Source: Yamagishiella unicocca (Eukaryota; Chlorophyta; Chlorophyceae; Chlamydomonadales; Volvocaceae). Taken from it: DNA of 64,000 bases. The position numbers and the translations under genes were made by a program. The stretch lies in NCBI GenBank assembly GCA_003116995.1, contig BDSL01000078.1, positions 434,001 through 498,000 on the forward strand, written 5' to 3'. The notes below the pieces were generated by a model. It was given only the letters and a program-made list of their open reading frames with translations, was not told where the DNA came from and did no database searches. Shown here one piece after another: positions 1 to 64,000 of the stretch; the first letter of the stretch is position 1; each line of letters starts with the position of its first letter.

Positions 1-1676
1 GGGTCATGGTGGGGGAGCGGGGGGAGCTGCACCGCGTGATGCTGGAGGCGGTGCAGAATCACGGCCCCGAGGTCATCATAGTGGACGAGATCGCGAACAA
101 GCAGGTGGGGGGAAAGGAGGCAGCAGCGGGCGCGCCGGCAGCAGGAACATGGTGCATCTCCCACTGGACCCAGAGCGGCGCCTGGAGCCCTGGCCATCTG
201 GCCACCCAGCCGGTCCTCAGCTCCTACGTTCGCATGCGGCACTGTCCGTTGCCGGAGAGATGTCCATCCGGACCTCCCCGGGTCATTCCGGAGGTTGGCT
301 GCCCGTCGCTCACATCACACCTGGGGGGGTAGCACTGTGGTTGCCACCATCGCCGTGCTCACGCAGTTGCGTCGCCTCTCCTGCCGCCTGCCGCCGCCTC
401 CACCGCTGCAGGAGGTTGACGCCGCCCGCACCATCTCCCAGCGCGGGGTGATGCTGGTGGCCACCGTCCACGGCACTGACCTGGGCTCCCTGCTGCACAA
501 CTCGGAGCTCAATCCGCTGGTGGGGGGGCTGCAGGTGAGGCAGGGCGCGACTGGTGCCCACAGCATCGCGCGCGAGGGAGAGATTCGACAATGGGTGTCT
601 GGAACGCATTGGCCAAGGACAGAGCGGCGTGCCTAAGAGCTCACGTGGCAGCCTCGTGTCCTCCGACGCACGTGATCATGTGTTGGTCGCAGGCCGTCAC
701 GTTGGGCGACGAGCTGGCCAGGAGCAGCAACGGTGGCGCCAAGACCCGCACGGAGCGGCGGGGTGCGCCCACCTTCAGGTGCGGCCAGCAGTGGGCGCCG
801 ACAAACGCACGGCCGGGCATCACATGCCCAACTAATCGTGTTCACATCCTTCCACACCATTTCTGGCGCTCTGGTGACCTTGTGCCTGCCGCCCTGCTGC
901 TCGGCTGCTGCTGCTGTATTGCCCCCAACAGGACGCTCGTGGAGGTGATGGGTGGCGGCAGGTCAGTCCGCCAGAGGCGTGCCGTACCGCCTGACAGCAC
1001 CACCTCCGACCCAAATCCATCGTCTTGACTGTGTCCCGCCTAGTCCTGCATCATGTCACCACCGCCACCCTCCCCCTCCGCCTTCCCGTGTCTCCCTCGG
1101 CGCCGGTGAACCTCACATCTGGTGCCTGAGTTCCGCCCCTGCCTGCTGCCGCACCTCCCGGCAGGCTGCGGCTGCGACCCGACGTGGCGTCAAGCGTCGA
1201 TGTGCTGCTGGGGACCACGCCCGGCGCTGGCAGGGCGCAGCTGCCGCAGCAGCAGCACTGGCACCCGGCTAACGGGCAGGGACAGCAGCACCGGCATCAG
1301 CACCAGCATCAACGGCACCAACAGAACCAGCACCGGCCTCCTTGCCCGCCGCCGGGGGCTGCGGCGCAGCCCCCGCAGCAGCAGCCAGGGAGCCTCCTGG
1401 TGTCCACTCGCCAGGCGGCCAGCGGTGGCGGGCAGCTGGGCGAGGGTGACATGCTGCCTCCCCTGGAGCAGCTGCGGTGGACGGAGCTGGAGTGCAGGGG
1501 GGCGCCGGCGGCCGGCAGCAGAGCGCAGCACCAGGTGCACGTGCGGCTGCTGCGGCCGGGCGATCCCGTGCAAGATGACGCCTGATCCTGACTGGCGAGG
1601 CTGGCACGTGTGCGATACGGTATGCGGCGATTGGCGCTTGGTTGAACTGATGCAGCGGTATGTGTGTATGGTGTAA
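1..1676 (+). CDS. Ycf45/SpoIIIAA-type P-loop ATPase, 3' part
   Basis: The 5' end lies outside the window. Exons read as 1-104, 412-534, 693-778, 932-961 and 1165-1585 (TGA), all with GT-AG borders and matching phases. The first exon encodes HRVMLEAVQNHGPEVIIVDE, a Walker-B-like strand. The second reads AARTISQRGVMLVATVHGTD followed by LNPLVGGLQ, and the third starts AVTLGDELA. This order is typical of the Ycf45/SpoIIIAA-like AAA family, which in algae and plants often carries an R3H single-strand nucleic-acid-binding domain. The Walker A part should lie upstream. The last exon is Gln/His/Pro-rich and ends VRLLRPGDPVQDDA. A TGTAA poly(A) signal lies at 1672-1676. Family assignment is from remembered motifs; the cellular role is unknown and plastid location is an inference. 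Confidence 0.75.
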
Positions 1677-2233
1677 CGTCGTGGTGGGTCGCCGCGTACC
1701 ACCCACCGCGCGCAAGTGCGATGTTTTGGGAGCTCGTACTCGGCTGCCGCAGGAGTGGAACGTTGCCGGGAGGTGCAGCGGCGACTGTGATACTGCCGCC
1801 GTGGGGTGTCGCCGTTGCCTGATTTCACATTCAAAGGCGTGCTGTCGCGGAGAGGGTTGGTCTGCTTCGCACCTGACGGCTTCTCCTCGGAAATGGCGAC
1901 ACGCCATTTGTGGTGGATGTGTATGGATGCTCGCTCTGTACGATTACGCTGTGTATAGGATTATTAAATTTCGAATTGCTGGAGCCAAATGGCGGGATCT
2001 TGCGTCCACCCAGTCCGGGGGAGCTCGGTGCGGTATGTGAGAAGCGACGGCGCAAGTTTCTTCTTGTACGATGGTTAATGGTGGTCATGTGCTCACAGAC
2101 CCACCCTCCAGACGTCCCAACGTCACCCGCCGTCCAAGCCAAAATCCGAGCAGCCCAGGCAGAGAAGTACCCTGCCTGCCAACTGCCTAGCGGGCGCCGC
2201 ACTTGCCCCTGTCGCGCCTCCTTGGTTATCGAC
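1677..2233. other. intergenic, convergent 3' ends
   Basis: This 0.55 kb stretch lies between the 3' ends of the ATPase gene (+) and the NHL/BTB gene (-). I see no convincing coding exon. A TTACA at 2234-2238 is a TGTAA signal on the minus strand and probably ends the neighbouring transcript. Confidence 0.5.
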
Positions 2234-5048
2234 TTACAACGTCAGCCTAGCTTCCCCCATAAGTTCGTTTGAAGTGCATTCGTCTCCCCCTGCTACCGCC
2301 TCCTGTCTGCGACCGTCCTTTTCAGGACACTTCGCCAAGTGAAATAAATATGCATCAGCTGGCTTGCATCCCTGGGTCGTCTCAGAGCCGCCGAGCCCGT
2401 TTTATTCCCGCCGCGTACAGCTCCAGATGAAGCCGCGGGCTCCGCAACATCAGCAGCTCAAGGCTGTCCGGCGCCTCCTCCAGCACCCGGTGCGCGTTGT
2501 TCAGGTAGTAGTCCTTCAGCCCCGCCAGCAGCTCCACGAAGCAGTGCTGCTCCGCCCACAGCAGGTCGTCCACCACGGAGGCGGGCCCGGTGGCCGCCAG
2601 CAGCTGCTGCTGCGCGTGTCGGCTGGCTGCGGGCAGCAGCAGCCGGTCCGCCAGCTCCGCCAGCGGCCGCAGCAGGGGCGCGGGGAAGTCCATGGCGGCC
2701 GAGTACAGGTAGCGCAGCAGCAGCGAGAAGGCGTCCGGGTCCGCATCCTGCAGCGCCAGCTGCATGGGCCCGGACCAGGCAGCGGCAACAGAGGCCGAGA
2801 CCGCGATGAGGCTTTAGGGTGCGGCCGGCGCGCGCACCAGGGAGTGCACGGAATGCAAGAGGCGCACAACGAGCTGCGTGCACCGCCTCCCCCTTACACC
2901 CACAGGACGGTTCCCACGCAAGATCCTGCATGCCCCGAACACGACCCTTCAGGCGGCCCGCCCCTGCCCAATGCATTCGCCACACAGCCACACCCCGCTC
3001 GTGCTCCCCACCTCCCTCCTCTGGACCCATACACACCTTGTTGCCGCCGCTGTCCGCAAAGCCGCTCTGGAAGAGCCTCCGGAAGTACTCGCAGCGCGCG
3101 CCCAGGATGGCTCGATGGCAGGGGAAGGAGCGCTCCCCCACCGCCACCGTCACGTCCGCAGCAGCCCCCGCGGGGGCGTCATCCAGCAGCGCACTCAGGT
3201 CCGCAGCCAGCCCCCCCAGCCCCGGCATACCGGGCAGCCCCACAGCGGCCGCGGCGGCGGCTACCTCCTTGGCTGCTGTCGGCAGCGACGGCTGCAGCCC
3301 CGGCCCCAGCCTCAGCAGCTGCACCCGGGTTCCGTCCCACGAGTGCACCGCCAGCCAGCCATGCGGCAGGATCGCCATCACGAACTCCGAGCCGGAGATC
3401 TCAAAGTCCACCGCGAATGTTGTCACCAGGCCGCAGGGCCACACGATCCGCAGGCATGGCTCGACTGGGGTCAGGGAGGGTCAGAGGGGCGGGATTGGGA
3501 ACAGGACAGCCCAGGTCGGCATCCGTAGGCTGGCGTTTATTGATCGAGCCCGCAGCCTGGCAAGCCGTCGGCGCCGAGACCAGCCCTGAAACCATCTCCA
3601 GCCCTGAAACCATCTCCAGCCCTGAAACCATCTCCAGCCCTGAAACCATCACTGCCAACCTTCCCACCCCTCCCTCCCCGACCACACCCACCGTCATGTG
3701 GCTCGCGTTCAACGACTATCACCCGCCCCGCCGCGTCGACCATCATGTAGGTGATGTGGCCGAAGCGGGCGGAGCTGCAGCTGGCCCCGCCGCTGTCCCC
3801 GCTGCTGGCTGCCCCGCTCGCCGCGCCGCTGCTGTCGCCCGGTCCGCTGCCCCCGCCGCTGCCGCTGCCGGCCACCAGTCCGTCGGCCCGCTGGTTCTCC
3901 CCCTCTTGACCCGCCAGCAGCACCGGCGCCAGGTGCTCGGGCAGCGGGTCCGGCGGCTCGTGGCTATCCGGCAAGTCGGCGGAGGGGAGAGGGTTGGTCG
4001 TGTACGGCAGCGCATTATGCCTGCCGGGGGAAGTGGTGCGGGCGGTGCCAGCAGGAGGGGGGAGGATGCCGCCGTGGATGGATGGGTAGTGGGGAGATGG
4101 ATCCTGGGGACGCAGGTGGGTGGTTGCGGTCGCAAGCTGGAGGGCACGGGGTGCTGCTGTGAAGGTTGGACGTGAGGGAGATGGCAGGGCGGAGGCAAGA
4201 GGAGGTGGAGCAGGGGGGGGCAGCAGCTTTGTGGGCATGAGAGAACGCGAGGGCCCTCTACAGAGGTCTATGGCGTACTGCAAGTTACTGCCTCGACTAC
4301 GGCCGGACCCTGCCCAGTTTCGGAGCTGCCCACAGGCTCCAAGCCTCCAGCGCACCACAGCACTCACTCCCTGCCAGTGTCCTTAGAAACGCCCGCCTTA
4401 CTTGTAGATGGCTGTCTTCGTAGCAACATACATGCGCTGCTGTTTAGAAAACTCGAGAGCCACCGCCCATAGGTTGCCCGCGTATTCATGGGGGAGGGTG
4501 GTGACGATGGGTGACGGCGTGCCGCTTGGACTGCCGGGAGGTGGAAGGACCACGCGGCGGACCCTGCTGCTGCCGCAATCCTTGATGAGCAAGCTGCCGT
4601 GTCCATCAGCTGCCATGCAAAAGGGTCGGTCCACGCGGGCATCGGCCCCAGGCCCATCAATCGACTCTTCTTCTCCCGCAATGCCCGCGAGGAGCGAAAC
4701 CGTGTTCTCATTTCCTGTCAGATCAAGCTGCAGTATGGTCGCCTTTGTGCCAAGGTACACAAGTCCGGTTGCTGCGTCGCAAGTCGCGCGCCAAAATTCG
4801 TCGTCCTCGCCCAAGTTGAAAGGCACAAGGTAACCATCTTTAATGCGTCGCTGTCGCAACTCTAATGGGGGCCCAAGCTTTAACCGGGAGGCCACATCGC
4901 TATCGTCTATGGAAGCACACGCGGCTAGGCCCAGTAAAGGATGGATACCTGCGTCCGTCAGAACTAAAACGTGCGGCTCGCCAGCATCATCAGGCCGCGT
5001 AACTATCGCGCGAACACCATTGTCAGGATCGAGTCGCACCACTACCAT
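2234..5048 (-). CDS. NHL-like / BTB-POZ domain protein
   Basis: Four exons on the minus strand: 5048-4402, 4020-3692, 3464-3037 and 2759-2382, with GT-AG borders and consistent phases, giving 593 residues. The first in-frame ATG after a stop is at 5048 (MVVVRLDPDNGVR). The N-terminal half contains beta-propeller-like segments (for example ATGLVYLGTKATILQLDL and RPFCMAADGHGSLLIKD) resembling NHL repeats. Residues about 425-540 form a BTB/POZ domain: DVTVAVGERSFPCHRAILG, CEYFRRLFQSGFAD, then DADPDAFSLLLRYLY and a helical C-terminus. BTB proteins of this type usually dimerise or serve as cullin-3 adaptors; substrate is unknown. The linker in exon 2 is Gly/Ser-rich. A minus-strand TGTAA at 2238-2234 is a plausible poly(A) signal. 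The BTB call is secure; the NHL call is by resemblance. Confidence 0.8.
3581..3652. repeat. 18-bp tandem repeat, 4 copies, in an intron
   Basis: The unit CAGCCCTGAAACCATCTC repeats head to tail from 3581. The first three copies are identical and the fourth ends in CAC instead of CTC. It lies in intron 2 of the NHL/BTB gene, so it does not alter the protein. Confidence 0.9.
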
Positions 5049-7055
5049 AACTGCACCTGCATTTGTCGTGAGGGCCGCCCTGATCACAGTAGTTGCTTAA
5101 AGAAGTGAAGCAATTTAATAATTTTACGTCATCTCGGCATGGGAACGGCTTTTGCTTTTCAACTGCACGACGGTTCAAAACGGTGAACACATGGTGTGCA
5201 CCGATTCGGCGATTCCCTTAGTTGAAATAACAGTGCTAGCGGATACGAACTGTCGAACCCGTCCCCCACATGCTCCCCTTCGTGCCGTTGATCTTTGTTG
5301 CGGAATGGCTCAGCGAAGTCCCAAACTACCATTGCGGTGGTACCTGGTGGAAGGATGCACGACTGGCGACAGGTCACTAGTGCTCCGCACGGTTTTACAC
5401 GAGGTGTGCCACGGGACGTACCGCCGCGAGCTTCCCGTCATGCACTCCATTTACCAGTCAATTCCTAGCGGTCGTGCAATGCCTTCCAACGCCCGGCTGC
5501 AACGTCAGGCGCCGTGGGCCATACAAGCCCTAGCATATGCATAGACGCGCTCGCGTGGGGACGATGCATTGCGTTGGGTGTGTTTGGTCTCCTCTGGTTG
5601 TCCATATAAGCAGTACAGGTGTTCTTGCTCGAGCTAATCATGAGGTGGCGCTAGCTACAAGGCTAGATTCTTACAGCATTGAACGGCCAAATCGAAGGCC
5701 CTTGGACACGACTGCTGCTTCCCGCCCCCGCCAAGGCAACAACGGCACGACGAGTTACCACGCCATCCATTATACAGGGCACCAGCAGTAAGCACGCGAG
5801 TAAGGGGCCGCCAACGGCTGCTCCCGCCATCTCCTGCTGGGCCCTCACAAATGGTACAATCGTCACGAAAAAGCGGCGGGAGTAAGGCTGACAGGTAGTC
5901 ACCACATTGAAAAATACATAGTAGCACCTCCCACACGCCTAAAAAAATAACACGGTTCGCTAAGAACTCTCGGCCGGATACGCGCCTCGCTGGTCCCCGT
6001 CGAACCAATGAGAACCGCTGCCTTGATGGTCGCACCCACACACTTGCGCAGCTCATCGCAGCTGCGTGGGGGAGCAAGCAGTGCCAGCCAGCCAGCTTGA
6101 ACAGCGCAGCAGAAGCCGCGGCGTGACGTGAGAAAGAAAAGACAAGCCGGTCGCGCAGCCAGCACTGTAACCGCCTCTATTCTTGTCGTGCGAAATTCGT
6201 TGGCCCGCGCTTCCATCATGCATCATGTGTTCGCGGCAATAGGTTCGTGAGCGTCTCTGTGCACCGCCACCCATCCACCTGCCTAGCAAAACCACTGCAT
6301 CGCAACCCTCACAGCCTTAAACTCGCTCCTGATGAGTCCTGCATCTAGGCAAAGCTGCAACTAACAACCAACTACCTGTACCGTATACTTATTCATCTCC
6401 CGCACATCCAAACGCCACGCTGCGACGGACTCGCCGCTCGCGCATCTGCCCGCCGCCCGTCGCCCTTCTACCGCCAAACGCCGTCGCCATATTCGCGACC
6501 CAATGCAGATCCGGAGGCGAGTAACCTCGTCATTTCAATCTGCTGACTAGCTAGCCCTGCCTACCTTATACAAGGATCTAAGACAGCCGTGCTGTCAGTC
6601 GCACTATCATTGAGTCGGGCCGAGCCCGGGCATGTGTACGGCGACAGCCCCCTATTTTGCACACCGTTGCCGGTGCGGTCCTTACCTCGCGGCTGTCAGA
6701 TCCACGCCTGGCGCCCCCGGCAGACCCTCCTTGCTGTCCTGCCACTACCGTGCCGGCCCGTCCCTCCCTCCCTCTGCAGTATGGCAGCTGCTGCCAGCTG
6801 CCGAGGCGTCATCATGATCTCTCCTCGTCCCGTGGTGGCCTCAGATGGTACAGCCAGCTGGTGCCCTGATCGCCGCCTGCCTTGCTGCTGCCGCCGGTGC
6901 ACTCACGTAGGGGAGTTGCGTTGGACCCTGCTGACGGCGCCGCCGCATGTCCGCCAACCAGACCCTCCGTGGCTCTAGTCCCGCCGTCCCCCGCCCCCAC
7001 CCCGCCTCACGTGCGCACACACCTGCCCTAAACCTTATGCCCCACCAGGCCCCGC
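5049..7055. other. 2 kb gap, no confident gene
   Basis: This is the 5' flank of the NHL/BTB gene and the 3' flank of the Pro-Gly repeat gene. Several short ORFs exist. The most protein-like is minus strand 5830-5663, whose translation starts MAGAAVGGPLLACLLLVPC and could be a signal or membrane segment. Nothing supports splicing or a second domain, so I do not call it. A plus-strand ORF at 5152-5544 has no ATG at its 5' end and no recognisable motif. Confidence 0.4.
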
Positions 7056-9066
7056 TCAGTGCCGTACCAGGGTGCTGTCTGTGCGCCAGTCGAATGCCCC
7101 CGACTTGTGCGCGCGGAACGGCCCCGTGAACGCCGCACTGCCCGCCAGCCGCGCCGTGTGAGGGCCCGAGCCCACGCTGCCGGAGCTGCTGACGGTGTGG
7201 TGGCTGCGCGCTGACAGGTTCCGGACGCCGCTGCCGCCGCTGCCACCGCCGCCGCCGGTGGCAGCGGATGCCCGCGCCGCTGAAGCCGCCGCCCGGACGG
7301 ACCCGTGGTCGTGCGCGGCTACCACTGCCGCCGCGTCCGCCTGGGAGCCGCTGCCGCCGAAGCGGTCGCTGGGCTGCGGCGACACAAGCGGGTCCACGAA
7401 GACGCGGTACGTGCGGCGCCGGGGCCCTCCCACCGACGTGGGCGGCGCATAGGACCCTGGCCCCAGGTGCGCTGTCTCGTCGGGTCCGCGCACTGAGGCC
7501 ACACGGGAGGCTCGCTGGTCGGCGGTGCGCTCCGGAGGCAGCATCGTCATCCGGGGCTGCGGGAGGGGGGAGGGGTAGGTGGTGAGGGGCTGCCAGCTGG
7601 GGGCCGCCGTGGGGTGGCGGCTGTCCTTCATACGGCACGACACGACACGACACGACACGACACGACACGACACGACACGACACGACACGACACGACACGA
7701 CACGACACGACACGGCACGGCCCTTCCCTCCCTTCCTCCCTCCCTTCCTCTGCCTGGCGGCGTACCCAATCAGACGTACTGACGCACCGCCCTCCACCCG
7801 CCCCAGGCACAATGCCCTCGCCCCAGCCGCCCGCCCGTCCTAAGGCCATGCACGCACCTCTTTGCTGGTGAACGCCACGCCGTGTGGGTTTCGGAGCGAG
7901 GCCCGGAGCGACATGTCCAGCGGCCTCCCCGCCATGTCGGTCGGGAGGTCGCTGCTGAAGGGCGCCTCAGGGGCGTGTGAACCCGCACCCGCACCCGCAC
8001 CCGTGCCGGCGCCCACCCCCACCGCGGCCATGACCCGCGCATGGTTGTGGCGCCAGTCCGCCGCGTCCGGCCGCCGGTCCATGCTGAGGTCCCAGGAGGG
8101 GGCTCGGTCGGCGCCGGGCTGAAAAGAGCGGCGGAGCGGAGGGGGAGAGCGGCGGTCAAGGGACCGCAGGAGGGAATATACACACATACCGGTAGTAAAA
8201 AGGGACGGGGTCCAGGAGGCGAGGGTCGAGGATGTGGCTAGGCCGCAAAGCAAAGCCAGGGCCAAGAGCTGTTTGCTACCCGTGCTGCAGCTCCGTCACC
8301 CCGATGCCCAACTTACAACGAACTCCGGGGAGATGTACACGGCGTCCGGTCCGCCTTGCCGTACCCAGGTTGCGCTGCTGGGCCGCTCCGGAGCCATGAA
8401 GGCCGCGCTGGCCCGGTAGGGGTCCCGCTGCGGCGTGGCGCTGGACACGTGCGAATCCGCCGGCAGCTGACCCACGCCAGGCACCGCACGCTCCACGCCG
8501 TACGCCCCCGGTCCCACGTGGTCGGCGTGCGGCTCATCCAGATGGGCGTAGCGGGTGTCGTTGGCCACCAGGCTGCGCGCCGTGGCGGACTTCGGCCGGC
8601 CCGACCGCATCGTCCCACATGTGTTAATCGACCGTGCCATCTCGGAGGCCATGCTTAGAGCGACATTGCCAGCGCCGGTGCCCGAGAAATCGTAGCGTGT
8701 GTGCGTGGAGGTGTCGATGGAACGCACATGGCTGCGAGCTTCCCCGAGTTGGCCGTCCAGGCCGTTTAAGAAGTTGGGCATGCGTATTTTGCCATCGAAC
8801 ACAAAGCGAGGTGTGGCGGCCTGGAATTGGACGGTCTGCGCACGGAAAGGAGTGGGCTCGGGCTGGATAGATGGCGAGGCCAGGCCATCAGCACAAAACT
8901 ACCTCAACAACGCGTCACGCACAACTTGGACTTGTTCTAGGTCGTGCATTTTGATACCATTTAATTGTAAGTAACGCAAATTACTTACAGGTGTATGCCT
9001 CGGACTGGCCTCTCGGCTTGCTTTCATCTGGTCCGGGCTAGGTTCCCTGTTCCATGTGCGCACCAT
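7056..9066 (-). CDS. Pro-Gly (SHIPPO/STPGR-like) repeat protein, probable flagellar protein
   Basis: Best model: exons 9066-8989 (ATG, MVRTWNREPSPDQMK), 8862-8317, 8118-7858 and 7556-7056, all phase 0 with GT-AG borders, giving 461 residues. Sperm-tail Pro-Gly motifs are visible as HVGPGAYGVE and HLGPGSYAPP. There are related DxxHLGPG/HNHARVM-type patches and Ala/Gly-rich linkers. Such repeats occur in microtubule-associated ciliary proteins, so an axonemal role is inferred. The 5' end is uncertain. A segment ending at 9266 on the minus strand looks coding (PKTYTDLLPLHKSRGEM, then RYGMLPQ) and abuts a consensus GTATGT donor. It could supply an alternative first exon starting at 9292 (MMRYGMLPQ), which would join in phase at the CAG acceptor before the codon for MKASREA. 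Intron 3 contains a long pentanucleotide repeat. Confidence 0.7.
7636..7710. repeat. CACGA pentanucleotide microsatellite, 15 copies
   Basis: Fifteen uninterrupted copies of CACGA run from 7636 to 7710, followed by degenerate CACGG copies. The repeat lies in intron 3 of the Pro-Gly repeat gene. Because 5 is not a multiple of 3, all frames read through it as low-complexity peptides (RHDTT or VVSCR), which explains several false ORFs here. Confidence 0.95.
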
Positions 9067-9577
9067 TCTTTGTAAGGATGGCAGAATAAAAGAACACGGG
9101 GAGCGACGACTGCACTACAAGAAAATTGAAGACCGCAAACAAGGCATTTCAATGTTTTACGATAAGTTTAGTGGCTCGATTCAGATCCTCTGTCTACGTC
9201 TTTGCTGTCGATGGTACTGAAGTTGAGGGGGCGCCCTTCGAGCACATGCCGTGAACCGTACATACCTGGGGAAGCATGCCGTATCTCATCATTTCTCCCC
9301 TACTCTTGTGAAGGGGTAGGAGGTCTGTATATGTCTTAGGCACAGGGATTGAAGCTGCAAGCCGGTCCGTGAGAGCTGTCACTAGCGGCTAGGTGCAAAT
9401 TTATGTACGTTGAGCACTTCCATTTTTATCGATTGAATTTTACTTAATGGTGACGCCTGTAAGTACGCCTTTGGATAGTACGGAAGCGGCGACTGTAGAC
9501 TTGCAAGGGCTTCGCGGCGGCCGGACTGCAGTTTGCAGACCACGGCCCAAGCTCAGTGCATTTTGACGACCAAACCC
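9067..9577. promoter_or_regulatory. divergent intergenic region
   Basis: Start codons of the minus-strand Pro-Gly repeat gene (9066) and the plus-strand OPR-like gene (9578) face away from each other across 0.5 kb, so both promoters must lie here. Part of it (9266 to about 9382, minus strand) may be an additional upstream exon of the Pro-Gly gene. I see no clear TATA box. Confidence 0.45.
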
Positions 9578-12500
9578 ATGGTACATTCGGTGCGTTCGTG
9601 CTTGGTGGCGCCCAGGCCGCCTGAGCCCAGCACCTGCCGTCATCTGTCGGCTGAGGACACGACGCAATCGCTGCGCCCCATGCCTTATCGCTACTTGGCG
9701 CAACGCCGCGCCCACATAACAGCAGTGCTCGTGAACGCGGCGGCCATGAGCGGTGCATCGGCGAGTCGCGGATTGGCGGGTCCGGGTTCGGGGCCAGGCT
9801 ACCACCGCCGACAGCCTGCACCGACCATCACCACCGAGGCTGCGGCACCTGCACCCCTAGCACGCCGGACCTCACCTGCCTTGCCTTCCCCCCTCGACGA
9901 GCTAGGTGGCGGCGCCCGCGATTGCGGTGGCATCAGCCCCTCGCCGGCTGCGGCAGCCTCGCCGCCAGTCGCAGCGGCCCCGCAGCAGCAGGCCCCGCCC
10001 CCCCCGGCAGGCCTGCAGGACCCCTCAGCCCCCCGCACCGCGGCCCTCCCGGCCCCCCGGCGCTACCGCTGGCGCCACCTGACGGACTCCGACTCCGACA
10101 CCCCTGAGGCGGCTCGGAGCGCTGCCGGCGGCGGCACCAGCTCCCCGGACAGCACCCCCTCGGTCAACGGAGCGGCCACGTCAGCGCCCGCGGCAGGCGC
10201 TGCGGCAAGCAGCATGAGGGGAGGGCGCGGAGGTCCCTCTCAGATGTCGGCTACGGCCCTATTCTCCTCCCCCGCCACACCTGCCCCCGCCAGCAGCGCC
10301 AGCAGCGGTGGCAGCCACCAGGGCGGCGGGCCTTATCCCGACACCGGGGGGCTGGACTCCGGCCGGGCCGCCCGCACGCGCCCTCGTACCCGGCATGTAG
10401 GCAGAGGCCGCACAGGCCCCAGACCCGCACGGGACCAGCACGCAGGCGGGTCCTCGCGCCAGCCCCATCCCCAGCCCCCGTCCCCGCCGCGGCGCCGCAG
10501 CTCCCGGGCCCCCACCGCCTCGCAGCTGACGGTCGCCCTGACGTCCAGCCCCTCCCTGCAGCACCTGCTGGCCCGGCTGGACCAACTAGGGGCGCTGCGG
10601 CCGGCTGCCCCCGCCCCCGCCGCCGGGGTGGCTGCAGCAGGGGCCGCCGAGGGGCGGCCGCCCTCCGCTGCTAGAGGGGCCCGGAGGCAGGCCCTCAACG
10701 CCGTACAGCTGTGCGCCGCCATGACCACCGCTGAGCGCCTGGCCAGCAGCGGCGGCCCCGTACCTCGCGGCCCCCACCTGGGGCTGCTGTCGCCGCCCTG
10801 CCGGCCGCTGTCCAGCCGCGACTCGTCCGCGCTGGCTGCCCTCCTGGCGGCGCACTCGGAGGTGCTGGCGGACTCGCAGCCGCAGGAGATGGCGGCGACG
10901 CTGTGGGCGGCAGCCCGGATGAGGCTGAGGCTGCCGGCGGCGGTTCTGGAGCCCACCCTGGAGGCGGTGTGGATGTGGGACCCGGCGGATCCAACGGCCA
11001 ACCGCCAGCCTGCCGCCAGTGGCAGCGGCGGAGAGGGGCCGGACGCCGCGGGCGGCGGCGGCGGGCGGTCTCGGGGTTGGTGCCGTGACGTGATGGGTCC
11101 GCGGGAGGTGTGTCTGCTGCTGTACGCGGTGTCGGTGCTGCGACCCGGCTACCTGCGCCGCAACGCGGGGGGCTTCGTGGAGGCGCTGGACAGCTACGAG
11201 GCGGGGGCCGCCGGGCGGATGGGGGGCCCCGGGGGGGGAGCAGGAGGGCGAGGAGGCGGAGGGGGCCTGGCGGCGGAGCAGGTTGTGGGGGTGGTGGCGG
11301 CGCTGGCTCGTGCGGACGCCTGGCTGGACGAGGAGGGTCAGGAGTTCGTGCTGCAGGTGGGGCGGGGGGATGCGGCGGGATGGGTGCGGGAGGAGCAGGG
11401 GCTGGAGAAGGGGTAATGTTGGTTTCCGGACTCCAGCGGCCAAACAAGACCCCAGAACGCTGTGGGGAGACGCTTGCCCCCGGTTTCCCCTCGTGAGCCT
11501 CCTGCACCGCCCGCAAACCTTACCCCCCCGCCCAACCCTCACCCGCAGGCCGTCTCCTCCCGCCTGGCCTCCTTCTCCACCCCGCAGCTCACCTCCCTGC
11601 TGGCCGCCTCGCAAACCTGGCCCCCACTGGGTGCGCCCCTGCACGACCGCCTGCTGGGGTCCTTGCTGCAGCGCCTGGCGGAGGAGCAGCGGCGATACCT
11701 GGAGCTGAAGCGGCTGACGAGGGAGCAGCAGCAGCAGGAACGACAACAGCAGCAGCAGGAGCAGCAGCAGGAACGACAACAGAAAGGAGGACAGAAGCGA
11801 CCAGTGGGACGACAGCAGGACACAGGAGCGGCAGGAGCAGGAGCCACCGCCGCCGCCGAGCATGACATGATGCTGCGACCGGTAGCGGTGCCGGCGGCGG
11901 CGGCGGCGGCGGTGGCGTCTGCCGGCTCGACCGCTCGCGCGCTGGTCACTGCCCTCCGCAGCTGCCTGCACCCCGGCACCGGCGAGATGAGGGTGCACGG
12001 CAGTGTGGTCAGCGGGCTGCTGAGGCAGGTACGGCACCGCGCTGCGGCCCTCAACCCCCGCGACGTGTGTGAGGGGCTAAGGCTGCTGGCGGATCTGCGG
12101 GGGCACCGCGCGGGGGTGGCGGCGTGGAACGAGGGGCTGCGGGCGCTGCTGGGCCGCTGGACGGCGCTGCTGCGGCTGGAGGCGGAGGAGGAGGCGGAGG
12201 AGGCGGAGCAGGAGGAGCAGGAGGAGCCGCGGGCGGCAGCGGTGTTGGCTCCGGGGCGGCAGGAGGGCGTTCGGGGCAGGAGCAACGGAAGCGTGTGGGA
12301 GAGGACGCGAGGACAGCAGTCCAGGGAGGGCCTAGCAGCGGCAGCGGGGGCGGCGGCGCTGTCAGTGACGGCGATGGATGCGGAGGTTCCCGAGGAAGGT
12401 GGAGCGAGCGCTGAGGCGGAGGCGGTCGAGGTGGGTTGCGGGAGGCCAGGGGGAAAATGAGACGAGGGGGCCGGGGCGGCCTGCAGCCAGGTTCCTTGCA

Positions 12501-15301
12501 AGGGGGCGTATCGTGAGAAATGCAATGTGATGTTACCCGCCACCGGCCCTGGCGCAGCTGCCCACCAGGTCCTGCAGCACACATTAAACCCCTCGCCGCT
12601 CACGCCACCACCACCGCCAGCATAGGTATCATTCCCGACCCCTTGTCCGCTCCCCTGCCTTTCCTCCCCCTTCTCCTACATAGGGCCCCGACAGCACTGC
12701 CCGCAGCGCCGCGGCCCGCACCTTCGCCGCCAGCCTGCACGCGGTGTCCCGCCTGGGGCTGCGGCTGCAGCCGGAGGAGGCGGGGGCTGCGGCCGCCGCT
12801 GCCGCCGCACTGGCGCCGCACATGGCCCGCCTGGCGGACTGCTGCATGGTGCTCACGGCGCTGGCGGGGGGGGCCGTGGGGCCGGGGACAGGGGAGGACG
12901 GCGCGGAGGCTGGGGGGGGCAGGCGGGTGCCGCAGCGGCAGCAGCGGGAAGGCGAGGGGCGGCGGCAGGGGCTGGCGCACGGGAGCACTGCCGAGGCGTC
13001 TGCTGCCCAGGAGGCGCTGGGTTGGCAGTGGCTCGACGGCAGCGGCGTGGAGCGCTTGGGACCTCGCGGGCGCAGGGCGGCGCGGCTGGTTCTGGAGCGG
13101 GCTGCCGTACACCTCCGGCGGCATGGGGAGGGATACGGCGACATGGGCCGGAGGCCTGGTCCGAGTGGCCCCAGTGCTGGCCCCACCCCGGGGGAGCTGG
13201 CCTGCATGGTCCGGGCAGCTGCCGCGCTGGGGGCCTGGCCGCCTGACCGCTGGTGGCGCACGTGGGAGGCTGGTGCCCGGGGGGCGCTGCCGCTGTCTGT
13301 GCAGCCGCCCTCTGGCCCGGGAGCTGGCGGCGGCCCTGAGCCAACCGCTGGAAGGGTGCAGGGAGTGGCTGGAGGGGTGCAGGGAGCGGCGGCTTTGTTC
13401 ACCGCCGCTGAGGCGACTGACGTGCTGCACAGCCTGGCGCAGCTGGTGCACCTGCGCTCGCGGGGGGCGGCTGCGGAGGCGCCCGTCAGGCGGCGGCGGC
13501 TCCGGCGCCGAGGGACCAGGGGGCGGTCCGCAAGGCCTGACGCGACAGGTGCCGTACCCGCAGGGGACGAGGCTGGGGCCCAGGCGGGCAGCAGTGGGGG
13601 GCCACAGGCAGCAGCCAGCGCCTCAGGAACGGCTGCGGCCCCCACTGCGGCCCCCACTGCGGCCCCCCCGCCCACCACCACCACGGCACCGTTGAGCCGG
13701 GAGGTGCTGCGGGCGCTGCTCGCGGTGGCGTGCTGGCGTGTGGGCCTGCAGCCGCAGCGCCGCGCACCCGTTGCGGCTGCGGTGGCTGCGGGCGGGCCCC
13801 GCAGCGGCCCCAGCGCCGGCAGACACATCGCCGCCGGCAGTGGAGGCGGCTCAGCCGCACGGCGGAACCAGGGCCGCAGCGGCAGGCGTGACCCCATGGA
13901 TCCCGGACCCATGACCACCTACCAGTTGGCCTGGGCGGTGGCGCGGCTGCGGCTGCTGAGCCCACGGGAGGTGGCGCTGTGGGGCCCAAGGCTGGAGGCG
14001 GCGGCGCCGCGCGCCCTCCCCCTGCTGACGCCGCGCAAGCAGGTGCTGATGCTGCGGAGCCTGCACCGCGCCTTCCGGGGGGCGGCGCTGCCGCTGCCGC
14101 CGGAGCTGGCGGAGGCGTGGCTGGCGAGCTTCCAAGCCAGCATGGGCCGCGCGCGCGCGGCGACGCTGTCGTACGCCGCCGCCGCCATGTCGGAGGCGCA
14201 GCTGAGTGCGCCCTCCGGCTGGCTGGCTGGCTTCAGGGCGGCTGTGCGGTCCCAGGCGGCGGACCTGGGGCTGAGGGAGGTGGCGGCGCTGGTGGCGGGG
14301 CTGAGGTTGCACCGCCGGCAGCCGCAGCAGCAGCAGCAGCAGGAGCAGCCGGTGCAGTACGACCGGGGCAATGCGGGGCTGGCGCGGATGCTACTGCTGG
14401 TGGGTGAACGGGGCTTGTGGCTGGGGAGGGGTTAGGGGCGAGTACGTGTTAGGCGGTTGCGAGTGGGGTGGGGGTTGCGCACGGGTGGGTCCTCGGACGG
14501 AGTCGTGTGCCCTGGGTGGGGGGATGGACCCCGTACCAGTGGGCTCCCAGCCATCATCGGCTAGCATGGACTGCGACCTGCACCAGCGGCATGCGGTGTG
14601 CCACCACAGCGGCCGCCGCTGCGGCTGCAACTGCGGATGCGCCTGGCGACGGGAAGCCCCGGCTTGCAGGGCGCCACCCAACCCAACCCAACCCGGTCCC
14701 CGGCCCAACTCCACCGCAATGCCCCGCCGCCGCAGGTGCTGCGCCGCAAGCTGTCCGCGTCCGCGGCCCCCGAACCCGGCACGCCAACAACCGTAGCTGC
14801 GCAGCCGTCCAAGCCAAGGCGGGGCAGCCAGAGCCGGATACGCAGCGCGCCGCAGATGAACGAAGCCGAGCGCCTCGTGGCCCGGCGCCTGTGTGCGCTG
14901 CTGGCGAGGGGCGCGGCTGCTGCAGGGGATGAGCAGTCCGGGAGGCGCGCGCCCGCACCCCTTCCGCCCGCTGCGGGGTTGTCTACCCGCCAGGCGCCGC
15001 CTGCTGCTGGGGCGGCCGACCTCGTCGCGCCCTCTGTGGTGGTACTGGCTCCGAGACCGCTTTTAACCATCCGGGCCGTGGAAAGGGAGGGCAGGCCTCT
15101 GCGGTTGTCGCAGCGGCCGGAGCAAGTGCCGTCGAGGTGGTGAGGGAGCGGCGGTGAGGGAGTGGGCCGAGGGGCCGCCCTGCAGGAGGCGGCGTGTACG
15201 GAAGCGTCACAGCACAGCTACTTAGCGGGAGGGGCAGGCAGCGATACAACCCTAGGGAGGGTTGGTAGGGGAGCTACCAGAACGTGTTAGTAATGCTGTA
15301 A
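9578..15301 (+). CDS. large OPR-like (octotricopeptide-type) organelle protein
   Basis: Four exons, 9578-11356, 11549-12430, 12684-14399 and 14736-15143 (TGA), all phase 0, give 1594 residues. The start (MVHSVRSCLVAPRPPEP) opens an Arg/Ser/Ala-rich N-terminus with few acidic residues, as expected of an organelle transit peptide. Helical repeats with an OPR flavour are scattered along the chain: PQEMAATLWAAARMRLRLP (exon 1), TPQLTSLLAASQTWPPLG and NPRDVCEGLRLLADLRGH (exon 2), TYQLAWAVARLRLLSPREV and TPRKQVLMLRSLHRAF (exon 3). They are separated by Gly/Ala/Gln-rich inserts. OPR proteins are algal factors that bind specific chloroplast or mitochondrial RNAs and control their stability or translation (for example Tbc2). 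I see no C-terminal RAP domain; exon 4 looks disordered. TGTAA lies at 15297-15301. The fold call is moderate; the RNA target is unknown. Confidence 0.65.
11728..11790 (+). repeat. CAG/CAA-rich tract coding poly-Gln
   Basis: Imperfect CAG/CAA repeats in exon 2 of the OPR-like gene encode EQQQQERQQQQQEQQQERQQ. A second, shorter Gln run occurs at about 14323-14348. Such inserts are common in volvocine OPR proteins and lie between repeat units. Confidence 0.7.
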
Positions 15302-17498
15302 TCGGTGCAGTGCGTACAGGTGCCGTATTGCGATCGCTAGGTAGGGCGGCACAGTGGTAGGACGGGCAATGCGAAAAGGTGGGAGCAGGTGTATGTCAAG
15401 GTGATAAGCTTCATAACGAGCGGCTGCCACCACGAGGCAGTTGAAGCGGAGGTTGCCGACAAGAAAGCCGGACGCAGCGGTTGGTGTGAGTCATAGCGCC
15501 CGGGTACCCTGCTATGACGAATGACATGGGGGGGAGGGTTAGGGAGAACCGTGTACTCGGGGCGCCAGTGAAATCCTTGCTCTGGTTAGTCACTGCTGAT
15601 GAGGAGCTGACCTTACAATCGCCGCATTCGGTACACCGCTACGCGGGTCGCACACCGCCCCCGATAGCGACTGCCGCCGTGTTCCTGGTGTGTTATGCAA
15701 TAGCTCCCGCCGACTTCCCGGTATGAGACGGAGACAGATGCATATCCGGACAGAGCCCTCAGGCAGGGCGAGAACCCTAGTATTCCCTGCCCTGTAGTCT
15801 CTGTACTGAATGGCGGTTACCATGAGTTACGGCGGGCTTCAAATTCGGAAGTGGGGAATCCTGGGTACATCGCCGAGCACAGGGGGCGCAGTGGTCCATC
15901 CTCGCACCGCGTCGCCCTCCCAGCAACAGCAATAGCCGCGCAGTAACTTGGGTATTTGCCTGACTTTGTTTGCCCCACCGTGATGCTGGGTTGTCGCGAC
16001 ACGGTACGGGCCTTGCGCCCCGCCGTACTGAATGTGAGTGCTAGTGTGTCTACTGAGTACAGAAACGAAATCGTGTAGGCCTGCAACCCCACTCTTATTG
16101 CGAGACTCTCCTTCGGTGATATAAGTTGTAAACAGGATTGAATGGGCCCGCCGGATTGATTGGAGGGTACCGGGCAGTGTGTAGCCGTTAGTACTACTGT
16201 ACGGCCAAGCCTGGCCTAGCTGTGAGTGTCGGGGGCAAGCAGGAAGGCGACACTCCGACACAGCCGTTCGTTTACCAGGTGTTGAATCCTGTCCTGGATG
16301 CTATTAAACAACGCGGACAGTAGGGACCATCGCGGAGGCCAAGTTGTTAACTTGGAGTTTGCGCGACCTGGCGGTAGCAGCAGACAGACACGCACCGACA
16401 GGCGCTCGAAAGTACAGCACATAGACATTTGGCTGCCCGTGTGCGCCGCGATACCTCGGGAGTTGCCTATGATATCAAATATGACTGGTTGCAAACCGGG
16501 AAGGGGTACCGCAGCATAGTCTTTTCTGGCCTCGAAAGCCGCAGTTGGGTCCATCCCTACCTGTAGTCGAGAGCCGATTCGAGATTTCGCCGCGATAGTC
16601 CCAAAAACATAACAATGCAATGAGTTTATGATAGTGGCGATGTTGCATGGAACTGCGCCACATTCGGAAGCTGCTTGGCAGCGGCTACATGGCAGCAAGG
16701 AAGTCGCCGACGAGACGTCCGTTATTGACGAAGTTGTAAAAGGCTGTGTGCTCTGCGAATTGAGTGGTCGCATCACCAAGCATGGAGCATCGTCACCATA
16801 GGAATAACACGTACAGACGGTAGGGTCGCACACGTCGGACATGTCCTGAATCTGTCTTGCGTTTGTTGTTTGTAGCAAACTTAAGTGCAGGTGGGGGAAT
16901 CTACCGTAGTAATGAAGCTAGGGATGTACCAGGCCGTACGGAGCGCTGCTCAGCGGGATCAAGTTCCGGATTCCATGGGGGGGAGGGGTTGCAGCAACGC
17001 CGGGTGCTATCATATGTACCATTTCCTTCCTAATTGAACAAGCGCATTCCATCTGTTATGTCTGTTTCTTCACGCAGCGCGATATTTACGGGACATACCT
17101 CCAATACCGAAACGGTGCTACCACGTGACTAAAGAAGCGCTTGCAGGAACGGCACGTCTTTTACCGGCCTTGGCCAAAGATCACCATCTATATGACTATT
17201 AATTCGCTAACTTTAAGATATTAACCTGGTATTGTGTGCGCCCTTCGTCACTAGAGCATTGCGAGGTAAGAAGCGCGGCAGTAGCAAAGCTATCCAGTTG
17301 GCGAACGTTTAGTGAACATCCGTGACTCCAGCCTTTCCTCGGATTCATTTTTTCATCCAATCCCACCTATGAAGCTCTCCTTCATCAGCAAACGTCCACC
17401 GTACGGACCTTTTGCATGCCGCTGCAGGAGTCACTCGTCTTACATAGCTACTATACTGTTTGCAGACGCGCACGCATCACAACTGCGCAGGCGCCTCT
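15302..17498. other. spacer 5' of protease copy 1
   Basis: This is non-coding spacer inside duplication unit 1. ORFs here are short, and most have diverged or broken counterparts in unit 2, which argues against coding function. The last few hundred bases (from about 16880) are well conserved between units and presumably hold the promoter of the protease gene. Confidence 0.5.
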
Positions 17499-19867
17499 AT
17501 GATGGCGATGGCTATCAGCGGGTCATCGATGCGATATGCGTTGGGATTAGCCCTGATCTTTGCGCTCCAATCCGCGGCCGTGGGTACAGTCGACGGCGAT
17601 GGACCTGGCACCGCGATTGGTAAGCATCGTACGGGTCTGATGCAAAAATGGTACTAGTCCAATCCACCATTGCCGTACAAACTCCTCACAACCTGTTGTT
17701 GATCGGCAGGTACGATAATGGCGTTGTCATCATCCTTCACGGGCCGTGAAAGCTCGGACTTGCACTACTATCTACAAGCGGATGGCGACAGGACTTACCG
17801 TTTGGTTTTCTGCGACGATGTGCCGATTGAGGGCATCATCCCTAACTCTCGCGCCACCATCATCTACGAACGGATTGTTGGGAAGGTTATGTACTCTTGC
17901 CAGCTGCCTCAGCGGCATGACGAGTCGCGTCGGCACCTTGTCGCCAGCACCGTCGCCACGCCGACAAAACCCACCTTCCTCGTCTACACAACGACCATGT
18001 GCGGCTACAATGCTCCAGCAGCAGCCACACCAGAGGTATTTGGGGTGGCCCTTTACACTCGGCAGCCGTGGGTACCAAGTTTGCGTCAGGGGGCCATTCG
18101 CCAGACATGTCGTCGCTCTAATTCACCTTCTATTGAATAATTCTACAATTGCCGCGCGCTTAACCCTCGCAGGTGGTGAACGATCTATTCACTGGAAAAG
18201 GCATCCAGCAGGGCCGATCCCTGGCCGGGTACTATGACACATGTTCGTACGGCCAGGTTACTATCGATCCTTCCCAGGTCAAGATCGTAGGCCCCATCGA
18301 GATCCCTTGCGCTGGGGAGCTGCCGAAGCCTGTTCCATATCCCCTTAACGGTGGTGGCTTTGACACGACGACTTGTGGCGACAACTTAGTCAAGTGGCAC
18401 TATTACCTAGATCTGGTCGCCAAGGAGCAAAACATAACCGCTCAGAATTTTCACCACCGGATCCTAATTTTGCCCAAGGGCTACGTCAAAGATCGTAAGT
18501 ATCGACCTCCGCGCGAGAGCATTGCTGCCGTGAGCACGCTGCATTAGTGAAACACGTCTGCTGGCGGATATGAACGTGCGGGTGTGAGCGCCGCAGTTAA
18601 ACACTTAGGATTGCCTTTTCACTAGGATGGGCATATGCCACAATTGCAACAATTCCACCTAGCCTGAACCATGCTGAACTGTCTTTCGCTGACTTGACGC
18701 AGGCTGCAATGGTTTCGCTGGGTTGTCAACTCAGGGGCGATGGACCTCTCAGCGTCCCTCTGCAGCTTCATCCAATACGTGGGGCACATCCTTGGTCTGG
18801 TTGAGCGGCAACTCCATCGGAGATGTGGAGATTTTGTTCCATGAAATCGGTCACACGCTGGGCATGAGTCACGCCAACGTTCCAGGCGGTTGCGACCTGC
18901 CCGACCAGTGTGACCACACCTGCCCCATGGGGGCTACGGGTGGCCAAGGCATCCGCTGTCTGAACGCCCCCCATCTTTGGCAGGTAAGCTTTCTCTTTTT
19001 CGCACCCATCGTAGCTAGCTTCTAGGAGCTTCCATTTGGCGCACCCGTCTGAAGTCCTCACCCACAATACGCTAAAGTCTGTACTCCACGCTTCCCGTGC
19101 AGCTTGGCTGGGGCGGTCCTTTCCTGGAGCTCAGCGACAAGGACTTGGGGTACGGCCAACGGCAAGTCGTACAGGTGCCGCCGCAAATGAGTACGCCCTG
19201 GAGCTCCGTTACTGTTGCCTTGAGCGGAATGACTCCAAACCAGAAGCTCTATCTCTCAGCTCGGATCAACAAGGCACCGTACGAGCTGCCCAACATAAAG
19301 TCATACGATGGCAAGCCCTTCCTTGTGGTCCACAGCTTCGACGGTTCACGCCTTAGCTTTTCTGACCCTCAACCTCCGAAGGTTACGACAGTGCTGGTGG
19401 GAGAAATGGGACTCGGCAGGACGTGGGCACACGCTGCAAGCGGTCTGGTCGTGAGCTTTGCGGATTGGGACGGCGTTAACGGTGCTGCTGCTACGCTATG
19501 TCGCCGCAAGGGAGTCACGGAGCAGGTGTGCGGCGACGATATTGACGACGACTGCGACAACCTCCCAGACCATCTAGACCCAGACTGCCTAGCCGTTGAG
19601 CAGCGAACAGTTCCCAGGAGCCCACCACCACGCCGCAGCCCGTCGCCAAGCCCACAGTCTCGGCCGCCATCAGTCAGGTCGCCGCCGCCACCTCGTCCTC
19701 CACGACCTCCGCCGCCGCCTCAACCTAGCCTTCCCGGGCTGCCCCCGCCGGCGCCGAGGTCGCCGCCGTCACCTCGGCCACCGAAGCGGCCTCGGAGTCC
19801 ACCCCGGCTGCCGCCGACTGCCGGACGCCGCGTACTGCGCAACCGTATGGCTCTCAGGCCTGTATAG
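17499..19867 (+). CDS. M11 (gametolysin/VMP-type) metalloprotease, copy 1
   Basis: Five exons, 17499-17619, 17710-18035, 18173-18494, 18703-18983 and 19103-19867 (TAG), give 604 residues. An N-terminal signal peptide is visible (MMAMAISGSSMRYALGLAL and following). The zinc site HEIGHTLGMSH lies at residues 303-313, matching HExxHxxGxxH, and CPMG about 20 residues later is the likely Met-turn. Residues about 493-512 (CGDDIDDDCDNLPDHLDPDC) resemble the acidic Cys-flanked MopE-type metal-binding motif. From about 520 the chain is a Ser/Pro-rich tail expected to be hydroxyproline-glycosylated. Family knowledge: gametolysin digests the gamete cell wall, and Volvox VMPs act in the extracellular matrix. 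Secretion is inferred from the signal peptide. It is almost identical to copy 2, including introns 1 and 2. Confidence 0.9.
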
Positions 19868-20357
19868 ATAGCGACTAGACAGAGTGGGACGAAACAAGTT
19901 TTTGTACATAAAAGACAGGTTTGCTACTGTTCGGAGCGATTGCCTGGTCGCACATCCTTACCTGATAATGATTGACTGGTATGGCTCCAAAGGGCTAACG
20001 TTGACGGCGAGAAACTATTGATCATCTTGACACGTTAACGTTTTACGCGTTGTGCCTATGCTGCTGTGGAGGCATTGCTTTACTCCAGTAATATTTTCAG
20101 TTCAGAGGTCCCCTGTTGCATAAGGCGGTTTGGCGGTGGATCTTCAGGTTGTGCATTCTTTTACTTGTACAGTGGGGTTTTTGCCGGTATAAACCCCGAT
20201 ATATACATAGGCCCTAATGCGAAATATATATTATACATACAAGGAATACAAGGTGAAGTATGGGCCAATGCCAATTCACATACTTATGAGTGTCAGAGTG
20301 AAGTATGAGCCTATTCACATACCTATGAATCTGTGTGGAATATTTCTAAAGTACCGC
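19868..20357. other. 3' flank of protease copy 1
   Basis: AT-rich 3' flank. Two imperfect repeats of about 43 bp containing GTGAAGTATG(A/G)GCC lie near 20249-20312. A matching pair occurs in unit 2 at about 25647-25710. I see no gene. Confidence 0.5.
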
Positions 20358-20530
20358 GGTGAGGGAGCGGCGGTGAGGGAGTGGGCCGAGGGGCCGCCGT
20401 GCAGGAGGCGGCGTTTACGAAAGCGTCGCAGCACAGTTACTTAACGGGGAGGGGCAGGCAGCGATACGTGCCTAGGGAGGGTTGCTAGGGGAGCTACCAG
20501 AACGTGTTAGTAATGCTGTAATCGATACAG
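20358..20530 (+). pseudogene. orphan copy of the OPR-like gene 3' UTR
   Basis: This segment matches 15139-15311, which is the stop codon and 3' UTR of the OPR-like gene. It contains the TGTAA signal at 20517-20521 but no upstream exon. It is a by-product of the duplication breakpoint, though the poly(A) signal could still end read-through transcripts from protease copy 1. Confidence 0.8.
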
Positions 20531-21100
20531 TGCGTACAGGTGCCGTATTGCGATCGCTAGGTAGGGAGGCACAGTGGTAGGACGGGCAATGCGAAAAGGT
20601 GGGAGCAGGTGTATGTCAAGGTGATAAGCTTCACAACGAGCGGCTGCCACCACGAGGCAGTTGAAGCGGAGGTTGCCGACAAGAAAGCCGGACGCAGCGG
20701 TTGGTGTGAGTCATAGCGCCCGGGTACCCTGCTATGACGAATAACTGGGGGGGGGAGGTGAGACAGACGCATACCCGGACAGAGTCCTCAGGCAGGGCAT
20801 ATCCTGTAATGAATGGCAATTACCCTGTGTTACTGCGGGCTTCTATTTCGGAATTGGAGAATCCTGGGTACATCGCTGCGCACAGGGGGTGCAGTGGCCT
20901 ATCCTCGAACTGCGTCGGTCTCCCCAGCAACAGCCGCGATTCAACGTTGGTATATGCCTGACTTTGTTTGCCCCACCGTGATGCTGGATTGTCACGACAC
21001 AGTAGAGACCTTGCGCCCCGCTGTACTGATTGTGAGCGCTAGTGTGTAGACTGACTACAGAAACGAAATCCTGTAGGCCTACAGCCCGACTCCTTTTGTT

Positions 21101-21179
21101 GTAACGGTTTCAGTGGGTTCCAGACCAAGAGGTAGAACCATCGGGCGCATCGCCTGACACTGAACAAGACGGAGGAAAC
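21101..21179 (+). repeat. short dispersed repeat, copy i
   Basis: Starts GTAACGGTTTCAGTGGGTTC and contains the core CATCGGGCGCATCGCCTGAC. It is absent from the equivalent place in unit 1 (near 16110), so it inserted after, or was lost since, the duplication. It is almost identical (2 differences in 79) to the copy at 30261-30339. Confidence 0.8.
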
Positions 21180-21310
21180 TCCTGTTGAGAAGCTCTACTT
21201 CGGTGACATGAGCTGTAAATAAACTTTGTATGGGCCCGCCGGGTTCGATTGAAGGGCTGGAATGAACTGACGGGCGCACGGCAGTATAATTGGCGTGGAG
21301 TGGCATGTTA

Positions 21311-21366
21311 AAGTGGGCCCCAGGCCAGAAGGTAGAGCCATCGGGCGCATCGCCTGACACTGAAAG
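21311..21366 (+). repeat. short dispersed repeat, copy ii
   Basis: A diverged copy with the core GGTAGAGCCATCGGGCGCAT and the shared end CGCCTGACACTGAA. It lies in an insertion of about 190 bp specific to unit 2 (to about 21480). The sequence after the core differs from copies i and iv. Confidence 0.75.
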
Positions 21367-22122
21367 ACACACAGGAAGAAGAACAAGTTGGCCGACCGAG
21401 ATATGGCAAACCACCAAAAACCCTGGCCAAGGGGCTAGAGAACAAACCATGTATGGCCGAACAAATGCATGGCCACTGTAAGAAGCTTTAACCGTTAGTA
21501 CAACTGTAGATCCTAGCCTGGCCTAGCTGTGAGTCTCCGGGGCAAGGAAGACGGCTACACGCCCCGTCGTTCCCCGGGTGTCACATCCTAATACATTCCC
21601 TATCCTCCAAAAGCGGACAGTATGAAGGGATCATGGCGGATAGCCCGATGAGAACCTGGAGTTTGCGGTTGGGCGCGACCTGGCGGTAGCAACGTACAGA
21701 CACGCACCGACAGGCGCTCGAAAGGACAGCACATGAGCATTTGGCTGCCCATGCGCGCCACGATACCTCGGGAGTTGCCTATGAAACCAAATATGATTGG
21801 TTGCGAAGCAGGAAGGAGTACCGCAGCATAGTCGTTTCTGGCCTCGAAAGCCGCAGTCGAGTTTGTCCCTACCTGAATGTAACCGAGACCCGATTCTTCG
21901 AGATTTCGACACGATGGTCCAAAGAGTACGTATAACAATCAGTATGTTGGATAGGCTGCTTATCTGACAGTCCGCTGTTGCATGGCACTGCGCCGCATCC
22001 GGAAGCTGCTTGGCAGCGGCTTCACGGCAGCAAGGAAGTCGCCTCCGAGACGTCCGTTCTTGACGAACGCTACAAGGACTGTGCCCCCTGCGACTTGAGT
22101 GGTCGCATCACCACGCACCGCG

Positions 22123-22197
22123 TTTCTTTCAGTGTCAGGGATGCGCCCGATGGCTCTACCATATGGCCTATGGTCTGGGGACCATTGTAACAGTTAC
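22123..22197 (-). repeat. short dispersed repeat, copy iii, inverted
   Basis: Minus-strand copy. Read in reverse it starts GTAACTGTTACAATGGTCCC and contains GTAGAGCCATCGGGCGCAT. In unit 1 the flanks are directly joined (CATCACCAAGCATGGAGCATCG near 16770), so this is a clean insertion in unit 2 only. Confidence 0.8.
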
Positions 22198-23022
22198 TAC
22201 CACCAAATCATGGAGCATCGTCACCATACGGATTATACCGACCTACACGTACAGACGGTAGGGCCGCACGTGTCAGACATGTCCTGACCCTGTCTTGTGC
22301 GGTTGTTGTTTGTATATGCGGTTGTTGTTTGTAGCAAATTTAAGTGCAGATGTTCAAGTGCAGGTGGCGGAATCTACCGTAGTAATGAAGCTAGGGATGT
22401 ACCAGGCCGTAAGGAGCGACTGCTGAACGGGATCAAGTTCCGGATTCCATGGGGGGAGGGTGCAGCAACGCCGGGTGCTATCATATGTCTCATTTCCTTG
22501 CTAAGTAAACAAGCGCATTCCGTCTGTTATATGTCTTTTTCTTCACGTAGCGCGATATTTATGGAACTTACCTCCGAATAGCGAAACGGTGCTACCACGT
22601 GACTAAAGAAGCGCTTGAACGACACGTCTTTTACCGGCCTTGGCCAAAGATCCTGAAAGATCATTATTTATCAAGCATTTACTTTAACTACCGGTACTTT
22701 AATACTTTTACCTTGTCGGGTGTGCGCCCTTCGCCGCTAGAGCATTGCGAGGTAAGAAGCGCGGCAGTAGCAAAGCTATCCAGTTGGGGAACGTTTAGTG
22801 AACATCCCTGGCTCCAAGCTTCGCTCTGCTTCAATAGGTTCATCCAATCCCACCTATGAGGCGCCTTTGAACCATGCCCTATGAAGCTCTCATTCATCAA
22901 CCCAAACCCAAACGCCGATCGTATAGACCTTCTGCATGTCGCCGCAGGAGTCACTCGTCTTACATAGCTGGCAACTATACTGTTTGCAGACGCGCACCCA
23001 TCATAACTGCGCAGGCGCGTCC
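22198..23022. other. spacer and probable promoter of protease copy 2
   Basis: Conserved with about 16780-17498 of unit 1, including a CCACGTGACTAAAGAAGCGC stretch about 430 bp before the start codon. No gene is seen. Confidence 0.45.
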
Positions 23023-25382
23023 ATGAAGGCGATGGCTGTCAGCGCGTCATCGATGCGATACGCGTTGGGATTAGCCCTGATCTTTGCGCTCCAATATGGC
23101 GCGGCCGTGGGTACAGTCGACGGCGATGGACCTGGCACCGCGATTGGTAAGCATCGTACGGGTCTGATGCAAAAATGGTACTAGTCCAATTCACCATTGC
23201 CGTACAAACTCCTCACAACCTGTTGTTGATCGGCAGGTACGATAATGGCGTTGTCATCATCCTTCACGGGCCGTGAAAGCTCGGACTTGCACTACTACCT
23301 ACAAGCGGATGGGGACAGGACTTACCGTTTGGTTTTCTGCGACGATGTGCCGATTGAGGGCATCATCCCTAACTCTCGCGCCACCATCATCTACGAACGG
23401 ATTGTTGGGAAGGTTATGTACTCTTGCCAGCTGCCTCAGCGGCATGACGAGTCGCGTCGGCACCTTGTCGCCAGCACCGTCGCCACGCCGACAAAACCCA
23501 CCTTCCTCGTCTACACAACGACCATGTGCGGCTACAATGCTCCAGCAGCAGCCACACCAGAGGTATTTGGGGTGGCCCTTTACACTCGGCAGCCGTGGGT
23601 ACCAAGTTTGCGTCAGGGGGCCATTCGCCAGACATGTCGTCGCTCTAATTCACCTTCTATTGAATAATTCTACAATTGCCGCGCGCTTAACCCTCGCAGG
23701 TGGTGAACGATCTATTCACTGGAAAAGGCATCCAGCAGGGCCGATCCCTGGCCGGGTACTATGACACATGTTCGTACGGCCAGGTCACCATCGATCCTTC
23801 CCAGGTCAAGATCGTAGGCCCCATCGAGATCCCTTGCGCTGGGGAGCTACCGAAGCCTGTTCCACACCCCCTTAACGGTGGTGGCTTTGACACGAAGACT
23901 TGTGGCGACAACTTAGTCAAGTGGCACTATTATTTAGATTTGGTCGCCAAGAAGCAAAACATTACCGCTCAGGAGTTTCACCACCGGATCCTAATTTTGC
24001 CCAAGGGCTACGTCAAAGATCGTAAGTATCGACCTCCGCGCGAGAACATTGCTGTCGTGAGCGCGCTGCATTAGTGAGATGCGTCTGCTGGCGGGTATGA
24101 GCGAGCGGATGTGAGCGCCGCAGTTAAACACATGCCCATTGCAAGGGTGGGCATATGCCACAGTTGCAACGATTTCAGCTAGCCTGAACCAAGCTGATAC
24201 TGTCTTTCCGCTGGATTAATGCAGGCTGCAACAACTTCGCCGGGTTGTCAAATCAGGGGCGCTCGATGTCTCAGGGTCCCTCTGCAGCTTCATCCAATAC
24301 GTGGGGCACATCCTTGGTCTGGCTGAGCGGCAACTTCATCGGAGATGTGGAGATTTTGTTCCATGAAATCGGTCACACGCTGGGCATGAGTCACGCCAAC
24401 GTTCCAGGCGGTTGCGACCTGTCCGACCAGTGTGACCACACCTGCCCCATGGGGGCTACAGGTGGCCAAGGCATCCGCTGTCTGAACGCCCCCCATCTGT
24501 GGCAGGTAAGCTTTCTCTTCTGCGCATCCATCGTAGCTGGCTAGAGCTTTTATTTGGCGCAGCCGTTTGAATTCCTCGCCCACAATGCGCTAAAGTCTGT
24601 ATTCCATGCTTCCCGTGCAGCTTGGCTGGGGCGGTCCTTTCCTGGAGCTCAGCGACAAGGACTTGGGGTACGGCCAACGGCAAGTCGTACAGGTGCCGCC
24701 GCAAATGAGTACGCCCTGGAGCTCCGTTACTGTTGCCTTGAGCGGAATGACTCCAAACCAGAAGCTCTATCTCTCAGCTCGGATCAACAAGGCACCGTAC
24801 GAGCTACCCAACAACAAGTCATACGATGGCAAGCCCATCCTTGTGGTCCACAGCTTCGACGGTTCACGCCTTAGCTTTTCTGACCCACAACCTTCGAAGG
24901 CTACGACAGTGCTGGTGGGAGAAATGGGACTCGGCAGGACGTGGGCACACGCTGCAAGCGGTCTGGTCGTGAGTTTTGCGGATTGGGACGGCCTTAACGG
25001 TGCTGCTGCTACGCTATGTCGCCGCAAGGGAGTCACAGAGCAGGTGTGCGGCGACGATATTGACGACGACTGCGACAACCTCCCAGACCATCTAGACCCA
25101 GACTGCCTAGCCGTTGAGCAGCGAACAGTTCCCAGCAGCCCACCACCACGCCGCAGCCCGTCGCCAAGCCCACAGTCTCCGCCGCCATCAGTCAGGTCGC
25201 CGCCGCCACCTCGTCCTCCACGACCTCCGCCGCCGCCTCAATCTAGCCCTCCCAAGCCGCCGCCGGCGCCGAGGTCGCCGCCGTCACCTCGGCCACCGAA
25301 GCGGCCTCGGAGTCCACCCCGGCTGCCGCCGACTGCCGGACGCCGCGTACTGCGCAACCGTATGGCTCTCAGGCCTGTATAG
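23023..25382 (+). CDS. M11 (gametolysin/VMP-type) metalloprotease, copy 2
   Basis: Five exons, 23023-23146, 23237-23562, 23700-24021, 24225-24505 and 24621-25382 (TAG), give 604 residues with the same phases as copy 1. It retains the signal peptide, HEIGHTLGMSH, the CPMG Met-turn and the MopE-like motif. Introns 1 and 2 are essentially identical to copy 1; introns 3 and 4 differ modestly. Local changes include an extra residue in the signal peptide (LQYGAAVG against LQSAAVG), exon 4 CNNFAGLSNQGRSMSQG against CNGFAGLSTQGRWTSQR, and a one-residue-shorter Pro-rich tail. No stop or frameshift was found, so both copies look functional. Function is inferred from the family: zinc protease of the extracellular matrix or gamete wall. 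Confidence 0.9.
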
Positions 25383-25750
25383 ATAACGACTAGACAGAGT
25401 GGGACGAACCAAGTTTTTCTACATAAAATACAGGTTTGCTACTGTTTGGGCGAGTTGTGTTTATTGATGTTCTGGGAGGCCACCTGACCCTTATTTTGGG
25501 ATGTCGCCTGTTGCATAAGGCGATATGGCGGTGAACATGGATCTTCAGGTGGTGCATTATTCTTTTAGTTGTACAGTAGGGTTTTTGCCGTTATCCCCGA
25601 TATATATATACATAGGCCCTAACGCGAAATATAGATTATGCATACAAGGTGAAGTATGAGCCAACGCCAATCCATATTACTATACATAAGTGCCAACAGA
25701 GTGAAGTATGAGCCAAATCACATACATATTATGATATTTTCCTTAAATGT

Positions 25751-26990
25751 TTGCAGCCTAAATGACAGGAGGCCGTTTGCTATCGACCATTGTGCCTAAT
25801 TGCCTAAACTTCGTTATATAATCATGCAGCGGAGGCCAATCCCTGGGGATTGAAGTCGCGTCTTGGAAGGACCGATGTGGCCTTACGGGTCACCACAGCT
25901 GCCTTGTAATGCTGTGGCGACCCGCTGCATTCTGTTTGGTGCCGTTTGTACCATAGCAATCTGAAGTAACAAATGACGCACCAGGCTGATGCTATTCACT
26001 AAATGCACCCATGGCAGCGTCGAGGCCCGGTCCAGTGTCAGGGCGCCCTTGAAATGCCCCATTACGGTAGGCATTTCTGCCATGTCGCTTCTGACGAGGT
26101 TTAGAGGTTACGTTCGATCAGGTTCAATTCTAAATAGATCTTGGATATGAAAGGCCACCGCAGCCGTGTGGCAGGTATAGGACACGTCCTTCTAACCTAC
26201 ACGTCTAAGAGAAAACAGGACGGCAGGGTGTTTCTTGCCACAGCCTTTTCCAACCCGAATCAGTAACTACAAGCGGTTGAGCACCGTTGTACTTGTGGCA
26301 GCCCTTCTTGTCCTGGGTTTGCCCGGGCTTGGGGTCACTGTAACATCTCATCATCTGGAACGTGTGTCGACGCGTGTGGGCTGTGCCCCAGGGTATCGCA
26401 CGACATATTATAAATTACCCAAGTTGACATACCGTATGCCCCGTGTCCTGGAAAAAAAGAGTGGGGCCAGTGACAAATGATTTTACGCCTGCGCAGATTT
26501 CATCTTTGCATCCTGGCATAAGTCAGCCCACAGGGTTACTGCGATTGCGGTCCGATGATATAAACCTGAATTTTAGACTCCTGACCGGTCATATATGGCA
26601 AAATCGTAAGCACGGGTAGGTTGTTCCTCGCAACGCAATCGATTCGGTAACAACGACCCAGCTAATTACCGTATGTTTAAAGCCGTAAAGAGGGGGAAAA
26701 CCTGCAATGGATTTCAATACGTGACTAGTAGTGGAGGTGAGGGAACCTGTGAGTTAAAAAGGTAAGTACTACGCGACTGCTCAATTTGGATTGGGTTCCG
26801 GATTTCAGGGGATCCCGATATCAGTGTGCAGCTGTGTGCGACTGTGTGCCTTCATAAAGGTTAACCACCTCAATACCATGATATTCAATATTCCAGCTCT
26901 ACCGCATGGTCAACGTGTAGTGTCTTTGGTTCACGCTCGTGACTAAAGGAATCCTTGCAGTATTCGGAGCGCCTGGACGCGTCCAGGGCG
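25751..26990. other. spacer 5' of protease copy 3
   Basis: AT-rich and not similar to the spacers of units 1 and 2. An open stretch at 26235-26480 encodes a hydrophobic run (LSTVVLVAALLVLGLPGLG) like a signal peptide but has no ATG. It may be a remnant of another first exon or chance. No other coding evidence. Confidence 0.4.
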
Positions 26991-29325
26991 ATGACTGTTA
27001 GCGCGTCATCGACGATATGCGCGGTCGGATTAGCCATGATACTTTCACTCCACTATGACGCAACCGTTGATGCGTTCGATAGCAATGGACCTGGCTCTGA
27101 GACGGGTAAGCCTCCGGACTTGTGCAAGGCCAGGATAAATGCCGGCCCTGCGTGACCATAACAACCCTTGCTGATTTCACAGGTATAATGATGATGTTGA
27201 TGACGTCCTTCACCGACGGTACAGACTCGGAATTGCAATTCTACCTCCACGCCGACAATGACCAAAACTATCGTTTGGTTTTCTGTGACAGTGTGGCGAG
27301 CGATAAAATCATCCCTAACTCTCGCGTTAGAATTGCATTCGACAATGTTACTGGAGGCGTGATGTACTCCTGCCAGTCGCCGCAATCACAGGAACAGCCG
27401 CACCGGCTTCTTGCCGCCGGCATCGTCTCCACGCCGACAAAGCCCCAATTTCTTGTTTACATCACCACGCTCTGTGGTTATACTGCTCCAGCAGCAGCTA
27501 CACCTGAGGTATGTCGGCTGCGCATCTACATCAGCCTGCATCAGCAACCGAACCTGCATGCAGCGGGCCGTGAACTGTCATTGGCGCACTGTTTGGGCTT
27601 TGCCCCAAGCGGCCCTGTGATACACGACTTTTCAAGTGCCGCGCGCTTAACCCTCGCAGGTGGTGAACGATTTATTCACTGGAAAAGGTATCCAGCAGGG
27701 CCGATCCCTAGCCGGGTACTACGACACATGTTCGTACGGCCAGGTCACCATCGATCCTTCCCAAGTGAAGATCATAGGCCCCGTCGAGATCCCTTGCGCT
27801 GGGGAGCTGCCGAAGCCGGTTCCATTTCCATTCGGCTCCAATCCCCGCTTTGATACCAAATCCTGTGATGGAAACCTAGAAAAGTGGCACTACTATCTGG
27901 ATGCAGCGGTTGCCAAAAAGCAAAACATCGCCCCTCAGGATTTCCACCACCGCATTATAATTTTGCCCAAGGGTTACTCAGACGATCGTAAGTTGACGCA
28001 CTGGACATATGTCGGTGCCATGTGTTCAATGTTCAAACTCATACTTTGATTGCCCTTTACACATAGTCAGCTATTTCCTGGCTTACATCTGTTGTGCTGA
28101 TTTGCATGTGGAGGGTTGAGGGATGACATCTGACGACAGGAGAACTTCAATATAGAGGATTCTTTTAGATATATTTTGCGCCATCCCTTGATGCAGGATG
28201 CAACGGCTTCGCCGGGTTGTCGAACCAGGGGCGATGGCTCTCTCAGCGTCCCTCTGCAGCTTCATCCAATACGTGGGGCACATCCTTGGTCTGGTTGAGC
28301 GGCAACTCCATCGGAGATGTGGAGATTTTGTTCCATGAAATCGGTCACACGCTGGGCATGGGACACGCCAACGTTCCAGGCGGTTGTGCATTCGTCGACC
28401 AGTGTGACCACACCTGCCCCATGGGGGCTACGGGTGGCCAAGGCATCCGCTGTCTGAACGCCCCCCATCTGTGGCAGGTAAGCTTTCTCTTCTGCGCATC
28501 CATCGTAGCTGGCTAGAGCTTTCATTTGGCACAGCCGTTTGAATTCCTCACGCACAATGCGCCAAAGTCTGTATTCCACGCTTCCCGTGCAGCTTGGCTG
28601 GGGCGGTCCTTTCCTGGAGCTCAGCGACAAGGACTTGGGGTACGGCCAACGGCAAGTCGTACAGGTGCCGCCGCAAATGAGTACGCCCTGGAGCTCCGTT
28701 ACTGTTGCCTTGAGCGGAATGACTCCAAACCAGAAGCTCTATCTCTCAGCTCGGATCAACAAGGCACCGTACGAGCTGCCCAACATAAAGTCATACGATG
28801 GCAAGCCCTTCCTTGTGGTCCACAGCTTCGACGGTTCACGCCTTAGCTTTTCTGACTCTAGACCTCCAAAGGTTACAACAGTGTTGGTGGGAGAAATGGG
28901 ACTCGGCAGGACGTGGGCACATGCTGCAAGCGGCCTGGTCGTGAGCTTTGGTGAATGGAATGACGTCAACGGTGCTGCCGCTACGCTATGTCGCCGCAAG
29001 GGAGTCACGGAGCAGGTGTGCGGCGACGGTATTGACGACGACTGCGACAACCTCCTGGACCACCTAGATCCGGACTGCTATGGACAGCTTTCCAAGTCGC
29101 CACCACCATCCGCTAGCAGACGGTCGCATCTCCCCAACCCGCCGCCACCACCACCCCCGAGACCGCGTCCCCGCAGCCCAAGGCCACCACCGATGCCGCC
29201 GCCTTCACCACCGCCACGTCGTCGCAGCTCTCCTCCTCGGAGCCCGCTTCCACCATCGCCACGCCCGCCGCGTAGGTTTGCTGCCAGGAGGCGCTAACTT
29301 CCCTTGTTCGGCACTTTTGGTGTAA
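26991..29325 (+). CDS. M11 (gametolysin/VMP-type) metalloprotease, copy 3
   Basis: Five exons, 26991-27105, 27183-27508, 27660-27987, 28197-28477 and 28593-29297 (TAA), give 584 residues; TGTAA is at 29321-29325. The intron positions and phases equal those of copies 1 and 2. The signal peptide (MTVSASSTICAVGLAMILSL) and exon 2 are clearly diverged, as are introns 1 and 3 and the second half of exon 3. The 3' end of intron 2, the first part of exon 3, exon 4, intron 4 and most of exon 5 are nearly identical to the other copies. The zinc site reads HEIGHTLGMGH, followed by CPMG. The MopE-like motif is CGDGIDDDCDNLLDHLDPDC. The Pro-rich tail is shorter and unrelated in sequence. It is predicted to be a secreted zinc protease like its neighbours. 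Confidence 0.88.
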
Positions 29326-31375
29326 ATATGGCAGGGCTGTCGCTGAGCTGAACGCTAATCTAGTTAACGGCCGCCAGCCCTGCGCACTTGCTATGATTCC
29401 TCCTCAATGACCAGCTGACGTCATTCATAGAAAATGAAAGGTCGGGACACCGCCTGCGCGACGAGAGGGCTGTGCTTCGATTCGTACGTGACAACAAATG
29501 CACTGTGCTTGCGGGATTCATGGATGTCGATTATGGCTACCAGGTTATTGCGTTTGGCGCACCCTGTGAGAGTTAGTTGACGTCAAGTGGTTCTAAAGGG
29601 TTCCTAACCCGTCCTAGGGGACCCAAGGGAGCATCTCCGAACGTTGCAGAAGCGTACAGAACGTAGCAGGTATTCATTTGAAGACAAGGCGTGGAATTAT
29701 TATCTTCACGTTGTGTTGCCTGTGGGTCGTCATGGCCGGCTTTTTCCCTTTAGCCTAAGGTTTTTTATTCATACAGTTCCTTTCCACGTCCATTCTGGTA
29801 GGCTCGCTGGGCCAGACTCCGCTGTCTGTCTGCAGGCTCTGCCGTCATGCCAGCCGTGTGCGCGCTGTCCGTGTCGAAGTGGAACTCCACTATGTCCTCA
29901 GCAGTATGGCACATATTTCGGCCCTTGGCTCGGCATCCTACGCCGAATTTACATAGGTTGTACATCCAATTTATTGATGAACATATCCATGAATTGAAGT
30001 ACAGCAGGACGGTAGGCGTGCATATATGCCCGTAATTTTCCTGACAGGATGCGTATCAAATGCTTCGCTGTTTGAAGGCCGGTGTCCTGAATTGATAGGC
30101 CGTTGTCGACATTGCTGCTCCGTTAGACCGAGGCAGGCACCTGTGGGTGCCCTGCGGCGGGTTTCCATCGGGGGGGTCTCGGGGTTCACGCTCGGTCATT
30201 CATTGTGCTGATGCTCACTGCTTTAGGGTTTTAGGTTGTTGTTGTAACGGTTAGGTTGTTGTAACGGTTACAGTGGGTTCCAGACCAAGAGGTAGAACCA
30301 TCGGGCGCATCGCCTGACACTGAACAAGACGGAAGAAACAAAAACCGACCTGCACCGGAACAAAGGCATCCACCAGAACACCAAATCGACAGGCCGTAGG
30401 CACACAGAGCAGCAGCCAACACCCCAGGGGGAATTTGCACTAGAGGCTCCCCTATCAGGAACTGGCCACCAACCAACCTAACAGGTGTCACAGTGCTGGG
30501 TTGTGCGTGATCCAGAGAAGGCTCTCAAAGCGTCTAAGGAGCACACCTGCACTGGTGCTGGGTAAATCATCAATCCTCTGAGTATGGAAGGCCCGCGTGC
30601 ACGGGGCTTCCTTGTTGGCGTGTTTTGCTTGCACGTTGACAGTTACTACTATGTTGACGTGGCACCAAAGGTTGCACTACGATCCTTATTGCGATTGTAA
30701 TGTCGGTAGTGGTACTTTGGGCTCTATATACTCCGGTCTCCGTAAGCGTCCGGCGCATCGCCCGACGGCTCAGCCTTTTGGAGTCCAATGTAGTAACACG
30801 TACTAATGCAGGGCGCAGTGGCCTCTCTGTGCGGCCGCGGTAAGTACCCTGGTGCGATGCAAGGCGGGCTATCCCCTGGTATCGTTCACATGTCAGCACA
30901 GGCCAGGCAAACTCTGGATGCGGTACAGGTCGCCGCCGCCAACAACTTGGCTTACATCGCGTATCCACACACGCTCAGCTGGAATAGTCATCCGTTGAAA
31001 TAGCAAACAGCCTTTCCAGGTACACGAAGCGGTCAGCACAACGGCTTCTGCTAATTGCGGGCACGGTGCATAATTAGCTAGCCGCCTTTGAAGATGTATC
31101 GAATGCAGTATAGAAAGGAACCAATTGGTATGCATGCCGGTCCGTGTTACCCCGTCACTGCATGGTCATCGTGCGGTCGCCTAAATACACGTCATTCCAT
31201 TGCGCCCCAAGCGGCGTACACACATACATACGTAATTGAGCGCATTAAACATTTCCCTAACCTTAGTAGCCATACAACATCAGTTTCCGAGCCCAGAACC
31301 AACTTTAAAAAACAGTTTGCTGTTTCAATCTACAAGCACCAAGAGTTGCGCTACCGGTAATTACAAACAGTGGCC
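29326..31375. other. 2 kb spacer, no confident gene
   Basis: Short ORFs only. It contains the fourth copy of the dispersed repeat (30261-30339), preceded by two GTAACGGTTA words. The region 30560-31130 has no splice-supported coding potential that I can see. Confidence 0.45.
30261..30339 (+). repeat. short dispersed repeat, copy iv
   Basis: Starts GTAACGGTTACAGTGGGTTC, ends near ACAAGACGGAAGAAAC, and matches 21101-21179 almost base for base. The 5' end forms an imperfect palindrome (GTAAC-G-GTTAC). The sequence GGGTTCCAGACC vaguely resembles a tRNA B box, so a SINE end is possible, but no A box is evident. Confidence 0.8.
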
Positions 31376-32687
31376 ATGGCTTTAATGGCGACGCAGAGGG
31401 GCTGTCGCTGTGGCGCTGCACATCAGCGGAAACTTTGCGCAGCGCCGCGGCTTCAGGTGCGCGGGGGGCCACCTTGGTCGTCGTAGCGGGTCTCCCAGCT
31501 GGACTCGTAAATGAAAGCTTCCATCTTGCGGGCAATTCCACGAACCTTTCTGGCTGTCCTTTTAATGCCCTCGCCAACTGGTGGTCCGTGTCGCCACGTT
31601 CGCACAGGCCTCGACGTCGCGAAGACGGCTCATAATTGCTGCCGGTCAATCACAGTCAGGCAACACGGCCACGAAACGGCGGCTGAGCGGGCCCCCGAGC
31701 TTACCACCCATAGATAGTAACGTAGGTGGGATGCGGACGGGATTTCAATCACACTGGCGAAAAGCCAAATTTTTGAAGCTTTCGTTATGTTCGGCTGAGC
31801 CTACAGGCTGAAAGGAAAGGGTTCACTATTGCAGATGTGAAATTCCTTGGCCGCCTGGCCGCGATACGCAGGGAGGTGGCGGAGGCGGCGGTGGCGACGG
31901 CTGGGGCTGGGAGCGGACTGCCCGCAACTTGGCACCCAACCTCTTCGTATTGGGTCTGTACTTCTTCATCACAGCATACGGTGGTGACAACTTCGGCGGA
32001 GGCGGAGGCGGTGGTGGTGGCGGAGGCGGAGGTTAGTCCGCCGCTGCGCAGCCCTACCATTACAGCAGTAGCCAATCGTGCCTTGGCTCCGTGGCTGATT
32101 GTGTCTATCATCAGAGATGTGATGCATGTGATGCCAGACGTCATCCCCGCAAACGCCTGCGAACCTACGCTGGCGTCAGGCCCCTCCGCTAGCGCCGAAA
32201 CACACCACGCGCTGTGTACAGAAAGCTAATCTACACCCATCCCACTTACGGCATGCAAATCATTATGTCATGTAGTGGCTTCTACGCGCGCAAGCAGGGG
32301 CCGTAATAGCTGCTACAGCCCGCTTCACAGCGCGCCCCGCTGAACCGCCTTCGCGACCTGGCAACGTACTTGTGCGGGCGTTGCCGAGGAGGGGCGGGCT
32401 GCGGGCGACGCAGGTGCCGCCTTATGAGTTTTTTGCCCGGGTGGTGATCCCTTTGTTCCCGCGTCGTCCTCCCGGGCGCAGGTGGTGGTGGTGGCGGCGA
32501 GGGGGGTAGCGGCGGCGGTGGGGGCGGGGGCCTGCAGCCTGACGGCGACGGCCCCAACAGCAACCACCACGAGCGCCATGACAGGAACCGGCAGAAGGAG
32601 CATGCGCACAACGAGGAGGAGTCGAGCGACGCGGCGGATTCTGAGGACGAACAGTCACTGTCACGGGGCAGGGTGCGGAGGCTGTAG
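31376..32687 (+). CDS. small Gly-rich single-pass membrane protein, probably plastid
   Basis: Exons 31376-31456, 31608-31721, 31872-32031 and 32482-32687 (TAG) join in phase through GT-AG introns (GTGCGC, GTAGGT and GTTAGT donors), giving 186 residues. The first 65 residues (MALMATQRGCRCGAAHQRKL and ASTSRRRLIIAAGQSQSG) are basic, Ser/Ala-rich and nearly free of acidic residues, like a chloroplast transit peptide. A Gly run, then DGWGWERTARNLAPN, precedes one hydrophobic segment LFVLGLYFFITAY (about residues 88-100). A second Gly run and an acidic, His-rich C-terminus (NEEESSDAADSEDEQSLS) follow. I do not recognise the family. If the GTTAGT donor is not used, the reading frame stops at 32034 and the protein is 119 residues. 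Confidence 0.55.
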
Positions 32688-34671
32688 GTTTGCGATCAGC
32701 GGCAGGTTCTGCGGGACATTCATGAATCTTGACGAAGTAACCAAACATGCACATCATACGGTTCAATTTGTTGCTGCGAGGGCTTTAAAACAATAATGTG
32801 GCATGGCGCGACAATGGCGGTGCCACCCGCTAAGGTGCCGACCCGTGTCTACTGGGTGTACCGCGACTGTAGCTGAGGCCCCCTTTCGCTTCCAGCGGCG
32901 ATGTCGGCGGTGGGCCATCGCGCGCCCTACTGTGCCTGCTGGCACTGCGGCAAATGCGAGGGTCCTGGGAGGAGTTGACGGCGCATGGCTCGGTAGAATC
33001 ACAGGCGCATGTGTGTCTTTCGCCGTATTGGTGAGGATGACACGGCACCGTCCTCGTGCAAAATCCGGCGCCTCCGGGCTGGTCTTCTTTGATTTGGAGG
33101 TTTATACGGAGTGTCAGTGACTTTGAATGAGCCGCGAAAGCTATGTCGAGGGTTGCGTGTCGTGTGTCGTGCACGAGAGGCAGGTGCGTTGCGTGTCGTG
33201 TGTTGTGTGTTGTGCACGAGAGGCAGGTGCGTTGCGTGTCGTGTGTTGTGTGTTGTGCACGAGAGGCAGGTGCGAACTGGATGCGGCCCCAAGCGGGTGC
33301 CCGCAGAGCCTAGGGTACGCGATTGTTTCTTCTTCCTCAGTATTGATGTGCCCCAGTTGGTTGTGTACGGAGTGTAGAGAGAGTCGCGCTGTCAGGGCGA
33401 CAGTCGAAACTGCCGATTTCGAGTGCGACGAGGAGCTCTTCCAAACGAAGTGACATCGACTGCTGCGAAGGTGGGGGTGAGCGCAGAACAGACGATAGGG
33501 GGTTGCCGTTCCCTAGCTGTGGCGCGGATGTGGTGTGCAATCGAGTGGAAGTGAGGAGCTTTGACGCTTGCGCGAAGTCCATGCCTACGCCGATACCTAA
33601 CAACGGAATTGTGCCGTTTTCCATGTCGAAAATTTCACCCGCACATATGCTTGGCTTTTGTACAGCGAGGAAGTGGGCGTCTAAGCGAGGAGCGTCGCTC
33701 TCACGCAGGCGCGGCTGTTGGATCGTTACAAGCTTACAACGGTGGCAAAGTGGCAATCGGCCTCTATGCGCCCCTGCTGATGGCTATCCTCTTGTACCCC
33801 CGCAGCTTGCATACTGTCACCCCCGTCCGAAATCTGGCCGCATGGCGCCGGCCCCGCCGTGCGCACATGCATCAGACCGTCGCATCGCACGACGTAACCC
33901 AGCACCCGTCGCCAGGAACCTGCAGCCTCGCTACTTACATCTAAACGAGTAAGTAGATGCCGTACAAGACCCTACCAGCACACCGCACCCGTTGCTTTAC
34001 ATTTTCTCCTGGAGGCCTGCCACTCGAGCTAGCCTCGCTTGCTGTGCCGGCCTCGCGCCCCGCTGGTGGCGGGCGCGGCCCAGTTGGGTTCTATAAGTCC
34101 GGCTGTGCGCCCATCTCTACCGCAGTAGTGGTAGCTGTTGGCCGTCATAGTTTGTCTCTCTCGTAAACATGACTGCCCATGGCAGCGAAAACGTGTTTGG
34201 CACTTACTACACTACCGGGGCACACACACGTTGGGAGCTTACGGGGGTGCACACTTATGGGGGCGTGGAGGCATCCCTTGGCGACAGCAGCGCCTTTAAT
34301 GTAGTAGTACCGGTAGGACGCTCTCGTTGCATCATTGCGCCCTGCCGTGCAGAGTGCGACCCGGCGGTGGTATGACTAACACACACAGTGCAATTTTAGC
34401 CATCCGGGCCGAGCCTGCAACCCTGCGCACCCATTTGCCGCCGAAGACCCGGCCATGGTGTCATGCGACACCGGGAGCAGGGCAGCCCGCCCTCGCGCTG
34501 TACGCTGGCCGCCTCTCTCTGCGGCCCACACAGAATCAAAGGACTCGTAACGGTACACGGCAGAGGCTGCCTGCAAGGTCCCGTCCGCCGAGCTCTGAGA
34601 CCAGTTACCATGCGCACGCGCCACCATCCAGCAAGCCGCTCAACCCTAACCGCACCCAATCACTGAGACAC
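32688..34671. other. 2 kb spacer, no confident gene
   Basis: It lies between the Gly-rich gene and the 3' end of the reductase gene. A minus-strand ORF (33625-33337) starts MENGTIPLLGIGVGMDFAQA and is moderately protein-like but has no recognised domain or splice support. A tandem repeat occupies 33153-33274. Confidence 0.4.
33153..33274. repeat. ~43-bp tandem repeat, nearly 3 copies
   Basis: Units containing GTTGCGTGTCGTGTGT and GTGCACGAGAGGCAGGTGCG recur at about 33153 (shortened), 33189 and 33232. The last two are identical. The repeat is non-coding as far as I can tell. Confidence 0.85.
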
Positions 34672-37600
34672 CTACTCGGGCGAAACGCCGCACACCCGCA
34701 GCATCTCCTTCACGTCCGTCACCTTCTCTCGCACGCGCCCCGCCGCCTGCCCCATCGCCACCTCGTACTCGTCCAGCAGCCGCCAACGGGACCAGTCCAC
34801 TGCCCGCACACCGCGCTGCCGCAATATTGTCGACAGGCCCGCAAAGCCGGGAGGTCCTGCTGACCCGTGGGTCGCCTGCGCCGCGCGAATCAGTGCCTCC
34901 GTGTCTGCCACCAGGCTGGCAGCCGTCTCGTCGGCGTCCACCAGGTTGGTCCCAATGATGCCGGTGGGGCCGCGCTTGAGCCAGCCCACCACGTAGAGCC
35001 CCGGGTGGGTGCCGCCGGGAGCTGCGCCGGCCGCCGACGGCGGCGGTGGCGTTGGTCCACTTGGGGCTTCCTGGGTTGCAGACCGGCGGGTTGCGGTAGG
35101 TGGGAGGTGCATTAAAATGAGGAGGGCGAGTGGGAGTGAGGATGCAGTGGTGAAACGGGAAGCGCAGGATCAGGAGTAGGCTGAGGCAGGCGTGGAGCAG
35201 GGCTGCGATCGCCAGTGGCATCACTCGTAGCTGCCGACTTGCGTGCACTGCCGTGCCCCGCCACCCACCTTCAGCACGCGACCCGCCACGTTGGGCACCA
35301 CGCCGCGGCGGCTGTCGAAAGCTACACCCTGCGCGAAGGAAACGCAGCGGCAGGCAGTGGTGCCAAGCTGGGCAAAGGCAGCGTTCGAAGAGTGCGCTGC
35401 AGTGCAGTGCACAGCGAGCTCTGTGGTGGCAACCCATGAATGCCGGTTGATTCCCCAACCTTCCAAAGGACACGCAATGTCTCCCAATGCACACATGATC
35501 GTCTTGCCGACCAGCATAGTGGCCCGTCACACCTGCAGCGGCAGCGACTTGTAACCGATGCTCTTGAGCACCAGCTGGCAGTCGATGGTGTCGTACACAC
35601 CAGTGCCCACTGCCACAGCCGCGCCGCCGGGAGCTTCTTGTCGTACAGCAGTGCGCTCCACTCGAAGACCTGGGTTGCAAGTGCGCGTGTACGGCAGAAT
35701 AGGTCGGCGTCCTGGGGTTTGAGGCTTGATGTCTGGCGGGGTGAGAGATTGGGTAGTTGGGCGCGTGCGCGGGCGGTTCAGAGTTTTAAATTAACTGTCC
35801 CTTTAGGGCATCCATCGGAGTTGTGTAAACGGGAGCCCCTTGGGACTTGCCACTTGCCCTTCCCTCGGATGTCCTGGACAGACTCCACCGGGAACACAAC
35901 AACTCACCAGTGACACCGCCGTCAATGCCACCGCGCACCACCTCCACCGGTTTGCGATAGAACTGAAAGAAAAGGTCTCGCCGGTTCCGCTGCTCCGCTA
36001 CCGCCGTCTCCGCCGAGTCCGACACTGCCCGTGTCACGAGCTCGTGCACTCTCCGCTTGAGCCGCGTGGCCTTCATCTCTACCGCGTCGGCCTCCGAAAC
36101 CGCCAGCTGGTCGGGCGCTGCCGTACGGGCCGTCACGCCGCACTCAGTGAGCAGCTCCTTTAGCTCCTTGGGAGTGCAGGCGGCCTGGGGTGGGGTGGTT
36201 GGGTTGCGGATGAGGCGGGTTGAGAGGAAGGTGGAGAGAGAGTCGTGAAGTCTGGATCTGCGGGACTGGTACGGCCGTCGAGCAATCTATTCCGACGACA
36301 TCCGCCCAGCAGGCACCATTTGACCCTCCCCCTCCCCCTCCATAACGCGCACTATATATCCCATTTTGCCAACCCGACGTACACCCAAATGGGGGCCGAT
36401 CCTGTCCCGCCCTCTACACACCTGCACCGGTCCCCTCCTGGCCACCAGATGCACCTCCTGCACGGGGCCTCTCCCCGAGCCGCCAGAGCCGCCTAACAGC
36501 TGGGCTAGCGCATGCGCCGCCATGTCAGTTGGTTGGTAGCGGGCAGGGGGAGCCAGAAGAGCACGGGCACAGTCCAGTGCAACGTTGCCAATGCCGCAAA
36601 TGGCGACGGAGCGAACCTACACGGGGTGGGGGGATGGTCTTTGCCTATGGTGTTTGGTGTACCCTTCGTTTGAAGAACAGCATAGCAAGTCGAAATGGGC
36701 TAATAATCAAATGGCTTACGGTGGGACATTACTTCAACCCTGGACAACGATCCAGTGCAAAACTGTTGGAGTCGGAGGGCATCGATCCCCCTACCTCCCG
36801 CATATTCTGCGGCGCGAAGCATACATGCTAAGCGGGCGCTCTACCATTTGAGCTACGACCCCAACGCTCGATGACGGGGTCGAACCGTCGACCTTACGGT
36901 GACATCTATCTGAATTCCTAACAGCCGTACGCTCTACCGACTGAGCTAACCGAGCTTTTCCCGGGGACTGTCGTACGAAAGTCGATGACAAATTGCGGCG
37001 GCTAGACTTCCAATGGCTGGCAGGTCGGGGGCTGACGCGGTCTCTCTCTCTCTCTCTCTCTCTCTAGACGCGCGTGCCTCCCTGCCCGGCGGATGGCAAG
37101 TGTTTCTGCGCTCGTTGGCAGCACGCGCTGTCGGTAATTCCGTGCGGTTGTCGGTGGGTGGCTCCCTTCCTCCCTCCGTCCCTCCAAGGGACCCTAAGTC
37201 CCATTTTGCGTTGCGCTCGGACACCAGCCAAGTCTTGAAACACTTGCACCAACGAACGACTGACAGCTTTTCCCAGCGCCGCATGGGACGACGGACGCGC
37301 CATATTCGAGCAGAGCGCGGCGCAATGGGGTCGGTGCCGCTTCGTTGCCATAAGCCGCTTTTTAGTTTGCTGCTGCTTGCCCATTCTGCATCTGTGCATA
37401 ACCCCGGGCCGCACCTTGGACAGGTCTATCGGCAGCTGCCGTGCATCAGGGTGGCCGTTGTACCACCACACGAACTCGCGCGCGCTCAGCACACCGGGGC
37501 CTTCTTCCCTGGTCACGCCCAGCCGCCGGTCGCTCTCCGCGCCGTATGACAGGACCACCTGTACGGGCGGCGGCAGACGTAAAGACACAACACACCCTGA

Positions 37601-39550
37601 CTCGGCAGTGCCTCGACAGGATCCGGACGGTAATTCCTGAGCTGAAGTGGGCTGTACGGGGCGTGCCCTGAAGGAGGCCAGAGCTGAGGCGCGGCTAGGG
37701 CCCCCCCACAACGAAATTAAACTTATTCCCAAATTATCCTTTTGTCGAGCTCTGTGCGTAAATGCGATTCGAAAAGACCGCGGGCAACTGAGATCGCCAG
37801 GCCACTGCGGCGCGCCCACCCAGCTTCTCACGGTAAGCTCACCCAGCCGGTCCCGGACATAATGGCTCAGTGCCTTGGCACGCTGTCTGAACCCAGGTTA
37901 GATGTGCACGAAAGCCCCAATCTATTCAATTGACAATTTAGCACCCCTGCAGCCTATTGCCGCACTGGAACCTTACGTCATCGCCTCGGTGTGCAACCCA
38001 TGTCCTGTCCCTTCCAACTCACCGCGTGGTGCAGGGCGCTGAGCTCGCTCACTTCCACATCTCGGCCCACCAGCACGTTGCCCAGAAAGCTGACCCGAGG
38101 GTCGGCCGCCACGGAACTGAATTGGTTGATCACATTCTGCAATCGGGAAATGGCAGAGGCAGGCCGGCAGGCAGCGCCAGAGCATATGCCAAGCCGTTAG
38201 AGGCATAAGCGATAGTATGGGCTGGTGGCCAATGCAGGTCGGCTCGAGTGACTTTTTCGTGTCACGCGCTAGAGCGGCTGTGTCCGCACCTGCTTTGCGC
38301 TTTTATGCATACTGACCTGCCTGCCTATGTGCCTGACTCCCGCCGCCCAAGATACACACACCGACGTGCTATTTCATCAAGGGATCAAGACAGACAGCAT
38401 GGATTTGCATGGTTTCCTGGGCTCTGCCAGCGCTAACACCTAATAACCAGCATATGCCGCTGCGGCCATTGCCGCCGGGGCCCAGCCCTGGCCTGAACAC
38501 TTCCAACCCGTTACTAACGGTCACGCTTCACCAAGTGCTCGCTGTGCCGCTTCTCTCCCCGATCTCCTTTCTCCCAACTCCCTACCCCGTCCACCCCGCT
38601 GCCACACCTTCGTGTCCTGGTGATCTGGCGCCACCCCGGAGCGCACCAGGCCGAAGGGGGTGGGCAGCCGGTCCTGCGGTGGTAGCAGGAGAAGCAGGGA
38701 GCGGAACAGGGAACGGGGTGTACTGTGCACATGCAGTAAGACGATGGTAGTGTGGTGATAGCCCTAGCATTCGGTCCTTCAGCTGCCTGCTCCCTGATGT
38801 GGGGGGCGAGTTGCAGGGCCGGCCTTCCTGCTGGTCATCCCGCCGCTGCACTGTGAGCAAAGTGGCAATGCGGCATGTGGTGCCACGGTCGTGTCGCGCT
38901 GCCAGGGCGACAACGGCATGTGCGCGCCCTTCCGTGTGTCCGCCCCGCGCCACCGGACTCTCCCCCAACCCTGCGTGTAGCTCCATCCCTTCGCACCACA
39001 ACAGAGACGTGCACGTTGTCGCCATAGCGCTTGAGGAGCTGTAGGGGAGCATCAGCAAGGGAGGGCGAGAATGCCGGGTTGGATCACGACGGGTTCGGAG
39101 GCCATGTCAGTGGTATTCGCCCGCAGTGCTGAGGCAGAAAGTCGCCATGGGGAGGGTGTGGCGGTCTTTCTAGCAGGCCGGCTGGCGCATGAAAACCACT
39201 GGTCGAAGGCTCACAATCTTGTGTACGATACATGCCCTGTATATTGGGTTTCCGGTACGGCAAAGCGGTCCTTTGCCAACGTGGCACGTTGCTCTGCACA
39301 GGGTCGCTTCATTGCTCAGGTCAGCAAGAAGGCTCACCCGATCAACGGTGTAGAAGCCGGCCGGGCCAGAGCCCACGACGCATACGTGCAGCTTCTCCGA
39401 GACGACCGGCCCGACAGCGGCAGCGGTTGTCGCGTAGGCAGCAGACACAGCTCCAATACCATGACAAATTAGGGCCCGTAGGCCATTCTTATATAGCGCA
39501 CCAGCGCCCAACGCCAAAATGCCAGCAGCTGGCGCCGGGACCCGTGACAT
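34672..39550 (-). CDS. FDXR: ferredoxin/adrenodoxin-NADP+ reductase, mitochondrial type
   Basis: Ten exons on the minus strand: 39550-39338, 39038-38997, 38673-38608, 38136-38023, 37558-37415, 36616-36422, 36184-35908, 35669-35533, 35328-35269 and 35070-34672. All phases agree, giving 548 residues. The N-terminus (MSRVPAPAAGILALGAGALY) suits an organelle presequence. HVCVVGSGPAGFYTVDR (about 55-71) is the FAD-binding GxGxxG motif. DRLPTPFGLVRSGVAPDHQ is the family signature. VAICGIGNVALDCARALL is the NADPH-binding region, and KSIGYKS and GLYVVGWLKRGPTGIIGTN close the FAD domain. The enzyme passes electrons from NADPH to a [2Fe-2S] ferredoxin, normally in mitochondria for Fe-S cluster, heme or sterol pathways. 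The linker before the last motif is Pro/Ala-rich. Intron 5 (36617-37414) carries two tRNA genes on the same strand. Confidence 0.92.
36759..36762 (-). terminator. Pol III T-run after the tRNA pair
   Basis: AAAA on the plus strand is TTTT on the minus strand, 4 nt downstream of the tRNA-Ala 3' end. No T-run separates the two tRNAs, so this is the likely common terminator. Confidence 0.7.
36767..36862 (-). tRNA. tRNA-Ala(AGC): tRNA-Ala(AGC) with 23-nt intron
   Basis: Read on the minus strand: acceptor arm GGGGTCG pairs with CGACTCC (one G-T wobble) and is followed by discriminator A. The D arm is GCTCAAATGGTAGAGC. The anticodon stem is CCCGC/GCGGG with loop TTAGCAT, and the T arm is GGGGGATCGATGCCCTC. 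A 23-nt insert follows the base 3' of the anticodon, the canonical nuclear tRNA intron site. Spliced length is 73 nt plus CCA added later. It lies in intron 5 of the reductase gene. Confidence 0.95.
36865..36955 (-). tRNA. tRNA-Asn(GTT): tRNA-Asn(GTT) with 18-nt intron
   Basis: Read on the minus strand: acceptor GCTCGGT pairs with ATCGAGC (with a mismatch or wobble near the base), and the discriminator is G. The D arm is GCTCAGTCGGTAGAGC. The anticodon stem is TACGG/CCGTA with loop CTGTTAA split by an 18-nt intron after the A at position 37. The T arm is GACGGTTCGACCCCGTC. Spliced length is 73 nt. Its 3' end is only 2 nt upstream of the tRNA-Ala gene, suggesting one dicistronic Pol III transcript. 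Confidence 0.95.
37041..37066. repeat. TC dinucleotide microsatellite
   Basis: Thirteen TC units run just upstream (minus-strand sense) of the tRNA pair, within intron 5 of the reductase gene. Read from the minus strand it is a GA repeat. Confidence 0.9.
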
Positions 39551-40197
39551 TTTCGGCGGGAGTCGATTGCCCAAGGCCAAGTCGGTGTCGGATGCAAGGG
39601 CTTCAGTGGTAAAGGGTTGCTATGTATACGAAGTTCTTGTTCTTGTTTAAAGGTGTACTATTAAGGGCGCAGGGGCACTTGCCGTGGAGCCACGGGGATA
39701 CACGTCGAATCCGACTGAATCTGTGCTAACGAAGGTCGATGGTTTTGCTTCGCCTTGTGTCAATGCACGGCGAAGTACGCTTGGTAGCACTTGTACGGTA
39801 TATACCCGGCGACGTGGCGAGCGCGGTGCGATGGGTGCTGTAACATCAAACGGCACCATGCAGCAACTGCTTTTGCTAAATTATCACAATTTAAACGCAA
39901 CCCTGCCGCCGATGCGGCAGCTTGCGCCTTCCAAACCTTCATAACATCGTACTCGACAACAGCCGCAAGGCGAGGCGACGGCCAGCGCCACAAAATTGTG
40001 CCTCATGGATGCCATCAAAACAAAAGGTGTTAGGCTTGGACACGTGCGCAGCAAGAAGGTGCGTGCTCGCGGCAATGCACGGGTCCGAACCTTCCTTTCC
40101 TGTTCTCCGGCCAAGCAACTCACTACAATCATATCAAGATATGCGACGTTATTGTTGATTTTGATAAAATTGTCCCGGGACTGCTTTCAGGGCTTCC
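39551..40197. promoter_or_regulatory. divergent intergenic region
   Basis: It separates the start codons of the reductase gene (-) and the CPBP-like membrane protein gene (+). An ATG-started frame from 40005 is open through the latter gene's second exon and is an alternative N-terminus for it. No other features are recognised. Confidence 0.45.
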
Positions 40198-43100
40198 ATG
40201 CACCGCGGTGGGCACTCCCCTCAGCATGGCTTGCATGGCCGGATCGCGGCTACCTTGAAGCGTATGATGATATCACAACGCGTATCTCTGGGCGATTTGG
40301 CACCTTCTCAGCTACTGCTACCACGGGAGCGGTGTGGGCTGGCCGTGAGTCTGGCACGTCATCACGCCCTCAGCTACCGTCTCGTCTAAGCGCTGAGACA
40401 AAGCAGCAACAGCGATCCCAGCCGCAGGCCCCCCTCGATGCGACCCAACGTCGGGCCAGTGGAGGCGACGGCAGCGAACCCAGCGGCCCTGGCCCCGAAC
40501 CCGAACCCGGCCAGCAGCCCAACGAGCCAGGCGGCCCTGAGGGCGGAGTACCGTTCAGGCTGCGGTACTGGATCCTGCTGCTGGCTGAGTACGGAGGCAT
40601 CTACGGCACAGCTGCCGTAGCCATCGCGGCGCTAACGAACATTGACGCGTTCGGGGGCCTGCATTGGGACGCGTCCGACGTGGCCCTGGGCCTGGGCCTT
40701 ATGGCCCCTGCCCTGGCCTTCGATGCCGTGGTCGGCCTGCCGGACTGGACCACCAAGCAGGAGGACGCCGCGGCGCTCGTACGACTGTTCGTGGATCCGG
40801 AGCTGCTGCAGCCGCACCCAAAGAAGCAGCAGCCCAAACAAGGTGCGGCGGGGACCTGGGGTTGCGGGTCCAGGGGTGTTCCTGCGCTGTGTGCCTGGGG
40901 CGGATGTGGTCCCAGTGCCGGCAGGGAGGTAGGATGAGAGACAGGACGGGAGGGAGGGTGGTGGGAGGCGGCACGTGTTGTCTGGTGGGACGAGGCAGCG
41001 CCTGTCAAGGAGGTCGGAGAGGTATGTGTGTCTGTTGCGGCACTTGCCCCTCTCTGGAGGTGGACGAGGAGTGGCGGCCCAGCTGAGCAAGGCGCGGGTG
41101 GGGCGGGCGGGGCGGGTGGGGCGTAGCGCCCTCGCGCTGCTGGCCTCTCGCTCCGGTGTGTCGCTCACCTGGTGATGGCTCGCGCGCCCCTGCCTGCCTT
41201 GCATGACGCAGCCGAGACCTCGTCCGACAACGCAGTCTCCACTGCAGCGCCTTCCGCCACCAGCGCCGCAACGACTGGTGGGTCGCGCAGGGACGACCCT
41301 GCGGCCCCCGCCGTCGTGTCCAGCTCGGAGGCGCCCGCGCCCGCAGCTGCGGTGGCATCGACCAGCGGCAGCGGTGCTGGTAGCGGCGTCGGTGAGAGGT
41401 CTGCTGCTGGGTCGGCAGCGTCCGCCTCTACCTCTGGAGTCAAGGAGGGAGCAGCGGCAGGCTCGGGCGGCAGCAGCAGCAGTAGCAGCGGCGGCGGGAA
41501 GCCCGGGGCGCTATGGGCTGCGGGGCAGCGGCTGCGGATGGCGCTGGAGTTGATGCAGGCAGGGGGGTTTGGGTTCTGGGCGCAGGGTGGGGGCTGCTTT
41601 GGGTTGTGGTAGGCTGCGTCGACTGCGAGTCTGCGGAGGGAGCGACAGTCTCACGGAGAAGTCGCAGCCGCGAGGTGTCGCAGCCGGGAGCACCAGGAAG
41701 AGCAACTGCCACTACCGCGCCGTACGCTGCTATCCAATCCAACCCCCCACACCGTAACTCGCCAGTTGCTTCCGCCCTCCCAAGCTCTCCGTCCGCCATC
41801 TACCTGCCATACCACTTTACAGGGACGTCGGGTGTCCTCATCAACCCGCCCCCCGACCCTGCCCCCCTCCTGCCGCAGGAGTCCTCAGTGCGCAACAACC
41901 CGGGCGCCCGGCTGACCCCGCTGCAGGAGTCCGCCGTCATCGCGGTGGCAGTGTCCGCAGATGAGATGCTGTACCGGGCGGTGCTGCTGACGCTGTTCGG
42001 CCGCTGGCTGCGCGACCGCTTCTACGAGGCGGGCGCGGAGGAGGCGCTGGCGCTGCCGCCAGGGGGACTGCTGTCCGGGGTCCTCGAGGTGGACACGGCG
42101 GTGGCGGCGCAGTGGGTGGCGCTGGGAATTGGGGCGGCGCTGGGAGCAGCGGTCTTTGCGACCAAGGCGTGGCAGGTGAGCATTGGAGCCGGAGGGCCGG
42201 GGGAGGGCCGCTGCGGCATGCGGTGGGGCAAAACTGGTGTCCACCCCGTCTTGCTACCTCGGTCGCAACCGAACGCATCACCTACGGCCTTGGAAGTGCG
42301 GGACATAATCCGCCATTGGTTTCGCAGTTCTCGCCCCCTCACTGTCCTTCCATCCAACGTCGGCCCGCAGGAGGCAACTATGGCTCAGCGGCTGCGGGCG
42401 ATGCAGGAGGCGGAGCGGGAGGAGGCGGCAAAAGCCTTGCGGTGGGTGCGGGAATGAGGCGGATTGGATGGGCGGTTTGGAGGCCCTTGAGCGCTCATCT
42501 GGGTCATGGGCGATGGATCGGCGGAAAAAGGGGTGTACAGCTCCCAGACCGCCTCCTCAGCTCGGGCCGCCGGCTGCCCTCCACCGCCCTGGCCACGAGG
42601 CGCTCCGCCTGGGCGGCTGGCAAGCAGATGCCGTACGTACAGGGTCGCGGCTACGACCACGGTGCAGTCACCCTGCTCTGCCCATCGTGCCACAGGGTGC
42701 GTTCCCCTGGGTATACCTTACTCTTGCCCCTACGCCTGCCCTTGCCCCCGCCTACTCCCCGCCTATCCGCAGCAAGCAGCGGCTGCTGGGGCAGCACATG
42801 ACGGAGGAGGAGCTCCGAGAGGCGCGGGACAAGCAGGTGCGGCCGGAGGGGGGGGGAGGAAAGGGAAGGGTTGCAAGGAAAACTCGTGTACGAAAGCAAA
42901 CACCGATTAGGACAGGCGTTTGGAGGTGCAGGGAGGGAGGCAGGGGGCCAAACTCACATCCACCGACGGGGTCCAAGCCGCCGCATTGTCAGGCACCACC
43001 AATTCTCAGCCTGCCTGGCTCCCAGCTCTCCTCTGCGCAAGTCTCCCTCCCCCTCATGGGACCCTGACCTGTAGGTGCGGCTGGAGGCCGCACAGGCCAG

Positions 43101-44222
43101 CCTGGCCGCATCCATTGGCGTTCAGGGGGCGCTGGTGTGGGTGCTGGAGGGCTCCAGGGAGGTCTACCAGGTACGCTGACCAAGGAGATGGCGGAGGCGC
43201 TGCTGAAGGGCAAGGGCCCTGGGACATCTGACGCCGCTGCTGCGAGTGATTGCATTGTGCTGCCGGGCACTCTCCTAGCAGTTTCCTTTTTTCCTCTTTA
43301 CCGGTCCGCGGTTGCCTCGCTACCCTCGCCCTGCTGCGGTAGGTTGCCGCCTCGGGCGCGGCCTTCATCGTGACGGGCAACCTGGCGGCCCCGCTGGCTG
43401 GAAGCCTGGCGGCACAGGTGCTGGTGTCGGCGTACCAGCGGCTGGGGCTGAGGAGGTCAATGCAGGTGCGGGGCGGGGTCAGGAGGAGGCGGGCAGGGAG
43501 GCTGTGAGCAGGCGGCATGGGGTACATAACCGGGGGTGGAGGTGATAAGCTGGAGCCAGGGGTGATTCGTGGCAGAACCGAGCCTGAATTGCCACCCCCC
43601 TCCCTCCTGGTCCCGCTCCCCACCCGCCCACCCTCTCGCCAGCGCCGCGCGGAGTTGGTGGCCAGGAGGCGGGCGGCGCTGCAGCGGCGTCAGGAGGCGG
43701 CTGCGGTCGCCGGGGCGGAGGTGGGGGCTGAGGCTGGGGAGCCGGCGGGGCGCCCAGAGGCGGCTCAGGATGCGCAGACAGCAGCCGCTGCCAGTGAGGG
43801 GCAAGAGCAGCAGCGACAAGACCAGCAGCAGTTTTAGCGTTTTGTGCAGCAGTAGCAGTAGCTCGAGGGCGAGTGGTTGAGCAGTGTTAAGAGGAGGCGG
43901 ACGGCAGCGTCGCGGCTGAATGATTTCGATGGGCGCAGGCGAGAGATAGTTGGACGGGAGGCCGAGGGGAAGGTTTTTGAGACGTGGCCGCAAGGCGTCA
44001 GGCAGGTGGCAGTAGCGGCAGCAGTGTGGCACTGTGGGTGGAGGTCAGTGCTGCAGATGACACATGGTTGAGCTCGGGCGCCGTGAGGCGCATGCAGCTG
44101 CATCATGACCTCACCAGGGGCGACATGAGGTGCGGCGCGCAGTGTTGGTTTTGCAGAGAGAGAGCGGTACAGTCTGTACAGCCACTAACTGGTCTTCTAA
44201 TGGACTTGAGTCACTGGTGTAA
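40198..44222 (+). CDS. plastid-type membrane protein, CPBP (CAAX protease)-like
   Basis: Preferred model: exons 40198-40344, 40428-40842, 41060-41171, about 41264-41586, 41823-42175, 42371-42441, 42773-42836, 43075-43170, 43343-43465 and 43643-43837 (TAG), about 632 residues. The start MHRGGHSPQHGLHGRIAATL is transit-peptide-like and ends at a strong GTGAGT donor. An alternative start at 40005 reads straight into exon 2. The 5' border of exon 4 (Ser/Ala-rich) is the least certain. Hydrophobic stretches include YWILLLAEYGGIYGTAAVAI, VALGLGLMAPALAFDAVVGL and VALGIGAALGAAVFATK. ADEMLYRAVLLTLFGRWL resembles motif 1 (EExxxR) of CPBP intramembrane proteases with D for the first E. I do not see the later His motifs, so activity is doubtful. 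The C-terminus is Gln/Ala-rich. A TGTAA lies at 44218-44222. Confidence 0.55.
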
Positions 44223-44770
44223 GGGGCGGCCCCTATGATGACGACGGTGTGGGCACAGCAGGGCCTAGGATCGCTGGCGGACGGAGTGCGGAACATGGCA
44301 GCAGAGCCAGCCGCGACACGCGTTTTATGTCCGAGCAGCTGTATCCGATTACCGTACAGCAGGAGCCCCCAGCGCATCTTGCGTCTGCCACTAACCTAGG
44401 CAGGCAGCGTGGCCTCAACCAGACCGCCCCAGATCCGTCCAGACCCGTGCGGCGTTACTTGGCGGGCTGCGTGCACCCATGCAACAAGCACGTACAACGC
44501 ATGATGCGCACCCTTCAGCTATTGGGTGACTCCACAGCCGTAGGCACTCAGGCGGCTCCCCACTCAACGGCGCAGTGCCCGCTTTGGTCCGTGGGCCCTC
44601 GCGGCCCAGCTGTCATTAAACACAGCTCACACGGACATCATAATGCACCGATGGTTCTATCAGATAGCATGTGGTCGAACAACAGGCGCAATACTGGCAC
44701 TGCTCGTTGGTGTTTCCCACTCCAACATCAACACATGCTGAGCGCCGCCCTTCGCTCCCCTCGTCGCTCA
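43838..44770. other. convergent 3' region
   Basis: It lies between the stop codons of the CPBP-like gene (+) and the selenophosphate synthetase gene (-). It contains only presumed 3' UTRs and the TGTAA at 44218-44222. No gene is recognised. Confidence 0.5.
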
Positions 44771-47700
44771 CTACCGCTCCACGGATACCGTGCCCGCCTT
44801 GCACCCCCTTGACGGCGCATCTAGCGAGCCCATCACCGCCGCGGACAGGAAGCCGCTGTCCCGCGCTAGCCGCAGCACATCCTCAACTGCCCCCGCCTCG
44901 ACCGCCAGAAGCAGACCCCCGCTGGTCTGGGGGTCCACCAGGAGGTCCCGGCGCCAGGGCTGGACAGGGCAGGGACAAGGCGGAGGAGGAGGGATGGGGC
45001 CGTGAGGTGAGGGTAGTGGAGGAGAGTGTAGGACGAGCAAGAGCTAGACCACGGCATCAGCGAGGAGTTGATGTCCGCAGGGTGCGGGGTTGGGTTAACA
45101 AGGAGCTGCGTAGCCATGAGGGAAGGAGTCAGGGATCACAACGCCAGAGACCCCTGGGTCGCTCTCGGCCTCGCGCCCACAACCGCACCGGCCGCCTACC
45201 TCGACATCGGGGCTCAGGCTTACGGACGCGCCGTAGCTCTCCCAGTTGCGCTGCACGGCCCCCGGAAAGACGCCCTGCGCTGCCAGCTTGAGGGCGGGAG
45301 CCATCACCGGTACGGATTCTGCTCGCACCCGGCCATGCAGCCCACTGCCGCGACACATCTCTAGCAGGTGTCCCAGCAGCCCGAAGCCTAGCGAGGGAAG
45401 GTTTGCAGGTTACAAGCGGTCTCTAAGTGGGTGGAGGTACGGAATATAGGATTATGGATGAGGGAAAATGTCGAGGTATGGCCAAAAATACTAGTTACTT
45501 TGGTGGCAGCAAGGACAGCACAGGTGGGGTGATGGTGACGGTGGCAGTGTGCTGGCGGCCTGGAGGGCGCTGTCCGGGGCTTCAAATGGGTTGTTACTAC
45601 GCGCAATAACGATGGGAAGTAAACGCAGAAATGGGTTGATGTGTGCGCAGGCATACCTGTCACGTCCGTCATGGCGTGGACCCGCGGGTCGGCGGACAAG
45701 AGCGACCCCACGGTGTTGAGTTGCGTCATAGTGCCAATCACCTGTCGAGGTGGATGCCGTCAGGTAGGGCGCAAGGCTAGTCGGTCGTCACGGTGGGGAC
45801 GGGTCACAATGTTATGCGCATGGTTCAAAGTAATATCGGGAATGCGTGCTTCCGCCCTCACTGCACGGCCCCTATCCCATGCACTCCAAGGTACAAAAGG
45901 GATTTACATCCCGGCACCCGCCGCATTCGGCACCTCTGACCCACCCCACACCAACTTCCCCACCATGCACCCCAAAACACGCTATCAAAACGTTTCATTA
46001 CACAGTTCGGGGTCTTGTTGTGCTTCGTCTAGGCCTACCAGCCGGGGACGGAACTCCCATGAAGCAATCCCCAACGTGTGTAAAAACTTTTCCTAGTCGT
46101 TTCTACTTATGTTTACCTGCCTGCCGACCTACGGGTACCCTCTCAACCCCACGAACTGCCCCCCCCCGCCCACCTGCTGGTAGCCCTCCTGGTCCAGCAG
46201 CCCCTTCTTGATGGCCGTGGTCATGGCGCCAACCCCCAGCGGCTTGGTCAGCACCAGCTGGTCGCCCGCCCGGGCCGTGCTGTTTGCCCGCACCTGGTCT
46301 GGGTGCACCAGGCCCGCCACCACCAGGCCGAATATGGGTTCCGGGGAGTCGATGGAGTGGCCGCCTGGTGCGAGGCAGGTGCAGGGGGGCCAGGGGAGGA
46401 GGGGGGAGGAGTCGGCAAGGCGAGGTAGACGGAGTTGCAGGCTGTGGAGACGCAAGCGAAGGATTGGAGTTTTTGGTGAAGTGCGGGTGTGCTGTTCGGA
46501 CAAGTGGCAAGTGGCGCGTCGCTGCAGACACCGCGACGGGTGGATAGCAGCCGACCATGAGCGAGGGACGAGTCAGAGGCGGATGCCAGCTCAGCGGTCA
46601 TACATACACCTCACGTGGCCAGCCTAGCCTTGGACGCATTTGACCAGCCACCATCCCCTTCCCCTGCCCGCCCGCCGTGCCGACACACCCACCTGCCAGC
46701 GGTATGCCCGCCTGCCTGCACATATCCACTCCGCCAGCAATGATCTCCCGGATCACCGCCGCTGGCAGCTTGTTGATGGGCATCCCCAAAACGCTGAGCG
46801 CCAGCAGGGGCCGCCCGCCCATGGCGTACACGTCGCTGGGCAGGGCAGGGAGGGGAGGGGGCAGGGGCGGGGAGGGGGGAGGCCTCGACAGGATGCGGCA
46901 CGATGAGGGAATGAATGCGCAACCAGCAGTGTAAAAACAGCGGCAGGGACGGGTGGGAACCGAAAACGCGTGCCGTTGCGCCTTCTGCGCGGCTCTGCGA
47001 CCGGACATCGCCGCCTTCAGCCTTCGGAACGTGCTCGCGCGCTTGTCAGAGGCCCAGCCCGCAACCCCTCGTGGACCGAGCAGTGCCGCCCGGGGGGTTC
47101 ACTCATCCCACCACCCACCTGATGGCGTTCGCCGCCGCCACCCTGCCGAAGTCCCGTGGGTCGTCCACAATGGGCATGAAGAAGTCGGTGGTGAGGATGA
47201 GAGCCTGGCTAGGGTTTATCCGGTACACTGCTGCGTCATCGCTTGTGGAGGCACCCACTAGCAGGTCGGGGCTGCCTGCGGCGAGCAGGTGGGTGTGGGG
47301 GGAGGAGGAGGAGCAGCATGGGAAGGGGGTGGCTGACTGCGCCGTGGGGCCTTCCGGGAGTGAGCTTACTGGAGACAGAAGCTTGTCAGCCAACTGTTTC
47401 AGTTACGTCCGTGTCTCCGTTCATGTCCCCACGTCAAGGCAGCGGCGGCCAGATTGTGAGGCGGGGGACGCGGGTAACATCAGCAGTCGGGAAACGCCTC
47501 CCAGGCGGCCGGGAGGAACATGACCATGTCGCCACGGCAACAATGGCGGCGATGCCGTCCCGAACCGGGCAAGCCGTTTCCATGCGGGGGCTGGGAGCAG
47601 GGTGTGAGCCCAGATCCCGCAGTGCATGCTGTCGCAGTCGTATGGATGCAGTCAAAGCCGCCACCGCTGCCGTCACAACCGCTTTACTGACCGAAATCCA

Positions 47701-48093
47701 GCTGGACATTGTGGAGGATCTCCTGGAGCTTGCTTGGGGCTATTTTGCAACCGCATCCGCCGCCATGCGACAGCTGCGTCAGCCGCACACGCCCCGGTTC
47801 GCCGCCGGGCGCCGACGCGTCGCCGCTGGGCGCCGCTGTCCCGCCAGCCGTATGGAAGGCCTGGTGCTGAGTGCTTGTCGATGCAGCGCGAGCGATTCCA
47901 TGCCACCGCAAGAAGCCGGCGCTCTGCGTACGGGAGCGGCTATTTGGGTCGGCTGCACGGCAACGCCCGACGACAGCGAGACCAGCGGTGCAGCCCGGCG
48001 TTCTACCTTTGACTCCAGAAGTGGTGCAGCCAAAGTCCAGGGTTGCCGCTGCCGTGTCGCAGTCCTCGCCCAAAAGCTCAACAAGGACTGCAT
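44771..48093 (-). CDS. SPS: selenophosphate synthetase (selenide, water dikinase)
   Basis: Eight exons on the minus strand: 48093-48007, 47923-47692, 47275-47119, 46835-46693, 46364-46174, 45741-45657, 45387-45200 and 44959-44771. All phases are consistent, giving 423 residues. [16 protein letters not shown] holds the catalytic Cys86 (TGC codon) and Lys89. [19 protein letters not shown] and [20 protein letters not shown] are the ATP/Mg-binding core. [20 protein letters not shown] and the C-terminal [16 protein letters not shown] are the other family blocks. The enzyme makes selenophosphate from selenide and ATP for Sec-tRNA synthesis. It is a Cys form, not a Sec form, so no SECIS is needed. 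The first exon and the Ala-rich start of exon 2 form an N-terminal extension of about 75 residues that could be a targeting peptide. Confidence 0.93.
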
Positions 48094-48405
48094 GTCAACC
48101 CCTTACGGAAGATTGATTACAACATATATTAGCACATGCAAAGTTTACGCGAAAGTTTGTTACTTTTATGAAATAAAGTTGGCGACCAGTCGCTCGTATA
48201 GCTGCTGGCGACCCGGCATCTTTCGGTCGATCACACATGCCCGTGTACGTTCAGTTTGAATTGAGACATAACCTTGCGCTGATCTAACAGGTTGTCTTCA
48301 ATTCATTGAATACATCGCATAGAAACAACCACACAAGTAGGTAACTGCGGGACTTCCAAGAAACTCGATCAGCGTCCGATTTGTCCCCGGCTTGCCGGTT
48401 CAAGG
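48094..48405. promoter_or_regulatory. 312-bp divergent promoter region
   Basis: The start codons of the selenophosphate synthetase gene (-) and the ERD2-related gene (+) are only 312 bp apart. The region is AT-richer than its surroundings (for example 48120-48180). No specific motif is claimed. Confidence 0.5.
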
Positions 48406-51400
48406 ATGGGCAGCGATGATACACTCGGAAAAGCCAAGGACCCTATGATAGCAGCGGTGCAATGGTTCAAGAGCAGACCGGCTGGCACAAAGGCCGCGCT
48501 GAGCGGCCTCAGCGCTGTGTTGCTACTGCTGGTTCTATGGCGAACTATTAAGGACCATGATACGCTCTTTGTCCTGGCTGAGATGGCTCACTTCATAGGT
48601 ATCGGCGTGCTGGGGTACAAGCTCCACAAGAAGAAGTCGGTGGCGGGTAAGCCATGGCCTGGCTCGACACCCCCAACATCACGCGTTACCATAGGCATCA
48701 CTTCAGCAATGTCTTGAATGACATACCTTCAATTGTTGCAGGTCTGTCGCTGCAGACACAGCTGCTGACGGCCAACTTCTTGGCAGTGAGGCTCTTCTGC
48801 AGGTGGGCTGTGTTGCCGATCCAGCATGCGCGATGCGGTTAAACGCCTGTGTGCGCGTCTGGCCTTCTGCTGCGATCGGTCGGCGCGGTGCATGGAAGCT
48901 GTGCTGGCGGGAGGCGGGCGTAAGGCATCTGCCCGGGGGTTTTACACTTCCAAGTGTGTGTGGCGGGGTGTGTGTGAGGGTGGGAGGGCGCTTCCTTATG
49001 CAGGCGGCTTGGGACCTCTCACACCGGCTGCATTAGTCCTTGTTCGGCCAGAGCCCGCTGCGTTTGTGGGTCGACAGCATCGCCCCCTGTCCAACCCGCC
49101 GTCTTCCCCGCATCCTCCTGTATCCTCCGGCCCACCCCGGCCGAATCTGGCTGATCGTCACACGGCGCTCCCCGAACCCCGCACCCTGCTGCCCGGGCCG
49201 ACTCCTCGCCGCGCCCGCAGCTTTATGATGGAGTACGACATCCACACCGTGCTGGATGGCCTAACGCTGCTGGCCACCCTGGGCGTGGTGTACTGCATGC
49301 TGTTCACCGACATGAAGGCCACCTACCAGAAGGAGCAAGACATCATCAAGTTTTACTACGTGGTGCGCAGATGGAGGCGGAGAGGGAGGCGGAGAGAGGC
49401 GCATGAGAAGCAGCTCACGCAGATGGCTTTGCCGCCCTTCAGGCGTCCGCGCTGGGGTCCGTATCCCTCGTTCATGCATGCTTCCACTGCCTTTTTGGTA
49501 GCTGGATTGTGATCCCCAGCTACCTATCCGGTGGCATCGCTGACGCCGAACCACCTGCCCTCCTGCCACCTTGGCCTGCTTGACATGGAACATTTCGCTG
49601 CCGCGGTGGAAACCGTGGTGGTGGTGCAGGTGGCCCCTTGTGCGCTTCTGGCATTCGTGGCCAAGCCGTCTACGAGCCACTACTACATGTTCCGGGTGAG
49701 GGGTGCAACGGAGGCCGTTTGGCTGGGCGAAGGGAGGCCGATGTCCTGCCTGACGGGGCGTATGGACGGGGCTTGAACGGGGTCAGGCGCTCTACCTGGA
49801 TCAGAGGGAGCAGGGAGAGCTGTGACTGGACACCGGCATATCGGTTTCCCCACCCTGCGCAGGTATTCTGGGCCTTCTGCGTGTACTTGGAAGCCGTGTC
49901 CGTGTTCCCGCAGCTGCGCATGATGCAGAAGGCTAAGGTGCGCCAGATTGGGCGAGTTCTGAAACGCAGCGTGTGACAGCAATAGTTGGGGAAGATTCAA
50001 AGCCTACTCCGGACGTCCGACGTTTTGCAACACGTATCCACTCCATCGGGGCCGTGGTGGGGGGGGGCGGAGAGGGACAGTAATAGCTGGAAGGAGGTGC
50101 TGTGCAGACCGAGGCCGGTTTGTTATGTGGAACGAGCTGGCCTCCAGGCCAGTGAAGGTTGTCAGCACCTGCCCATGAAGCTTGTATCTCCTCCGTGCTG
50201 CCGCCTCCGCCGTTTAAGGTTGTGGAGCGCTTCACGGCGCATTACGTCTTCGCGCTGGGGCTGTCGCGCTTCCTCAGCTGCGCGCACTGGATCCTCCAGG
50301 TGTGGAGGTGGATGCCGTTGGGCTGGGTCGGAAAGGGTTGGGCGTAGAGGCGATGTTGGACGACGCACTGGGGTGGGCTGCTTGTGTGCAGTGGCCGAGC
50401 GTTGGGGACTGAGCGGAGCTTCTTATAATTCGAAAGAAGCGCTGAGGTCACAAAGCCGGGGGCACAATTACCCCTTTGACCCGGACCCGCGAGCTGCATA
50501 GCAGGCAGCGCCACATGGCGATTGCACTCACCGTTCCTACATGCGTTGCTGACAAGGGCCATGCCGCCGCCGTGTCCACGCCCCCCGTCCCCTCCTGACT
50601 CGGGCAGATCCTCGAGGGCAACAAGTACCTGCTGCAGGCACTAGGCAGCGGGCTCTGGCCCATCATGGTGCTGGCGTCTGAGGTGGTGCAGACCTTCATC
50701 CTGGCTGACTTCTGGTGAGGACGCGGTGCCGGGGGGACGAATGGGAGTATGGGGCCGTGTCAGGGCAGTCGGGTGGGTTGCACCAAACTTACCCAGTCCA
50801 AGCGGTTTAGGTTTCGCCGGATGGTGGCGTAGCGGCGTCCTCTGCACATCATGCCGCGATGCGTTTCACTTCTGGCCTCTCAATTCTTACCATTGTTGTC
50901 ACTGACCCAGGGGACACCTCCCCGTGGTGGCGATCATGGCCCTGCTCTGCGTTACGGACACAGCTCCCAATCTGGACTGCAGCCGGCCCATTCTTGGCAA
51001 TAGTTTCGAACCTAAGTCCGACCTAGTCGTTCCTGGATTCAAGATGCACCTCGCCCCGCAAACCGCCGCTCAACAAAACCCCGCCGCTCCCCGCCCCATG
51101 CAGCTACTATTACATCAAGTCGTACGCGGAAGGCTCGGGGATAGTGCGTCTCCCGGCAGGCATCGTCTAATGCGGACCGGGGAACCACACTATCGTTGTA
51201 TCTCTCAGCCCGCCAAAGCCACTTCGTTCTACGGCGCCCCTGGTCACGAGTCGCGACCCCAGCAGCGGTGCAGGGTAGGCAAGGCGTTTCACGATGTGTT
51301 GGTACCGGGTGTTGCTTCGGTAGGGTGTGTGCAAATGCGTTGAAACAGCATGGCAAGGTGGTCACCGGCATCTGGAGCGCCTGACAGCACTTCCGTCACT

Positions 51401-51699
51401 CCACTCCCGCTGTGACCGTTGTTGCTCCGTCCCTGACCGCAAGGAGTCGTTTGTTTCCGAGCGGGACACGGGGGTTCGGTGCTGTCGGCTGCGCCCAGCG
51501 TGGATTTCCCACGCCCGGGGCTCCGGGCAGCGGAGTTGGGTTGGGAGCCGGGAGCGGTCGTTGCACGCACCAAGCTTTTGGTTACGAATCGTGGTATAGG
51601 AGGGCAAGTAGCAATAATAATGAAGGCGGGGGGCAAGCAGTGAGATCATCTTTGGTAATGCCGATTGCTGCCGCTGGGGGCTGTCCTGATTGCATGTAA
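48406..51699 (+). CDS. ERD2-related (KDEL-receptor family) membrane protein
   Basis: Eight exons, 48406-48646, 48742-48802, 49221-49362, 49630-49695, 49863-49937, 50219-50299, 50608-50714 and 51104-51170 (TAA), give 279 residues. TGTAA at 51695-51699 predicts a 3' UTR of about 540 nt. Family blocks are clear: LAEMAHFIGIGVLGYKLHKK, GLSLQTQLLTANFLAVRLF, VFWAFCVYLEAVSVFPQLRM, RFTAHYVFALGLSRFLSCAH and QTFILADFCYYYIKS. The hydrophobic pattern fits seven membrane spans. The N-terminal extension of about 60 residues, with its own hydrophobic segment, marks the longer ERD2-related branch (about 270-280 residues in plants) rather than the 215-residue HDEL/KDEL receptor. It probably acts in the ER-Golgi; ligand binding has not been shown for this branch as far as I know. 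Confidence 0.9.
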
Positions 51700-53267
51700 C
51701 CTGCGAAGCTGGCCCTGGTACGTACTGTGGGCGTTGTGGCGGCTTTCATCTCGACAGTCTACCGGTCGGGTCTCTCACTGTAACGGTAACGCTGCGATTA
51801 CGTGGCTTCTGGGGCAAGCTCGGTGGATCTGATGGCTGAAACTTTGTACCTGGAGGAGCATAGGCTGGTCTTGCAATCACGTGTGCCGTTTACCAGGACG
51901 CAATTGCGCAATTGCAGCTTGAAACTCAGTGGCAGCTTGGGAGTCACCGCGATAATTTCGTCGGAAGCAGCATTGGCGTGAACTCCGTTATTTGCGGAGG
52001 CACAAGCAGCAAAAGCAAACTGCGCATATCGGCCCTTCAACAACACGCTGACAGAGTGTTTTGCACAAGTGTGACATGGGAGCTAAAGCGTCAGCAAACT
52101 ATCTCGCTATCTCCATCAGCAGGCTATCTCGTTACTTTCATCCCACACCTGGTCTAACTTGTTCGGCCCAATCCTGCACAAGCCACATCAGCGGTGCCGT
52201 ACATAGGGAACAGGATGTCCTTTGAACACACAGCATATCAACAAACTTTATCGCTACCTGTACAGCTTCCAGGCACCGAGTGCGCCCTTCTCACTTCCAT
52301 TACCGCAAACAAAGCCTCATGCCCGCTCACCTGCTAGGAACATCCGTTATTTAGGCAGCAGGCTGCTTCCTGCTTCGTCGCAGCCGCATACCGCCCACAA
52401 CAGTGCTTGAGGCACTGGCATTCGAACGCATCCAGCTACACACCCGCTTGCAAACAACGCCGCTCGCCCAACGAATGACATTGCAACCCCACGCCGCCAC
52501 ACCACGCCGCTCTCCTCACATGTCTTGCGGCGCGCTACCTGATAGCGTAGCCCGCCCCTAATGCGTTCCGCTGCGTACTTCCCCAACGCATGGTCGAATT
52601 GGCAGTCCTCCCACCTGCCCATGCAACAGTACTGCAGCGGCAATAAGTACCGCTGTTCGTCCATTCCTCCATCCGCCCGCCCACACAATGGACGGACAGA
52701 TGCATGGCGGTACGCAGCAGCCGAGGGAACGTCTCCTACTCTCGCGGAGGTGCCCTTCCTTGCTCCCACCATACCGCCGCACGTGTAAGCGGAGGGCACC
52801 ATGGCCTCCTAGGATTCCTGAATTGCCCCTCCATTCCCCACGCGGACTCCAGCAACCCGCATACTCACCTAACTCGACCCTCTTAGCCAGGTGCGGTCAC
52901 AGCACCGACAGGGGCTCATGCACGGCATGCACACATGCGCCCCGACGTGTACTCCCCTCTGCCAAGCAATGCTGCGCGCGCCTTCCCACCCAAATTGCAA
53001 CCAAATCTGTGGGTTCCTAGCTCACACGCCACTCGCTGGTGTCCGGGCTGGCTCGCCACCTTGACTGTCACAACAGTTCGAATGCAACGCCACCACCCTA
53101 CCACCCAAACTGGCCGTTACTGACCACCACCGAGTACCTGCAGGTGCGGCCCCTGCCGCAGTGTGGTGCGGCACCTGCATCTTGATAGGAAGGTACGCCC
53201 CTCGTGAGGTCTTTGCAACCATGTCTACACATCCCTGTGGTTCATACAAAACTACAAGGTTGGGAAG
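51700..53267. other. 1.6 kb convergent spacer, no confident gene
   Basis: It lies between the poly(A) signal of the ERD2-related gene (+) and the stop codon of the importin gene (-). The ORFs lack motifs and splice support. A second TGTAA occurs at 51780-51784. Confidence 0.45.
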
Positions 53268-56200
53268 CTACTGGTTGGCGGCAGCGGCTGCGGCTTTGTT
53301 CCGCGCCTCTGCCGCGTACGCGACCATACCGGTCAGCGCCGCCTGAGTGTTGGCGTCGCACGAGGACAGCAGCTGCTGATGCCTGCGGGTGCGCAAGGAG
53401 CGAAAACGGGCCCACTAGCCGGTGAGGAGCTCATCTTGGTCAAGACCCGGGTATAGTCTCGCCAAATCGGGCCAGGGCCGAGGCATGCCGTGCTATGGGT
53501 GCAAACAATGCGTGCGAAAAACAAATTGTCCCAGCTCAGCTGATTGCTCGAGGCCGTCGCGTCGGCCCCAACTATCCCCCCCTGCCTCTGGCCCTCTTCG
53601 CCCCACCTTGCGGGCATATGATGCTGCAGCCCCGCCAGAGCGTCCGCGAAAAACACGAAGGGGTCCACGGGGTCAATGGGTGTGTGCACCTGCCAAGGTT
53701 GGGTTGGGGCGGGGAGCGATTTGGGATGTGGCCTGCATTGTGGGTGCGCTGGGTAGAGGATTGCGGCCAATGCAGGTGTGGTTTAGGTTTACGGGTTTGT
53801 CAACAGCGGATCTCCAAAACTCTCCCCCTCACCTCTTCGTCGTCCGTGAACTCGTCGTCCGAGCCGTCCTCGCTGTCCCCATCCAGCAGATCGCGTGCGC
53901 CCCGTCGGAGGGCTTTGGTGGTCTCTTCGTCGTCCTGCGGGGGAAGGGTTGAGGAGTGCGCAGGGGCCACGCAGCGGCAACGCGGGCGATATGAGAGCAA
54001 GCGAGGAGGATAGCAGCGCGTGCGGGGACTCGGTCGCGTGGACTGCCAAAATCCTAAAAGCCCCTCACCTCATCGTCTTCGTCCCCGAAGTCCACGTCGT
54101 CATCGTCATCGTCGTCATCGTCATCATCGTCATCTCCCGCCTTGGCCGCCTCCTCCGCCTCCGCCTGCTGGTCCTTGAGCGCCAGCAGGAGCCGCATGAT
54201 GCCCGCCTGGACCTGGGGGCCAGCAGGAAGGGAGGAAGGGGCGGGCGAGGAGGGGCCCGGCGCCGGGCAAATCTGTTGGCATGACGTTAAAATGTAGCCA
54301 GCATGGATAGAAAGGAACCCATATTCATGGTAGGATGGAGTGGCGGACACTCAGTCGCGACGCACGCAAATGGAGCGCCCACCTGTGGCAAGCCCGCCTT
54401 GATCTCCTCGGGCATACCCTCCTCCGGCACCGCCAGCATGGCCACCAGGCCCAGCACGCAGACCTTCTTGTCATGCATACGCCGAAAGTGCTTGGGCTTG
54501 CCTGACTTCTTGTTAGCAAAGATGGCGGCGAACCAGGCCGCGAAGAACGACCCAACGGCACCCATTTGGCTCAGCACGCCCAGCGTCAGTGAAGCGTTGT
54601 AGTACAACGCGTTAGCGACCACCAAGACGAGCGTGTCCTGCGCCAAGGAGGTAGCGGTTGGAGGTTAAGAGGGCCATACGCAAACCCAGCTGGCGTAGAT
54701 AAGCCATTCCCCCCTGAATCAAATGCGCCTCAAGATCATGAACCTGGCGCGCCCTCGGCGCTTTGCAGGCACCACCGGCGGTTCAGGTGCCAGCGAGGGT
54801 GGTCGCAGGACACGGGTGCGAATTGCTCCCACTTGCGAACATGCACCGGCCCCACCTTGAGCGTGCGGTTTCCCGCGGTCTGCAGCTTGCTTAACGCTAG
54901 CTGCAGGTAGGGCGCGACCCACGCGTCCACCCTGCCGCGGCAGTTCTGCAGCACCACCTCCAGCAGCTTAGCGGCGGGGACAATGTCGCGCTCGCCGTAG
55001 TCGCCGGTGAGCGCCGCCTGCACCATGCCGAAGAGGCTTGTCCGGTAGTCGGGAGTGGCGCAAGTGAGGAACCGCTCCGTGTCGCGGCTGATGAAGTTGT
55101 CCAGCGGGACCTGGTCGGTGCCGAGGATGGGAGGGTAGAGGAGAGAAGGATAATGAGGCGCGATGCAATTAGTACACGCTGCATAACCGTCAGCATCAAG
55201 CGAGGCATGCGGCTGCTGGAGTGCACGTGGAGCTGCGATACCCGGGAAGCCCCTTGCATACCACCAGCATCACCTCGAGGCCGTGCCGCGCCACCCCGAT
55301 TCTCTACCTCCACCTAATTCCAATTACCCAACAACTCGGGCCTTCTAACCCTCAGGGCCGCCAGGCATCACTCACCAAAATGTTCTCCCAGTAGTCGATC
55401 GCCCACTCATTGACCGCCGACTCAATCTGCGGCCAGAGCGCCCACAGCCGCTCGCTGATGGACGGGCCGTAGTACGTCAGGTAAGACAGCATCTCCAGCA
55501 CCTGCACGACAGTTGGGATATTTTGCGAGTATGACAATTACAGCGGTGGGGCCCGACGCGCACGCGTGCACTGTGTGCTCGAGCCCCCCTTGTACACGTA
55601 TTGCGCACAAATGCACAAACCAGCATTAGCCGCCCCAACCGGCCCGGCCCCTCAACGACGCCCACAAACTTCAATCCCCCAATCGCCAACGACCTGCAGC
55701 TGGCGATCAGCCCCACGCGGTGAATAACTCCACCCCTGCTCAACAGCCCTAAAACCCTATCCACAACTTACCTCCTCAAATACATCCTGACCCTCAGTCG
55801 ACAGCATGCGGTGCAGCAGCGGGTACAGCACCTCCTCCAGCGACGCCACCAAGGCGGGCTGCTCGCTGCAGCTTTCCAGCAGGGTGTTCAGGGCGCGCAT
55901 GCAACCGAAGGCGGCGATGCCGGCTGCGGAGAGGAGAACGCGCATGTACAGGCGGTGGGCAGTCGTGTGGGTAGGTGGGTGGGATGTCGTCTGGGAGTAG
56001 GGGTATTGCTCCTAAAGCCCTGCTTCCTCACGCCCTCCAGTGACCCTGGCCAACAGCTTCCCTCCTCCTGCCCTTCCCACCCACCCGTGTCGTCATCCCC
56101 CTCCGCGTCCTCGTCCGACGCCGCGCAGTACTTCCAAAAGGCGCCCGCCAGCTGCGCTGCCATCTGAGTGGCGTACGGTGCTATGGAGTCCCCAAATTTG

Positions 56201-59200
56201 TCCACCAGCACCTCAAGAGTGAATACCAGGTCCTCGTTGTCAACCTAGACCGGGGTGGGCGGGATGGGCGAGGGAAGACTGAGTGGGAGTTGCTGGTTGG
56301 CAGTTGGCGCAGGGAAAGGACATCGTTCTCCCCACCTGGTTCATCAGGCCGAATATGGAGTTGAGGAGCTGCGGTAGGGCGGGCGCCACGGGCGCCACGT
56401 CCTCCATCTCCTCCAGGAAGTGCCGCAGGGACACCACCGCGTCAACCCGCACCGGCAGCTCGGGGTCGCCCAGGCAGCGGGCAACCTGGACAAGGGAACA
56501 TGCGGCCGGACGAGCAGCGCGGTTAGGAGGAGCTCGAGCGCGTCTTTGGGTGCAGCTAGTTTACCAGCCGCGCTGCATTTGCTACAGGTGCAACAGCCCT
56601 AGGCGGAGGGAAGGGGACATCTGTTAGGCGCCCGCTACATTTCGCCATTTTGGCCACCCCTCACTTTCCATGGGACATTTTGGCGTTTGACTTCCCCCTT
56701 GACTTAGCGGCTGGATTCCGGGCAATGCTATTCGTGTAGGGACATCTAGTACAGGGATGCCGGTACGATGCTGGTACAATGAACCCCTTCAGATGGCCCA
56801 CCTGCTCGAAGAAGCGCATGTAGGTGGGGCCGGAGTTCGTGCCGTCCGGGAACGTTGTGTCGCAAAACACCCCGCTGACCCACACAGCTTTGCTGCGCAG
56901 GTGGCCGAGAGGGGAGGCGAAGCAGGGCATCACGTACGTGGCCATGATAGGGCCCAGCTGCTCCTTGTACGGTTTCTGTTTGTAAGGAGGGGTCGATGAA
57001 AGGAAGGAAGAGGGCGTGGGCGTTGTGTGTTCGGCCTCTCGTATGCTAATACCGTATTGAGGCAAACATAGGCCTAGAAGTAATAACGGTTAGCAATAGA
57101 ACACATGTGGAGGTCATGCGTAATCGATGGGTCGCAAACAAATGTCTGCCAGGATCAACTCAGCCTAAGCAGTGTCCTTCACCAATGGGGGCAAGAGGCG
57201 GACAATCACATGCCCCACATTCCTTGGCCGCTAGCGCGGCTACACTTATATTCCAGATTCGTTTGTCAGCAAGCAGCTTGTTTAACATCCAGCCTCTCGG
57301 CAAGCGCATAACGAAAAATTGCGGTCCTCGCACCAGACCTGCTTGGGCACCCGCCCCCCGAAACCCGCCCGGCAGCGCCCATGCGCCTCAATTCACAGCC
57401 ACACCTTGGCCTTCAGCAGCGGCGCCAGGCATCCCACCGCCAGCAGCGCCCCATCCACCCGGCGGGCATCAGCCGCCGGCGGCACCCCGCCCTCCGCCAC
57501 ACTGCGCGCAAAGGCCGACAGGAGCCCCGCCACAAGGCCCATGAAGGCGTCAAGGTGGGCGCGCTTCTTGCTGCACAGGTCGTGAGCGAAGTTGGCGGCG
57601 GCGGTCTTGGGCGAGTACATGTCCTCAAGGATGTCGTATCCCTGGAGGAGAGTGGGAAATAAAGCGCAGTCAGCGATGTACGGTCTGGTAGGAGGTCCGC
57701 AGGGCGGGGGAGACGCCATGGCCTCCGTACCCAGGAGTATGTTACACCCAACAGCCCCGGTCAGGGCGTTCCCCAGGCCTGGAAGTCACGTCTCAGTCAT
57801 TTTGACGCCCACCTTGCGAATGTACTCCTGTGGGTCCTCCAACCATAGCCTGGCGTCCTCGTCGTTGAAGGCCATGAGCGGGAACGCCACGTGGTGCAGC
57901 AACTGGTCCCAGGAGGATCCCACCCGCTTGTAGCAGGAGGAAATGTTGACGGCGTGGCTCATGTACTGTGTGGTGGGGTGGTGGAATTGTTGACGTGGGT
58001 GGTCCAGTGCCGCTTGGGCAAACAGTCCCAGCCCTCAACCCCCTTCTGGGGTTCGCACCTGGAACAGGAGGTTGGTGCAGCGCGGGCTAAAGTAGGCGCC
58101 CGAGGCCAGTTGCGACATAAGACCCAGATGAGCATCCAGGAAATGGAGCATGCACTCCGACTGCGGCATCAGCAAGTGGGACAGGTGATATGTTTGTGGC
58201 GATGCATTTTCAACAGTCCGTTGAGCGCGGGAGGTTCAAGGGAGGTAAAACTGGCTGCGATGTCAGGGTTACCACTGCGGACCCGCCAGCGAATAACCAA
58301 ACAGTTTGAAAATGACGGCAACGTACGCGCCGAAGCTCTCTTGCAGCGTTTGTGAAGAGGAACGGCTCCCCCCTGCCGTTGTTTCTGCCCGAAGGAGCCC
58401 GAATCAGTCTTTAGCATCCCGTGCCTCTCACCGTCGACCCAAACCCACACGCACCACGTACAGCTCGGCGAACTGCTTTTCCGTACCGTCGCGGCAGTGC
58501 TTGGCCTGCCCGTACCTGTCATGACCCGGGGTAAAGGGAGATGTCAGCATGACACTGGCCCGTTACCTGACAAATCCTGTGCGGTCCGAGAACCGTCCTA
58601 GGTATCCTACCCCACACAGCGTGGATCAGAGCCTGGCTCCTAGCCACCTTTTACGCTGCGTCCTAGCCTTCCTAGCTCCACTGTAGCCCCGCTGTAGCCC
58701 CTGCTAGTTTCATCCGCCTGACCCACTTATCCCATACCATGTCGGCACCACTTGCCTGTTGAACAAGCGGTATGTGATGTGCAGCACCCACTTCTTGGCC
58801 TTCCACCAAGGCGCAGCGGGGCGGTCGTCAGCGTCCAGCGCGGCCACCTCCTGTTAAGGTGGAGAGGCAGGAACCCCGAAAGGAGAGGGTCGGGGACACC
58901 AAGACGTGGGTGGAGCAACACAGGGTCCGGCCACGCACTGACATCTTCTGGGTCGCGGCCCTGAGCTTTGCATGGCTACGGTTGCTACCAGCCTGGGATG
59001 AATCGTTTCCCTCCTGCCCCCAACCTTTCACCCACCGCCGGCTCCGGCTGCGTCAGTGCGCTGTGCAGCGCCCCCATCCAGCCCGCGAAGGTCTCTCGGT
59101 CGAGCAGTGCCGCCGGGACCCCCATGTAGGTGGACGACCAGAAGGTTTTGCACACCAGCTTGACGTAGCCGGACACCTTGGGGAGGCGCACGGATTTCGG

Positions 59201-61388
59201 ACAAAATGCAGACCTTAGGATATAGCTATGACGCATACTGCGGCCTGCCAGTCGCTCTATGGCGGCCCATGCGACACCGACGTATAGCTGCTCGTCTGAC
59301 CCATACACGCCCCTCTCGCGTACAGGCCTGACCCCCCGTCATTCATCAGCAAACTCGCCCCACCATTACCATCACCAACAAACGTCCGCCTCCCAGCCCT
59401 CCCGTTCTTCAGGCCATCCAAGCGTTGTCTCCCCCAGGCACACCTGCGTACTGGGCGGCGCCGCCAGCAGCTGCCTGAAGATGTGCAACAACAGCGGAAA
59501 GGCTGTGGAGATGATGCCATCAAGAGGGGCCCGCTCCTCCTCGTCGCGGAACTCATACTTGCGGGCTAGCAGCCGCAGGGCCAGCAGCCCTCCGTGCACT
59601 CGGACCTGATCCTGTGGCTCGGAGGGCGGCGGGATGTGGAAGTCTGGCCAGCAGGTACGACACCAGGAAGCGAAGTTGCATTCAGGGTTAGCGCATAGAC
59701 GGCAAGGAATGGCGCTGCATTATGAACAGAAGGGGGCGCGTGTTGGACCACATCAGCGGGCCGCTGAAACCCATCGCCTCTGGCGCTCCCCTTTAGCACA
59801 TCCCTACCTGCGCTGACAGGTTGCCGTACAGAGTCTCCATGAGCCCTGGCCAACGCTCAGGGTAATCGCAGTATACGATGATTTTGAACACCTCCGACAG
59901 CTGAGACTGGATGTTGTGTGGCGCCCTGAAAGCGCCGGGTGAGTTGGGAGACGGGGAGCTGGATTGGGGGGGCCAGGTTCCCAGGAGGATGTCCGATGCC
60001 TACCTGCCCCGACAGGACCACCACCAAAGACAAGATACCTCAGCAGAGGACACTAGCGGAGTTCCAACCCGCATTATGGATGCCGTAGCTAGTCCAAGAA
60101 AATATCCCTACTGGGAAGTACCCACCCGCACCCGCAGCCGTCGTCCGTGACCCGTGTGAGCCTTTGAAACCCTAAAAACCTATTGGCTTTGGACCGGCGT
60201 CTCCTCCCTGGACTAAACCCAACGAATACATCGCCCTTAACCAATGGCTTAAAGACCGCTTCAATCTATGATCCAGGATCATGGATAACGGTCACTCTCA
60301 TGGAAAGACCCATATTTATAAAAAAATATGCATGCAAAATGTGCCTTAACCATCCCTAGCCTATGCCACTGTAATGTTGCTGCTTCTTAACATGATCCCT
60401 AGACTCGAACCCCAAGGCAACCCTTGCTTGTAAAGGATTTCCTGTAGGCACCTGATCATGGCCTCGAGGATGTTTTGCCGCACAACCTCCTTGTCCGAAT
60501 CAGGGATAACATACTGTGCGGTGACACCTACAGGGCCGTGGACCGAGGTGGTGCGTTAAGGACGACCCACGGGCAAGCGGGGGACTGGGGCACCAAACAT
60601 CGTGGTGAGTTAAGCTCAGCAACCAGCACAAACGTTGCAGTGGTGTGCTATGAACAACAGGCGGCGAAGAATTCGCAACTGGTTAGGTGTGCGAGGTGGG
60701 GCGGTGATGTGCAGGAACGACAACGGCAGCCCGATAAGACCAGAAGTTTGCACCTGACGAGGTTGTTAAGTTTGCACCTTGTGTGGCTGTGGGCTGGGAG
60801 CCATTACCACAAACGGTACGCTTGATGTTTGGGACACGTCTGGGCACGCAAGACTCGCCGTTAGCCCCACCATCAGCCAGTATTTCGCAAGCACGGGCTG
60901 AAATTGCGGAAGAGCCACAAATGCTTGCTATCAAGGTGCATACATATGTCCTTTGATCGCGTGAGGCCTGGTCACTTGTCGCACTGCGCGCCATGCCGGA
61001 AGACCACCTTCCACCTGTCTCCTTGGCCGCCTACCTGGAGACGACTCATGCGAATCTGACTTCTCCCAGCTGCGTTTCACAAAATTTTTGAAGTTGATAG
61101 CTGCCATATGTCGCACGCCCGCATCCACCGACTCCTCCGCTGCCACGCGCAGCAGCTGCACAGCCTGGCCAGGCAGCTGCTCATGCTGCGGAATTACATA
61201 GCCAGGGATGAACGTGATAAACGTGATCAGCGTCGAGGGTCTCTCATGGCGTCCCTGGCGGCAGTTGGCGGCGCCACTTTGCACGCGGGAAGGCACACCT
61301 GCTTCAGCATCCGCTCCGCCTCCTTTACATGGTTCTGATCATGGCTCAAACACGCCTGAAGAACTGGCAAAAGCGCCTGCGCATCCAT
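53268..61388 (-). CDS. IPO7-like: importin-7/8-type karyopherin-beta
   Basis: Twenty-three exons on the minus strand: 61388-61299, 61185-61035, 60527-60452, 59925-59808, 59611-59444, 59176-59036, 58850-58756, 58515-58455, 58337-58323, 58160-58059, 57965-57813, 57641-57405, 56975-56802, 56485-56336, 56244-56085, 55923-55772, 55501-55376, 55110-54856, 54637-54383, 54212-54069, 53934-53833, 53689-53607 and 53382-53268. They sum to 1040 residues, close to the roughly 1040 usual for importin-7. Landmarks are AAINFKNFVKRSW, YCDYPERWPGLME, ALRLLARKYEFRDEEER, GYDILEDMYSPKTAAANFA, KKVCVLGLVAMLAVPEEG and a poly-Asp acidic region near the C-terminus. The protein carries cargo through nuclear pores with Ran-GTP. 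Exon 7 ends at a GC donor, and exon 9 is a proposed 15-nt micro-exon. Confidence 0.9.
54097..54137 (-). repeat. GAY repeat coding poly-Asp
   Basis: Consecutive GAT/GAC codons in exon 20 of the importin gene encode 13 Asp, followed by VDFGDEDDE. Acidic patches of this kind are usual in importin-7/8 C-termini. Confidence 0.8.
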
Positions 61389-63170
61389 CTTGCTTGCTCC
61401 TAAGAAGACCGCTGGAGTCTGAGGTCTTCTACCGTCCCCGCAATAAAGTGCACATCAGAAGAAAGGTTCTGGTGCACAATATTATTCTGTAAACGATCAC
61501 ACCACTGTTTCAGACCTGAATACGGGAGAGCGGGAGATGATGAAAAGGAGGGAAGGGCATTGAAATGTGTTGCAGCCCGCACATCCGCATCTGGTTTGAA
61601 CACCAATACAACTACATCGATCCCAACATTTAACCATCTGCGCACTTTAAAATACACCAACTCGGCTACCCGTCGTGCAGTACCAGTTTAGAACTTGGCT
61701 GGCTGGCACTGTTACTCTGCCTCTTGTGGCTGCATGCCTTGCATGCAAATGGTTGGGAGAAATCTAACAAACGTCACAGCCATGACGTCGTCTTGCCAGC
61801 AAGCTATCCACTGCATGAAGCCCGTATTGGAGACACCCAGCTTATGGGAAACCGTCTATTGCCGCCAAATGCAGGCAATCAAGGCTCCAGCGTGATGGTG
61901 TCGCAGGAAGAGTGCTGTCGCTGTGGCGGCAACTGCTGCTGAGGATGTAGTGACGGCCCTCCCGCACAGTTTGGGTACGATGTTCACCCCCGCAATAGCT
62001 TCCATTGTCTGGACTCTCAGCCCAGCGCAGCCAATCCCTAGCCCTGGGGTAACTACCAGCCTAGCTCGCGATATCATCGCTTCGGCTATTTGCTATCAGA
62101 TCCAACATACCCCAAGGCAGGTTGCCGCTGCGCATACCGAAGGGGTTGCCTCCCATCAGGTTTTGAGAGCCGTTAATGGCAAGTGACTCGGCAGGGTAAT
62201 GGGGCACGAGGTATGCGGGCGTATACGAGGGGCATGTATCTGACTGTCCCTAAAGCTGCGCGAAGGCTATGTGCACTGCGTGGGTTGGGATAGAGCCCAC
62301 GGTCGTGGAAGATGCCTATCTGGACTTGCATGAAGCCCTGTATACCTCCTCTTTATTTCTAGAGAGGGCGGGCGGAGGGGGCTTGCACAGGAGCTTAACG
62401 GTCTGATGCATGCAGGACACGTGGTGTGCGGGATGAGCAGGAGCCCGGGGAGCCGGAGTTGGGAGTGACTGGGCCAGGGGGTTCCAAGGCATCCACGCAC
62501 GCTGTGTCGAGGTGCATCATGCCACCATCAGTGGTATACCCATTGCTTGAGACGGCTTGAGGAGCACACAGGCCTATCACGACCACCCTCTCTGGCATAT
62601 CATGCACTAGGGAGGTTTACAAAGCTACATTGCGAGGTACACGAGGGGCCCTGAGGGGCCATGCCGGGGCGGAGCCTGTGGCCGCAGTCATCGTGCTGGC
62701 CGGGCCATGCCGGGCGCGGTTAGGTCAGCTACTTCATCAATTTGTCGTACGCGGCTCTCAACACATAGCACATTGTGGCAAAAATGGTCCATTATAGTCT
62801 TGTAGCCCCAACTGTGAACAACACGTCTCCAGTTTAGCACGGCAATCGGGGCAGCTTAATGTCAAAAACCGCTAACATAACCTTTTCTCTGCCGAAGAGG
62901 GCACTGCAACGCTTTACATAATAACACAAATGGATTTCAAATGTCCTGACACATGCATTTTAGTAAACTAGCGGTATCCATGAATGTTCCGTGCTTGGCA
63001 TCTGGCCGCAGCTCAGGACGAACCGTTGCTTGCCACGTGTACCTTTCATCGCACGAGTTCAAGATATAGTTGTAGACGCGGAAGCGGTGGACTCTGGTGG
63101 ACTACCGCCTATCGCACAGACAGATTTCCAGACACAGCGCGTGGTGCTGCCGTGCGAGCACCCTTAAATT
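61389..63170. promoter_or_regulatory. 1.8 kb divergent intergenic region
   Basis: It lies between the start codons of the importin gene (-) and the B3-domain gene (+) and must hold both promoters and 5' UTRs. Short ORFs on both strands at 61856-62186 overlap each other in antisense and show no domain. No feature is claimed. Confidence 0.45.
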
Positions 63171-64000
63171 ATGACGGATCACGGCATGTCGCTACCGATG
63201 GAAAACGATAGCCAAGGCTTTACGTCGGGGTTGCCGCTGGGTCTGCTTGGGCTGCCTGGCGACTCGGCCGCTGCAGCCGCCACTGCCGCAGCACAGGCAG
63301 CAGCGGCTTACCCACATATGAGTTTGGGTATGACGGTCGACCCATCAACGGCTCTCCTACTATCTGGACTGGCAGCACAGCACCAGGCGGCGGCTGGCAG
63401 CCAGCCCGACGCGCTAGCGCAGCAGCCCCTAGCGCACCAGGCGGCGGCTCAAAACTTCTTCCTCAACAACGTGGCATTTGCCGCGGCCCTCGGACACAGC
63501 GGAGAACCTGGCACCTCGGGAGTTGCAGCGCCTTCCACTGCAGTCCACATGCCGCTGCCTACAGCAGATGCAGCCGCCAACCTAAAGCTAGAACCAGGGA
63601 CTGCTCTAGGGGCTTCTGGTGGCGATCATGGAGGGGCAGGTTCGCAGCTGGCCGCGCCCGGGTCCGATCCGGGCCAAGATGACCCAGGGACAGCTCCTGA
63701 CGTTAAGCCGCCCATGTCGGTCGACCCGAATGACCCTGAGGCAGTTGCCGCGGCACTTGCGGCCCGCATCAACGCAGCGGGGGCTTCCATCATATTCGAA
63801 AAGTCGCTGACAGCTAGTGACGTGAGCGGTGGCGGCAGGGTGGTAGTGCCAAAGGTAGGAGGGAGAGAATGGGGGCCCTGGCAGGTTGGGGCGGCATTTC
63901 GGAACTTAGCAGGGTGCTGCACTATGGGAATGGGGCACGCGGCCTGGTGACTGGAAGCATTGCCATCCTTGATTCCACCACCCGCCGCCTTTCATACGTT
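63171..64000 (+). CDS. B3-domain transcription factor, first exon only
   Basis: The ATG at 63171 opens MTDHGMSLPMENDSQG. The exon runs to 63854 (228 codons) and ends with AAG before a GTAGGA donor; the rest of the gene lies beyond the window. Most of the exon is Ala/Pro/Gln-rich and probably disordered. Its last residues, IIFEKSLTASDVSGGGRVVV followed by PK, match the first strands of a plant-type B3 DNA-binding domain, where a similar FxKxLTxSDVxxxGRxVxPK block is diagnostic of the ABI3/VAL group. DNA binding cannot be confirmed without the following exons. Target genes are unknown. Confidence 0.7.

Follow-up and report, generated by a model that had tools for sequence, protein, structure and literature searches.

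Three protease genes lie on the same strand of the window, i.e. the whole stretch of 64,000 nucleotides that was analysed, in a Yamagishiella unicocca genome assembly of 133,378,104 bases and 1415 contigs. They are called copies 1 to 3 below; their frames are intact and their introns all run from GT to AG.

17499..19867, + strand: copy 1, five-exon M11 (gametolysin) protease gene with GT/AG introns and a spliced open frame of 604 aa; exons 17499-17619, 17710-18035, 18173-18494, 18703-18983 and 19103-19867 (+)
23023..25382, + strand: copy 2, structured as copy 1, spliced open frame of 604 aa; exons 23023-23146, 23237-23562, 23700-24021, 24225-24505 and 24621-25382 (+)
26991..29297 (exactly the CDS), + strand: copy 3, mosaic gene, spliced open frame of 584 aa; exons 26991-27105, 27183-27508, 27660-27987, 28197-28477 and 28593-29297 (+)

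A Pfam scan covering copies 1 and 3 (copy 2 was left out) matched both to Peptidase_M11 (PF05548), with 74.9 bits (E = 7.5e-21) and 71.8 bits (E = 6.6e-20), respectively, against a cut-off of 21. Exon 4 encodes HEIGHTLGMGH in copy 3 and HEIGHTLGMSH in copies 1 and 2; we take HExxHxxGxxH to be the zinc-binding site of M11/gametolysin-type enzymes. A Pro-rich tail is present in the translations of all three copies. The homologue search for copy 3, in which 7999 candidates were scored, gave 29 database relatives (42-48 % identical) from Volvox, Pleodorina and Tetrabaena, and no PDB chain matched its sequence at E <= 0.001. M11 matches of identical score (76.2 bits, profile 139-274) were also seen on contigs C292, C1087, C187, C311 and C1211, which suggests identical or redundant copies. 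GC content is 75 % in 10001-14000, whereas the region of the protease genes (16001 to 30000, in bins of 2 kb) has 51-58 %. An 84-bp direct repeat (97.6 % identity) is found at 21096-21179, near unit 2 (the tandem unit of copy 2), and at 30256-30339, downstream of copy 3, with weaker copies near 21307 (direct) and near 22128 (inverted).

Divergence profile and blocks of copy 3

Divergence was computed per gene segment as the fraction of differing sites, given here as copy 1-copy 3/copy 2-copy 3. Exons 1 to 5 yielded 0.295/0.261, 0.319/0.316, 0.180/0.177, 0.068/0.078 and 0.181/0.195, the last value being raised by the Pro-rich tail, and introns 1 to 4 yielded 0.468/0.468, 0.409/0.409, 0.558/0.624 and 0.122/0.052. 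The sequence-only reading, in which copy 3 was described as a mosaic, was confirmed: exons 1-2 differ by 26-32 %, introns 1-3 by 41-62 % and intron 4 by 5-12 %. High per-segment divergence was found in the parts it had listed as diverged (exons 1-2, introns 1-3 and the second half of exon 3), this half of exon 3 standing out by its dS of 1.5-1.7. Divergence was neither uniform along the gene nor as high in intron 4 as in introns 1 and 3 (Fisher test of intron 4 against introns 1+3, p = 3.8e-15 for copy 1 and 3.2e-25 for copy 2). From one end to the other, copy 3 is diverged, near-identical, diverged, near-identical and diverged again, and its 5' flank, intron 3, Pro-rich tail and 3' flank are its own.

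Blocks were delimited by a permutation test of maximum-scoring segments (2000 column permutations), used in place of GENECONV. The segments obtained with copy 1 were 27637-27825 (11/189 sites differ) and 28226-29055 (43/830), with scores of 128 and 592; those obtained with copy 2 were 27637-27824 (10/188 sites differ) and 28207-29055 (52/849), with scores of 133 and 562. The largest permuted scores were 72 for copy 1 and 69 for copy 2, and none of the 2000 permutations reached either score (p = 0.0005 for both blocks, at match and mismatch rates chosen after the sliding-window divergence profile had been viewed). Both blocks are contiguous stretches of raised identity flanked by diverged homologous sequence, which characterises gene conversion tracts (n = 2 blocks). 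They bear out the claimed near-identity of the exon 3 start, exon 4, intron 4 and most of exon 5. The limits proposed earlier, i.e. about 27638-27800 and 28200-28850, stood as regards the presence of two blocks and the inclusion of intron 4, but block 2 reaches about 29055 and is about 200 bp longer. Similarly, the shared end of intron 2 is near-identical as claimed, but block 1 starts 23 bp before the intron end rather than 25 bases.

When silent sites only (introns and four-fold sites) were considered, both blocks were found again with 5000 permutations (p = 0.005 and 0.0002 for blocks 1 and 2 with copy 1, 0.0008 and 0.0002 with copy 2), the limits of block 1 being then 27637-27740 and 27637-27803. 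Four-fold differences amounted to 15/153 (copy 1) and 13/147 (copy 2) within the blocks, and to 43/84 and 43/85, respectively, beyond them. Silent and non-coding sites are homogenised as well, another mark of gene conversion tracts. The following map of copy 3 was drawn up.

27637..27825, + strand: conversion tract 1, last 23 bp of intron 2 and first half of exon 3; 11/189 sites differ from copy 1
27826..28206, + strand: unconverted island, second half of exon 3, intron 3 and first bases of exon 4; dS 1.5-1.7, intron 3 divergence 0.56-0.62
28207..29055, + strand: conversion block 2, exon 4 with HExxH, intron 4 and exon 5 to near the Pro-rich tail; p = 0.0005
28361..28395, + strand: copy-3-specific cluster in block 2, 8 copy-3-unique sites
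28471..28579, + strand: sub-tract nearest to copy 2, end of exon 4 and intron 4
28575..28856, + strand: no difference between copies 1 and 3 over 282 bp; candidate for the most recent sub-tract

The dS of copy 3 relative to copies 1 and 2 was 0.69-0.76 in exons 1-2, 1.5-1.7 in the second half of exon 3, 0.25 in tract 1 (9/42 synonymous sites for both other copies) and 0.12-0.15 in exon 4. Within exon 5, it was 0 (copy 1) and 0.025 (copy 2) in 28593-28856, and 0.25 and 0.34 in 28857-29055.

Sub-tracts, probable exchange between copies 1 and 2, and direction of transfer

Judging from its site patterns, block 2 is likely a composite of several tracts, with layers of different age. Sites unique to copy 1 or to copy 2 form 10 runs in 36 sites over 28207-29055 (runs test, p = 0.002). 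Copy-1-unique sites outnumber copy-2-unique ones 12 to 3 in 28471-28579, where 3 further sites are copy-3-unique and a 4-bp length difference is also common to copies 2 and 3, and the counts are 0 to 10 in exon 5 (28593-29055); this switch of the nearest copy between the intron 4 region and exon 5 is significant (Fisher test, p = 1.1e-4). With a dS ranging from 0 to 0.34 among sub-blocks, the earlier proposal of more than one tract was upheld, as was the resemblance of copy 3 to copy 2 in intron 4 (divergence of 0.052, versus 0.122 to copy 1). Copy-3-unique sites are clustered in block 2 (at most 8 in 40 sites, scan p = 0.005), and 293 compared sites in a row are devoid of them (p = 0.0002). 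The cluster at 28361-28395 represents either an unconverted remnant, a later change or a different source. At the other extreme, the sub-tract 28575-28856 probably arose last, and copy 2 is identical as well over 198 bp of it (28580-28777).

Copy 3 falls outside copies 1+2 in the flanks, but its closest match is copy 2 in intron 4 and copy 1 in exon 5. This phylogenetic conflict rests on distances and site counts, not on a tree, and private change in copy 2 weakens it as far as exon 5 is concerned. The letters quoted for exon 5 were right, AACATAAAG and AAGCCCTTCC being found in copies 1 and 3 while copy 2 differs, but as an argument this match is weaker than claimed, several sites looking like private changes of copy 2. 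When the 10 copy-2-unique exon 5 sites were compared with four outgroup paralogues from contig C28, 6 favoured the copy 1/3 state, 1 the copy 2 state and 3 were undecided, some sites having only two or three outgroup letters. At site 28809 the base of copies 1 and 3 is found in all four outgroup sequences; at site 28786 the sole outgroup letter fitting either state is that of copy 2. Because the outgroup letters favour the copy 1/3 state, the exon 5 match to copy 1 would largely reflect change in copy 2, and this likeness should not be read as proof of copy 1 as donor.

In tract 1 and in 28857-29055, copies 1 and 2 are closer to each other in dS (0.10 and 0.06, respectively) than either is to copy 3 (0.25-0.34), which suggests that these transfers predate the present copy 1-copy 2 distance there; tract 1 is probably the older event. 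Since the counts behind dS are small (in tract 1, 9/42 for copy 3 to the others and 4/42 for copies 1-2), this age layering is likely, not proven.

Copies 1 and 2 were also compared with each other, and a homogenised block was delimited.

17573..18258, + strand: copy 1/copy 2 homogenised block, most of exon 1 to the exon 3 start; copy 2 counterpart from 23100, copy 3 positions 27059-27745

Only 3/686 sites differ in this block (p = 0.0005), 2/323 when silent sites are considered (p = 0.0002), and it holds a 472 bp identical run. Copies 1 and 2 differ by 12-14 % in introns 3-4 and upstream, and identity with unit 2 is only 77-78 % in three aligned unit pieces lying outside the gene (16182-16782, 15731-16100 and 20105-20326). 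A further copy 1-copy 2 segment, 28580-29222 (copy 3 positions), was not significant (p = 0.08). A recent conversion event between the two copies best explains the block. Like copy 3, these two genes are mosaics, and the cluster as a whole shows partly concerted evolution. Where the tandem unit begins, about 396 bp (15140-15535 and 20359-20753) are 96 % identical between units 1 and 2, as compared with about 77-86 % in the neighbouring unit sequence; only these two places were matched in a genome DNA search, and the patch is possibly a further copy 1/copy 2 homogenised patch or a conserved element.

The tracts are common to three sequences only, and direction was read for the exon 4 end and intron 4 alone. 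Intron 4 distances are 0.122 (copies 1-2), 0.122 (copies 1-3) and 0.052 (copies 2-3). Between copies 1 and 2, the distance is 0.139 in intron 3, 0.142 upstream, 0.011 in intron 1 and 0 in intron 2, the low values of introns 1 and 2 being ascribed to conversion between copies 1 and 2. The argument treats 0.139 and 0.142 as neutral values for this pair; since 0.122 comes close to them, intron 4 seems to have followed its own course in copies 1 and 2 ever since their duplication. Intron 4 of copy 3 would then branch from that of copy 2, and a transfer from copy 2 to copy 3 is the simplest reading we infer for intron 4 and its border. Exon sites were polarised with the four C28 paralogues, which are very diverged: for copy-1-unique sites of exon 4, the outgroups went 2 with the odd copy, 2 with the shared state and 1 undecided, and for copy-2-unique sites 3, 2 and 2, respectively. 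The view that sequence came "from the duplicated proteases" is supported by the distances at the exon 4 end and in intron 4, and found no support for the other parts.

Competing explanations and proposed mechanism

Purifying selection could produce such blocks if the protein parts that they encode, together with a functional element in intron 4, were more constrained than the remainder of the gene. The zinc-binding catalytic motif does lie within the blocks, and homologues show somewhat stronger conservation of tract 1 and exon 4 (63 % and 66 % for the best listed), where constraint may add to the identity. As the main cause, we nevertheless regard selection as extremely improbable, for the silent sites are homogenised too, a result that largely refutes it. 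The segment 28593-28856 is no more conserved than the unconverted half of exon 3 in the five best listed homologues (49-54 % and 43-55 % identical to copy 3, respectively), whereas copies 1 and 3 are 100 % identical in the former and 62-70 % in the latter. Protein alignments of exons 2-5 with four paralogues from contig C28 gave 44-70 % identity, and with these paralogues intron 4 of copy 3 scored only 14-19 (shuffle maxima of 20-24, the C28 intron limits being approximate), as compared with 151 for copy 1 and 200 for copy 2; no Rfam family reached its gathering score in 15000-30000. Selection or a conserved intronic element was rejected on these grounds, i.e. silent sites, homologue controls and paralogue introns, and the earlier remark that the likeness of intron 4 is hard to explain by selection holds, this intron being unrecognisable in four paralogues. 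Conversion rather than selection best explains the blocks, because silent sites and an intron are homogenised while exon 5 and intron 4 are not specially conserved.

An artefact of assembly or polishing, with copy 1/2 reads placed on copy 3 or correcting it, would fit the 282 bp identical in copies 1 and 3. According to passages of PMC6123790, the Yamagishiella unicocca PacBio assembly was corrected with mapped Illumina reads, and such correction might over-correct paralogues and raise identity within near-identical blocks. It would hardly turn introns that are 40-60 % different into 5 %, however, and copy 3 keeps its own substitutions (31/849 sites in block 2, 9 coding sites in tract 1), intact frames and intact splice sites, so that we consider this origin very unlikely. 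Even less weight is given to a chimeric birth, i.e. one unequal crossover or partial duplication that fused an old gene with a piece of copy 1/2: a single fusion could also bring intron 4 along with the adjoining exons, but the alternating pattern and the copy 3-specific flanks call for four junctions, and the sub-blocks differ in dS. A transfer in the opposite direction, with copy 3 as donor and copies 1/2 as recipients, is a sub-question compatible with conversion. Nothing speaks against it for tract 1, exon 4 and exon 5, the exons not being polarised by the outgroups; intron 4, by contrast, would require transfers into both copies, yet the copy 1-2 distance there (0.122) is about that of intron 3 (0.139), and it is copy 2 that lies nearer to copy 3. 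Overall, this direction appears doubtful, although far less so than the artefact or the chimera.

We therefore favour interlocus gene conversion as the origin of the copy 3 mosaic, with a probability of roughly 93 %. An old duplication of a gametolysin-family protease gene would have given rise to the copy 3 lineage and to the ancestor of copies 1 and 2; a later tandem duplication of this ancestor, with units of about 5.2-5.5 kb, would have produced copies 1 and 2. By ectopic conversion, in which a break in one copy is presumed to be repaired from a neighbouring paralogue, short stretches would have been repeatedly pasted among the three genes of same orientation. In copy 3, a probably older event would have overwritten the exon 3 start, and at least two events would have replaced most of exon 4, all of intron 4 and the portion of exon 5 that is not repetitive. 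The catalytic exons may have been similar enough to seed strand exchange, a likely reason for the location of the tracts, and intron 4, by virtue of its position between these exons, would have been taken over with them. Pairing presumably failed in the diverged parts, namely the exons for the signal/pro-region, introns 1-3 and the Pro-rich tail.

Generality and known systems

The mosaic was shown for the cluster of copies 1-3 only. Four genes from each of two further M11 clusters (C28:252500-289500 and C49:239500-271000, other M11 clusters, e.g. C94 and C65, being left out) were compared, and their 12 within-cluster pairs gave no long near-identical tracts among the matches listed, local matches having 66-89 % identity.

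One might imagine conversion to be module-preserving, the catalytic core of exons 4-5 being repeatedly homogenised while copy 3 is free to diverge in its promoter, signal/pro-region and Pro-rich tail, but we hold this to be improbable. If it were true, new matrix proteases would keep arising with the same active domain and with different control and targeting. The locus is a clear-cut natural example of ectopic gene conversion, with well-defined limits and an intron taken over together with its exons, in a gene family whose expansion is said in PMC4844696 to go with organism size in volvocine algae. Its three-copy layout makes donor switching and relative tract ages readable from one locus. 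It also warns that whole-gene trees and dates in the M11 family can mix several histories.

No report of conversion among M11 paralogues was found in the literature, as judged from titles and abstract openings, and the passages searched of PMC8608804 hold nothing on these protease genes. The process itself is ordinary and well known, and copy 3 is a good new example of it. Conversion between neighbouring paralogues is described for Caenorhabditis tandem genes in passages of PMC3966223, according to which ectopic tracts are mostly 50-200 nt, introns are carried along and long tracts may be composites; the organism and the gene family differ, and in the present case there are three copies, the nearest of which switches along one gene. 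The GOT1p1/GOT1p2 genes of Tigriopus californicus, as presented in part of PMC3728101, share with copy 3 a mosaic of high and low divergence, continuing conversion and new gene combinations, several populations being compared there and one genome here. Closest in taxonomy, excerpts of PMC3757049 and PMC4856071 deal with conversion at the volvocine mating locus, i.e. in the same algal group and likewise deduced from shared tracts or low divergence, but between gametologs of one locus, whereas the genes studied here are tandem paralogues.
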